Positions 1 to 64,000 of a stretch of 64,000 bases of DNA are shown here, piece by piece. The stretch is from Buxus sempervirens (lineage: Eukaryota; Streptophyta; Magnoliopsida; Buxales; Buxaceae). Location: the NCBI GenBank assembly GCA_947561395.2, contig OX387185.1, positions 41,364,602 through 41,428,601 on the forward strand, in the 5' to 3' direction. The position numbers and the translations under genes were made by a program. How positions within the stretch are numbered: position 1 is the stretch's first letter; each line of letters starts with the position of its first letter. Below the pieces are notes generated by a model. That model did no database searches. It saw only the letters and a program-made list of their open reading frames with translations, and was not told the origin of the DNA.

Positions 1-634
1 ACATAGAAGAGGCCTTATTCTACAGAAAGGTAGAAGAAGAGATCTAGATCTAGAATGTAAGAACAGAAAAATAAAAGGGAGGTTTGAGGCTTACCTGGGC
101 TTCTGGAAGCAAGACTGCAGCGGTTTCCCTCTTCACTCGGAGCTCTTTGATCTCCTACTTATGGCAAAAGTTCTTTGCAAAAGTTGTTGGCCATTTGCTC
201 AAGGAGGAGCATCCTATTTATAGGCAAAGGCTAGGGTTAGGGTTTTGCATGATGGTAGATACAACATAATGTCTAGAGCTCACCAACCTTAACCCTAAGG
301 CTATTTCCGAGATTTCTACTCCTTTAATGAAGGATATGATGGTAAAAAGTGAAAACTCTCGAAAAACCCTAATTTTGAGCAAAAAACATGTATTCGACAT
401 ATCAGGTCGGATACAAGAGCATCTATACGTATCCGGCATATGTCGCCGGATACATTAAGGTCTGCTTGTATCCGACAACTTATGTCAGATATAAAGAAAT
501 ATGCTTGTATCCGACCTGAGTTGTTGGATACAAAGAAAAATGCCTATTTTCCCAAATTTTGTGCTGGTTTCAAAGGAGATAATGATTTTTGCCAATTATT
601 CTTCATTTTTATTGTGCAATTTGGGGTGTCTACA
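1..634 (-). mobile_element. Partial LTR, family A (left end outside window)
   Basis: This sequence is a copy of the LTR family also seen, in whole or part, at 6448-11081, 40358-41895 and 43302-48632. It runs in the minus direction and ends with the family terminus GGTGTCTACA at 634, the reverse complement of TGTAGACACC. A TATA box (TATAAATA on the minus strand, 215-222) and the cluster of short GGATAC/GTATCC hairpins (about 395-535) match the other copies. The five bases after the end are AGGCC, but the matching duplication would lie outside the window. No coding sequence is visible. Confidence 0.8.
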
Positions 635-800
635 AGGCCAGCCCGTTAAGCACCCCTAGGTGTCACATGAGGTTCTCTCTGCCTTTTTTTAAGAAAAAAA
701 AAGATTAGATTACACAAACTGTCTGAGGTTTACCCTTAAATAGATTAGCTATATTTTGAGATACAATTACAAAGTTGTAAAATATTACTAAAGCTACTAA
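635..800. other. Unassigned AT-rich spacer
   Basis: This spacer lies between the end of the family A LTR and the L1 3' end. It has poly-T and poly-A tracts but no gene or repeat that I can name. Confidence 0.4.
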
Positions 801-2518
801 TCAAACCAAGCAACCCAGAATTAGATGAAATATTTGAGGTGATGGGCAAGAACCATATGTTGGCAACGGTTCAGTAAAACTGAATAAACCGGATGGTTTT
901 GGTTTTATATTACATAAAATTGATTTGGTTTTTTGTTTGATTTCGGTTTTAAGATTAAAGTGAACCCAATGGAACCAATTATACATACAAGGAACTTGCT
1001 GTGGTACTTTAAGGTGCGGAAATCTTTGAGCTGAAAATATTATATAGGTCAATGGAGTCATTGGTCTTAATAGATAAGAGATTCTTACCTTCATGGATAG
1101 TGGCCTTCCCAAATAGAAGCAGATCATCTGCAAAAGCAGATGATTCAAGGCAGGGTTTCTCTTGTTGATTTTGATACCCTTCATAGTATTGTTCAATTTA
1201 GCTTTGTGAAGAGCATAGGAGAGGACACGTTGGGAGATGATGAATAAGTAAGGGGACAGAGGGTCCCCTTTTCTTATCCCTCTAAGAGGCTTGAAACTTA
1301 CAATTGGAGTCCCATTGATCAGAATGGAGTATGACATAGTAGAAACACATTGCATTATAAGGCGCACCCAGTGGAAACATAAACCAAGGGCAGAAAGTGT
1401 ATTTCTTATTATAGACCATTTGAGTCTATCGTAGGCCTTAGATAGGTCAATCTTGAGAGTAAACCCTGCCATTTTACCCCTCTTCCTACCTTTTATGTAG
1501 TGCAAAGTTTCTTAATCTAGAAGGGTGCTGTCATGGATTGATCTTCTAGGGATAAAGGCACTCTAGTTAGGGGATATTATTTTTTCAATTATGGGTCTCA
1601 ACCTATTCACCATGATTCTAGCTATGATTTTATAGCTAAAATTGCATGAACTGATTGGTCTGAATTCACTTGTTTTGTTTGGGTGGTCAACTTTTGGGAT
1701 TAATGTTATGAATGTATGGTTTATCCCAGGTTCAAGGATGCCAAATTTGAAAAACTCTTTGACCATTTGAGTGATTCTAGGGCCCATAGAGGACCAAAAT
1801 TTTTGATAAAACAGACCTTGGAATCTATCAGGTCCAGGGGCTTTCCTCAAATCCATATCTGCTTTCCTCAAATCCATATCTTTAATTGTAGCTTTAATTT
1901 CTTCTTCAGAAACAGGTCTAATTAGTTCTTCATTCTCATTTTCATTAATAGAGATAGGGATATCCAAATTTTCTTGTTGTTCAATCCCTAAATTGTTATC
2001 ATGAAAGATATTTGAAAAATAGTCTACAAAAACTCTCTCAATTTCTTTTTCCTCGGTGAATTCATCCCCATTCTCATCTTTAATTTGGGCTATCTTGCTT
2101 CTTTGCCTTGTTACTAGGGTGGAAACATGTAAAATTTTTGTGTTGAGGTCCCCCTCCCTAATCCAATTAATTCTTGATTTCTGAGCCCATAGGATTTCCT
2201 ACTGTCTGAGAGTGTGGATATACTCAAATCTGATTTTTTGTTCTCTGAGCTCTAGATCCCTGCTGTAATTCATCTCTAGTTCTTGTTGGGTGAATTTCAG
2301 ATCTCTAAACAATTTCTCAACTTTTAAATTGAGGTTACCTATGTTTTTCCTGCTCCAATTCTTTAACTCATCTCCTAGTCTTTCAAATTTATCACTGAGA
2401 GAAAGAAAATCTTTGTTACTTTCTTGATTGTTCCATTCTTTTTCTATTATATCACTGCAATCTTTTTCTTCTCGCCAAAAAAAAAAAAAAAAAAATCAAA
2501 TCTGAAAGGTTTCTTTTT
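800..2518 (-). mobile_element. L1-type LINE, 3' part with reverse transcriptase (pseudogene)
   Basis: Minus-strand reading gives an L1 ORF2: the linker after the endonuclease, then the reverse transcriptase. Visible RT motifs include RKAPGPDRFQG (about 1860), TLIPKV and FRPIS (about 1670-1720), KIDLSKAYDRLKW (about 1450) and GIRKGDPLSPYLF (about 1270). The FADDLLLFG active-site motif is present near 1110-1130 but is split by a frameshift, and stops occur at about 1520 and 2200. The RT is therefore dead. A short internal duplication (MDLRKA twice) lies near 1850-1880. The 5' half continues at 11298 after a MULE insertion, and the reading frame is continuous across the gap (KKNSKKK joining PFRFD). 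Where the 3' end stops between 800 and 1040 is unclear. Confidence 0.85.
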
Positions 2519-2689
2519 GGGAAATTTATAGATAGACCCCTGAGGTTTGGCTAATAGGCATGGACACCCCCTGTGGTTTAAAATTGATCATTTACTACCC
2601 CTCAGTTTTTGAAAAGGCACGGTGACCACCCCTACTGTCAACTAAGCATAGGATGGTTTTAGAATTTTTTCAAAATGACAATAACAATC

Positions 2690-3337
2690 TCTATTTAACA
2701 AGTTAACAGGTTTCTTTTTCTTCTCTCGAAGCATCAAGGTTTCTTCGCCATCTTCACAACTCCAACTAGGATTTCTTAGCAAGCGTTTAAAAGCAATCGA
2801 TTATCTAACAAACACACCTATTCTTTGACAAAGCTAAATGCTAACACTTGTTCGAGTCATCCCTCTCACAGCTCAAAATCGTCCTTCAATCCATTTCCAA
2901 TTTCGGCAACTTATCCCAAATATTGGTCGAGATATTTAGGAAAACCTCTTCGGAGATGACGATGATGAAGATAACTTAAAGAGAGGAGTTTCACTATCGC
3001 CGATAGAGGGCTACATCGTTGCAAAATTCAACCCATCTTGGTGTTTTGCCTCTAGAACACTTCCTATGTTTTATAATCTGTTGCACGCTTTTCAGTTTAT
3101 AAATGACAAGAATCATCAGGTTCGATCTATAAGGCTCAAGAAATAATTCTCCTAGTAAGAAGAGAGCATGTGGGTAAGATTTCCGACGAAATATACTGTT
3201 GTTGCTGCTTCTGCGCCTATGTGGCATTGTATTGCTCCTCTCAGAAGTTACTTGCATAAGGTACGAGCATGATCTCAGAGTATGCATACTCTCACACACA
3301 CGATAACATAGTTCCTTACTTTCTTATCAAGGATAAC
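2690..3337. other. MULE interior, unrecognised, possibly captured genic DNA
   Basis: This stretch is less AT-rich than the surrounding spacer and shows short open stretches on both strands (for example 2994-3299 on the minus strand). I recognise no domain. It may be captured gene sequence, as is usual in non-autonomous MULEs, but no exon structure can be defended. Confidence 0.3.
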
Positions 3338-4436
3338 TGTTGCTCCAAAAATGGGCCGGTGTGGACACGTGTCTGTGTTGATGATGTGTCTCTACGCGGG
3401 CGTGCCAGTATCGTTTGATACAATGATTTTTGAGTCGATTCCTGACCCCGGGCACCTGTTCCGAATCTGAACCGGGATCGGTTCAGTCGTACTGCAAGTC
3501 ACCTGTAATAAAATCGGTCAGGCGATGGTATGAAGACTAGGGGTTCGGTCTTCGTTCTGGGTTCTTGTAAGTGTTTGAAAGCAAAAGCATCTAACGGCAC
3601 ACAAATCCTTTATTAATAAATCGGCCGAATAGCCGAAAGCGACAACAGATAATCCTCAAAATGGAAACAAAAAGTACAAAAGAAAACCGACAGGGCTCGC
3701 AGGACCGGCCTGTCCTGGTCTTATAGCCGTAATCGAGTATAAGCGCAGGAGGAAGGGGGCGGCTGCTAGCAAAGCCAGTTCAGGGGGTTCACCTTGGATT
3801 GCTGCTTACCCGAAAATACACGAGTCACCTGGCGTGAACAGAGCGAGTCTCGGGATGGGCTGTTCGGGCTTCTGTAAAGACAGAACTGCGAGTTAGGGGC
3901 GGCCTCAACTTACTCTCCGGTGGCAGGATTCTGGTGTTAATCGGAGTAAAGAGGGGTCGAAGATGTCACTGCGACTGGAAGCAGTGAGAGAAGTCCTAGT
4001 TTATCCGTCTGTATTAGAGGGGATAAAGGATCACGGATGATCAAAATAATATAATAACCGGTTGCGGTTGTGTGGATTGTGTCCATGAGCTCTTCGAATT
4101 GGGGCCTTTTATAGCCGCTCCTTGACGGTTGCTCAACATCCTACTCTCGCACGATCTTCATGGCGGTTGGTAATCTTCAGTTCTCTGTTTCTAAGTGATA
4201 ACCGCCCGGCCATGATCTAAAAATAGTTTTATTCTTGAACGGCCGATGGCACGATCCTCTGATATTTATGGTTTTGTCGTATTGGCTTGCGTGGCTCGAA
4301 CCACATTCTTCTGTATGCGTGCTGACGTGGCCTGCTCAACCCTTCAAAGTCTACGGGCCTTGATGTCGTGGCCTAACCAAGCTACCTAGGCACCACGTGT
4401 CCTTCTCTTATTCGTCGGTTATTTAGGGTGTAAACA
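3338..4436 (+). mobile_element. LTR (family B-like) upstream of the plant-mobile-domain gene
   Basis: The stretch begins TGTTGCTCC and ends GGTGTAAACA, followed by TTGCCCCCCTACTT. The same architecture is seen at 28227-29238, where the LTR ends GGTGTAAACA and is followed by TTGTCATCCTACTTTC. A TTTTATAG box at about 4104-4111 occupies the same relative place as the TTTTTATAAG box of that copy. No second LTR is found downstream of the gene, so this is a truncated element or a captured LTR. Confidence 0.6.
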
Positions 4437-4660
4437 TTGCCCCCCTACTTACTTGTGACGCCGTCATCAGCCGTTGTGATGAGTAAGTATTTTCGGGTTT
4501 TTCAAAATTTGTCCGTCGTTTGATGTGAAAAGATCGCGCCGTTTCCCTACGATCGTAATGATGACACCTTTCGGATTTCATCTTCTATAAAGTACCACAG
4601 CCGAGATTTTACTTTACTCTTTCTTTTTTGCTGTTTGTCTTTTCTTCTTCTTTGTCTTCA

Positions 4661-6289
4661 ATGGCGGGCACTCTCATATACTATCTTTCTACAGTCGAAG
4701 TTTTCGGCGGCTCGATATCTGTAGGCCCCTTCATTTGCGCCAGTAATGCTCCTTTGGAGGCCCCGACTGAGAAAGTGAGGGGCCCTTTACTCTTCACTGA
4801 CGAAAAGAATCTCAATCTACCTCTTCGCTTTCGAAATTGGCCGACTGCTTACCCTGAATGGAAAGCCTAGGTTGACCGCATGAAGGATCGTTTTGCCGTT
4901 GTTTGGCGTAAGACAGGTATTTATGACATGATTATCTTTTCCTGTCACTCTATTCCCTGCAATCGCGATCTTCTCTGCGCCATGAGTTCATTCTGGAATG
5001 CTCAGACCAACACCTTCAATTTCCCTTGCGGAATGATGACTCCTACTGTCATGGATGTCTGCTTTATTACTGGTTTCTTCGCGACTGGTCATGAGATCTG
5101 GGTCGGTATGGCGGACCTTAAGGATTACCAGCATTTACCTTCGATAGAAGTGGGTGACAAAGGGAAAGAGGTAGAAAAGAAAAGAAAGCAACCCCCAACG
5201 AAGAATAACAGGACTTTCAAGAAGGCACGATCTTCTCGGTCAAAAGGTATTGTGTTGTCTGAGAATGAACCTCTACCGTCAGAGAGCGAATCTCCACCAA
5301 CTTCAATTCATTCTTCTTATCGGTCCTATATCAAGGACTGTGCCAAATTTCGGCCTCCAGCTTATGCAGATGAGGTGGAACACTTCTACTTTCTTCTTTA
5401 TTTTTTCTGCAACTTTGTATTCTGTTCCAAGGCTCAACCAGTTACCAAAGAGTATTACTCATTGGTCAAGTTAATTCTGGGTGAGTATGAAGTTGCCCTT
5501 GCTCCTTACTTTTTATTGGTTTTGTACCGTTCACTTCAAGAGTTTGTTCATGGCACCCTTCAGAATCCTGGGGGGCCATTGTGGTTCCTCCAATTTTGGG
5601 CTTATCACTATTTTCCATCCCAGTTTTATGCTCAAGTACCGATCACTCCCAACATGCCTTCTGATTTTGGTGGCCACGCCTGTTTGGCTGCCACTCCAGC
5701 TGTTCTATCTTTTTCTGAATGTTTCCGTTTCTTTTTCAATCTTCATCATTTTCCTACTCCTCCTTTTGAAGTCTCCGCAAATTCTCCCGGTTTCCTTTCA
5801 ATGGTAGATGACATAACTGACGAGCAGCATCTTATCTGGGCCAGTTTTCTGAAGGCTCGAAATTTAAATTATGCTGTGAAGTCAATTAACAAGAAACCGG
5901 GGTTTGAGGTATACTTGCCCAATTGTGTCGGCCGGCAATTTCAATGTGAACAGAGGATCCCCTTATTTGATGTGGATGGTTTGTTCACAATCAATGCCAA
6001 ATCTGTTGATCGGCCGTCTGTCACTGTAGCCGAAGCTGCCGACATGGAAGATGCTTATAGAGTTGCTGCCGTTGAATTTCGACTTCCCTTTCTTCCTCAT
6101 CGTCACGACTGTCGCTGTGATTTCCATGTTTGGTGGAAATCTTTGTGGAACAACATCTGCTGTTATTCGGTCGATTATTATCTGGAAAGATTGGGTCTGT
6201 TTGAGCCTTTGTCTTCACCTATCCAAGAATGTACGTTCTTATCTTTCTTGTTTCTGATCCGCTTGATGTTCACTCAGATAATGGCTTGA
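4661..6289 (+). pseudogene. Plant mobile domain (PMD) protein, one premature stop
   Basis: One frame from ATG 4661 to the stop at 6287-6289 (543 codons) is open except for a single TAG at 4868-4870. The context (EWKA, stop, VDRMKDRF) suggests a former tryptophan codon. The product resembles the plant mobile domain family (the aminotransferase-like PMD of MAIN/MAIL1 and of PMDs carried by transposons). The segment FNFPCGMMTPTVMDVCFITG, at roughly residues 125-145, is the family's hallmark. A lysine/arginine-rich, NLS-like stretch follows (about residues 165-195). The ATG lies 224 bp after the end of an LTR, so the LTR could have been its promoter. There are no family introns, and the C-terminal part after about residue 520 looks degenerate. 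The identification rests on motif memory. Transposon PMDs are described as relatives of host silencing proteins; function here is unknown. Confidence 0.65.
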
Positions 6290-8620
6290 AGATGCACATG
6301 ATAATGGCTTCTCTCTGCTGGCTTGTGTCCTTGAGTTCTGTGGCATGCATTTTTTTCACAACATAGTAACTCTAGTCGCCGGTTGGGAACAGATTCTTCT
6401 TTGGCACGAGACCCACTGCATCAAGGTGAATAATGTTATCATACACTTGTGAGACATGGAGGAAAAATCAATCCAATGACTTTTCCGGTCATCACACGGG
6501 ATTCTTAAAAATGGGAGAGTCGCCAGCATTCTTTTTTTAGGTGTGAATGGACACAAAAAATCATCAAAATAAGCAAAAGGCAAATTTAGAGTAAAAATAA
6601 CTCTACTTGAAAATAAAATCCAGAGATGGGTAAGGGGATTAGATTATGAATGGGGGAAGGTGTTAGACACCCCCATTCACCCACACAAGGTGGTTGCCAA
6701 GTGTTGTTCATGCTCGAAATAAAGAATGCTTGCTAAAGTAATCAAAAAGGCTTGAAAAAGATTAAAAAAACATGTATGATCCCTCCATATGAAAAGTCCA
6801 ATGAATCTTAGACTTTTTTTTATGGAAGTATCACTTCTGGGACATCACTATTAAATGAAAATCAAAGCAAAACTTGAACACAACCAAGTTAAGACAAATC
6901 CGGAATATTCGGTAAAAGATGGAGCCATTTGACCATAAATCATTTAAATTAAATTCAAATTGAATTAAACCAAATCCATTTGAAAGATTATGATAAATAG
7001 AAGACTCATGAAAATTTTCAATTAAATCCAGTTAAAATCCTAAGAGTTATGCTCATTTGAAATATGTTGTTGGAAATCGGTAAAAGTAACAAGTGGACAA
7101 CTTTGGAAATTCATTTGAGAGAATTGGCTATATATAAATCCGTGAAAATTTGCATGAATGAAGTATGTAATGCCATCTTTCAAATGAAATCGGCCTCACA
7201 CCAAACTCCATTCGGATGTGACTGGTGTGGCCTCACGAACATGCCCAGAGGATCACAGATCAGCACAGAATTGTGCAATATGGCAGTTCTGAGTGAATCA
7301 GTCACACAAGACACAAATGAAATAAAAAAATTGTGAAACAAACTGGATTTGAAAGTAGACTTACAAAGGAAGACATAGAAATCAAAATGACTCAAATCGG
7401 ACTTAAATCGAGCAGATGGTGCTTATTCGAAGTGACAGGTTCAGCAATCTGGCCTGAACTGACCTGTCAACTTCGATTGAATGGTGTCAAAAATCCGCTT
7501 CATTAAAATTAATGAAATTTTACAGACAAAAACTAAACAGCCTCACCTTTCACATGTCTTTGGAATCACTCCAAAATTCATCCGGATGATGAAGTTATGA
7601 GTGTCCGAAGTTAGGGTACAGATGCTGTCCAGTTTTGACATTTTTCGGTAAAATCAATCTAAAACAGTGATCAAGTGTGTGTAATCCGTGCAATCTAAAT
7701 CAAAATCATTTAAAAAAGTGTTAAAAAACCTCCAGGAGGAAATAGGGTACAAGTTTGGCTCACCATTCTCTTCGATTGGAGAGAATATGCCAAAAACCCT
7801 AAAATGGAGCAAAAATGCCCAAAACTGAGAGGTTAGACCATGAGGTCTTCAATATTCAAAGATAACTTACTTGAAATCATTTTGAAAAGGGAAATTTACA
7901 ACAACACCCCCTGAGGTTTGACGAAAAGGCACGGACACCCCCTGTAGTTTAAAATTGATCACTTATAACCCTCGAGCTTTTTAAAACCGTTGTTTGCTAC
8001 CCCTACCGTTAGTTGAAGTGAAACGGTATTAACTTTGTAATTTTTAATGACAAAATTGCCCTTCTCTATTAAGCACATGCCTTCGTCCCTAACCTATCTG
8101 AAGCAAGCAATGATTGACAACCGTTGGCTGGTTTGAGGCAACTCACAGGCAGGTGTCGACCACCTTTGCGATGAAGATTTTCTGGTAAATCCACCCCCAA
8201 TAAACATCTTATTCTTCTTTTTTTTTTTTTTCTTTTTTTTGTTGAAAATCTTCTTCTTCTTGTTCTTATTGCTCAACATTTTTGAACGCACACGATTTTG
8301 GGTTAGGGTTTCGTGTTCATTTTATTCCTCATCTTTGTCCCAACTCGAACCCTCAAAAGCAGGTCAACGAAGTTGGGGTTTCGATTTAAGCTTGAGAAGG
8401 CTCTTGATCTTGGCCAAGGTGTTTTTAGCATTGCAAATTTTTTTGTCAGGTTTTACAGCAATTTTGTGTCGATTTAGTTCCTTTTCTTGAGATTCTCCTG
8501 CAGCACCGGAGATGCAATGGAGATGCAATGAAGATTCTCTAGCTCTCTCTTTCTCTGTCTCTCTTGCTCGCTCTCTCTTTCTCCTTCGCTCTTGCTCCCT
8601 GAGCTTTGTTTGCAACACCA

Positions 8621-8725
8621 ATGGCGAGCGCCATTAAAAAGGTTGACAGGATCCGCCAAGTCGTCCTACTGAAGCAGGTGGTGAAGCGATGGAAGTCCAT
8701 GAGCCTCAAGCGTCGATCTTTTTAA
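8621..8725 (+). pseudogene. SAUR-like N-terminal gene fragment captured in Pack-MULE
   Basis: ATG 8621 opens a 34-codon frame, MASAIKKVDRIRQVV followed by LKQVVKRWKSMSLKRRS, and stops at 8723. The basic N-terminus with a KQ..KRWK motif is typical of SAUR auxin-responsive proteins. A C/T-rich stretch (8530-8600) before it resembles a 5' UTR. The rest of the gene resumes at about 9401, with the peroxiredoxin piece between them. Neither half encodes a full SAUR protein. Confidence 0.6.
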
Positions 8726-8739
8726 TGGCGCATCTTCCG

Positions 8740-9260
8740 GGAGATGTTTCTGAGAACAACCCCATCTTCCGTAAGCATGGCATAACGCCTTGACCGAACA
8801 CCCAACCCAGCAGGCTTATCTCGGAGATCAAGCTCACACCCAATTGCCCTCGTGAAGTCGCCATTACCATCCAACAGCAACAAAACCTCATCACCGATCT
8901 TCAGATTCTCCTTCCATGCCTTCATACACAAACGCATCGTTCACTGAAATGCAAGCAATGGTATCGACGCCCTTCGCCTTCAATTGACCTGACTTCTCTA
9001 CGAACCCCGGGAGATGTTTTTGAGAACAAGTCGGAGTGAAAGCGCCAGGAATGGCGAAGAAAATAGCTTTCTTGCCTAGTAGTGGGCGTGGTGGTGGAAA
9101 ATCTGAGTGACCGTTGCCGGAATTTGAGGGGAAGAGAACTGGTAAAGGAGAGCTTTGAAGAGAGGGTTTTGGGTGGGAGATGAGCAGCGGAGGAGAGAGA
9201 GATGGCTATGGAAGTTGAAATCAATCTTGTCATGGTTAAAGAAGCCATTGCTCCTGCCAT
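8740..9260 (-). pseudogene. Peroxiredoxin IIE (chloroplast) gene fragment captured in Pack-MULE
   Basis: Read on the minus strand. An N-terminal stretch from 9260 looks like a plastid transit peptide (Ser/Thr/Leu/Arg-rich, few acidic residues). After a frame change, mature type-II peroxiredoxin sequence follows. It contains the peroxidatic motif FTPTCSQKH (about 9020-9050), the second cysteine context [11 protein letters not shown] (about 8945-8975), then [15 protein letters not shown] and [12 protein letters not shown] (about 8775-8930). The end breaks off after VVLRNIS. The piece has no introns, carries at least one frame change and lacks the N-terminal mature segment and C-terminus. It is therefore a captured gene remnant, not a working enzyme. 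Confidence 0.75.
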
Positions 9261-9400
9261 TGTTCCGTCACAGAGTGAGAGAGGAGCTTTCGTTTGTCTG
9301 AGGGACGAGACGAGGTATCATTTGCCTCTGGAGTTGAAATCTTCTGTGACGCAAAAAAAAAATTCAATCCCTTGATTCCCTTTGATGCACGCCACCTGCT

Positions 9401-9603
9401 TCAAGGAGGGCTCGTGTTACCTTGTGAGGTGGGTTTCTTCAAAAAGGTTCTGAAGGCTCTGGAGAAAGACGAGCAGAGGTATCGAAGGCTGGAGTTGGAT
9501 GAGTTCCTGAAGATGTTTTCTTATGTGGGGTTTGATTCTTGCAAGGATGGCAACATGTCCTGCCATGGATTCTCACCCGTGTTGCCCAAAGCTAGGGTTT
9601 GAT
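9401..9603 (+). pseudogene. SAUR-like C-terminal gene fragment captured in Pack-MULE
   Basis: The frame reads GGLVLPCEVGFFKKVLKAL followed by EKDEQRYRRLELDEFLKMF, the conserved SAUR C-terminal core, and stops at 9601-9603. The open frame extends upstream to 9294, but residues before about 9401 do not match SAUR. With the N-terminal piece at 8621, this suggests one SAUR gene whose middle was replaced by an inverted peroxiredoxin fragment. Confidence 0.65.
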
Positions 9604-11086
9604 GGGTATTTTTTTTAGGGTTTCTTCTTCTTCTTTGTCGGGATTTTTAGGTTTTTAGTCCCTTTTTTTTTTCTTTCCTTTTACAACGAGCAAAGAGTCA
9701 GCAGGAGCAAACTCAAGGCTGCTGGCCACCGTTGTAGCTAGTTCAGTTCTTGCAGGGGAGCTCTCCATTGGATCCCGCGTTCTGTTGGGGAGGAAGAGGT
9801 TCTGTTGGAGAAGAAGAGGGCAGGTGATGGTTTTTATGATAGAAGGGTAATTTTGTCTTTAAAAATTATAAAGTTAACGCCGTTTCACTTCGACTAACGG
9901 TAGGGGTAGCAAACGACGGTTTTAAGAAGCCCGAGGGTTATAAGTGATCAATTTTAAACTACAGGGGGTGTCCGTGCCTTTTCGTCAAACCTCAGGGGGT
10001 GTTGTTGTAAATTTCCCTTTTGAAAATCATTGAGAGATGTCCCAGAACTGCTTAGGGCCATTTATTTCAGATCTATCACAATGAATATGATAGATCCGAA
10101 ATACAAGCCGATTCCGACAAAACGAGTGCTAAGTGTGCAAGTGTAAAAACTACCTCTCTTTAGACCCATACATAACAACATATATCATTCAAAGTACATG
10201 AATCAAATGGGATTCTAAAAACTAGGGTTTCGTTCAATTCTCGTTTCCCCTAGTTCTCTCTTCCCGTTTTATGGTTCCGAGATAGTTTTGGAGTACTTTG
10301 AGTATGAAACGGGTTTCACAAAACAAAAGGCCATTCAAGAGGGTTCTATAACTAAGGATTACTTCCCAGTCTCGTTTCCCCTAGATTCCCTTTTACGTTT
10401 TACGGCTAGAGGGAGTCTCGAGGTACTTTAAGTGGGGAAAGGGGTTGCATACACAAAGAGTAGGCCATTATTCTACAAAAAGGTAGAAGCAAGATCTAAC
10501 CCTAGAATGTAAAGACATAAAAATAAAGAAGTTTCAGGTTTACCTGGGTTTCTGGATGCAATGCGGCAGCGGTTCCCTTATTCACTCGGAGCTCTCCAGT
10601 CTCCAACTTCTGATTCTAAAATTCTTGACCATTTGCTTGAGGAGGAGCCTCCTATTTATAGACAAAGGTTAGGGCAAAGGGGAACCCTAATGGTAAACAC
10701 AAAATGATGTCTAGAATCTCCACACTTAATCCTAAGGCTATTTTCGAGATTTCCACTCCTTAAACAAGGGATATGATGATAAAAAGTGAAAACTTTCGGA
10801 AAACCCTAATTTTAAGCAAAAACCTTGTAACTGACAACTCAGGTCGGATATAAGGGAACCTATTTGTATCCGACACATTTCGTCGGATACACTTATGTTT
10901 GCTTGTATCCGATGACTTGTGGCGGATATAAAAAAGCTTGCTTGTATCCGATGACTTGTGTCGGATACAAGGGAAAATGTTCCAATCCGAAATTTTGCAT
11001 TGGATACAAGAAAAGAAACTGTTTTTTAATGTTTTGACTAATTATTCATCATTTTCTCAGCGCAATTTTGGGGTGTCTACAACACT

Positions 11087-11866
11087 ACAAGAACCTTCTT
11101 TGCAACCAAGCACATGTCAGTAATGGCCATTTTGGTCATTTTACAAAAGTACTTAACGCCATCCACAACTCAGTTAACAATAGGAGTGATCATTGTAACT
11201 TTCCAAAAATTGAGGGATAGTGAGTGATCAGTTTTAAACTACAGGGGATATCCATGCATATTAGCCAAATCTTAAGAGGTGTAGCTATAAATTTCCCTTT
11301 CTTTTTTGAGTTTTTCTTGGGAACAAGATTTATTATGATAGGGTTGTGATTAGACCAGATAGTTGGTTCTGGGAGATGATTTGGTTTGGGAATTTTAAAA
11401 ACCAATAAGAGTTGGTCCCTGAGTTCTGTGGCATGCATTTTTTTCACAGCATAATAACTCTAGTCACCGATTGGGAACGGATTCTTCTCTGGCATGAGAC
11501 CCATTACATCAGGGTGAATAATGTTATCATACACTACAAGAACCTTTTGTTGCAACCAGGCACAGGTCAATAATGACCATTTTGGTCATTTTGCAAAAAT
11601 TCTTAACGCCATCTGCAGCTCAGTTAACGGTAGGGGTGATCATTGTAACTTCCCAAAAATTAAGAAATAATAAGTGATCAGTTTTAAACTACAGGGAATG
11701 TTTGTGTATAGTAGCCAAACCTTAGGGGGGTAGTTGTAAATTTCCTTTTCTTTTTTGAGTTTTTCTTGGGAACAAGATTTAATGACAGGGTTGTGATCAA
11801 ACCGGAGAGTTGGTTTCTGGGAGATGATTTGGTTTGGGAATTTTAAAAACCAATCAGGGTAAAAAA
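11087..11866. repeat. Tandem duplication across the L1/MULE junction
   Basis: The unit beginning GAGTTCTGTGGCATGC occurs at about 6334-6447 (continuing at 11087-11416 after the solo LTR insertion) and again at 11417-11866. Each unit, about 450 bp, contains the MULE right end plus about 115 bp of L1 endonuclease sequence. The duplication happened after the MULE entered the L1 and before the solo LTR entered the first unit. Confidence 0.8.
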
Positions 11867-13448
11867 AAAACATGATGTACCGTAAGATTGCACTCTTTTA
11901 GCAAATCAGCTTGGTGTACCTTATGTTTGTTCCCTCCTTATTTATCGTACTCTCTCGTTATTATGTTGAAATCTCCAAGAAGCATCCATGGACCATCTAT
12001 TTTGGAAGAAATGTTCTGATCTGGGTCCACTGCTCTCTCTGAGTAGCAATCGCATGGCCTGCATGGACGAAGGTAAGCACCATCTCTCTGTTGGTGTTTT
12101 GGTTCAGGACCATGTGGATCATCCAGTGATCCTGAAAAATGATTCTTACAGACAAAAAGTTAGTCCAAAAGAGCCAAAACCTCCGGATAGACTCTAGGAG
12201 GGTATCAAAAATAATTATTGAAGCCTAATCTTCTGATTTTTCTTTCAATGTTCACGCTAGGGTCCATATTCTTTGAAAGTAGAATCAAAACAGGCTTGTG
12301 ACTTCTAATGAGGAAACAGAGATACCATTTTGTAGAGGGTTGCCGAATCCCTACACAATTCCACGCTAAGAAGATCATGGAAGGAAAGGTACAAGCATTT
12401 TCCTCCGCTTCAGGTTCACCATAGCTCGTCCCCTTTATCTCCATGACCTGGCTCTTGGGAGTTCTCGGGTTGCTTCTAATAAGTTTGTCGTGTCTTTCGG
12501 GAGAGAGAAAGGTACAGGCAGGGTCCAGTTTCTCAGCTATCAACCTGAGAGTTAGATAGGGGCTTTTCGGTTGGGTGATTTGGGTCCTGAGTGAGTAGGG
12601 GGTGGATGGGCCTGAGTTATCGGGGGCTGGGCCACTAACTCATCGGGTGGATCGGGTTCATAAGGTTTATGTTTTGATTTGGGATTGATGGGACTGATAT
12701 CTGACATCTACAGGCGGTGGGCTCGAGGTTGTATTTGACCGTTGGTTACTCTGGGTGAGTTGCCGCGGCACCAACTCGCCCGAGTCCAGGTTCACTCGGT
12801 TGCTACTCGTGAGCTTAGAACCAGATTCAAACGGCTGTTTCTTTCTTCTTCTAGGTATGGCCACGATCTTGGATGAATAAAGTCTTGCCTCTTCAATTAT
12901 TGCATTTACCTTGCTCTCACATAGAAATGGTTTAGTGCAGTTAACTATATTATGATCAATGAGGCCGCAAGAATAAGAAAAACTAGGTAATTGTTCATAA
13001 CTGAAATCGATCTAAAGACGCTTACCATCGTCCTAAAAAGAAGCCTGCAGGTATGGGGTCTGAAATCGGAATGGTTAATCTGACAAAAGGAGGGGTTCAT
13101 CAGCTCTTCCAATATTAATTTCCACTTCCAACACTTCACCGAATAGTTGCATCATTTCCTTAATGGTCTGTGTCTCTTTATATTTCAGACTCATAAAGTG
13201 ATACTCTCTGTTTGAGCATCGGCAGCCTCCTTCTCACTTTGGATTTCCCTCATCCTTAGTAAATGACCATTCATTGTCCAAGGTTGAGATGCTATGATTT
13301 TTGCTCTGTCTTGTTTGTTCTTGAAGCTGATAACAAAACGGTGCTCTGACATTTGGGTAGCAGATGAGATGGATATACCTTTCCATACCCTGTCTATGAA
13401 ATTTTTTTTAGGGCATTGATATGTGTGTGTTGTTTCGGCATCTCGCAT
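11298..13448 (-). mobile_element. L1-type LINE, 5' part: ORF1 remnant and endonuclease
   Basis: Minus-strand reading, from right to left. An ORF1-like stretch contains FIDRVWKGISIS and FKNKQDRAKIIASQPW (about 13200-13420), as in the DUF4283 domain of plant LINE ORF1. A proline/serine-rich linker follows (12667-12864), then the APE endonuclease start FLAWNCVGIRQPS (about 12330-12380), MLLGDFN-like sequence (about 11960-11990), and (W)SNHNPIIINL in both tandem units. Stops and frame changes are frequent. The remainder lies at 800-2518 beyond the MULE. A repeat-rich insertion at about 13425-14095 seems to cut the 5' end. Confidence 0.75.
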
Positions 13449-14095
13449 ATGATGCTTGCACTCTCCACGAAGGTTTTAACTTTCGGTGCCGCTGGGCGTG
13501 CTGCCCAGGGCATCAAACCGCATTTCGGCGGCATGCCGGAAAATTTTTAATGGGCAAAAAAAATTATGTTTTTTTGGATTTCGGCGAAATTTTGATGGCA
13601 CGCCGTTCCGTTTCGCTAAAAAATTTTTTAAAAAAATTTATATATTTTTTCTCTGTTTTGCCCGTTTCGGTCCGTTTCGCTGGGCACGCCCCCCGTTTCG
13701 CTCGAAATTTCGGTCCATTTCGTCAACGATTTCCCCCAGCGAAGATGAGGGTTTAAAGTAGGTTTACTGTTTCAGTGCCGATAGGCGGCAAAACGAAATT
13801 TCGGTGGCATGCTAGAAAATTTAAGAAGGGCAAAAATTGGTTTTTTAGGATTTTGGGGAAATTTCGTTGGCATGCTGCTTCGTTTCGTCAGCACGCTGCC
13901 CGTTTCGCTAATAAAAATTAAATAAATTTGCATTTTCCTTCTCTGTTTCGTTCGGCACGTCGTCCCGTTTTGTCAAAAAATTGTAAAAAATCGCCAGCAA
14001 TGCAATTAAGCGATTTTTACCCTCCGAAATGCATCGTCAAATCCCAAAAAACGAAATTTCGGCATGCCGCCGAAACGATAAACACTTTGAACACC
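13425..14095. repeat. Repeat-rich insertion built from CGAAATTTCGG / GGCATGCC motifs
   Basis: Motifs related to CGAAATTTCGGCGGCATGCC recur near 13515, 13795 and 14050, with CCGTTTCGC-type words between them. The ends read GTTTCGGCAT (about 13433) and GCCGCCGAAAC (about 14065), roughly inverted. The stretch appears to interrupt L1 sequence. It is probably a small DNA transposon, but I could not define a target duplication. Confidence 0.45.
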
Positions 14096-14099
14096 ATGT

Positions 14100-14556
14100 T
14101 TGGTTCAGGAGGGATGATGTTTTGAAAATTTTTTGTGATGTTATCCATGTGATAATAAACACAAGATTGGAAGAGGTCCGCGCAGGGAAGTTTAGGGACT
14201 GGTTTCTACTTTCTAGGGAGAACGGGACGATGCAAGAGCCAGGAGTAGCTAAAGGCGAACACGAGCTGCAAAGAAGACAGAACCCTCAGCTGAGACAAAG
14301 GGGGGAGAAGCCTCATATTCAGCCACGCATACTCTTTGGGATTCTATAAATCGCGCAGAACCCAAAGGGACGAGACCGAAAAACCATTTTTTTTCCCTCT
14401 CCCACGAGTTAAGAAACGAAGCACAAACTCATAAACCCATCTAACTAAACACAACTTTCCACATCAATAGCTCTCATGCTTTCATCAACAGGGGCCCCTT
14501 ACGTTTACGACAATCCCATCTTATCGACGACACTCAAAATCAGATTTTGATTAGTC
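14100..14556. other. Possible L1 5' flank; no gene seen
   Basis: This stretch holds short open frames on both strands (for example 14029-14349 on +) without any recognised domain. The part at 14100-14345 may be the displaced 5' end of the minus-strand L1. The rest holds nothing I can name. Confidence 0.3.
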
Positions 14557-14571
14557 AAAGTGAGTCGTCCT

Positions 14572-14585
14572 TTTTTTTTGGTAAT

Positions 14586-14625
<40 letters not shown>
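14572..14625 (+). mobile_element. Extremely 5'-truncated LINE tail with perfect target duplication
   Basis: A poly-T stretch, GGTAATC and a poly-A of about 40 bases are flanked by a perfect 15-bp direct repeat, AAAGTGAGTCGTCCT (14557-14571 and 14626-14640). This is the signature of target-primed reverse transcription by an L1-type LINE in which almost only the tail was copied. The 3' end resembles the tail of the L1 at 57336-57900, which ends GATTACTGATC before its poly-A. Confidence 0.75.
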
Positions 14626-14630
<5 letters not shown>

Positions 14631-14884
14631 GAGTCGTCCTGTCAATGATAGACTTAGAAATTAGAATTTAATTTGGAGTGAATCACATTGCTTCGACTAT
14701 TGTTAGTGGTTCATACGGTGGATCTACCAACATCTTGGGCATCCATTCTCCATATAAGTCACATCTATGCAGGACAACCCCATAAAAAAAAATCAACCAA
14801 TCACAAGTAGGCCTCCTACAAGTGGACACGTGTCGTACAAACACACTGTTGACAACTCTTTACGTATTTCATTCTGTTAAACAA

Positions 14885-15069
14885 GGGATGAAATCGTCTG
14901 CCGCAATGTGCAGCTGCCGTGAGATGTTACCACGTTTAACATCTCACGGCTTGTATATTTCAATGTGAAAGTATCTTTTCATATTGAAAAATGTGAAATG
15001 ACTCGGTGAGATGTTACACGTGGCAACATCTCACGGCGACTACGCATGTCTGCCGCAATTTCATCTCGG
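14885..15069. mobile_element. MITE-like inverted repeat with a palindrome inside each arm
   Basis: The two ends (about 65 bp each) are imperfect reverse complements, each with GATGAAAT, CTGCCGCA and CCGTGAGATGTT. Inside each arm is a further palindrome. At 14921-14951 CGTGAGATGTTA pairs with TAACATCTCACG; at about 15005-15040 GTGAGATGTT pairs with AACATCTCAC. No open frame is present. Target duplication was not established. Confidence 0.6.
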
Positions 15070-15459
15070 TAAGTGAGTATGCATGCATTTGTGTACATCT
15101 TTGTGACTAAAAAAGAAAAAAGGGCTTTGATCTTGTCCTATTAATCAATCTTAAATTTTCCAACAAAATGGGTAATATCTTTGAATTTTGACCTTATCCA
15201 ATTCCGATTATTAAACCAAAGCAAAATGGATAAACCCAGTACACACTGGTTCATGCATATTATATATAAATAAAATGAGTTTACAAGTCCGTATTACAAA
15301 TATTTAAAATTGATTTACAAGTGTATTAACAGAGTTTATAAGTCTCTGAATTGGATTCACAATTCATTTAATGTTATTTACAAGTCTCTAATAAATACAC
15401 GGCAAGGGCATTGTTGTTTGAACACTGAAATTCATTTTAAAATATCTTGAAAAAGTATT

Positions 15460-15545
15460 AGAAATTAATGTTCAATTATCCAAAATTGGGTGACTGAATC
15501 TGAATCATTTTCAGAAAGTATCAATTCAAATCAATTTTCCCTATT
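15460..15545. mobile_element. Partial MITE, family M1 (right end only)
   Basis: The stretch shows the right-end words of the family, TGACTGAATCTGAAT, then CAATTTTCCC, as in the copies at 16833 and 37266. Only this end is recognisable. The surrounding 15070-16830 holds no gene that I can support. Confidence 0.5.
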
Positions 15546-16832
15546 TACAAACACTCCAGAAGGAAACAATGAGAACTATGAAAAATCTCTATAGAAAAAA
15601 TTCCTTAAGAATTTTAAAATCAACCAAATTAAAGCTGTAGGATGAGTGTGTGTTTGTGTTCATTTGAACATTGTTCTTCTTAACTGCAGAAATGGAATCA
15701 ACTTCACCATCAGAAAGCAACTTATAGAAAACAGCATTCTTGTTCCCTTCCTCCTCCCCTTACAGAAGTATTCTGTAAGATTCAGAAGAAGGTCCTTTCT
15801 TAATTAAGTTCCTGTGAAAGGCAATCGGTTCCAACCATGAACCGCCATTATTCTAACTAAAATGGCTAATAGGCCATCTCTTCTTCAGTTAATAAGAGGG
15901 ACCCAACCCAAAGCCTAGTGGGTTATGTTGAACTACCCATTAACTTGGTACCCAATTTATCAAACCCAGGAGAAAATGAAATATAAATTTGACTCTCTTG
16001 GGAGAAATATCCAAACACATAGCCTAGGAACAGGATAAAAAAAAAAGAAAAAAAAAAGACACAAAATCAGCCTATGACTCAAACACCTGGTGTTCATGTA
16101 AAAATTTAGCTCATACTCCAGTGATAACTAATGCCTAATATGTCATTAATTAGACGGGTTTCTTGTATATGTGTGACAAGTATTTACAGATTATGAAGCA
16201 GGTTAAGCCTCAATTCAGAGCAGCTTCAACTTGACTTGTAGGCCATGAGAATTGTCTACCATGCTATTCTTATAGAGGCAGGCTATTGCACTGTTTCCAC
16301 CATTAATGACATTCAACAATTTAAGATAAAGCACTGAAGAGGGAAAGCAAATGTTAGTAAAGGAAGGGGGTTCAGTTTAACTCCTTTAGATTCTTTTCAA
16401 CTACAGTGTATCAGATAGGGCAATTGATCTGATAGAATCATGGGCAGGATACAAGTACATGATCATCCTTACAGGTTCCAACTAAGCTCAGAGACAATGT
16501 AACAACAGTAAATTCAAAGGACAACATTGAACATGGTAAAGACTAAAGAGCAACAGAATGAGTTGTGGAGAGGATATCCAGTTAAAGTGTATACACAAAA
16601 GATGGACCATAAACATAATCGAACTTTAAATTCTCATAATAATGTGTCAGTTTCATTAAGTCTTTTGGCCAAAAAGGTGGGTGCTTGTCAGCTGCAACAT
16701 TTTCCTATAACATTTCCTACAAGTATGTGATCAGTCAGTTTGCACTTAAGATGCAGTTTCCAGGCCCTACATCTTATACAGAAACATCATACAGCCCCAC
16801 CTACAAGCTGTGATCTATTCACATTTAAAAAT

Positions 16833-17192
16833 GGGGAAATAGGCTTCTAGTGTTACTTTTTTAAAATAACTGTGATTCAGTCGTCATATTATTGGTAATT
16901 GAGAATTAGTAATACTTTTTAAATATAATTGAGAATAAATGTTAATTTACTGTTCACATGAGACTTCTTCCAAAAACGCCCTCAAAACCTTCTTAACCTC
17001 ATTAAAACATAATGAAAAATAATTTTTTTTTCAAGTATGTTAAGGGTATTTTTGGAAAAACTCTTTCATGAATAGTAAAACGACACTGATTTTGAATTAT
17101 TTTTAAAAAGTATCACTAATTCCCAATTATCAAGAATTTAGTTACTAAATCAAGATTACGTTTAAAAAACATCACTAAAAACCAATTTTCCC
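16833..17192. mobile_element. MITE, family M1
   Basis: A 360-bp AT-rich element whose ends are imperfect inverted repeats: GGGGAAATAGGCTTCTAGTG at the left and CACTAAAAACCAATTTTCCC at the right. The subterminal GATTCAGTCGTCAT and TTGGTAATTGAGA words recur in the copies at 36928 and 37266. It has no coding capacity. Confidence 0.65.
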
Positions 17193-17370
17193 ATTTATTT
17201 TAAAACATTAAAATATTCTCTAAAAATTCAAAGGTGATTGAATTTTCTAGTATGAAAAGACCAATCACAGACTCTCTTTGCAGTTGGGGTCATAGAATTT
17301 TTTGCTACAAGTTTAAAATATGGACTTATATGAAAGAAATATTAATCAACACTATGTTTGGTGTAGAAAT

Positions 17371-17876
17371 TGTTGGGGGTATTGGACCAATGTCCCGCAT
17401 TTTGCTAATGTTAAAAGGAAATAAAGTTGTGCTCCAACAAATAGCTTTAAGTTTTTTGTCTGGTAAGCACTTGATCCTAATAATTAGTATCAAGCTCAGG
17501 TCTCGGGTTCAAGTATCCCAAGGACATGCTGTGATTTGTGTAGGTGTATCCCCAGCCTACAATGCACAGGTGTTTGGAGGGATTCAATCCTCATATTGCA
17601 TGTTGTGGTTGTAGTAGATATGCTATCAGCCTACGGTTCATAGGTGCAACATGGGACCCTGAAAAAGTTGTGGATTTGAGTCCCTCTAGGGGGGTCCTAA
17701 AAAGACATTGTTGCGGTAAGCTTTAGCCAAGTCCTTAGCTAGCATGTGTTGGCTTGCGGTCCCAGGTGCTGGAAGGGGGATTGTTGAGTGTGTTGGACCA
17801 ATGTCCCAGTACAAGTAAATAAAGTTACGCTCTAACCAATAGCTTAAGTTATTGGTCGACGCGTTTTATCCTAACA
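17371..17876 (+). mobile_element. TRIM (terminal-repeat retrotransposon in miniature)
   Basis: Two direct repeats of about 100-120 bp, TGTTGG(G/A)... to ...TCCTAA(C/T)A, lie at 17371-17486 and 17783-17876. Just inside the first is AGTATCAAGCTCAGG, resembling a primer-binding site for initiator tRNA-Met. Just before the second is the purine run GGAAGGGGGA, a polypurine tract. The flanks GAAAT (17366-17370) and AAAAT (17877-17881) fit a 5-bp duplication with one change. The short interior encodes no protein; open frames there are incidental. Confidence 0.75.
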
Positions 17877-17881
17877 AAAAT

Positions 17882-19100
17882 TGACCATTAGTAGAGCACT
17901 TAATTTCTATTTTTATGTACTTGTATGAAGCAGTTATCTTATTATTATTTCTTTTAATCCAGATATGTCTAAAATTATTTAATATACGCAGAAGAAAAGA
18001 CATCTTCCACTAAAAGCTCCATAATTATTTATGAAGATCAAGTTGGGTGGTGAGACAATAAAATTACAATTTTGGTTTTGACAAACATCACAAACTTAGC
18101 TTCAAGACTAAAACATATGCATCACTACGTACAATTCACATATTGAGAACTCATCAAACCATTATAGAAATAAAAATTTAAAATTCATAAGTCTAGGTTT
18201 GCAACCCAAACACATATTAAGTGGTGAACAAGTAAGTCATGGGTATGTCTATAGCTGCGTGAATGTTGCCATTAAATACTCCCCAAGTCCCGACTAGGGC
18301 ACATGTCCAACATATTAACAACATACCATGTTTTCCATGTCAGATATATTATATCACCACAGGGTGACAGTCTGTATACTAGGTATGTAGGTTTCACTTC
18401 ATTCAAAAAGTGATCTAACCATATATACCATATGAAATGTGCCTTTCCAAGCACATGATTCCATCTTAGTAGCTTTCTCCATTCCAATTGAACTTGATAA
18501 TGGATGGACAAATTGTTCAAATTAGTACTTGAAAACACCACACCACCCCAGAAGATCAAGTCCTTTATCAGGCATTATGATTCAATCAAAGATCTTTATT
18601 GGGAATCTTTGGTATGTAGATGTCTTGTCAAGACAGATGAAGTGGCAAAATAATTTGAAACCAAAAGATCCTTGGGCATTACATATGTTAATTCAGTTCA
18701 TTCTTTGCTTGTAAAATCATTCATGAGTTAATGCTCTAGCTGATTCTAGCTTCCTAAATGTAAAGAAAACTACAGAACAATATGGAGGTGGAACTTAGAA
18801 GGTTTGAGAGAGAAAAAAAACGAAAGGTGAGAACCAGAAAATAGTAAAAGACATGGCAATAAAGAAAGGGTCTCTGAATATGACCGTTGAGACCAGCTGT
18901 GTGCCACGTCTGCCCTATGTCGTCTCCTTGTAGATCGTGTACCCTCCTGCTTTTGCTCTTTTACTGTGTTATTACGCACAGGGCCCCCAAACGGCAAAAA
19001 AAAACCGGAAGAGCCACTACCAGGAAGTGTTTGTTGTATTCCTCGGCAGCTAATGTGAACCGAAGCTCAATTTGAGCCGTTGGATCTCTGACAGAGGCTC
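17882..19100. other. Intergenic; no gene recognised
   Basis: AT-rich sequence upstream of the GH17 gene. Short open frames on both strands (for example 18272-18559 on the minus strand) match nothing I recognise. The last 200 bp are likely promoter of the GH17 gene. Confidence 0.4.
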
Positions 19101-19142
19101 ACCTGATTGGCTGCGGATCACCCCAAAATACGGCGATCTTCT

Positions 19143-19148
19143 TATATA
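19143..19148 (+). promoter_or_regulatory. TATA box of the GH17 gene
   Basis: TATATA followed by GATCC lies 235 bp upstream of the chosen ATG. Transcription would start near 19175-19185 and give a 5' UTR of about 200 nt. That UTR includes a CT microsatellite at about 19290-19320, a frequent feature of plant 5' UTRs. Inference from position and motif. Confidence 0.5.
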
Positions 19149-19382
19149 GATCCTCCACTCACATCCCTCTTCCCTTTGCTCTTATTTTGTTCTTATAATT
19201 CCACTCTCCACTCCTCAGTAGTCCTCAGTCCTGTCACTCCTATCCATTTTTCTCCCCAAAAGGCTCCTCTTTACTCTCTCGCTGTCTCTCTGTTACTCTC
19301 TCTCTCTCTCTCTCTCTCTTCACAGATTCTTGAATAGGCTGTATGGTTTGGAAAAATATTGGGGAGTGGCACTGAAGAATCA

Positions 19383-20004
19383 ATGGCTCTTCTTCTTCTG
19401 CTTCATCTTTGGCTTTTGGCAGTTTCTGCTGCTACTGCTGTCCAGGGTGAGCTCCTTTCTTCTATTTCTTCTTGCCTCTTTTGTGCTTTTGTTTTGTTTT
19501 GTTGGGTTTCCTTATTTATTTGTTGAGAATGATTTTTTTTTTTAAATATTCAGTTTTTCCCTTTTATTCTTTGTTCTCCCAATGGATGTTTTGCTTTGCA
19601 TTGAAATGGGGTTTTCGTTCTATGTCATTTTTGAGCTGCTTGTTGTTGTTCGCTCTTCGGCAAAGACTTTTGGGGTTTCCTTTTTCTTCTATTTCGAATG
19701 ATTTAAGGATATGTTCTAGCTAGAAATGAGATCAAGGGGTAAAGGAAAGAAGATGGGGAAGAAAGAGGAAGGTTATTATTAAATTTTTTGGGTCTTAATT
19801 TTGTTTCTTTTATCTGTGCTTTTTGAGCAGCTTAGCCATGAAAAGTGGGAAATAAGGGTTGAAACCCGAGGTCTTGATATCCAAATTAAGGCATGCTCTT
19901 GTGTGCTGTTAAAAAAATCTAAGTTTACTCTGGGGGGGGGGGGTAGGGAGGGAGGGAGGGAGGGAGCGAGCGAGAGAGAGAGGGAGGGGAGGGAGGGAGG
20001 GAGG

Positions 20005-20035
<31 letters not shown>

Positions 20036-23000
20036 GGTTCTCACTTCTCATTGGTTTTCCTCTCTTTGTTTTTTACCATACCCAGTGAATATGTCAAAAA
20101 ATCTACCCTTAACTTTGTTAACAATGAATATTATCTCATCATTGGACCATTGCATTCATCTGAATAGTAGAATTTTTTTTCACTTTCTTACATAGGCTTC
20201 TCATGACTTCATTAAAGATACATTGAGTGGTCAGCATAACTTATTTCTTATGTGTAGTAACATATCTTGTAATCTCCCTGCTTTCCTCTTTAATAATTGG
20301 AAAGAAGAATACTATATCCCTACATTTCTTGTATTGTTATTTGCATTATTGGTTTTGGATTTACTAGAAAACGTTGCCTTCAAATGCTTCCAAAGCTCTT
20401 GGCCCTACATTCCCTTATAAGCTTTGATGCTTTTAAAGTGTAACATGGGCCACAATGGGAGAAAAAAAAAATCATATTTACTGTGTAATATGTGTCACCT
20501 ACTTGCAAAATGAGATGTAACTGTCTTTGCAATATAAAAGGTTTGGATCTACCTGCCTGTCTTTTCTCAAAAAGAACTTATTACAGTTTCTAAACAAATC
20601 ACCTGAAAGTGAAATATGGTCAGATGTCTACATTGAAGCATAGAGTGTTAAATATTTAACATTGAGTGGAACCCACCTTAAACACATATTAGCATACTTG
20701 CGTGGTTTCTAAACAATTGATTTATAAGCATCTTCCAGAAAATTTCTCATTCTGGGAGTTGTCATGTGTGGTTTGTGTGTGTGGGGGGGGGGGAGGGGAC
20801 CGGCATCCCTTGCATGCCGGTCTTGTATAAAATATTGTGCTTAGGACTCTAGATATTCCAGTTGTAATATCTTATATATGTGCCGATGGGAGAGGAAAAC
20901 ACTATCATTTTCAAAGATATGGTTTCTTTCTTATAAAATTGTTTTTGAAGGTTTAGATCTTAAAACACCATGTTAAACAAGTAGTTTATGTTTATGATGT
21001 ACTAATATTTTATGATCCAGATTCCCAAAATTCTATAAACTTCTGTCTGTGCAACACCGATTACTGTGACAGTTGGCATGGGCTATTTATATATTGTATT
21101 TTTTTTAATGTGCCTTTAAGAGGAATAAGAATAGTCCAGTCCAACTTGTAGAAAATGTTAATCATTGTCCTGCAAGATCCTGTGCTTGCATATCCTTGAA
21201 GATGCATATAACAAAATTACTGTCCTTAAACACTCTTTATGATTGTTATTAACCTGAGATTGAGTATGTGGGTTCCAAAAAAAAGGAAAATCTTGTAGAT
21301 CCACCATGGATGTTTCTTCATTAGTTTATTTTAACCAAGAAAATGATGGTGGTGGAGATTGAATGTTTTGCAGGGGATCGTTATCATCTCACCCATCTAA
21401 ACTTCTAGTGTGATAATAGATAATTTTTGCTTCAAATAAGTTTTGAGTCTGAACATGCTAGTTAATGAGTATTTTTTTTTAATGATGATTCTATTGAATT
21501 ATCAAACCCCTAAACTTTCTAAACTCTGTATATGTTGCTCTTACAGATGCATTTCTCGGGGTGAACATTGGAACTGACCTATCTGACATGCCGAACCCAA
21601 CTCAAGTGGTGGCTCTACTTAAGGCACAGCAGGTCCATCATGTCCGGCTCTATGATGCTGACCGCGCCATGCTCCAGGCGCTTGCTAACACAGGCATCCG
21701 TGTAACTGTCTCTGTACCCAATGATCAATTGCTTGGTATAGGGCAGTCTAATGCCACTGCTGCCAACTGGGTGGCTCACAATGTTGTGGCTCATGTTCCT
21801 GCCACCAACATCACAGCCATTGCTGTTGGTTCAGAGGTACTGACTACCCTTACCAATGCTGCACCTGTCCTTGTATCTGCCCTCAAGTTCATCTACTCTG
21901 CTCTGGTGGCGTCCAACCTTGACAATCAGATCAAAGTTTCTACACCACATTCAACCTCCATCATACTTGATTCATTCCCACCCTCACAAGCCTTCTTCAA
22001 CCGCTCATGGGAACCGGTATTGGTTCCCATGTTCAAGTTCTTGCAGTCAACGGGATCATATCTCATGCTTAATGTGTATCCTTACTATGACTACATGCAA
22101 TCAAATGGTGTTATCCAACTGGACTATGCACTCTTCCGCCCACTGCCCCCAAACAAGGAAGCTGTTGATGCTAACACACTTCTTCACTACACCAATGTCT
22201 TTGATGCTATGGTGGATGCTGCTTACTTCGCCATGGCGTATCTAAACTTCACCAACATCCCCATTGTAGTGACTGAATCTGGTTGGCCATCAAAAGGTGA
22301 TGAAAAGGAGCCGGATGCCACTGTGGATAATGCAAACACATACAATAGCAACTTGATCCGGCATGTGCTGAACAATACTGGAACGCCCAAGCACCCTGGA
22401 ATTGCAGTTAGCACTTACATCTATGAGCTCTATAACGAGGATATGAGACCTGGATCAGTTTCAGAGAAGAACTGGGGCTTGTTTGACGCAAACGGGGTGC
22501 CTGTTTACATCTTACACTTGACAGGTTCCGGAGCATTGTTGGCAAATGACACTACAAACCAGACCTATTGTGTGGCAAGGGATGGTGCTGACCTTAAGAT
22601 GCTGCAGGCTGCATTGGATTGGGCTTGTGGACCGGGAAAAGTTGATTGTTCGCCTTTGTTGCAGGGGGAATCATGCTATGAACCAGACAACATTGCTGCT
22701 CATGCAACCTATGCTTTCGATGCATATTATCACAAGATGGGCATGGCTTCTGGAACATGCTACTTCAATGGTGTTGCTACAGTCACAACAACTAACCCAA
22801 GTGAGTGATCTGCTGGCACAACTTTCTGTGATGTACAATGATACATGCTTATAATTGTGCAAAATATGTTTTAAATAGGTGTTATTCTTCTCCGTATCTT
22901 CACAAGTTTTTTAACTTAATGCAGGTCATGGCCCATGTATCTTTCCAGGAAGGTATGGATTTCAAACTGTTAACATTTACTTATCTAGTCAAAATATTCT

Positions 23001-23867
23001 AGTATTTGAATTTGGATTTTCAAATACCCCAAATCTTCAAACATCATACCTCACACCACCATACGGATAGAGATCAATTGAAGTAAGAGGCCGTTTGGTA
23101 ACATTTTTTTTTCTAAAGAAAACCAAAAACATTTCAGATCATTTTTGTATTTTTTTTGGAAACAAGTGAAGAAAAAGACCAGTTTGGTAACATTTAGATA
23201 AAATCAATTATGATTTTAAAAATCAGTAAAAGTGCGTTTGGTAAAGTCTAATAACCATGATTTAAAAACAGTTTGTGATTATAGTAGTTGGTGATAGCTA
23301 TGGTTGTTATAATAGTAGTGATATTAACATTAGCTGTGGTGATGATGATGATAATGGGTGTAGTGCTGATAGTGATGTTGGTGGAGGTAATGGAGAAGGT
23401 GGTGGTGACTGTAGTGATGGTGGTAGTTGGACATTAATGACTTAAGTAATCAAAACAAGAAATTACGAACATACCATAAAAATTAGAAAACGATTCTCTG
23501 TTTCTAAAAGCTGAAATTTTCAACATTTTTTTTTAATTTTAAAGAAAATTAGTTGAAAATTTTTAAATTGTAAAAAAAAAAAAGGAGAACAATTTTGTAA
23601 ACGTTAACACACAGCCTCTTACTTTTGACCCTTTGGGTTTTAAATACATAAGCTGCATGTGAACAATGTACTTATATTCTAACATTTGTGATTGCTTTGT
23701 ATAAATGTAGTGATGGCAAGAATGGCACATTGATAAATGGAACACTATTGGCCCCATCTTCAAATTCTACAATCTCTGCCTCCCTTTCACCCCATTTCCA
23801 TGGTGGCACTGCATTAACAGCTCCTCTTTTCATGGGAGTACTGCTTTGGAGTGCAGTATTCTTGTAG
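19383..23867 (+). CDS. Glucan endo-1,3-beta-glucosidase (GH17 + X8/CBM43, GPI-anchored)
   Basis: Four exons give 500 residues: 19383-19446, 21547-22800, 22925-22952 and 23711-23867, all with GT-AG junctions and matching phases. Residues 1-21 form a signal peptide (MALLLLLHLWLLAVSAATAVQ). The GH17 barrel runs about 22-345, with the catalytic acid/base Glu118 in AVGSEVL and nucleophile Glu265 in VVTESGWPS. The X8/CBM43 domain (about 362-450) has its cysteines at TYC, WAC, VDC, ESC, GTC and GPC, and includes the tiny 28-nt exon. A Ser/Thr-rich linker and the hydrophobic tail APLFMGVLLWSAVFL predict a GPI anchor. The product resembles the Arabidopsis E13 class (At2g01630/At1g66250). It should hydrolyse beta-1,3-glucan (callose) in the wall or at plasmodesmata. 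Reading through at 22801 would stop after PSE and lose the anchor. Intron 1 (2.1 kb) holds GA/GGGA repeats. It looks functional. Confidence 0.95.
19930..20036 (+). repeat. GGGA/GA microsatellite in intron 1 of the GH17 gene
   Basis: A G-run (12-13 bases) is followed by GGGA repeats, then GAGAGA repeats. Open frames across it on both strands are low-complexity artefacts. A second G-run lies at about 20780-20796. Confidence 0.9.
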
Positions 23868-24189
23868 GGAACCCTTCTTGGTATCTTCCATTACTCTTTA
23901 ATGCATTTATCTCCTTCATTACTTTCCTGAAGGGATGATGGGTAGGGGGAAGCATTTCCCATCCATTGGAAAGCACATCCCATTTTGTTCCTCAGATATA
24001 CCAGAAAGGGAAGCGTAGCTGGCTGTTAAAGTTTGTATAACCCAGTAGTTTTAAGGAGAGTTTTTTAGAGTACAAGAGAAACCAACCAGATTACTTGAGA
24101 TTGTTGTAAGTTTTGTAACTAGATTAGAAGACAAAGGCCTCATGCTCCAGTTATTTGCTATTATTCTTTTATTTATCCACTTTAAAAGC

Positions 24190-24907
24190 TTGTTTTTTCT
24201 TCTTGCTGTTTAGTCTTTCTCATTGTACTCCAGCTTTTGATTCCTGGTTTGCACAGCTGCTGTAATCTTAGGAGAAGAAGTGGCAATCAAATAAGCTATG
24301 TGTTAATGGTTGATTACAAAGAGATCACAAAGATGCTAATAATACTTGTTGCTAATCACTTGGTTTGGAACAAATTTTCGCTTTTCGATTATTTTAAAAG
24401 GTCATGAAAAGGACTATATAATCCAGTGTAAGTCCCATACAAAGTGGAACTTTGGAAGGGTTGGAATGCAAATACATCTAAACTTTTATGTTTTATATGA
24501 TGTTGTTAAACTCTGATTCGAACCCAAACTCCCATGCTGGCAATTCAAGGATTTTACAATTAATCACACTAGGGGAATGTAGCAAATTTGAAAGGGAATT
24601 GAGAGCGTATTAAATTATTACGCAGTTATTTATTGATATATCTATCTAATACAAATACAAATGGATGTATGTGTTAATTTGATAAAAAATTGGAGGGCGT
24701 TTTAGGCAAATTCTAAATGGCATATGATTTCCATCGATTATAATGTTGATGTCATGTTGATGTCGGGTGTCAAATATAAATAAATAAATAAAAGATGTGG
24801 GGTGACAAAACTATAAAATGGGGATTATTTGTCAGCTAAAAAGAAAACCCCCTCTTTGCTTTATAATAGTAATAGATGATTACATTAAGTGCTAAACCAA
24901 AAAGGTG
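24190..24907. other. Downstream of GH17 gene; no gene seen
   Basis: The GH17 3' UTR probably ends near 24100-24190. The rest is AT-rich with short simple repeats (for example AAAT repeats near 24775-24790). No coding sequence is supported. Confidence 0.4.
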
Positions 24908-24915
24908 TTTGATAC

Positions 24916-25050
24916 GAGCGTTCATCCTCTGCAGCGCATGCTGCGTACACCCCTTCACATTCAGTGGGGGGGCCCACCATACATTTGGAGGGCCCCACAC
25001 GATCATGAGAGGGGCTGTCTACAGCATGCGCTGTAGACGATGCCCATTCG
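24916..25050. mobile_element. 135-bp MITE with 7-8 bp target duplication
   Basis: The ends are imperfect inverted repeats: CGAGCGTTCATC...TGCAGCGCATGCTG at the left against ...CAGCATGCGCTGTAGACGATGCCCATTCG at the right. The flanks are TTTGATAC at 24908-24915 and 25051-25058; if the C belongs to the terminal repeat, the duplication is 7 bp. An 8-bp duplication would fit a hAT-derived MITE. It is GC-rich against the AT-rich background. Confidence 0.75.
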
Positions 25051-25599
25051 TTTGATACTGGCTTAGTTTTAGTAGATTGGTATGAAGCCTCTATTTACTG
25101 GGCAATTTATTGGGGGAATAAGCAGATAATATTTTGGATGAAAGAGATCCAATTCCTAAAGTTAGCCCATAGTTTCTTACCTATAATAAGCACGTAATTC
25201 CTTAAAAAGTAACTTTTTAAGATAATTCTTAAAATAACTTAATGTGGAGGGCTAATCTTTTAAGAAAACATAATGTACTACAAATGAGGTACCATCTTTT
25301 CTTGAAATAAATGATCTGAGCCGTGCGTAAGACTCTATATGAACAGTTTATCTTATCAAACTAAAAACACTTCAATTAAAAATGAAATTCTATGTCATTT
25401 ACCAAAAAAAATTTTTTTTTTTGAAATTCTTTGTCATTGTCATGGTCAAGTTGATTTGTTTGACTACTAAGATTAAACCCAAAATCCAGATTCACAAAAT
25501 TTAACCAAGTGTAAAGCTAGAAATTTTCTTTTGGGGGCCTACATGTTTTAATTTTTTTTAGATAGCAAATGTCTGTATAAAGTTCCAAAGGAAAAAGAA

Positions 25600-26140
25600 A
25601 AAAGATATTTACAGTTTACCTTCTTAAGGTTTTAGACAATTCCACCTTTCCCTTAAAGTTTTTGAAATAACAGTTTAGTATATTGAGGTTTGTTGTATGC
25701 AACAATCTTTCCCTTCTAAAGGTTTGACAATTTTGCTCCTCATGTTTGATAATTTAAAATTAAATATTAACATAACATTATCATGTTTTGATAATTTAAA
25801 ATTAAATATTAACATAACATTACTTTTAATAAGTTAGTTCAATGTTTACAACATTGGTTCAAATAAAAATAAAAATAAAAAAGCCCAGGCTCTATCCACA
25901 TTTGCGTTTAGGGTATTTTTGATACTCAAGGACTAAATAAAACTTTTTTTAAATTCTATGTAAATAAAAGTGGTCAATTTATCAATTAATATTTTTTTCA
26001 GCTATGATTTAACAGTCAAAAGTCTAAAGGAAAGATTATTACGAATAGAAAACCTCAAGATAATAAACTAGTATTTTAGATTTTGTACGGAAATGTTGGA
26101 TTCTTGAAAACCCTAAGGGCTAAACTGTAAATATCCCAAA
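25600..26140. mobile_element. Decayed inverted-repeat DNA element
   Basis: GATATTTACAGTTTACC with a TTAAGGTTTT block (25600-25635) is mirrored by AAAACCCTAAGGG, then CTAAACTGTAAATATC, at 26108-26138. The interior includes a 40-bp word tandemly doubled (about 25744-25823). The end style resembles the MULE ends at 2519. No clear target duplication was found. Confidence 0.5.
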
Positions 26141-29035
26141 AAGGGAATTAGGAGGCCATGGCCACCCCTCCCCCAACTCCGCCACTGAGCCTAGCAATAA
26201 CATAGAGTTTTGATTAACCTGGCAAGTTTTAAATTATTTCAAATGATTAAACAAAGCCATAACGCCTTGAATCAAAGAAACACAAAAGTTTTCGTAAATT
26301 TTAATGCACTCAGCATTTGATTTGAGAAACAGTCGGAATCTTGATTTGTTCTGATTACACATTAATTTAGGTGTTCTCATTGCGGGTTGAGATTTAGACG
26401 AAAGCCCTAAATTTTCGATAATCTTTAATGCAATTGCTTTCCTATTCCAGGTCACCTGTTGATCCCTTTCTGGCTTTTGCGTTGATTTGTGCTCGTTCGT
26501 TTGATAGGCGAAATGCAATGAGAGGATGGATGATGCTACTAACGAGCGTTACAGTCCTCCACCAGAATTTCAAGAGGATACCAGGGATGGATCCTCTTGT
26601 CGACATTTCGTTGGCAAATTCTACTGAAATTTGGCTCATTCAATACCCAATTAATCAAGTAGTTGTCCATGTGCTTGGTTCTGTGGTTATTGCAGCCGCC
26701 TAATTCTGACAGGCAGGAGGTATGGCTCTAGCTCCATCATGATGGACGATTGGGCAGTTTCTAGGGTTCATCTGGTAATCAAAAATCTGTCATCTATTGA
26801 GGACGGATTTTGGTCTTTGATTTTTTTTCCTTGTCAATATAATAATTTAATCATGTGAATATTTTTTATTTACAATGCATATGTGAGTAATTTAGGAGAG
26901 CAATTACTTGGGGATGTTTGTCACACCGCTACTGTTCTCAACTTGATGTTATTTGTTCTTTCAGGAAAGGCATACAACTTTGCAGCTCAAGAGCCAGATG
27001 CAGCTGTTTTTCTATCTTCAGTGATCAGAGTCAACAATTGGTAATGCATTAATATATGGTGTTTTAGAATGATTGTCCTGTGTTAGGTAATTCATTTGCA
27101 AACAATTTTCATCTTTATTTCTTTGTGCAGGGTGTGTGTGTGTGCACTTTCATTGGGGAAATATCTTTTGCAATGCTTGTTTAGGGCTTCTCTTCCATTT
27201 TTATATAGGGTGAAATGCATAGGAAGCATGGAAAGGCTATTACTACTTACAGGAGTTTCAGGATAGGTTAATTATGAACGGCGAGGTGAACGCACAACTG
27301 TAGTTTGGAGTGGGGACTGGAGAGGTACACAATTCAGTTAGAAACTGAAAACCATCATCTGGAATTTGACATAGCATAAAAGCGTTGATGTTGGAGTTGA
27401 AGGATCAAAATAAAGATAGAAGGCCAGAATTTAGAACAGCACTCCATCTATTTGGAGTAATGCACAGTTGAACCAGATAACAACCACTGAAAAAGTGTAG
27501 TTGTTGTAAACTTGCTTACTGAGAAAAAATAGATGTGTTTGATTCATGCGATGGGTTGTCTGGGGACCCATAAAGCTTAGAGTCCGGCCTGGGCTTAGCT
27601 TTCATGAGGTGAGCTTGAGCTTAGTAATTGGCTGATTTGCTGAGCCCAAGTTTGATTAAAGATCATTTCCCTCATAGACTGATCCAAGTTAGTTAGGCTT
27701 CAGTTGTAAGAAAGCTCAGCTACTTTGAAACAGGACAATTTCGCATCTTATATTATCAATAAAATGGTGCGTGTGTGAGCCTTTTTATTGTCATGGCATT
27801 GGGTTCTGTTACTTTGTACATTGAAGCATCTGCTCAATGCTACTCTGTCGCTTACCACAGCATATCTCAGGCAAAGAGTGACCATAGCATACATAGATTA
27901 GAAAGCTGGCTATGTGGGAAAGGTCAGTTCGACATTAGAAGCCTTGAGTACTTATCTGGCAATTCAAGTGAATCCAATCGAATGAGCTGACAATCAGTTG
28001 AATTTGCAGTCTTCTTCTTACCAATCCAGAGTTCCAACTAACTTTATTCCATGGTGATGAATAAATTCTATGGTTTGCTTTATTCTAGTCTGATGAATAA
28101 AATCCATGTGTTGCTTTCATTCTATTGATCCTTCTGTATTCCTTTTCTTCTTCCTTTTTTCTTTTTTTTCAAATTATGCTTGCACTTGGAATTTTTTTTT
28201 GTTAATCTATGAAGCAACTGTGGAGGTGTTCCCATCATTTCAGGCTCGACTCGGGGATGCGTGAGTGCGTGGGTGTGCCAGCATCTGTGTCGATGCAAGG
28301 AGTCGGAAACTTTTGATCTTGACGCCAATCGCACGCAGAATCAGACGTGTTGCGGTTCGGATACGACCTAGCCGCCTGTGGATTTGGAGACTTTTGATCC
28401 GGCGATTGCTGAGAGGATTGGGGTTTGTCGTCCAAGGTTCTTCCCCCAATTTTATAGCAATACAGACGATGGCCACGTTGGTGGTAGCCGTTTGATATAG
28501 AATCTGCAGAAATTAAGGGCCGTGTGGGGTGACGGCCTTTTCAAGGATAGATGGTGATGAGAATCAAGAAAAGGTAAAAAGAAAACCAATAAGATCTCGG
28601 TACTTGCCGCCTGTTTCCCTATAGCCGTGATCGAAGTATAGAGAGAAGAGATCGGGGGCCACCTTGAAGATTATTTGTTTCAGGGTGCACATAGTGATTG
28701 CCCTTAGACTTGGTTGAAGGAGTAAGTGAGATTGTACTTAACCCTGATCGGAGTAGGGCGTATCTTCTTAGCTTTGTCCAGGAGGAGTAAGGGGATCTCC
28801 ATGTATTATTGCGATATGAAGCAACAGAAGGATATGCTACTTCATGCTATGAGGATAGCATGAGAGTAGGGTGGTCTGAGGAGACCGAATAGAGGGTCTG
28901 AAGAGACAGGAATAACTAATTGTAGTTGTGTTGTATTTTGATCGAGGGATCATTTTCCTTTGTCTGCAAGTCCCTTTTTATAAGCTATTTTGCTTGATCA
29001 CAAAGTCTCCCAACGACCCACTGTTAGGAAGTTGA

Positions 29036-30553
29036 ATCTCACATTATACAAACACTCTACGTTTTTAGAAAGTGGGGGACCTCACTTTCCATGTTTTTCT
29101 TTAGAGAGTCCTTATCTTGTGGACTTTTTCCCAACCTCCTACGTAATGGTGGGTTTTTTAATGGACCCCACTTCCCTAAATTGAAGGATATTTGCAACTA
29201 CACAGGATTTTATCCCGTTGGACTACGGCGGGTGTAAACATTGTCATCCTACTTTCTCATTACGTCGTTGCAGTAAGACGTGATGAGAAAGTGTACACTT
29301 GTCATGAGGACCAGCCATATTAGGCTAAGATGGGTCCCACTTGATCCATAGGTGGTAGGACAAAAATCGACCAAAAGATATACTTGACCGTAAAACAATT
29401 GTGGCCGTGTGAATTGGCCAAAGGTTTCTTGTTTTAGATTAAAAAAAATGGTCGAATGATAAACCATGGCCGCTTTTTTAATTTAAAAATTGGTCATGTT
29501 TTTTACCATACTTTAAATTATCAGTCGGTTATGCTTATGACCATTTTTTCCATTTAAAATTGGTCATGCTTATGACCAAACTTTAAATTATCGGCCGATC
29601 CTGCTTTTTCCAATTTAAAAAGTTAGTCATATTTGTGACCAAACTTTAAATTCATAGGGTTGATCAAACGTCCAGCAATTGTTCATTAAACCCAATAAAA
29701 TAGTACATGCCATGATAACTCCTTTAATGGCAAGACGATAATTTTTCATCAAACCCAATAAAATATTATCTGCCATGATAACTCCTTTAATGGTAAACAG
29801 AAGTAATCATTCACTATTGTTGACCAAAACATTTTTTTAAAAAAAAAAAAAAGGTGGCAAGGTAGCCGAGACACCTTTTATTTGTGGAATTGGTCGAAAT
29901 CTTTCCACCGTTTCCATCTTATACGGTGGTTTGTTGATACGAGAACGCTTATAGTTTTCATCTTCGCTGGGATTTGTTCCCAAGAGAACAAAAGAAGTCG
30001 GTCAAACTATGACCTTTTTTTAGATTTGACCATGATAAATCATGGCCAAATGATTACCAAAATTTCGGCAATGACTTATCATGCCCGAATGGCTATTATA
30101 ATGAGAATTTCGGCCATGGAAAGTCATGGCCAAATGGCTATTAAAAAAAAAAATCATGGCCACATGGCCATGAGTGTGGAAATTTGGACCATCATTAATT
30201 ATGACCGAAAAAACATGAATATTAACTTTTAAAAATTACGGCTGAATGGCCATAAAGTGTATTAAATATTCATGGCCAAAATAGCCATGAATGCCTCTTT
30301 TGTCATGATGGCCAAATGACCATGAAATCGTTTTGGCTGGTCATGAATTGTTTTAGATATTCATGACCGAGTCCTCACCACCGGTTTATGTGGCTGAAAC
30401 TTTATGTGTGGAATCGGCAAAAAATATTTGCCACTGTGCCCTCGGAGGTTTTGGCAACAAAGCGAAACCGGGCATAAATGTATATACCGATCCAATATGT
30501 TACCGATGCATTCGGAATCGGTTTAAAGCATTTGCCAATTTTAGGGTCCCATC
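29036..30553 (+). repeat. Left arm of 1.5-kb inverted repeat
   Basis: Pairs with about 31449-32988. The shared order, reversed, is: LTR end, GTGTAAACATTG, fields of TGGTCATG/CATGACCA words, CATGGCCA words, then CCGATTCCGAATGCATCGG-like sequence near 30500 and 31480. The spacer of about 0.9 kb is an LTR piece. Confidence 0.75.
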
Positions 30554-31448
30554 GGGTGTGCCAAAAAGATGTTCCCATCATTTCCGGCTCGGCTCCTAGA
30601 TGCGTGAGTGCATGGGCGTGCTAGCATCTGTGCCGGTGCAAGGAGTCGAAAATTTTTGACCCCAGCACCGTTCGTACGCAAAACCAGATGGATTGCGGTT
30701 CGGATACGACTCAGCCGCCTGTGGATTTGGAGACTTCTAATCTGACAATTGCTAAGAGGATTGGGGTTTGTCATCCAGGGTTCTTCCTCCAATTTTATGG
30801 CAACACAGACGACAGCCACGTTGGTTGTGGCCGTTTGATGTAGAATCTGTAGAAATTGAGGGCCGTGTGGGGTGACGGCCGTTTCAAGGATGGATGGTGA
30901 TGAAAATCAAGAAAAGGTAAAAAGAAAACCAATAAGATCTCGATACCTGCTGCCTGTTTCCCTATAGCCGTGATCGGAGTATAAAGAGAAGAGATTGAGA
31001 GTCGCCTTGAAGGTTACTAGTTTTGAGATGCACATAGTGACTGCCCTTAGCCTTGGTTGAAGGAGTAAGCGAGATCGTACCTAGCTGTGATCGAAGCAGA
31101 ACGTATTTTCTTAGCCTTGTCCAGAAGGAGTAAGGGGGATCTCCACGTGTTGTTGCGACAGGAGGCAACAGGAGGATAGGCTACTTCATGCTATGAGGAT
31201 AACATGAGAGTAGGGTGGTCTGAGGAGACCGGATAGAAGGTTTGAGGAGACTGGAATAGCTAATTGTGGTTGTGTTGCGTGTTGATCGAGGGATCATTTT
31301 CCCTTGTTTGCATGTCCCTTTTTATAAGCTATTTTGCTTGATCACAAAGTCTCCCAACATCCCACTGTTAGGCAGTTGGTCATGCTTATGACCGCTTTTT
31401 CCATTTAAAAATTGGTCATGCTTAGGACTAAACTTTAAATTATCGGCT

Positions 31449-32988
31449 GGTGAGACCCTAAAATTAGCAAATGCTTTAGACCGATTCCGAATGCATCGGT
31501 AACATATTGGATCGGTATATATATTTATGCCCGGTTTCTCAAAAGTTTTGTTTTGCTTTGTTTGCCAAAACCCCTGGGGGGCACGGTGGCAAATATTTTT
31601 TACCAATTCCACACATAAAGTTTTGGCCACATAAGCCAGTGGTGAGGACTCGGTCATGAATATCTAAAACAAATCATGACCGGTCAAAACGATTTCATGG
31701 CCATTTGGCCATTATGACAAAGGAGGCATTCATGATTATTTTGGCCATGAATATTTAATACACTTTATGGCCATTCGGTCGTAATTCCTAGAAGTTAACA
31801 TTTATGTTTTTTCGGCCATGATTAATGATGGCCTAAATTTCGACACTCATGGTCATGTGGCCATGATTTTATTTTATTTTAATAGCCATTCGGCCATGAA
31901 TTTCCATGGCTGAAATTCCCATTATAATAGCGATTCGGCCATGATAAGTCATGGCTGAAATTTTGGTAATCATTTTTGGCCATGATTTATCATGGTTAAA
32001 TCTCAAAAAAGGTCATAGTTTGACCGACTTCTTTTGTTTTCTTGGGAATTTCGGTGGGAAGACAAAAACTCCAAGCGTCCTTGTATTGACAAACCACTGT
32101 AGAAGACAGAAACGGTGGAAAGATTTTAGCCGATTCCACAAATAAAAGGTGTCTCGGCCACCTTTTTAAAAAAAAGAAAAAAAATGTTTTGGTCAACAAT
32201 AGTGAATGATTATTTCTGTTTACCATTAAAGGATTTATCATGGCAGGTAATATTTTATTGGGTTTGATGAAAAATTGTTGTCTTGCTATTAAATGAGTTA
32301 TCATGGCATGTACTATTTTATTGGGTTTGATGAACAATTGCCAGATATTTGATCAACCCCATGAATTTAAAGTTTGGTTACAAATATGATCAATTTTTAA
32401 ATTGGAAAAAAGCAGTCATAAACATGACCAGCCTATAATTTAAAGTTTGGTCATAAGCATGACCAATTTTTAAATGGAAAAAGCAGTCATAAGCATGACC
32501 GACTGATAATTTAAAGTATGGTCACAAACATGACCAATTTTTAAATTGAAAAAAGCGGTCATAGTTTATCATTCGACCACTTTTTTTAATCTAAAACAAG
32601 AAACCTTTGGCCGATTCACATGGCCACAATTGTTTTACGGTCAAGTATATCTTTTAGCCGATTTTTGTCCTACCACCTATGGATCAAGTGGGACCCATCT
32701 TAGCCTAATATGGTTGGTCCTCATGATAAGTGTACACTTTCTCATCACGTCTTACTACAGCGACGTAATGAGAAAGTAGGGGGCAATGTTTACATTCGCC
32801 GTAGTCCGACGGGATAGAATCTTATGTGGTTGCAAATATCCCTCAATTTAGGGAAGTGGGGTCCGTTAAGAAACCTACCATTACGTAGAAGGTTGGGAAA
32901 AAATCAACAAGATAAGGACTCTCTAAAGAAAAACATGGGAAGTGGGGTCCCCCACTTTCTAAAAACGTGGAGTGTTTGTATAATGTGG
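31449..32988 (-). repeat. Right arm of 1.5-kb inverted repeat
   Basis: Inverted copy of about 29036-30553, see that entry. Small indels and substitutions separate the arms, so the duplication is not brand new. Confidence 0.75.
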
Positions 32989-34424
32989 GGTTCTAATCTG
33001 GCGATTGCTGAGAGGATCGGGGTTTGTCTTCCAAGGTTCTTCGCCCAATTTTATGGCAACATAGACGATGGCCACATTGGTGGTGGCCGTTTGATGTAGA
33101 ATCTGCAGAAATTGAGGGTCGTGTGGGGTGGCGGCCGTTTCTAGGATGGATGGTGATGAGAATCAAGAAAAAGTAAAAGGAAAACCAACAAGAACTCAGT
33201 ATCTGCCGCCTGTTTCCGTTTAGCCGTGATCGGAATATAAAGAGAAGAGATCGGGCGCTGCCTTGAAGATTACTGGTTCCGGGATGCACATAGTGACTGC
33301 TCTTACCCTTGGTTGAAGGAGTAAGCGAGATTGTACCTAGTTGTGATCGGAGTATGGCGTATCTTCTTATCCTTGTCCATGAGGAGTAAGGGGGATCTCC
33401 ATGTGTTATTGTGACAGAAAGCAACAGGAGGATAGGCTACTTCATGCTGTGAGGATAGCATGAGAGTAGGATGGTTTGAGGAGACCGGATAGAGGGTCTG
33501 AGGAGACCGGAATAGCTAATTGTAGTTGTGTTGTGTGTTGATCGAGGGATCATTTTCCCTTGTCTGCAGGTCCCTTTTTATAAGCTATTTTGCTTGATCA
33601 CAAAGTCTCCCAACATCCCACTGTTAGGAAGTTGAACCCTACATTATACAAACACTCCACATTTTTAGAAAGTGGGGGACCCCACTTCCCATGTTTTTCT
33701 TTAGAGAGTCCTTATCTTGTGGACTTTTTCTCAATCTCCTATGTAATGGTGGGTTTCTTAACGGACTTCACTTCCCTAAATTGAGGGATATTTGCAACCA
33801 CACAGGATTTTATCCCGCCGGGCTATGGCGGGTGTAAACTGGAGGGAACTGTTTATTCTTTTTCTGTTGTCTTTGTCTTTGTTGTTGCAGTTGAGACAGA
33901 TTTGAACTGGAGAAATCCATTTTATTCATCCAAGTAAAGTGCTCCATTGGAAGGCTCTTAGTATCATGTAATTAGTGGAAATCGAATGTCTCATGTTAGT
34001 GGAAGCTTAACACATAGTGGTAGCAGACAAAGAAGCTCGCAATATGAAGTTGGGTAGGGATTAGAAAGTCCCAAGCAGAAATGAGTAGGCGAACACAGTT
34101 CTGTATGAGATTCAGAACTGGAAGGTCTAAGTGATGTTACTTCTTTAGGATCGTTGGAGCATTCTCATAGAGGTTTGAAGTCAAAGAAGAACAAAATGGA
34201 GTAAGATTTCCTTTTTATTAGATATATAAATACCCTCTTTTTTTTTGGGTACAAAATTGTTTAAAATTTATTTTATCCATGTGCCAGGTAGATGCTCGTT
34301 GTGTATGAAGCCTCTCACTGACCGGGATTTCAAGTTAACTGAATATTACACATCTGCCTGATTCAGAAAATCTAGGGTTTCAGCTGCCTAATTATATAAG
34401 TGACACATTTATTATGGAGATAGA

Positions 34425-36102
34425 TCAATGAGAAGGTGCATGTGCAGTTGCAGGGGCAGGGGCAGGAGAGGCAGAAAATAGGCTGGAAAAGAGTCTTTCA
34501 GCAAGGAAGGCATTTGCTGCATCTGTGGGGTGGAATGCATCCCAAAACACATACTCCTTCCGGTTGGCGCAAATCTTTGCATTGGGCAAACAGAGTCCTC
34601 CAATGTTGGTATCTACATTGCAGCATGATGTGTTGGAGACCTTAAAACCTGCATACACAGAAGAATTGCAAAGCAGAACATATTTTAATAACACAATCAT
34701 TCTTGCTATGTTACCAAGCTTGTATTGGGTTTTCAAGGATAAGGAGGATAAGTGTACCATGGGAACTGGGGTTCATGATTAGTTCCAGAACTGTGGAGTA
34801 AGTATCAGCGAAAATCAGTTGTGCGACAGGGAGACTTCGGTTTAATCGGCGAATTAGCTTATGTACGTTGGAGTTGAATTGCAAGACCCACTGATTGACT
34901 CTTTTCAAGCAATCTCCTTTTTTGGATTTCACCCTCTGGGAGGGAATGCAGCCCAGTGGTCCTAGTCCATGGAACACCATCTTTCTTGCACCAAGTTGGT
35001 GGAGCCTCTTATATGGGGCAAACCAAAACATAAACTTGCTTATAAGAACTTTGTTGAAATGTGTAACAGAAGATTAGTAAAAACCGGTTAATCTCATGCC
35101 TCATGCTGAAATGATTTTGCTGTTTGATTGTTTCACATTAGCAACATAAGAACAGGTTATAGAATGGTCATGGAGTCCAAGTTGCAGTACATCCTACCTG
35201 AAGTTGTTTGTCCAAAGTGGAGATCATGAGGTCCATGAAGTCTTCAGCCGTGTACTGCTGACCATCTAATAAGAAGGGCTGCAAGAAGTTGTTGACATAG
35301 TCATTGCTGCCTGTAATCCACAGAAAGGGAAGCAGAGATGGTCACAACTTGGTCACAATTCTGAAAAAGGTAAGTGAAAGGTCTTCTTTGTATTTGTTAA
35401 AAGATTACCTATTCCAATTAAGTAAACAGCCTCATTCAGTAACTTGTTTGCAGCCTTTTCTCCAATCTTAGTGTTAATTGCTTTCTTTGTCTTCTCAAAA
35501 CAGCCTATCTGGTCGTCAAAAGAGAGTTTTTGAATCTGCAACACAAGCAAAAGCACAGACAGAATGAGGCAATACAATTATACCAAGTGATTGTAGGAGG
35601 TACAAATTTAACACAAAGGATGAATCAAAGAGATTACGAAATAGGCTCCTGTGTCATTAAGGATTCCAGCTCCACCGGACGCATAATTAACTCCTTTAAG
35701 AAGCGCATCATCATGTTCCGACAGCGACAGATACGGTGGCGGCGGTGGAATCCCAAGCTTTGAAGCTACAGATTTCAGAATAAACACCATTAGCAAGGCA
35801 AAAGAAATCAAACTACTAATGTAATGAGATGGGATCAATTTAATCATATTGTAATTACATATTATGTCACCGATAGTCCTTCCATTTGTAAATCTCCCTG
35901 TAGGGTTCCCTCCCATGTAATCAATCCCATACCATGGGTAGTTTGATTTCGCAAGGGAATACTGAAGATAATTGTTGTTTCCAACTTCTGTCAATGAGTC
36001 GCCAAAGATAAATGTAACGAGCGGTGCTGCGGAGGCCATGGCCACCATGACTGCAACACTGACAACAGCAAAGGTCTTCTTCTTCCAGTGCCTTGCTGCC
36101 AT
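34425..36102 (-). CDS. GDSL esterase/lipase (SGNH hydrolase), secreted
   Basis: Six minus-strand exons: 36102-35859, 35765-35638, 35535-35409, 35310-35198, 35007-34758 and 34648-34425. All have GT-AG junctions and consistent phases, giving 361 residues. The N-terminal basic and hydrophobic stretch (to about residue 25) is a signal peptide. Block I is FIFGDSLTEVGNNNY with nucleophile Ser36. Block II is GVNYASGGAGI, block III is IGIGSNDYVNN, and block V is DAFHPTDA with Asp324 and His327. The product resembles Arabidopsis At5g37690-type plant SGNH hydrolases; the substrate is unknown, with cuticle or acyl-ester metabolism the usual suggestions. An upstream in-frame ATG at 36127-36129 would add nine residues, but it lies only 17 bp below a TATA box, probably upstream of the transcript start. 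The C-terminus ends in a Pro/Ala-rich tail (SPAPAPATAHAP) resembling an arabinogalactan glycosylation module, unusual for this family. The gene converges on the pseudogene. Confidence 0.93.
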
Positions 36103-36146
36103 ATTTCTTTTCTTTTTCCCTACAGTCATGGGAGATTAATGCAAGG

Positions 36147-36153
36147 ATTTATA
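36147..36153 (-). promoter_or_regulatory. TATA box of the GDSL gene
   Basis: TATAAAT on the minus strand lies about 45 bp upstream of ATG 36102. A usual start about 30 bp downstream falls near 36120, which favours the ATG at 36100-36102 over the one at 36127-36129. Confidence 0.6.
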
Positions 36154-36644
36154 GTAACAGTCAGCAGACACAATTCAAGTCATGCTCACTTCTCTAGTTT
36201 CAAATTTTAGGTACTTATTTTCCTATCTGTCAAGGTCCTCATGGGAAAAAGGACCCCTTTGGTGGTGAATATGATTTGGTAAGTTGCTGGTGGCTGATGA
36301 TCTCTCCTGCGGTTGGCCAACTTGGCCCATTTGAACCATATGGTCAGTGCCTTAAAGCTTCTGTAACATGTCCTTAAATACATGAATTGGGAGATATGAA
36401 TCTGAAATTAAGCATTAATTGTTATGTTCAGTATGACTTAATCCTGCACGAGATGCTTGATTTGGTTAAAAATGACACAAATTTCTTTTTCTTATTCCTC
36501 AAGTTTGTTAGTTATATCTTCCCTTAACTATTTTCTCTAAAATTTCTACTCTAAGTCTCAACAAATATCAAGTGACTTTAGAAAAGCAATTTGTAAATGG
36601 TATATGGCAACTATCCCTATGTGTGAGATGCCTTAACCCATAAG

Positions 36645-36671
36645 ACTAAACCCTAATGGGTAGGGTTTAGT
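36645..36671. promoter_or_regulatory. Telo-box palindrome upstream of the GDSL gene
   Basis: ACTAAACCCTA and TAGGGTTTAGT form a perfect 11-bp inverted repeat around the loop ATGGG. The sequence contains AAACCCTAA, the plant telo-box motif, in both orientations. It lies about 540 bp upstream of the GDSL start. Regulatory meaning is inferred. Confidence 0.45.
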
Positions 36672-36927
36672 ATTCCATAAATCAGGTAAGGTTCAGCCCA
36701 ACCCGTCCAGAGCCTGACCTTAATTTATTCAATTATATGTTTTCCAATATATGTTATATAAAAATGCATATTTTTTATATATTAATTAGTTTATTATCTA
36801 TTACCCTTATAAAAGTATGAATCACACCAAACATTTTGTTTGATTTTTGTCGTTTAGTCAATTATAAAATTCTTTCTTCACAAAAAAAGAAAAAAAACAC
36901 CGACTCAAAATTTTAATATTAGTATTA

Positions 36928-37215
36928 TGAAAATTGGTTTTCAGTGATATTTTTCAAAAATAATTCAGATTCAGTTTTAGTTCTTGGTAATTTAGAAATA
37001 GTAATAATTTATAAAAGTAATTAAGAACCAGTGTCAATTTACTATTTATAAAAAGTTTATTCCATAAACAGTCTTAACATACTTGCAATCCTTTTTTCAC
37101 ACACCAAAAACAAAAGGTTTACGAGGGTATTTTTGAAGAAATTATATGCACATTAAAATTACACTCATTTTTAATTATTTTAGAAAAAAATCACTATTTC
37201 ATTTTAATTATTTTA
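36928..37215. mobile_element. Diverged MITE, family M1
   Basis: GAAAATTGGTTTTCAGTGAT, then a GATTCAG word and TTGGTAATTTAGA, match the left end of the M1 family. The right end is degraded and includes a doubled TTTTAATTATTTTAGAAAAA word. Confidence 0.5.
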
Positions 37216-37265
37216 GAAAAAACGCTGTATGACTGTACAAAGCGCAGCTTCTTTTGATCTTTTAT

Positions 37266-37604
37266 GGGAAAATTAGTTTTTAGTAGTATTTTTTAATATA
37301 TTTCAGATTCAGTCGTCATTTCTTGGTAATTGAGACTTAGTGATTCCTTCTAAAATAATTAAAAAAAGTGTCATTTTAATCTTCATGAACTATTTCTTCC
37401 AAAAATAACCTCAAAAAGACTTGCAAACTTTACTTGTATCAAAATGAGTGAAAAGGTTTTTGAAGTCTTTTGAGGGCATTTGGGAAGAAATTCTTTATAA
37501 ACAAAAAATACATCAATTCTCCTAAAAAAGTATCATTAATAATTAATTTCTAAAAATTGATTGACTGAATCTGAATTATTTTGAAAAATATCAACCACTT
37601 TCCC
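37266..37604. mobile_element. MITE, family M1
   Basis: A 339-bp element with inverted ends: GGGAAAATTAGTTTTTAGTA at the left and TATCAACCACTTTCCC at the right. Subterminal ATTCAGTCGTCAT and GACTGAATCTGAATTATTTT are reverse complements of each other. It is non-coding. Confidence 0.65.
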
Positions 37605-38550
37605 ATTGTTTGGAATCCTTTCTCTTTTAGTGCGGATGAAAAATATAATTTAATAAATAAAACAAAACAATTGCGGCCACATCAAATGTGGGTAATTAGT
37701 ACAAGAAAATGTAATAAATTAACAAAATGTAGTTTAAAAATAAAAGATATAAATGGCATAAAAAATAATCTATTGTCCTACATTATAAAACAAATGACAA
37801 TAAACATAATTTAAAAAGAAAAACAAAATATTTTAATCAAATAGTGCAATAATTCTTTAAACGATACAGATGACACAAGGAGGAAGAGTAACTTGCATTC
37901 GAATATTGAGAAATGGTTATTTGGCATCTAGCATAGTTAAACAAAAAAAAAAATTTTTTTTTTAAATAGCACGGTTAAACAATTACTACAATAAATAAAG
38001 CAAACGAGTAGCCCGACTTTAATCGATATTTGAGAATGTTAGTCTATCATGCTCTAACTTTTAGTCATTTGTTTTCTTTGTCAAGACGAAAAAGAAAATT
38101 ATTTTATATCAATCACCCTTTCTTTTTATGGCTATGGATGCCATATAAGCTTTAACTAACAATCCAATTTCCATCTTGATGGCAATGAATGAAGTGCATA
38201 TAAATGTTTATGCAAAACTGTTCATTAAATGGTTAATTTTTTTTTTGTTGGAACAGATGAATATATATAATACTAAACATGTAAGGTTTGTACACATGTA
38301 AAGTTTTGTTTAAATACTTAATTAGTCAACATTATAAGTGATAAGGGAGTCGGGATTAGCGCTATAGCCCTTTAAATTTATGAAAACTTATTTAATGACC
38401 CCCAACAAGATAAATGATAGATAATAAATGTGGATTTTAAAGAAAGTTCGGGTAAAGAAAGTCATCCTTTTTTTTTTCCTTATATTGTTAAATGCTATGA
38501 ACAAAGTGATTTAAGTCTTACTTCTTACTCTTAACAAAAATCTTTTCCTT
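37605..38550. other. AT-rich stretch; no gene seen
   Basis: Very AT-rich sequence with poly-A and poly-T runs. The open frame at 37581-37814 has a Lys/Asn/Ile composition typical of random AT-rich DNA. Part of it may be the 5' end of the Helitron that follows. Confidence 0.4.
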
Positions 38551-38559
38551 TCAAAATTT

Positions 38560-40357
38560 TTTTGTAGTACCATCAAGGTACACATGTGATCCTATCACAT
38601 GTAATGCATGTAGTCATTATAACTCCATTTTTTTAACCTCACCCAATATTATAATGTGTCCTTTCACATCAAATTATATTCGAAGATACAACAACAAATT
38701 TGCTTTCACATCATTAGGAATTAGTTATGACAAAACTTTAGCTCAAAGAAATAAAGGAATTTATACCTTCAAAGTACATGGTTAGGTTTATCATTACATA
38801 AATAACTTATTGCCATCAGATGATCATCCTAAATTTGTACAACTATATTTTTATGATACTGAACATGAAATGGAAAATAGACTACTTGATTGTTCTAAAC
38901 TTAGCAAAGATATTACTAATAAAAGATATTGATATTACTGAGACTAGCCAAATTATAATAAAAACAAACATTGGTTTGGATCAACGAATTTATAATGCCC
39001 CTTCAGCATCACAAGTAGCTGGAATTTGGATTGACAATAACAGTACAAATGAAGAATGTAAACATGACATAATAGCATACAGTCGTTCAGGAGGAAGTAA
39101 AAAAATACAATATTATTATGGTTGTTATGATCCTTTACAATACCCATTACTATTTCCTTATGGTAATTTTGGTTGGCATGATAATATACAAAAACTACCC
39201 AAAAAAGTACAATTCATGTTCAAGATATAACACAAAATACATCAATTACAACCGAAATAAAATCTGTTGCTTCTTCAATACTAAAAGGAGGATTAAAAGG
39301 TATATTTTAATTATCAACAACTAATTTTAACCTAGGATAGCATATCTTCCATAAAAACATTTACAGATTATTTTATTTTTTATAATATCTAACAGTAGCT
39401 TTACTTTTATGTATTTCAGCATCTAAAGCGAGTGGCAAAAAAAATGTCAAATATATCATGTAGACAATACTATTGTTATAAGTTACAAATACGAAATTCT
39501 AAAACTTCAATCTTATTACATGTTGGACGTTTATTACAACAGTATATAGTCAATATGTATATTAAAATCGAGAGTTCTCGTCTATATTATTTTAGAAAAC
39601 ATCAAGATATTATTCGTGCTGATTTATATCAAGGAATACTTGATAGTATTTCTATACGAGAAAAACATGCTTCAAAAATTGGAAAAAGAATTGTTTTACC
39701 GTCATCATTTATTGGAGGACCAAGAGATATGTGACAACGATATTTAGATGCAATGGCATTAGTTCAAAAGTATGGTAAACAAGATATCTTTTTAACAAAA
39801 ACATGCAATCCATCTTGGCCTGAAATTAAAAACGAATTACACAATGGAGAAGAAGCTCAAAATAGATCAGATCTAATAACAAGAATTTTCAAAGCTAAAC
39901 TAGAAGACTTGAAAAACGAATTATTTAAAAAGAAGACATTTGGATGTGTTATTGCCTGTATATGTCATTGAATTCCAAAAATGAGGATTGCCACATGCAC
40001 ATTTTCTGCTTATATTAGACTTAGACCACAAAATTTGAAAACCAGATATGTATGATAAATGTAAATATAACTATGAAAAAAGGAAAATGTAAATATAACT
40101 ATTCATGAGAATTTTGTCCATATACAACTCAGGGACAAAATTCATATCCTCTATACATACGTAGAAATACTGGAGAGAAGATCAAAGTTCGAAACCATTG
40201 GTTAGATAATTGTTGGGTTATACCTTATAATCCATATTTACGAGCAAAATTTGATTGCCATATAAATGTTGAAGTTTGTTCAACAATTAAAGGAGTTAAA
40301 TACTTGTACAAGTATATTTATAAAGGTCATGATAAAATTGCTTTCCATATTAGTACT
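38560..40357 (+). pseudogene. Helitron Rep/helicase, N-terminal part, decayed and interrupted
   Basis: Pieces of a Helitron_like_N protein follow in order. They are GISYDKTLAQRNKGIYTFKV and LPSDDHPKFVQLYFYDTEHE (about 38700-38880), SASQVAGIWIDNN and YYYGCYDPLQYPLLFPYGNF (about 39000-39170), LPSSFIGGPRDM and CNPSWPEIKNEL (about 39700-39840), then NPYLRAKFDCHINVEVCSTI and KYLYKYIYKGHDKIAFHI (about 40230-40350). Frameshifts and stops occur throughout (for example a TGA at about 39732). No helicase motifs are reached, because an LTR inserted at 40358 cuts the frame. Very low GC resembles the surrounding spacer. Helitron termini were not located. Confidence 0.85.
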
Positions 40358-41895
40358 TGTGAGACATGGAAAATCACCTACGTGACTTCCTTATCAACAC
40401 ACAGGGTTTACAAAAGATTGGAGTCGCCAACATTCAAGTTAAGGTGTGAATGGACACCAAAGTGATCATAAAAGGGGAAAAATAGAGCTAAAGTAGCTCT
40501 AATTCATGGTTAAATCCAGAGATTGGGTAAGGGGATTAATTTATGAATAGGGGAAGGTGTTAGGCCCACCCCTATTCATCCACACAAGGTGGTTGCCAAA
40601 TGCCGTTCATACTTTAAATAATTACTTGCAAGCAAAAATCAAAATAAAGTACTTATAAAAGACAAAAATATGTATGGTTTCTCCATATGAATGATCCAAT
40701 TAATTCTGGACTCTCTATATAGATATACCACTTCTAGGGTTTCATGAAAAATCAAAATAAACTCAACAAAAACTAAGTTTAAAGCCAAACTTGGAAAATC
40801 AACTTAAGGTTAAATTACTAAAGCTTTGAAAACTCAACCAATCAAAGGTCCTCCAATCCAAACCCCAGCCGACTAATACCACAGCCATTTGATGGTTTTC
40901 ATGAAGTAGAAAATGCAGTAGAAATTCCACCCAAATCTGATAAAGACCGAGGAAAATACATTTGCTGAAATTTACTGTTATAAAACCGTCAAAACCAAGA
41001 GTGACCATGCAATATGGATTGAGATCACTTGAAATATGTTGAAGATCAAACTCATAACCATTTAGGGTAAATATCTGACTTATATCTCTCATTAATTGGA
41101 GAGAGGAAGCCAAATCCACCCAAGTTGATAAAAAACAATAAAATAAGAGAGATTTGACCATAAGGTTTTCTCTCAAAGATTGAAGCCATTTGAAACCATT
41201 TCATAAAACCCTAAGAGATTATTCTAAGGCTCTTGATCTCAGATCTACCATATTGAACATAGTGAATATAGAATTCAAGCCTATATTAATCAAAAGAAAG
41301 AAACTAGTGAATTTTGTGTAGTTGTATGAAAAATCAGAATTTTAGGAGGAAAAAGAGGATCTAATGCTATGGATAGCATAGATCCATATGGTTCCTCCAG
41401 ATTTGAAACAAGATCATAACAATACAACCACACACAGAATATCAAAAGACATACAAAGGATCATCACAGAAAAAGGGTTCTAATCTAGGGATCCATTTCT
41501 GTTCTCGTTTCCCCTAGCTCTCTTTTCACATTTTACGGCTAGAGAGGGTGCTTAAGGTATTTAGAGGTAGGTTTGGGGCTACAAGCATAAGCAGGTCTCT
41601 ATACTACAGAAAGGTAGAAGAAGAGACTATCCTAAGATTAATGAAAAGAAAAGAGGAGAGGAGAGGCTTATCTTGGTTGCTTGAGAGGGTTGAGAGGTAG
41701 GGGTTCCATTCTTCTCCAGGAGCTCTTCAAGCTTCAATTTCCAGCCCTTTTCTAGAGAAGAGACCTTTTATTTATAGGCAAAGTCAAGGGTAATTTGTAT
41801 GAGTTGTATTTATTTTATAGGCCAAAGTTTCTTTCTAGATTCTTCCAACTCAATTTTAAGGCATGAGTTGGAGTAAATCTATAAGTTCCGGAGGC
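40358..41895 (-). mobile_element. LTR, family A, cut by another LTR element
   Basis: Starts TGTGAGACATGG after GTACT (40353-40357) inside the Helitron. The TATA box (minus) lies at 41769-41776. Sequence follows the copy at 6448, with deletions, as far as 41895, where an element starting TGTAACGCCC begins. The missing outer end of this LTR was not found in the window, so no target duplication can be confirmed. Confidence 0.75.
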
Positions 41896-43301
41896 TGTAA
41901 CGCCCTAGATCCGAGTTACGTAATAAAATCGTAACTCAACTCCGAAGGTTAATTTTTCACACAAGATTGATATATCAGAGTGAAGGAAAAACATGAATGA
42001 AACAATAACTAGATAATCAAAGTGCGCTACAATCCCAAACTAAATAAAATAAATACAGTAATACAACTCTAAACTTACATAACCGAGCAACTACCCACAG
42101 GTATCGTCATCTCCAAGAACAGCTGAAAACAAAACAAAACAATACGGAATGAGATACGAATATCCCAGTAAGCAACACATGGATGCACAAATACATTTTT
42201 CTTATTTATAAAACATGGATCGAATAATAAGTAGATAAAAATGGCGATAACAGGATTAATCCAACTAAGCTCACAATAATTCAGTAGACAAAGATGATAT
42301 AACTAATAAAGACCAGCATGTAAGTTAAATTTGTAGTATCGATGTCAACTAACCTGAATACTCACGAAATCCAATATAATCATAAAACCACGACTCGATG
42401 AAACCGAGTTTTCATAACAATTCAATAGATATATCTCGAATCAAGTCAACTGCCAATATCGATAAAATCACATCATGCTCAAGTGTACACATCCGTGTAT
42501 ATATCCGCCTACCAAGGATCGGATATTGAAATGACGTTTTACTCCAGGTACCGCCATCCAATATCGGCCTACTCCGGGTATCGACGTTGACAACACCAGA
42601 TTACTTGTAGTGTCGGCGTTGCTCTATGCCGGGGTGGAGATACAAATACCGATAAAACAAACCATAGAGGCCAATGTTATGAAGTTCACTTTAATTGGGT
42701 AATTTGCATGTCAGAGCGACATCCAAGCCTCGTACACAATCCGGTCAACATAGACTCAACACTCTGAAATGACGGCCTACTCAGGTATTGTCATCCAATG
42801 TTGGCCTACTCCGGGTATCGACATTGACAATCTGGCCTATACAAGGATATGTGCTGCTCTACATTGGTCATGGCAACACTCATGGCAATGCAATTACAGC
42901 AATAAAGTTAACACATCACATTACTAAGCTTAGACTCTGGATCCAGGACAAGCTAGACCTTAAACAAATAAACTTAGAAAATCAACTCAATGTATAACCC
43001 ACCATATAAAAACAACATCTCATGCCACCACGGCTAAACGAAAACAGTATTTATTATGGGTCACTCAGGACCAGATCACTCCATCATGGAGTCCTTAAAG
43101 TATGTATTTATCATGGGTCACACAGGACCAGCTCGCTCCATCATGGAGTCCTCAAAGTATGTATTCTCCAATAAATTTCCTAGAACAAAATAGAATATGA
43201 TTCTAAACTGGCCACCGATATAAAACAATATTCGAGTAAATCATTTCTGGAGTATACTATGAACAATAATTAGATAAATCCCAGCAAAATAAATATAGTT
43301 T
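41896..43301 (-). mobile_element. LTR-like element, family C, left part
   Basis: Begins TGTAACGCCC, the reverse complement of an LTR end of GGGCGTTACA type, which compares with GGGCGTGACA at 48270. It includes repeated words of the kind GGCCTACTCCGGGTATCG(A)CG (about 42500-42840) and a doubled 60-bp segment around CATGGGTCAC..AGGACCAG (about 43050-43160). A solo LTR of family A inserted at 43302 splits it; it continues at 48638. No coding sequence is supported. Confidence 0.5.
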
Positions 43302-43869
43302 TGTAGACACCCAAAAATTGCACGATTTTTGATAAATCTTGAAGGAGAGAAATATTTTATTGGAATTTTCAATTCTTAGCATTGGGTTTGAGATCCTTAA
43401 TCCATTTGAATCCAAAACCACAGAGGAAAGGACTCAAATTCAATCTTTTGCGCAAAGTCAAACTTTTTCTAGTTGAATTTTGTTGACTTTTGACCCCAAA
43501 AAATGAAATATTTTTTAAAGCAAGATTTCCAGATAATTTTTCCTGGTAATTAGGTTTTTAGCAATGTTATTGCATAAATGAATTTTTTGAGATTTTAAAT
43601 CTTGATATTAACATGTTGAACCTTTTTACCAGACCTGAAAAACTGGAATTTAACCTGGAACTGGAAAGTTGACTTTTTATTCACTTGGAATTTGGGTCTG
43701 GAACTATTTTTAATGGATTCAAATGGGGGGTGTTTGCTTATTTACATGTAATATCTTAAGTAAATGGAGATTAAAAAATACGAGGACATTTACTTAAATG
43801 ATATTACATGTAAATAAGTATTGCCTGTGCAGGTAAGGGTTAGTGCCATGCAGAAGCTGTGCAGAGAAG

Positions 43870-44035
43870 TATTTTTCTTTGTATCCGATATTATATGTCG
43901 GATACAAGCCTTTTTCTTTATATCTGATTGATAATGTCGGATACAAGCCTTTTTCTTTGTATCCGATGTATAATGTCGGATACAAACATTATTGTTTATA
44001 TCCGACCTGAGTTGCCGGATACAAGTGTTTTGCTG
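43870..44035 (+). repeat. Array of GTATCCGA/TCGGATAC hairpins upstream of the LTR TATA box
   Basis: Successive units each pair a (T)ATCCGA-type word with TCGGATA about 10-14 bp later; four are visible at a spacing of about 45 bp. The array lies about 150-320 bp upstream of the TATA box. The same array, with unit differences, is found in the copies at 395-535 and 10840-10970. The position suggests a promoter-enhancer role, which is inferred. Confidence 0.6.
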
Positions 44036-44189
44036 CCAACTTTGAAAATTCTCAGAGTTTTCACTTTTTTACTGTTTTACACATCTCTATGAGTGGGAAT
44101 TCTCGAAAATGGCCTTAGGGTTTAAGTTAGGGGATTGTAAACATAATCTTGTGTCTACCATTAGGGCACCCCTTGACTTAGCCTTTGCC

Positions 44190-44197
44190 TATAAATA
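44190..44197 (+). promoter_or_regulatory. TATA box of LTR family A
   Basis: TATAAATA in CCTATAAATAGGAGG is conserved at the same place in the copies at 215-222 and 10653-10660 (minus), and as TATAAATA in the copy at 41769-41776 (minus). Confidence 0.65.
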
Positions 44198-45878
44198 GGA
44201 GGCCTCTCCTCAAGCAAATGGCCAAGAGTTGGAGATTGAGGAGCTCCAAGTGAAGAAGGGAACCTCTGCCCCATTGCTTTCAGCACCCTAAGTAAGCCTA
44301 AAACCCTTTTTCTTTTATGTTCTTAAATTCTAGAATTAGTCTCTCCTTCTTCCTTTCTGTAGAATAATGGCCTGAATGTGTTTGAAACCCCATTCCCTAT
44401 TCAAAGTACCTTAAAACTATCTCTAGCCGTAAAACGTGAAGAGAAAGCTAGGGGAAACGAGAATGGGAATGGAACCTTAGTTCTAGAACCCTCTTAATGG
44501 CCTACTATTGTGTGAAACCCCATTCCTTACTCAAAGTACCTCAAGATTATTTCTAGCCGTAAAAGGTGAAGAGAGAACTAGGGGAAACGAGAATGGGAAT
44601 GGAACCCTAGTTATAGAACCCCCCCCCATTTGATTGATATGCTTTGAATGGTATATGTTGTGATGTGTTGATTAATTTAAAGAGATGATTTTTACACATG
44701 CACACATCGCACTTGTTTTGCTGAAATAGGCTTGTATTTTGGATCTATCGTATTCATTATGATAGATCTGAAATGAATGGCCCCAAACATTTCTTGGACA
44801 TTTTTGAATGGTTTTCAAATGAATACAAGCAAAATTTTCCCTGGATATAGAAGACCTCTCGGTCTAATCTCTCTGATTTGGGTATTTTTGCTCCATTTTG
44901 GGGGGTTTTGGTATATTCTCTCCAATCAAAGAGAATGGTGAGCCAAATTCGTGCCCTATATCCTTCTAGAGGTTTTTCAATATTTTTCCAAATGATTTTA
45001 ATTCAAATCACACAGATCACATACACTTGCCCACTGTTTTGACTGGATTTTGCTCAAAAGTCTCAAATCTGGACAGCACCTGTACCCGATCTTAGAACAC
45101 CCATAACTTCATCATCCGGATGAATTTTGCGGTGATTTTAAAGACATGTGAAAGACGAGCTTGTCTAGTTCTTGTCTGTAAAAAATCATTAATTTTTATG
45201 GAGTGGATTTTTGACACCATTCGATCAAAGTCGACAGGTCAGATTGCTGAACTTGTCACTTTGACTGAGCACCACTTGCTCGATTTAAGTCCGATTCAAG
45301 TGATTTTGGTTTCTGTGTTTTCCTTTATGAGTATGATTTCAAATCCAATTGGTTTCAAAAATTTTTGCTTTCATTTGTGTCTTGTGTGTCTGATTTACTT
45401 AGAACTGCCCAATAGCACCATTCTGTGCTGATCTGTGATCCTCTGGGCATGTTTGTGAGGTCACATCCGAATGAAGTTTCGTGTGAGGCTTATTTCATTT
45501 GAAAGATGGCACCATGTACTTCATTCTTGCAAATTTTCAAAGATTTATATGAAGCCAATTTTCACAAATAGGTTTTCAAAGTTGCCCACTTGCCACTTTT
45601 ATCAACTCATAACAGTGAATTTCAAACAAGCATAACTCTTACGATTTTAATTGGATCTACTTGAAAATTTTCCTGAGTCTTTTGTTTATGATAATATTTT
45701 AAATGGATTTGGTTTAATTCACTTTGAATTTTATTTGAATGATTTATGGTCAAATGGCTCCATCTTTTACCGAGTTTTTCCGGATTGGCCTCAACTTGCT
45801 TGTATTCAAGTTTTATTTTGATTTGAAATAAATAATGATGTCCTAGAAATGATACTTCCATAAAAGAAAGTCTAAGAT

Positions 45879-48270
45879 TGTAAGGACCTGGTCAAATATA
45901 CTAAATTAATACTAGTAAGACTTTGACCAAGACTATGAGTCCTCAATATTTCAAATTTCTATTGGTTGTGTATAGTTGTATTTGTAGATGCACACACACC
46001 GTATCATATTTATCATATTGAGATTGAAAGGAAATCAATGGCTAAGATCTATTCTCTTTTAATGAAGGGAATTAGGGTTGAATTAAGAAGAGGAAGAGTC
46101 CCAATAACCTATTTTCGTTTTTGGGAGAAACCAGCCATTTTGGGGAAGGGTTTGAGAAGAAATGTGCTAAAAAAACCTTGGATTTGTTGATTTTGATCAA
46201 AGCTTGATTGAAGGTAAGTGATTTTAATCCATTTTTTTATGCTTATAATGCTTAATCTCTCTTATCATCATCATTGATTTGTTCTTATATGAATCTGGAT
46301 TTTTGAAAGGCTCTTGATGTGTTAATATGAATCTAAGAGAAGAACATTATATTTTATGAATTATAAACAAGGCAGTATTTGAGATCATGTATAAAGAGGA
46401 ATATGAAGTTTTTATTTGATTTATTGGTTGAATGTATGTTACTGTTGATTTCACGTTTTGGGAATTGAGGAATCGGGGAAACATGATAGAACGTGAATTC
46501 ACGTTTTGGGAATTGAAGAATCTGGGAAACATGATAGAACGTGAATGCATGATTCAGAGAGAACTAGATTTCAATTACTTTTGTTGTAAAGGGTCGACAG
46601 GTTTAGAGAATGCAGTAGATTCAGTTAGTCTTGTTAACATTGGGTTGAACATATTCTTATTTATTTGTTCTAGGTTAACTTGTTTTCAATTATTCGTGTT
46701 ACTTGCTTTATAGAATGAACCAGATTTCAATTAATTTTGTTGCAGAGAGTCAGTTTTGACTTGAGCTCATTCGTAGAAATAGTTCTGTTTATTCTTTTGA
46801 AGTTAAACTTTATTGTAATTATTTTCCTCTTCAACTTTTTGGGTTGAACCTAATTTTTGATTACTTTACTTTTCTTTCGTTTGTAACTTTTACGAATCTG
46901 TTTTTTTAATTTACTTTTCATTCGTGGGCGGCTTTTTGGTTGAATCTCATTTTTTTATTATCTTACTTTCATCCGTGTGTTATGAGTTACTGTGAGATTT
47001 CCGTGAGATTACGGAATGACATGGAAATACTGTGTTGTGAATTTTGTGATATTTTATTTTGAAATCTGTTTCTTGAGATGGGTGTACTGCTGGGGGGGGG
47101 GGGAAACTACTAGTTCAGTACCCAGTAAGAGTATTGCTGGGATGAGTTTGTACTGCTAGTTAAAATACTAGTACAGTACCCACTGTGAATAAACGTTGGG
47201 AGATTTATGATGATTGTACTGCTAGTTGAGATACTAGTTCAGTACCCAATTGGGAACACTTGTAGGATGGTATTTGATGTACTTCTAGTATTTGCCACAT
47301 ACTAGTTAAGTACCCACAAGGATTACCGATGGGAGGATCGTACTCCTAGTGCATTACCTAGTTGAGTACCCAGTGAAGGACGCCTACTGGGATATAAATA
47401 TTGATGAGTACACCTGGCTTATAGTGCTGGTATGAGTACCCGGTGTGACTTCGGGTCTACTGGGAAATGTGGCTATGTTATACTCCTAGTGTAAATAACT
47501 AGTCAGAGTACCCAGTGACCGAATGGTCTCTTGGGAAGTTGAGATCAAGCGTTCTGATCTTATTGTGGGCTTAGTTTAATAAATCATTTAAATCTTTATT
47601 TTGTCTATTGTTATTGTTATTATTGGTTATTAGGTAAATGGTTAAATTTCATGGTGAATTTCATTCTTAATATATTCTGTTAAATTCTTTTAATGTTAAT
47701 TGTTAAATTAATAGTTGATTTGATAGAGAGCATGATCCTTTGTTTTTAAGATTTATGTATACGGTATATATATTGATTATAAATGAACATAGGAAACACA
47801 TGCATGAGTACAGTTTATTATATATATACATAAATAATATTGATTGTATTTATATTAAGTAAAGTGGAAATTTAGCATGTAATCATATGGAGTGCATTAA
47901 CTCCACTTATTGAGTTTTATGTAAACTCACCCCTTATTATTTTAGAGGAAACTATCATAACCGTGGAGACAAGAAGAAATGAGAAGTTATTGAATTTATG
48001 ATGTTTAGTGAATCTTATGAACAAGTACTATTTAGGATTTGAACTTTTGGTGTTATGTTTTGCTTCGTGTAATAGCTAGGTGGTTTAAGCTTGGTTTGGA
48101 TTGATATTTTATTTATGAAATTCCGCTATAACTCTGATCATTAAGTTTATTAATGAGAATTTCATGTTTCGAGACGAAATAAATTATAGGTTGTATTCGC
48201 TTACGAGCAGGGTTACGTCCAGACCCACATGCGTATATTTATACGTGATGTGTGGTTTCAGGGCGTGACA
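45879..48270 (+). mobile_element. Nested solo LTR (2392 bp) in the family A LTR
   Basis: Starts TGTAAGGACC and ends GGGCGTGACA. The perfect 5-bp duplication AAGAT lies at 45874-45878 and 48271-48275. The unoccupied site is visible in the paralogous LTR at 6800-6825 (minus), where GTCTAAGAT runs straight into TCATTGGAC. No protein domain is visible. An early stretch (46040-46180) has an open frame without a recognised domain. Confidence 0.93.
47080..47540 (+). repeat. Degenerate tandem array of CTAGT/GTACCCAGT units
   Basis: About seven units of roughly 55-75 bp each carry a GTACT(G/C)CTAGT word, then an ACTAGT(T)CAGTACCCA word, then GGGA. Each unit can fold as a hairpin (CTAGT with ACTAG; GGTACT with AGTACC). 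A 13-base G-run interrupts the first unit. Confidence 0.7.
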
Positions 48271-48637
48271 AAGATTCATTGGACTTCTCATGTGGAGGGA
48301 TCATGCATGTGTTTAATCCTTTTCAAGCCTTTTTGATTATTTTAATTAGCAAGCTTTCTTTATTTTGAGCATGAATAACACTTGGCAACCACCTTGTGTG
48401 GGTGAATGGGGGTGCCTAACACCTTCCCCTGTTCATAATCTAATCCCCTTACCCATCAATGGATTTTTTTATTTTAAAGTGGAATTAATTTTGATCTAGA
48501 TTTGCCCTTTGTGTTTGTTTTGATGATTTTGGTGTCCATTCACACCTAAAAAGAATGGTGGCGAATCTTTTTTTTTTTGAATCCCGTGTGATGACTGGAA
48601 AGTCATGAGATTGATTTTTTCCATGTCTCACAAGTTT

Positions 48638-49800
48638 CAAAAACTGAATTTTCTGAAATAAAATCCATTATACAATAACCAACTTCGGTTTAACTTAAAT
48701 CAACAAATAGTCCTTAGGTTCTCAATTCCCTCATGTGGAAGTTTCAAGTATAATTTATAAACCAAAGCCAATATTAAAACAATTTTTGTATGCAATTAAC
48801 TCAAAATGAACCAATTTATAAGAATCTGACTAGCAGGTCAAAGTTAAATAAACTCAGTTAAGATACAGTTAAGATAATTCCACAAAGCTGAAATCTCAGT
48901 AGTAGAACATGGCTACAAAATAAAATAACAACGGCAAAGGTTCTAATCAATTACTTATAACAATACGTGTATAGATTTCCTATTTCATTTCTTAATATCC
49001 ATTCCAGTTACTTTATTCTCACATATCTGTAGTTGTAGAATTCCTATGATTAACAACCATTTCAGGTCATGATTAAAGCTTGATTAAGTTCTATGGAATG
49101 ATAACCAGATGATGGAAACCAGATTTTATTTTTATAAATAATCAGCAACACCTAGACAAAACTATAAAGCTGATTATCTAGGACTATTATTACAATTTTC
49201 AGCTCCATTAATCTAAATACCTAGGTTTTACACAATTTATCTACTAATATCCACCCTAGGTTATTCCCTACACTTAATTAGACACCATAAGATAACATTT
49301 TTAAATTAAAAATTTGAAGCATGAGCTCTACTAAAATAGCCGCATAAGGCTATTAATTTGTTGCTGGAATCTGATCTAGTTTCCATTAATCTTCTTTGAT
49401 TCTGCTATTCCACATATTAGGCTATTAGTAATCTTCATATAATATCATTATCACTTAGATAAATCCTTTAGTCTAGTATTTATAAGTTAAAATACTAAAA
49501 TACAGCTTCTATAAGCTTTGCCGCACTTGACCATATGGGATTAAATGGGCGCTGACCTCCTGCAGGTCAGCCCTCCTTGGCGCCACTCAGCCATTGTTGT
49601 ACCAGCACCACTAATATCCTTTGATCCTTTTAGTTTATACCAATTCAGCAACTAATAACCACCTGATCACATCTCTACTACTTAGATAGATCCATTAAAC
49701 TAGTTGTTATAGTTAAAAAACTGAAATATAATACTAATAAAAATAGCCGCACTATCTCTTTAAGTTTGAAAGGGGCGCTGACCTCCTGCAGGTCAGCCAT
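48638..49800 (-). mobile_element. LTR-like element, family C, right part, with duplicated end
   Basis: This continues the 41896 element after the AGTTT duplication. Toward the right a segment with AATAGCCGCA..., ending GGCGCTGACCTCCTGCAGG and TCAGCC, occurs twice (about 49330-49580 and 49680-49800). Each copy ends in the same stem-loop, GCTGACCT-CCTGC-AGGTCAGC (49552-49572 and 49778-49798). The right terminus is uncertain; it abuts a Gypsy LTR. Confidence 0.4.
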
Positions 49801-50222
49801 TGATGCAGGGGGATCCGAGACAGATGATGCTGAGCTGTCAGATTGCACATTGATGGTGCTGAAATTCCATGAGTTGGCAAATCATTGCAAAGGTAGGAAG
49901 TGATTGTGATATCTTTCTAATTGGGGCAGTTTTGAGTGCATTTTAGTATTTTGGCCATAACTTTGGCTACGGGTATCGGAATTGAGCATATGACCCCAAT
50001 TCGGAAAGCTAATTCCGGCGCGCATGCCGTGGACACCCACCTAAGTCAGTGTGCATCTTTTCTGACCTCAAATTTCGCTGTTGTCCCTTCCGAATCACTA
50101 TTTTTAGTTATTCTTTGCTATTTCTGGTAATATTTCGTTTGTCAATTAGGAAGTGATTTTAAATCCGATTTCGGCCAGATTTTTCACAGGTTGCTTATTT
50201 TTATTCTGTATTTCATTTAGGC
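49801..50222 (+). repeat. Inverted 5' fragment of the Gypsy LTR
   Basis: Starts TGATGCAGGGGG and follows the LTR for about 420 bp, as far as ATTTCATTTAGGCA. It runs in the opposite direction to the adjacent element, so it makes an inverted repeat with both 50223-50443 and 54674-55318. Confidence 0.8.
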
Positions 50223-50443
50223 ACCAATTAGAAAGATATCACAATCAGTTTCTGCCTTTGTGATGATCTGCCAACTCATGGTATTTCAGCGCCATCAATG
50301 TGCAATCTGACAGCTCAGCATCATCTGTCTCAGATCCCCCTGCATCACTGCCTTCGCGATGATCTGCCAACTCATGGTATTTCAGTGCCATCAATGTGCA
50401 ATCTGACAGCTCAGCATCATTTGTCTCATATCCCCCTGCATCA
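50223..50443 (-). repeat. Truncated Gypsy 3' LTR with 96-bp tandem duplication
   Basis: Units 50252-50347 and 50348-50443 both run from CTGCCTT to CCTGCATCA. The pol reading frame runs through both units before ending at about 50245. The C-terminal coding end therefore lies in the LTR, and the duplication repeats about 32 codons. Confidence 0.8.
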
Positions 50444-53356
50444 GCCGCCCCGGGTTGGAAAGAACTCGTCCTCGAGTTCAGAGTAGTGTCATCCGAATCT
50501 ACAAAACAAGGATTTAGGTGCTTCCCATTAAAGACATCAGAAGTCTTCAAGTGACTGGGCAAGCGCAACCTGTAAGCATTATCATTGATCTTCTGCAGTA
50601 CCTCACAAGGTCCAATCTTCTGGTCCTTAATCTTATTATACTTACGAACAAGAAAATGATCACGAGTTAATACTGCCCAAACAAAATCACCAACATCAAA
50701 AAGTACCTGACAACCCGAGTCTTGTACTTGGTATTGCTCTCCTAAATGGCCAGTTTCACCTGCTCATGGATACCCCGAAGATGCGCTGCCATCTCATCTG
50801 CTTTAGGACTGAAATGTCCTACACGTGGAATAGGGGCTAAGTCCAGCACCCCAGATGGGTTCAAACTATAGACAATCTCAAATGGGCTTAAGCCTATGGT
50901 TATGTTTTTCAATCTGTTATAGGCAAATTCTGCCTAAGGTAATGCCAAATCCCACTGCTTCGGTTTAGTTCCTGCCAAACACCTCAAAAGGTTGCCCAAA
51001 CTCCGATTCACCACCTCGGTCTGGCCATCCGTCTGGGGGTGGTAGGCGCTGCTAAAATTCAGTTGTGTCCCCACTTTCCCCCACAAGCTCTGCCAGAAAT
51101 GACTGATGAATTTGGTATCATGATCTGAAGTGATAGATCGAGGAACACCATGCAAATGCACAATCTCCTTGAAGTATAGATGGGCAATCCAAGCAGCATC
51201 CATAGTCTTCTTGTAGGCTATAAAATGGGCCATCTTGGAAAACCTGTCAACCACCATAAAGATAGAATCCGAGGCTTGTTGGGTACGGGGTAAGCCCAAC
51301 ACAAAATACATGTTGACATCGAACCAAGGAGCTTCAGGAACAGGTAAGGGAGTGTACATGCCCGCATTGGTGAGAACTCCCTTAGACCGTTGGCAAACAT
51401 AACAGCGGTCTACATAATGAGCCACATCACTGGTCAACTTGGGCCAATAAAAGTCAGAAGAGATAAGGACCAATGTCTTATCTCGGCCAAAGTGTCCCTC
51501 ATTATGAAGTTCACTTATAATCTGCTGCCTCAATGAACAATCTGGAACGCACAACTGTAATCCACGAAATATGTCTTATCTCGGCCAAAGTGTCCCTCAT
51601 TACAAAATCATGACGGTGACCATCAGTTACCTCCTGAAATATCCTTCCGAATGAAGGATCAGCTGCATACATATTGGTGAAAGCCTCAAAGCCTGCAACT
51701 CTGTTACGCATGGTGGTGAGAAGTAAAGTACGACGACTCAGGGCATCTGCGACATGGTTTAGGCTCCCTGCTTGGTGTTTCAGCGAAAAGGTGAACTCTT
51801 GCAAGTACGCCACCCACTTGGCATGCCGTCTACTCAGTTTGTGTTGGCCATTAATGTACTTCAGGGCCTCATGATCAGTAAACAGAATGAACTCCCTCTA
51901 TACTAGGTAGTGACGCCAATGCTTCAAGGACTGAACTATGGCATAGAACTCCAGGTCATAGGTGGAATAAGTTTTCTTTGATCCCAATAGCTTCTCACTG
52001 AAAAAAGCAACCGGACACCCTGACTGACTCAGAACACCACCAATGCCAACGCCAGACCCATCACAATTTACCTCGAACACTTTGTCAAAATCAGGGAGTG
52101 CCAAAACTGGTGCTTCGGTCATCTTCTGCTTGACTAGTTGAAAACTGGCCTCGGCCTCATCAGACCACTTGAAATCTCGTCCCTTGAGGCACTCTGTGAT
52201 GGGAGCAATCAGAGTGCTAAAATTTCTGATGAATCGTCAGTAGAAGGATGCCAATCCATGGAAACTACTGACATCATGCAAGGTCTTTGGTTTTGGCCAC
52301 TCCAAGACTGCATCTATTTTTGACTGATCTGCATGAATACCATCAGTAGACACAACAAAGCCAAGAAAAGTTACAGAAGTAGTGAAAAAAGAACACTTCT
52401 TTTGATTGACAAATAGGCACTTTGTCTTCAGCATCTCAAAAACAGCATGGAGGTGATCAAAGTGTGAGGCCAACGTCGGACTATAAATGAAAATATCGTC
52501 GAAGTAAACCACAACGAATTTCCCCATAAAAGGCCGCAAAATTTGATGCATAAATCTCATGAATGTACTGGGCGCATTGGATAGCCCAAAAGGCATGACC
52601 ATCCACTCATACAACCTGTGTTGCGTCTTAAACGCTGTCTTCCACTCATCTCCAGGCCTTATTCTGATCTGGTGGTATCCGCTTTTAAGGTCAATTTTTT
52701 GAGAAGACCTTAGAACCAGACAGCTGATCCAACATATCATCCAGGCGGGGAATTGGAAACCTGTACTTCACAGTAATTTTGTTGATTGCTTGGCTATCAA
52801 CACACATACGCCAAGAACCATCCTTCTTTGGTACGAGTAGTGCAGGGACTGCACATGGGCTCATACTCTCACGAATATAACCCCTTTCCAATAACTCCAC
52901 CACCTGTCGCTGCAACTCTTCAGCCTCCTTGGGACTGAGGTGGTACGCTGGTCGATTAGGCAAACTCGACCCTGGAACAAGGTCAATCTGGTGCTGGATA
53001 TCTCTCATAGGCGGTAGCCCAGGAGGAAGATCCTGTGGCATTAGGTCAGCGAACTCTGCTAGTAGCTGCTGAACTTCTGCTGATAATTCAGAGTCTATGG
53101 CCACTGTGCTGTTCTCGCAAGGCAGTAGGGTATATACCATATCTCCATGCTCAATCTCATCTAAAAACCTAGACATAGAAAGCAGGTTAGTATTATTGGC
53201 TAGTGACGTAGGAGGGGGTCCTTCCCGCCGGGGCGCCAACACAACCTTTTTTCCCTTGATGTGAAGGGAATATGTATTCTTTCGTCCATCATGGACGACA
53301 CTGCGGTCATACTGCCAAGGTCGACCCAACAATACATGACACGCATCTATAGTCAC
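50444..53356 (-). pseudogene. Gypsy pol: reverse transcriptase, RNase H, integrase (broken)
   Basis: On the minus strand: linker with HVLLGRPWQYDR, then RT with [45 protein letters not shown] and the catalytic [11 protein letters not shown] (about 52480-52510). RNase H follows with VNCDGSG and TYDLEFYA (51898-52122) and DALSRR, then integrase. Integrase contains the HHCC zinc region (about 51370-51500), DRFSKMAHF, the central SAYHPQTDGQTEVVNRS with its Glu, and a C-terminal tail LPSHLKTSDVFN. The frame breaks near 52690, 52236, 51898 and 51510, and stops follow IN at about 50934. I see no clear chromodomain. The element cannot make a full polyprotein as it stands. Confidence 0.9.
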
Positions 53357-53498
53357 AACATCACACTAGGCATTATCAAATATTTTCTACCAATTGAAAA
53401 GACACGAGGCATCGCCTATCAACTGTTACCTCATTGCCTTTATTCAGCCACGACAACTTGTATGGCTTAGGATGACGGTCCGTCTTCAATTGCAAATT

Positions 53499-54622
53499 CT
53501 AGACAGCCTCATCGGACACTATATTCTGACAACTGCCACTGTCAATGATCATTTTGCAGACTTTATCTACAACTGTACAGGTTATGTGGAAAATATTGGT
53601 CCTCAACCAATCGTCCCTTGAATCGCCCTTGGGGGTCAGTAGACTCTTGCGAACGACTAGAGTCTCATGGCCATCTCCATACAACACATTGCTAGCATCA
53701 TCATCATCATACACGGGCTCGTCAACCTCCTCAGTCTCGTCTACCACGTCTTCCTCAATCAACAAATTTTTGCCCTTTTGATTAGTAGGCTTCTTGCAAT
53801 CAGTAGCTCTATGCCCATGTTCACCACAACGAAAACACCTAATAGTAGGGTTAGAATTACCCTGCTGGGCAGGATGGGAGTCCTGAGGGTTAACTGGCCG
53901 ACTATTTTGATAGCTCCTAATCACTGGTCTCCTGTTCTGTTGCTTTTCAACTGTAAGTGCACGTTGGTATGCCTCTGAAACAGTCCATAGTGAGTGGAGA
54001 CTGAGGACATCTTGCAGGGGTTGGCGCAAACCCCCCAAATACCACACCACCATTTGCTCCTCTGTCTTAGATAGATCGTTCCGGGAGATCTACCGGTAAA
54101 ACTCCTCCGTGTAATCATCGAGTGACCCTTCATTTTCTTCTTTATCTTCTCCCAATCAGTGATCTTGGCCTTGCCCTGCTTGTTTCGTGAACGTCGCAAC
54201 TGCTCCCACCATGCAGATGCTCTACCCTTGAGTTTGATGGCGACCAGTTTCACTTTCATACGATCGGAAACTTCCTTGTAATAAAAAATACGCTCCACTT
54301 CATCTAACCAAGCAATGAATCCCTCGGCTTGTAATGTACTAGAAAACTCTGGCAGATCGAACCGAAAACCGAGATCTCCATGATGCTTCTCCCGATCACA
54401 GTACCCCCTGAATGGAGCATGATTGTGATATGGGTTTTCGAAGGTGGAATCGGAATTGTGATAACAACCCTCATGATCCTCGAGACCGTGCGCCACCAAA
54501 CGCTGGGTTAACTCTGCAACTTGCCTCTGCAAATCTTCAATCATCACATCTTGAATGCTACGATCATGGTGCTGAGCTTCCTCATTCGGAACCTGCGCAC
54601 GATGACCACGACCACTAGCCAT
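53499..54622 (-). pseudogene. Gypsy gag with zinc knuckle and protease start (one frame break)
   Basis: Starts at ATG 54622, just inside the 5' LTR. The gag core includes FRFDLPEFSSTLQAEGFIAW and ASAWWEQLRRSRNKQGKAKI. A frame break lies near 54050-54130. The nucleic-acid-binding CCHC knuckle CFRCGEHGHRATDC lies at about 53800-53845. After an acidic stretch comes the retropepsin active-site motif MIIDSGSCQNIV (about 53510-53550). Confidence 0.9.
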
Positions 54623-54673
54623 TGAATCTGATGAAACTTCACCCCAGGAAAATGTTGAAGCTTTGAAACCAAC

Positions 54674-55318
54674 TGACGCCGGACAGAATAGCGATTATTT
54701 TGCAGGCTAGTTCGAATAGATAATTAACAGGGAAGAACACAAGCAGTTTGCTCAAAAAACACAAAGAAATCGTCTATGAGATTCAACTGAATATTATTTA
54801 ATCAAGTAATACTATAATTAGTCCACAAGCCGGACTTTATAGCCAAAAATCGTCTGTATTGGAAAGTTACTCAAAACGACAAAATCCCCTAAAGCATGCC
54901 TAAATGAAATACAGAATAAAATAAGCAACTTGTGAAAAATCTGGCCCAAATCGGGTTTAAAATCACTTCCTAATTGACAAACGAAATTTTACCAGAAATA
55001 TCAAAGAATAACTAAAAATAGTGATTTGGAGGGGACAATAGCGGAATTTGAGGTTGGAAAAGATGCACACCGACTTTGGTGGGTGTCCACGGTGTGCATG
55101 CTGGAATTAGCTTTCCGAATTGGGGTCATATGCGCGATTCCGATACTCGTAGCCAAAGTTATGGCCAAAATACTAAAATGCACTCAAAACGGCCCCAATT
55201 AGAAAGATATCACAATCACTTCCTGCCTTTGCGATGATTTGCCAACTCATGGTATTTCAGTGCCATCAATGTGCAGTTTGACAGCTCAGCATCATCTGTC
55301 TCGGATCCCCCTGCATCA
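54674..55318 (-). repeat. Gypsy 5' LTR (645 bp)
   Basis: On the minus strand it reads TGATGCAGGG to CGGCGTCA. It is the only full-length copy attached to the element. The solo LTR at 62495-63123 is a related, shorter copy. Confidence 0.85.
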
Positions 55319-56870
55319 CATGTTTCGTGATTATTGATTAATTTATTTGAATTAATAGTAGCATTATTTTTTAAATGCTATAATGTCTTTTGCAAAATTT
55401 ATGTTATGCTTGCAGAGGCATGAATGTGTTGCTATTAAATTTTGTACATTAATTATCAAGGAATGTCACTTCTATTTGCCTTTGGGTTTTTATAGACTCA
55501 ACTGCTTAATTTTATGGTCATTTCAGTAGGTTGCTTAACCATTATTATCAAAATCACAAATTAATATTTGAATCCTGTGATCTAGATTTTAGGCTTGAAT
55601 CTCTTATACTAAGAATTTATATAACTGCTTACCTCAAGCTTTCTATTAACTGCTTAGGGGTAATATATTGAAGCATGACAGTGTTCTTAAATATCGTCCC
55701 CCCAGGAACCTACATGCTGCTCTGTGTTTTCCCATAAAGATCCTTATGCGTGTGAATTTTTAGAATAGATTTTTAATAGAGTTTTAGTTATCTGAGGGTT
55801 CCATTTGGGTTCTATTGGATAATTAATTTATGGTTGCTCTTCATTGTACAACATAGTTTTCTGTCACAACTTAAGGTGAGAAGCCTGCTCAACCAGATAG
55901 CCTAAAAAGTGGAACCATAGAAAGTTGGATCTCTATTTTGTTGACTCTAGATAATTTTCTTCTTCATCTCTTCCGTTTCAGTTCAGGTTTTAGCTTTTTT
56001 TTATTGTTTCTGTGTCATTTAATTCTTTGTTTCTGAATTTATAGTTTATTTTGAAACCTTAATTCCGATTTTTTCTTTCCTTAAACCTTGATCTCGCAAA
56101 TTTTAAGATATTTTTCAGCCAGCACACTAACCTTTATTTTCTCAAACAAGTAATGGGTTATGTTTGGCTAGCACTCTCACCTTTATTTTCTCAGCGAATC
56201 CTAATATGTTAACCGAAACCCTAATTTGACTCCTTGGATAAGTAAAACTATAGTCTTCCAAAAAACTGAATTCCTTTAGAAAACCTAGCTCTGAAGTAGT
56301 TCACACCCAACTACAATATTCTGATCCTATTTCATTTCATGATTTTCCTTCATAAGAATTCAGCATCACTATTCTTTGGAATTAAAATACATAGTTTTTC
56401 CATGCTGGGGCAATTTTGCCTATTTGACTAGAAAATGAAATGGAATCCAAGTATTCTGTGGGATATCAAAATGCCCAAGTTTTGTCCATCACAGGTGGCA
56501 TTTTGCCTCTTGTGTTGGACGAAATCTATGTAGTCCGCATGCATGCCATGTGCAAACGACAAAAGAAAAAATTAGAGTTGGAAGGGAAGGGAAGAGAGAG
56601 GAGAAGGGGGTTGGGGGCATACCTGGCCTTCTCTCTTTCTTATGAGTAAATTTAGAATTTTGTTATCTTTTAATTTTTTTGTTCTATAGAATTTTTGAAA
56701 TTTTTTGGTACAATTGCATAGAAAATGTAGCAGCATGAGCGGCGTGCTGACGAAATTTCGATGAAATAGCATGATAGACCCTGGGCAAAATGGTGTCAGA
56801 ACTGGCACAACAAACCTTGAAAATACATAATAATTCAAAATTTTGCACCTTAACATGTTTTGGTAGGGAC
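55319..56870. other. Unassigned spacer; no exon recognised
   Basis: AT-rich sequence with no protein that I recognise. The open frame at 56440-56649 has low-complexity Lys/Arg/Glu sequence. It may be upstream intron of the FTSHI5 gene or intergenic DNA. Confidence 0.35.
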
Positions 56871-58920
56871 TGCAACAACTAAATATCTTATCCCAAATAG
56901 TTGGGGTTGGCAACATGAATCTTGATCAACAATCCTAACCTGTCCAAAAGCTGTATCTTCAACAGGTTGTATAATTATTAACTGAAGCCATATATCCTCT
57001 TGGCTTTTACTCTCAACTTCTAATCTTTTTGTATATAGCACTTTTGTTATACCTTCTTATAGGTGCTTCGCTACATCTCCAACTTTCCTTACTCTTGTCT
57101 CCTATTTTGCTACTGTTTGATAGTCTTGGATATGTTCATTCATTATCTTCTTTTTCCTAGACTTTTCATACATCCATCTTAAAATCTTCATCTCAACAAG
57201 ATTCCTTAAATGGAGATGTTCTTTGTTACCCGGCATTTCTGCTTCATACATTATGTCTGGCTGAATAACTGCCTTACAAACTTTGCCTTTGATCTTGTGT
57301 GTAATATAACATGTCAATCATATGCCACGTTGATCACCTGAAAAGTCGGGATTGGCAGCTTCCAAATTGGTGTTACATCTGTAAAGAAGAGGAAGAAAGT
57401 GTAGCACACTTATTAGTTCATTGTAAAGGTGTTACAAGGTTATGGGGGATGATCTACCAAAAGCTAGGAATATCATGGTTTCAACCTAAAGAGGTAAGAC
57501 ATGTTCTTGAAGCGTGGGGGAGGAGGAAAGGTAAATCTTGTGGAGACTTAATATGGAATTCTATTCCTTCAGCTGTTGCTTGGGTGATTTGGAAAGAGAG
57601 AAATAGAAGGACTTTCAAAAATTTCAAAAGGAAGGGGACAACATTGGAACGAGCTGTCCTGAGATTAATACATAGCTGGGTGTCAAGTCATCCCATGGGA
57701 GCTAACATCCCCATCTAAGAATTTATGGGGTGCAATAGGTTTTTGAGATGGGCAGGGGGTAGTGATCTGGTTGTTTCTGTAGTGTTGGGCCAGTAATGAG
57801 ATCTACTACTAGTACACAGTTTGTCTACTATGTAAACTTTACTAATTCTAATTATTTATAATATTTCCCTTTGATTACTGATCAAAAAAAAAAAAAAAAA
57901 TCATATGCCACATTGATCTAGTGTAAGAACTATTGGTTAATCCCTGTTACTGATATTATTGATGCATTTTGTATAATTTTATCTCTTACATGTTTTGAAG
58001 TCTTCTGATTCCATGGTGCATGTCCATAATTCGAGGTTTCCACTATCACTCACTTTGGTTTGGTCTACAAAAGTGATGCTACGTGAATACAACTTGTCTT
58101 TAATATGACCTGCCAATTCATCCATAGTAAAAAGAAAAAGGATAATTGTTTGGACATCTCATTCAGCAATGTGCAGGCTGGTGGATATATTAGGACAAGG
58201 ACGCCTGGACGTAGTCTTATTTAGGAGACCCTCATCAGATGAGATGTTAGCTGAGTAGCATCTCCATGTTTCTTATTGTTCTGTACATATTATAGTTCCT
58301 ATTTTTCTGTCATTATACTCTTTTCCCAGCCCTTGTAAGTACTCCTCTTGAAATTTTGACACAATCCTTCATTATTCATTGGAAAAAGAAAGATCAATGC
58401 AAAGAAGTAAGGACTCTTTGCTTATCCCTGTCGTAAACCTAAAGTTAACTAAAACATTTTTGTCTTATGCCAATTGGTTACCCTGGTTACCTCTCCTTCA
58501 TATATGTAATAATGATATCAATGCATTTGATGGGACTCCTTTACTAATTGCTACTTAATTGAATTTATAGATATTTTATCATATCTTTCCTTAGATCTAT
58601 AAAAGCCATTTGAAGACCCTTATTTGTGGAAAGTCACACTGATGACTAATAAGTAGAAATATAGCATCAATTATAGATCCTTATTGGCGTAAAGCCACAA
58701 TGACTTTATACACAGGTTATTTTTTTCCCTTTTTGTCATCACTCTTTCCCCATAATTTCTTAGTGTAGCTCATAAGATTAGTCCTACTATAATTTGTAAA
58801 AATTTTTGTTGTCAATTTTGTTCTAATGTATAGGTAATATTGCGCTTCTCCTTTAGGCATTCGGCATTTTCTGATACTTAAAATTCTACCAAAGATTATG
58901 TTCGCCAAGATGCCCCATTC
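56870..58920 (-). mobile_element. RTE-type LINE remnant, interrupted by an L1
   Basis: Minus-strand fragments in order: a TNYSRTNLMSYTKKLWGK region (about 58750-58800; compare NYRGIKLMSHTMKLWERV of plant RTE reverse transcriptases), AIFLL (about 58640), FIDLRKD-like sequence, then KGKVCKAVIQPDIMYEAE and NLVEMKILRWMYEKSRKKKI (57120-57290), typical of the RTE C-terminus. Near 56900-56920 HVANPNYLG resembles the conserved RTE end. Frames are badly broken. Confidence 0.65.
57336..57900 (+). mobile_element. 5'-truncated L1 LINE with zf-RVT domain and 18-bp target duplication
   Basis: Flanked by TCATATGCCAC(G/A)TTGATC (57318-57335 and 57901-57918, one mismatch), and ends in a 17-base poly-A after GATTACTGATC. 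The open frame contains LPNWCYICKEEEESVAHLLV and HCKGVTRLWGMI, the reverse-transcriptase zinc-binding (zf-RVT) domain with its C..C..H..C pattern. WVIWKERNRRTF then follows, and the frame stops at 57716-57718. It inserted into the RTE remnant. Confidence 0.9.
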
Positions 58921-59950
58921 TGTTCATGCATTTCCATCCTTGAATTGATTTACTTTCTAGCCCTAGAGCCTTTCTTAATTAAATCACTCTTCATTTTTTG
59001 TTGTTCTAGTGAAATTAAGAAGATTTGTAGTATGACTTATGATGAGATTAATTAGGCCAAATATGTAAATAACATTGTTTAATTGATTTAGTTGGAAGTT
59101 GTTCAAAGTCTAAATTGACGAAAGGGTTTTAGAACTTTCATTTTCTTATATTGCCATAATTTTTGTGCATTTTAGGCCCCAAACCCAGTAGAGATGGGTT
59201 GCTTCAGTTTAGTAAGCTGCATATGATTTATGATGACATTAATTAGGCCCCAAACTCTTTGAGCTTCAGTTTAGGATAAGGCTGACTTGGATGTTATTGT
59301 TGAATTTTTTGTTAGGAAGTTGCTGAAGTCATTGATGTGATTATATGATAGTTTGTATGAATCATTAATGATAATGTTGATGTTAGATGCTTACTTGATT
59401 AAATGTTGGTTACATAAATAACTTTGCATATTTGAGTAAATAACTACAGATAAATTTGTTCTTTGCGAACACAAGACTTTTAATTATATGTATTAAACAT
59501 GAACACGTACCCCTGAATCCTTTGCATATTTGAGTAACCAGGCAGGATGACCTTAGATTAACTGATACATGGCAATATAAGCATAAATTGACTGAAATAG
59601 GAAATATCTTTGTGTTGAGCGCTAGTATTGATATTATGATAATTAATTTTTCTTTGCATAAAAATATGGAAAATCTGACTGCAATTCTGATGCTAAAATA
59701 TTGGCTGTTTTGACCATATAATTATTAATAATGCCTGCACTTTTTGATATTTATAAGTATCTAGACTTGCTCTAGGCCTATAATTTTAATATCAATCACA
59801 AGCGTAATTGTACCTTTCTCCAGCAGCAGAATTTGCTTGGATATCTCTAATTTTAAGGATTTGAAAAAAGTTAAGTTTCTAGTCATTTCCTATTTACTTT
59901 CCTAGTGAAAAAAAGATTTAACTTCATATTTCTTATGCATAGACTTTCAG
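58921..59950. other. Probable intron of FTSHI5; no other feature
   Basis: AT-rich sequence ending in a pyrimidine-rich acceptor, CTTTCAG at 59944-59950. It contains two imperfect copies of a block with GGCCCCAAAC and CTTCAGTTTAG (about 59175-59275), otherwise nothing recognised. Confidence 0.4.
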
Positions 59951-62900
59951 CAACGCTGTACCCAAATGGTTGAGGAAATCTAAAGTTGTCCGAATGATTG
60001 ACAAATGGCTGATAAATCATCTTGGACTGACCTTGACGGGAGAGGATCTGCGGAATGTGGTTGATTTAATGGAACCATATGGTCAAATAAGCAATGGAAT
60101 TGAACTTCTAAACCCTCCACTTGATGTAAGAAAAATATCCTGTCAGTTGGGTTCACAAATGGAAAACTGAATTGCTTCTTTTATCTTTTTGGTTATTTTG
60201 ATCATTAGTTCCATTTAATTTTTCTTGTTTCACTTGAAAGTCCAGTGCTTACCTCTTTATTGCTAAACTGCAGATTTCCTGTACTAATTTAACTTCATTG
60301 AGATCCGATCTTGTTATTCGTTTCACTATATTGTATTCTATTGACATTAATTCTTTCAGCAAATAAATTTATTTATCCATATTTCTTAATTAATTTATTC
60401 AGTCTATCCTCTCTACTCTATGTTTATGGAAGATGCCTGACTCTAGATGAAAGAAATTTTAAGTTTCCTCATAATACTTGAATCTCTTGGGGACTACTTC
60501 TTTGTCAAGTTTCAAAAATTAACTTTATTTCATTCTAAATCAACTTATCAGCAATTTTGTTACCCTGTTTATGCAACATAATCATAGACAGTTAGCCCAC
60601 CTATCTACAAACCCTAATCAGAAGGAAAACTCTCACACTTTTGTTCTCTCCTTTGACAATATTATCTAATTTTTGCAGTTCGATGCAATCTTGATGCAGA
60701 TGGGCCTAACTATTCTAAAAGACTAGCCTATTAGATAGGTTTGCTCACTCCACATATAAACACATAAGGCAACCCCTTCATTAACAGATGTGGGATAGGA
60801 ACAACAGTCTCACTGCATCAATTCCCTCTCTCCCCAAAGAACACACGTCCCGTGTGCACACGAGTCTCACGTGAGATGCACATACGCATGCACCCACCAT
60901 CCATGAAGGTCTGGCTTTGATATCAAATGATGCAGATGGGCCTAACTATTCTAAAAGACTAGCCTAGTAGATAGGTTTGCTCACTCCACATATAAACACA
61001 TAAGGCAACCCCTTCATTAACCGATGTGGGATAGGAACAACAGAGTCTCACTGCATCAATTCCCTCTCTCCCCAAAGAACACACGTCCCGTGTGCACACG
61101 AGTCTCACGTGAGATGCACATACGCATGCACCCACCATCCATGAAGTTCTGGCTTTGATACCAAATGATGCAGATGGGCCTAACTATTCTAAAAGACTAG
61201 CCTATTAGATAGGTTTGCTCACTCCACATATAAACACATAAGGCAACCCCTTCATTAACCGATGTGGGATAGGAACAACAGAGTCTCACTACATCAAATC
61301 TGTTCTTTGAACTGTCTCATGGCCATAGACCTCTGAACTTTGTTAATATATTGGGAGCACTAGCAGCAAATGATTTTGAATTTTGTATTTTGATATCAAA
61401 TTTCCTTTTTCAAATAAATGTATAAGAAAATTAGTGTTGGAGGGATGGCTCTCTCTATCTGATTTGTCTATGAGCTTACCTAGATCCAATTAAATGGAGC
61501 TGCATAACTGGGGTATCTCTACTCTTCATGCCATTTTTATTGTCAATGATAAGTCTTATGGTCAGGTCTCTATTGTTATCGACTTCCTATATCTGTTGTA
61601 TTGCAAAGTTTACCATTCTTTATTTTTTTCTTTGAGCCAAGTTTCCAATGAACTGCAGATGGAATATGAGATGGGAAGGGTGTTTCTTTATATATATTGC
61701 TTCTTCTTCTTCTATTTTAGGCTGGGGGCTCAAGCCCTCTTTTAAGTGAGGCTCCAATAGATCCAAGATTGGAAAACGAGATGAGAAGGAGATTTTTTTT
61801 TTTTTTTAATATATAGATTGGAAATCCTTCAAATTTACCATGTGGAAGGAAAATAGAGATGAGAGCTTGAAGATTTTTATATGGTTTGGCGTTGTGCCTA
61901 TGGCCATGGGGAAAAGAAGATTTCATTGGTGAATATATAGTCATGCAAGAACATTAAAAATTCAATGTTTCATATTATAGAATAGCATCCAATGGATTAA
62001 AATAATGTGTCCCGTATTAGTGGAAGAGTTGTCAGTGTGACCTATATCAAGAGATTCCCTTTCACGTTGACGTTTTGACCACCACCAGGGAACTGAATCT
62101 GTCAAGAAAGACCAGAAGTCCTTTTTCCCACACATATTTTGGAACTCCGTCAAGAACATTTTAGCTTTTAATTTCCACAGTTTTTTAAGCATGCTGCGGT
62201 CTTTTACAGTGTGTTTTTTTTTTTCAGGTGTCAAAAAATATTTATTCCACCATTATTGCTTCTTGTGAGCCTACGGCTCATAATTCCATTTCTTGTTTTG
62301 ATGTTAGAAAGTATGTTTATTTGATAGTTTCATTTTAATATTTGTCAATAATTGGAATTTGGTGACTTGCAAGTGGACGAGGGAGACAAAGTTTCCACAT
62401 GCTGTCTGGGCTGCTGGTCGTGGTCTTATTGCCCTTCTTCTGCCGAACTTCGATGTTGTTGATAACATATGGCTAGAGCTATTTTCTTGGGAGGTGACGC
62501 CGAGCAGAATAGCGATTACTTTGTAGGCTAGTTTGAACAGACGATTTAACAGGGAATAACACAATTTGTTTGCTCTAAAAACGCATAGAGACATTTCTAA
62601 GATTTAATTGAATTCTATAAAATCAAGTTATCTCAAAACAGTCCACAAGTCCGACCATATAGCCAAAAACTCATCCGAAATAAAAAAATAGCAACAAGGC
62701 CTTAAAAGGAAGTACAGAATAAAATAAGCATTCTGCAAAAAATTTGGCCCAAATCGGGTTTAAAATGACCTCCTAATTGACAATCCAAGACTTACCAAAA
62801 ATAGCAAAAATTAACTAAAATTGGTAATTCGAAGGGGTAAACAGCAGAATTTAAGGGCGTAAACGATGCCCACTGAGCAGAGCTGGGTGTCCACGGCGTG

Positions 62901-64000
62901 CGCACCGAAGAGAGCTTTCCGAATTGAGGTCATATGCGCAATTCTGATAACCGTAGCCAAAGTTATGGCCAAAAGACTAAAAACGCATTCGAAACCGCCC
63001 TAATTCGGAAAATATCACCGTCACTTCCTGGCTTTGCGCTGGTCCATCAACTCATGGTATCTCAGCGCTGTCAACATGCAATCAGAGAGCTCAACATCCT
63101 CTGTCTCGGACTCCCCTGAATCAGGAGGTTAGTATTTGAATTGCTTGCACTTGCTCTAATCATTCCTTTCCCGTGATATATTTACTGTATAGTCATCCAT
63201 CATTGAAATGTTGCTGCTTCATTGTACTTATGATTGAACATTTAAATTCCAATATCAGCTTCAGTAGCTTAAATTTATGAAAGCATTTTGAAAGTTGAAA
63301 CATATAAAATCAGTGTACAAAGATTCTGGAAATATTAAAATCATGTGGAAGTACTTGGAAACTTTGGAGTTGTTTTAGATGCAAAAGTAAACTTAAAATT
63401 GATGATGAGCATATTAGACAACCACTAAAACTGGATGATAAATGAAATAATATAATTTGGAGGTACATGGAATGGTAGAATAACTTAGAGGGAAACAGTA
63501 TATAAATGTAAACATATGTCGACATATAAGAAGCATATAAAAACTTAAAAGAGTGTGTTTGGTTACACAGACCCTGTTTGAAAGCAAGAGACAATGAACT
63601 TTCAATTAAAATTTTTATGTTTGGTTCGTAGGAAAATGTATGCCCATCGGAAAGTAATTTTCCAAAGGAGTCCCATTTTTTTCACTAAAGGGCTCTCAAC
63701 ATTTTCTTCTCAAAATGAAGGGAAAACAAAGGCAAGGTAAGGAAAATATTCTTTTACTTTCCTTTTCACTGTTTTCCACCTGACCAAACATAGACAAAAG
63801 GAATGCCTTTTAAACATGGCATGTTGCAAAAAGAGCCTCCAATGACACGATAGAAGGGGAAAAAATATTCATTCACCCCCACCCACCCCACCCCCCAATG
63901 CCACAGTACTTGTTAGTGACATTAATGGCATGACAACAATATATATGTATATATATATAAATATTGAAGTACTGTATTAAATCAAGAAAGGTGCTAGAAA
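59951..64000 (+). CDS. FTSHI5: FTSHI5-like inactive FtsH protease, two internal exons (partial gene)
   Basis: Exon 59951-60125 reads AVPKWLRKSKVVRMIDKWLI, then LGLTLTGEDLRNVVDLMEPY and GQISNGIELLNPPLD. Exon 62374-62493 continues in phase with WTRETKFPHAVWAAGRGLIA and LLLPNFDVVDNIWLELFSWE. Both are free of stops, lie between AG and GT, and join at a codon boundary. From memory this is the M41-peptidase-like C-terminal part of FTSHI5 (EMB3144), a plastid inner-envelope FtsH-like protein that has lost the zinc-binding motif. It belongs to the Ycf2/FtsHi motor associated with protein import. The segment lies where an active FtsH has its HEXXH; here the region reads PHAVWAAGRG, with no HEXXH. Earlier exons are not in view and later ones lie beyond 64000. 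The acceptor AAG before 62374 is slightly unusual. Introns carry a TRIM (60692) and a solo LTR on the donor (62495). Also possible, though less likely: a recent pseudogene. Confidence 0.75.
60692..61296 (-). mobile_element. TRIM with three LTRs (tandem form) in an FTSHI5 intron
   Basis: Three direct LTR copies of about 130 bp (60692-60820, 60928-61058 and 61166-61296) alternate with two interiors of 107 bp. Next to LTR copies 2 and 3 is TCTGGCTTTGATA(T/C)CAAA, the reverse of a tRNA-Met primer-binding site, which fixes the minus orientation. The outer flanks AATCT (60687-60691 and 61297-61301) are a perfect 5-bp duplication. The interior contains a CACGTGAG-like palindromic stretch (about 60840-60875). 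No coding sequence is present. Confidence 0.93.
61302..62373. other. FTSHI5 intron, unassigned
   Basis: Contains two related blocks, with AATGGAGCTGCATAACTGG (about 61492) and doubled GAGATG(A/G)GAAGG words (61668 and 61780), long T-runs, and an open frame on the minus strand at 61962-62234 without a recognised domain. It ends at the acceptor TTGCAAG. Confidence 0.4.
62495..63123 (-). mobile_element. Solo Gypsy LTR inserted on the FTSHI5 splice donor
   Basis: TGACGCCGAG to CCTGAATCA, 629 bp, related to the LTR at 54674-55318. Flanked by the perfect 5-bp duplication GGAGG (62490-62494 and 63124-63128). The left duplication covers the last bases of the exon ending TGGGAG. The final G plus the LTR terminal TG make a new GTGACG donor, and the original donor GTTAGT persists to the right of the LTR at 63128. 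Confidence 0.93.
63129..64000. other. FTSHI5 intron, right part; simple repeats
   Basis: AT-rich sequence without recognisable exons. A C-rich run (about 63877-63897) and a TA-rich microsatellite (63941-63961) lie near the end. The next FTSHI5 exon is not in the window. Confidence 0.4.

Follow-up and report, generated by a model that had tools for sequence, protein, structure and literature searches.

A solo LTR lies across the 3′ border of an FTSHI5 exon in Buxus sempervirens, and its insertion at this site is certain. Since the 5 bp duplicated on insertion covered the exon border, a GT is retained on both sides of the LTR. We consider it very probable that a Gypsy-type element landed by chance at intron position +1 in a decaying duplicate of FTSHI5, a plant chloroplast gene, and later became a solo LTR. 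The window, meaning the whole 64,000-nucleotide stretch of DNA that was analysed (C6:41364602-41428601), was compared with the genome assembly of 676.5 Mb in 247 contigs.

Results

Anatomy of the insertion at the exon border

The following features of the window are used below, with a slash marking exon borders in motifs.

55320..64000, plus strand: in-window part of the duplicated FTSHI5 segment, from homology with C22
59943..60125, plus strand: preceding FTSHI5 exon, about residues 1028-1088, from tblastn
62374..62493, plus strand: in-frame FTSHI5 exon with 40 codons, about residues 1089-1128 of the Arabidopsis protein
62490..62494, plus strand: left target-site duplication (TSD) GGAGG across the exon border, read from the sequence
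62494..62499, plus strand: candidate new donor GTGACG, with G from the TSD and TGACG from the LTR end
62495..63123, minus strand: solo LTR of 629 bp, Gypsy-type family by its relatives, element sense on the minus strand
63123..63124, plus strand: formal acceptor AG in TCAG/GAG, last A of the LTR and first G of the TSD, from sequence only
63124..63128, plus strand: right TSD GGAGG, read from the sequence
63126..63133, plus strand: AG/GTTAGT, the original donor, formally also an acceptor-donor (recursive-type) junction

The exon translation, WTRETKFPHAVWAAGRGLIALLLPNFDVVDNIWLELFSWE, was identified as FTSHI5 by phmmer (PDB 8xku_C residues 1089-1129, E 8.3e-19). A plasmid search with the exon as query gave no match, which is uninformative. 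The exon itself is open, and both of its borders match those on C22. Its 3′ end reads TTGGGAG/G at 62493, and the border is repeated at 63127, 634 bp on. A sequence-only reading of the window had placed the exon end at GAG followed by GTTAGT, and the homologous C22 exon indeed stops at the identical GAG/GTTAGT. The GGAGG duplication that it had proposed over the border was found at base level, in copies at 62490-62494 and 63124-63128. The LTR between them (62495-63123) runs TGACGCC...CTGAATCA; it has TG...CA termini, is flanked by the 5-bp TSD and contains no internal region, as a solo LTR should.

The left donor stands in the context GAG/GTGACGCC and the right donor in the context GAG/GTTAGTAT. 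The left GT is built from the last G of the TSD and the T of the LTR (GAG/GTGACG), exactly as had been read, and the original GAG/GTTAGT is kept 634 bp later, so that the positions 62493 and 63127 given for the two exon ends both hold.

Relatives of the LTR point to the Gypsy type

The genome search listed 43 matches for the LTR including the window, and 19 of the 42 others span the full length (1-629); these counts are lower bounds, from 40 scored among 515 first-look candidates. The repeated copies with identical termini indicate that the ends of the focal LTR are real element ends. The focal LTR is 76% identical to the LTR of an element at 49.8-55.3 kb of the window, which encodes, in minus-strand order, a CCHC zinc knuckle, RVT_1 and integrase. 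This is the Gypsy order. A closer relative is found on C8, where an LTR pair 88-89% alike to the focal LTR has CAAAT on its outer flanks and encloses RVT_1 and an SH3_Tf2-1 domain. The earlier assignment to a Gypsy family is supported through these relatives. They also set the orientation of the focal LTR: its sense strand is the minus strand, opposite to that of the FTSHI5 exon.

Some peculiarities of the related elements were also observed. In the C8 element the pol frame appears to extend about 100 bp into the 3′ LTR (locus L034, 1541-2167, minus strand), with a tail like ELSNCMLKALRYHEL, and the tail of the window element at 50245-50763 resembles it. In the window element (LTRs at 49801-50443 and 54674-55318), a low-coordinate LTR piece of about 420 bp is 93% identical to the LTR at the other end and inverted relative to it, and this inverted piece adjoins a tandem pair of 96-bp repeats of the LTR start.

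The paralogue on C22 as an empty site

Besides the window itself, the exon has one further match in the genome, at C22:30802447-30802566 (98% of residues). C6 and C22 are collinear from window position 55320 to the equivalent of 66908, past the window end, in pieces that are 90-97% identical except for one 97-bp piece at 81%. The alignment is interrupted in C6 at 62495/63124, where C22 is continuous and reads CTTGGGAGGTTAGTATTTG, with a single GGAGG and no LTR. When the LTR and one TSD copy are taken out, the C6 flanks align to C22 gap-free at the junction. The exon acceptor, GCAAG/TGG, is common to both copies. C22 thus shows the pre-insertion state, and the simplest order of events is that the segment was duplicated first and the LTR inserted into C6 later.

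The two segments differ at other places as well. The homology ends at 55318-55320, within 2 bases of the outer end of the window Gypsy LTR; no matching TSD was seen at this position, which looks like a rearranged breakpoint from the alignment. Left of 49795 no homology with C22 resumes in the 94 kb of C6 and 90 kb of C22 compared, with the sole exception of 251 bp at 23086 that are 75% identical to a remote part of C22. About 606 bp at window 60691-61297, with a repeat unit of about 238 bp, are present in C6 only. The next C6 intron carries an insertion of about 1.77 kb with CACTAC...GTAGTG ends and a 3-bp duplication AAA (locus L031, 390-2162), which is absent from C22 and resembles a CACTA-type element. 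On C22, a second, partial FTSHI5 copy lies upstream of the main one (L044 to L043, C22:30762969-30771274); its exon for residues 918-975 contains a stop.

The C6 copy is probably a pseudogene

The state of the two copies was assessed by tblastn with residues 824-1320 of Arabidopsis FTSHI5, a sequence checked against 8xku_C. The main C22 copy has exons for residues 824-1292, between 30791107 and 30808833. In 94 kb of C6 the same query found no more than four exons, spanning about residues 1028-1216; the ordered set of conserved exons for residues 824-1320 was thus not recovered from that stretch. The exon that follows the LTR on C6 starts GIGCTKITKAKSEG and differs from C22 first by the loss of 1 bp and further on by a 1-bp T insertion. 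One of these indels sits in a T run and is possibly an assembly error; the region of the other differs by more than one base. No open frame runs through this exon on C6, the joined frame reading ...SEGLCMEM and then a premature stop.

Amino acid replacements also occur in C6 where C22 agrees with Arabidopsis, for example WLEP to WLEL and QYGWGPDD to QYGRGPDD. The dN/dS ratio between C6 and C22, calculated from 11 nonsynonymous and 5 synonymous changes in 182 comparable codons, is 0.64, which is suggestive of relaxed constraint from few changes and, resting on 16 differences in a pairwise comparison, is by itself no proof of neutrality. Over residues 824-1320 the C22 sequence is better preserved than that on C6, a comparison that does not imply that C22 is complete. 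The C6 copy is a probable pseudogene, to judge from its sequence a truncated and frameshifted duplicate of FTSHI5. The sequence-only reading had offered the locus as a natural test case for LTR ends in introns; as a test in a working gene this found no support, the copy being truncated at both homology ends and frameshifted in the next exon.

Strength of the two donors and predicted splice outcomes

The donors were scored for pairing with U1, a crude measure. The left donor scored -6.7 and the right, original donor -8.7; the right and left donors rank 1 and 2 among the 40 GTs in 62371-63300. A score of -6.7 or better is reached by 3.6% of the 3345 plus-strand GTs in the window. Ten FTSHI5 donors of C22, whose positions were inferred from protein homology and not from transcripts, ranged from -4.1 to -8.7, and eight were weaker than the left donor. 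By consensus, 5 of 9 bases were matched by the left donor, 7 of 9 by the right donor and 5-7 by the ten C22 donors; the left donor lacks the usual G at +5. The left donor is therefore plausible on paper, and usable by its predicted pairing, but not strong.

It had been proposed that the old donor would give an exon extended through the LTR and the new donor the normal exon. For the old donor, reading from the exon into the LTR meets TAG as the 11th codon beyond the border, and the extended exon would be truncated there. For the new donor, the proposal would apply to the exon but not to the product: splicing from the new donor would yield no normal protein, because the copy is truncated and its next exon frameshifted. 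Either donor on C6 would lead to a broken reading frame, since the exon after the LTR has the two 1-bp indels.

How special is the insertion position

With a 5-bp TSD, four insertion positions span the border, and by reasoning the left copy keeps a GT in all four; the focal position is the only one that needs the T of the LTR. The earlier proposal that TG...CA ends regenerate a GT donor is hence true for this insertion, but overstated as a rule, for all four border-spanning positions leave a left GT and just one does so via the LTR.

We surveyed the TSDs at the best 30 of the 43 listed family matches, the focal one included. At 15 of these 30 loci the TSD copies match at 4 or 5 of 5 bases. The other 15 were left out, having flanking 5-mers that match at 3 bases or fewer, a pattern that cut copies and the LTRs of longer elements would show. 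The TSD ends in G at 5 of the 15 loci retained, the focal locus among them, and the focal TSD alone both starts and ends in G; the other four G-ending loci form two pairs with near-identical TSDs and are perhaps non-independent. The idea that the LTR end was ‘chosen’ to rebuild the donor was rejected, a TSD ending in G being common (5/15). No sign of selection on the border arrangement was found. The border insertion is by chance, and no special cause, selection or preference is necessary.

Discussion

Origin of the arrangement and alternatives to it

In the explanation that we favour, a Gypsy-type element integrated in the ordinary way, with a 5-bp duplication, at intron position +1 of a truncated, decaying FTSHI5 duplicate, and later collapsed to a solo LTR, presumably by LTR-LTR recombination. 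The left GT thereby consists of the G of the TSD and the T of the LTR, the right GT being the original. If the locus is transcribed, a mixture of outcomes would be likeliest: splicing to the next acceptor may start from the left or from the right donor, and the LTR may also be removed as a separate GT...AG piece. All of these products would be expected to be non-coding or truncated, given the frameshift in the next exon and the lack of other exons in the 94 kb of C6. With the host copy truncated and frameshifted and a better preserved version on C22, the arrangement appears fortuitous rather than part of a functioning splice system.

The last of these outcomes can be made an explanation of its own, in which the LTR and one TSD copy (62494-63127, 634 nt) would be a new GT...AG intron. 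The TSD GGAGG has a G at either end and AGG within it, which gives the unit formal GT...AG ends and an AG/GT junction; deleting it gives back the pre-insertion sequence seen on C22, including the donor. By the same token, a TG...CA element with a 5-bp TSD starting and ending in G would be born with GT...AG edges. Excision would leave AG/GTTAGT as a recursive-type site, or, from TCAG/GAG, add an extra GAG codon. Recursive splicing proceeds through AG/GT ratchet sites between two formal introns; the junction here is alike, but it arose by duplication of a normal border and is known from sequence alone. The two formal acceptors (63124 and 63127) have pyrimidine fractions of 0.65 and 0.60, within the top four of the 42 AGs in the stretch, and an acceptor at an LTR/TSD edge is demonstrated for Evelknievel in CMT1 (PMC6238269). 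The acceptor sides are nevertheless moderate, being U-poor at 0.30 and 0.20, where two FTSHI5 acceptors have 0.40-0.45. From 60 to 16 bases upstream of the formal acceptors there is no YTNAY branch motif (one of the two FTSHI5 acceptors also has none). One further C22 entry, placed after TTTCAG, was left out of this comparison, as the reading frame shows that exon to start after GCATAG. Moreover, an identical mRNA would result if the left donor were spliced directly to the distal acceptor. We regard such a new intron as unlikely, and it is quite improbable that the 634 nt are removed from C6 transcripts as a newborn intron in the full sense, with a recursive AG/GT junction at its 3′ end and the pre-insertion RNA exactly restored.

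We very much doubt that C6 holds an expressed and functional FTSHI5 whose exon border was rescued by the rebuilt donor. The open exon and the retained border motif would fit this, as would a new donor that beats eight of the ten homology-inferred C22 donors in U1 pairing; against it, that donor matches 5 of 9 consensus bases and so ties with the weakest of the ten, only four exons are present in 94 kb with homology ending on both sides, the next exon is frameshifted, and the copy on C22 is better preserved. The functional-gene reading was rejected after the comparison with C22. A misjoin in the assembly that put the LTR on the border is extremely improbable: nothing positive speaks for such an artefact, and the perfect TSD, ends that match the family copies, and flanks that are gap-free against the empty site all contradict it.

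Relation to known systems

The closest parallel is Evelknievel, a copia-like element in exon 13 of Arabidopsis CMT1 with the 5-bp duplication GGCTG. It is described as spliced out with an acceptor formed by an A near the LTR end and the first base (G) of the downstream duplication; splicing was shown by RT-PCR and cloned products, and in the rescue variant the donor is a GC that lies inside the duplication (PMC6238269). On that account, LTR/TSD edges as splice sites are already established elsewhere. Both cases involve an LTR element in coding sequence and a 5-bp duplication that starts and ends in G. Evelknievel is a full element inside an exon, whereas the present insertion is a solo LTR at the edge of one. 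A donor that combines the last G of the duplication with the T of the LTR is not evident for Evelknievel in the available part of PMC6238269.

Two further systems share the logic of a duplicated border. Introners are mobile DNA whose TSD provides one or both splice sites (PMC9860276); they are families, mostly interpreted as DNA-transposon-like, that make introns in many genes, unlike this one insertion beside an existing intron. In the AGGT model, a segment holding AGG(T) is duplicated, and its first copy then furnishes the GT and its second copy the AG (PMC4974935). That model concerns tandem duplication in an exon, in contrast to a 5-bp TSD around an LTR on an existing donor. The formal GT...AG arrangement found here arises because the border was duplicated, as in both of these systems.

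Significance

No new mechanism is shown, and the affected C6 copy is probably dead. C6 and C22 form a clean natural pair of filled and empty sites, mostly 90-97% identical, and the question of splicing can consequently be answered by ordinary RNA-seq. The locus is a worked example of how an exon border can survive an LTR insertion across it: the TSD copies the border, and the missing T or A of a splice signal can come from the TG...CA ends.
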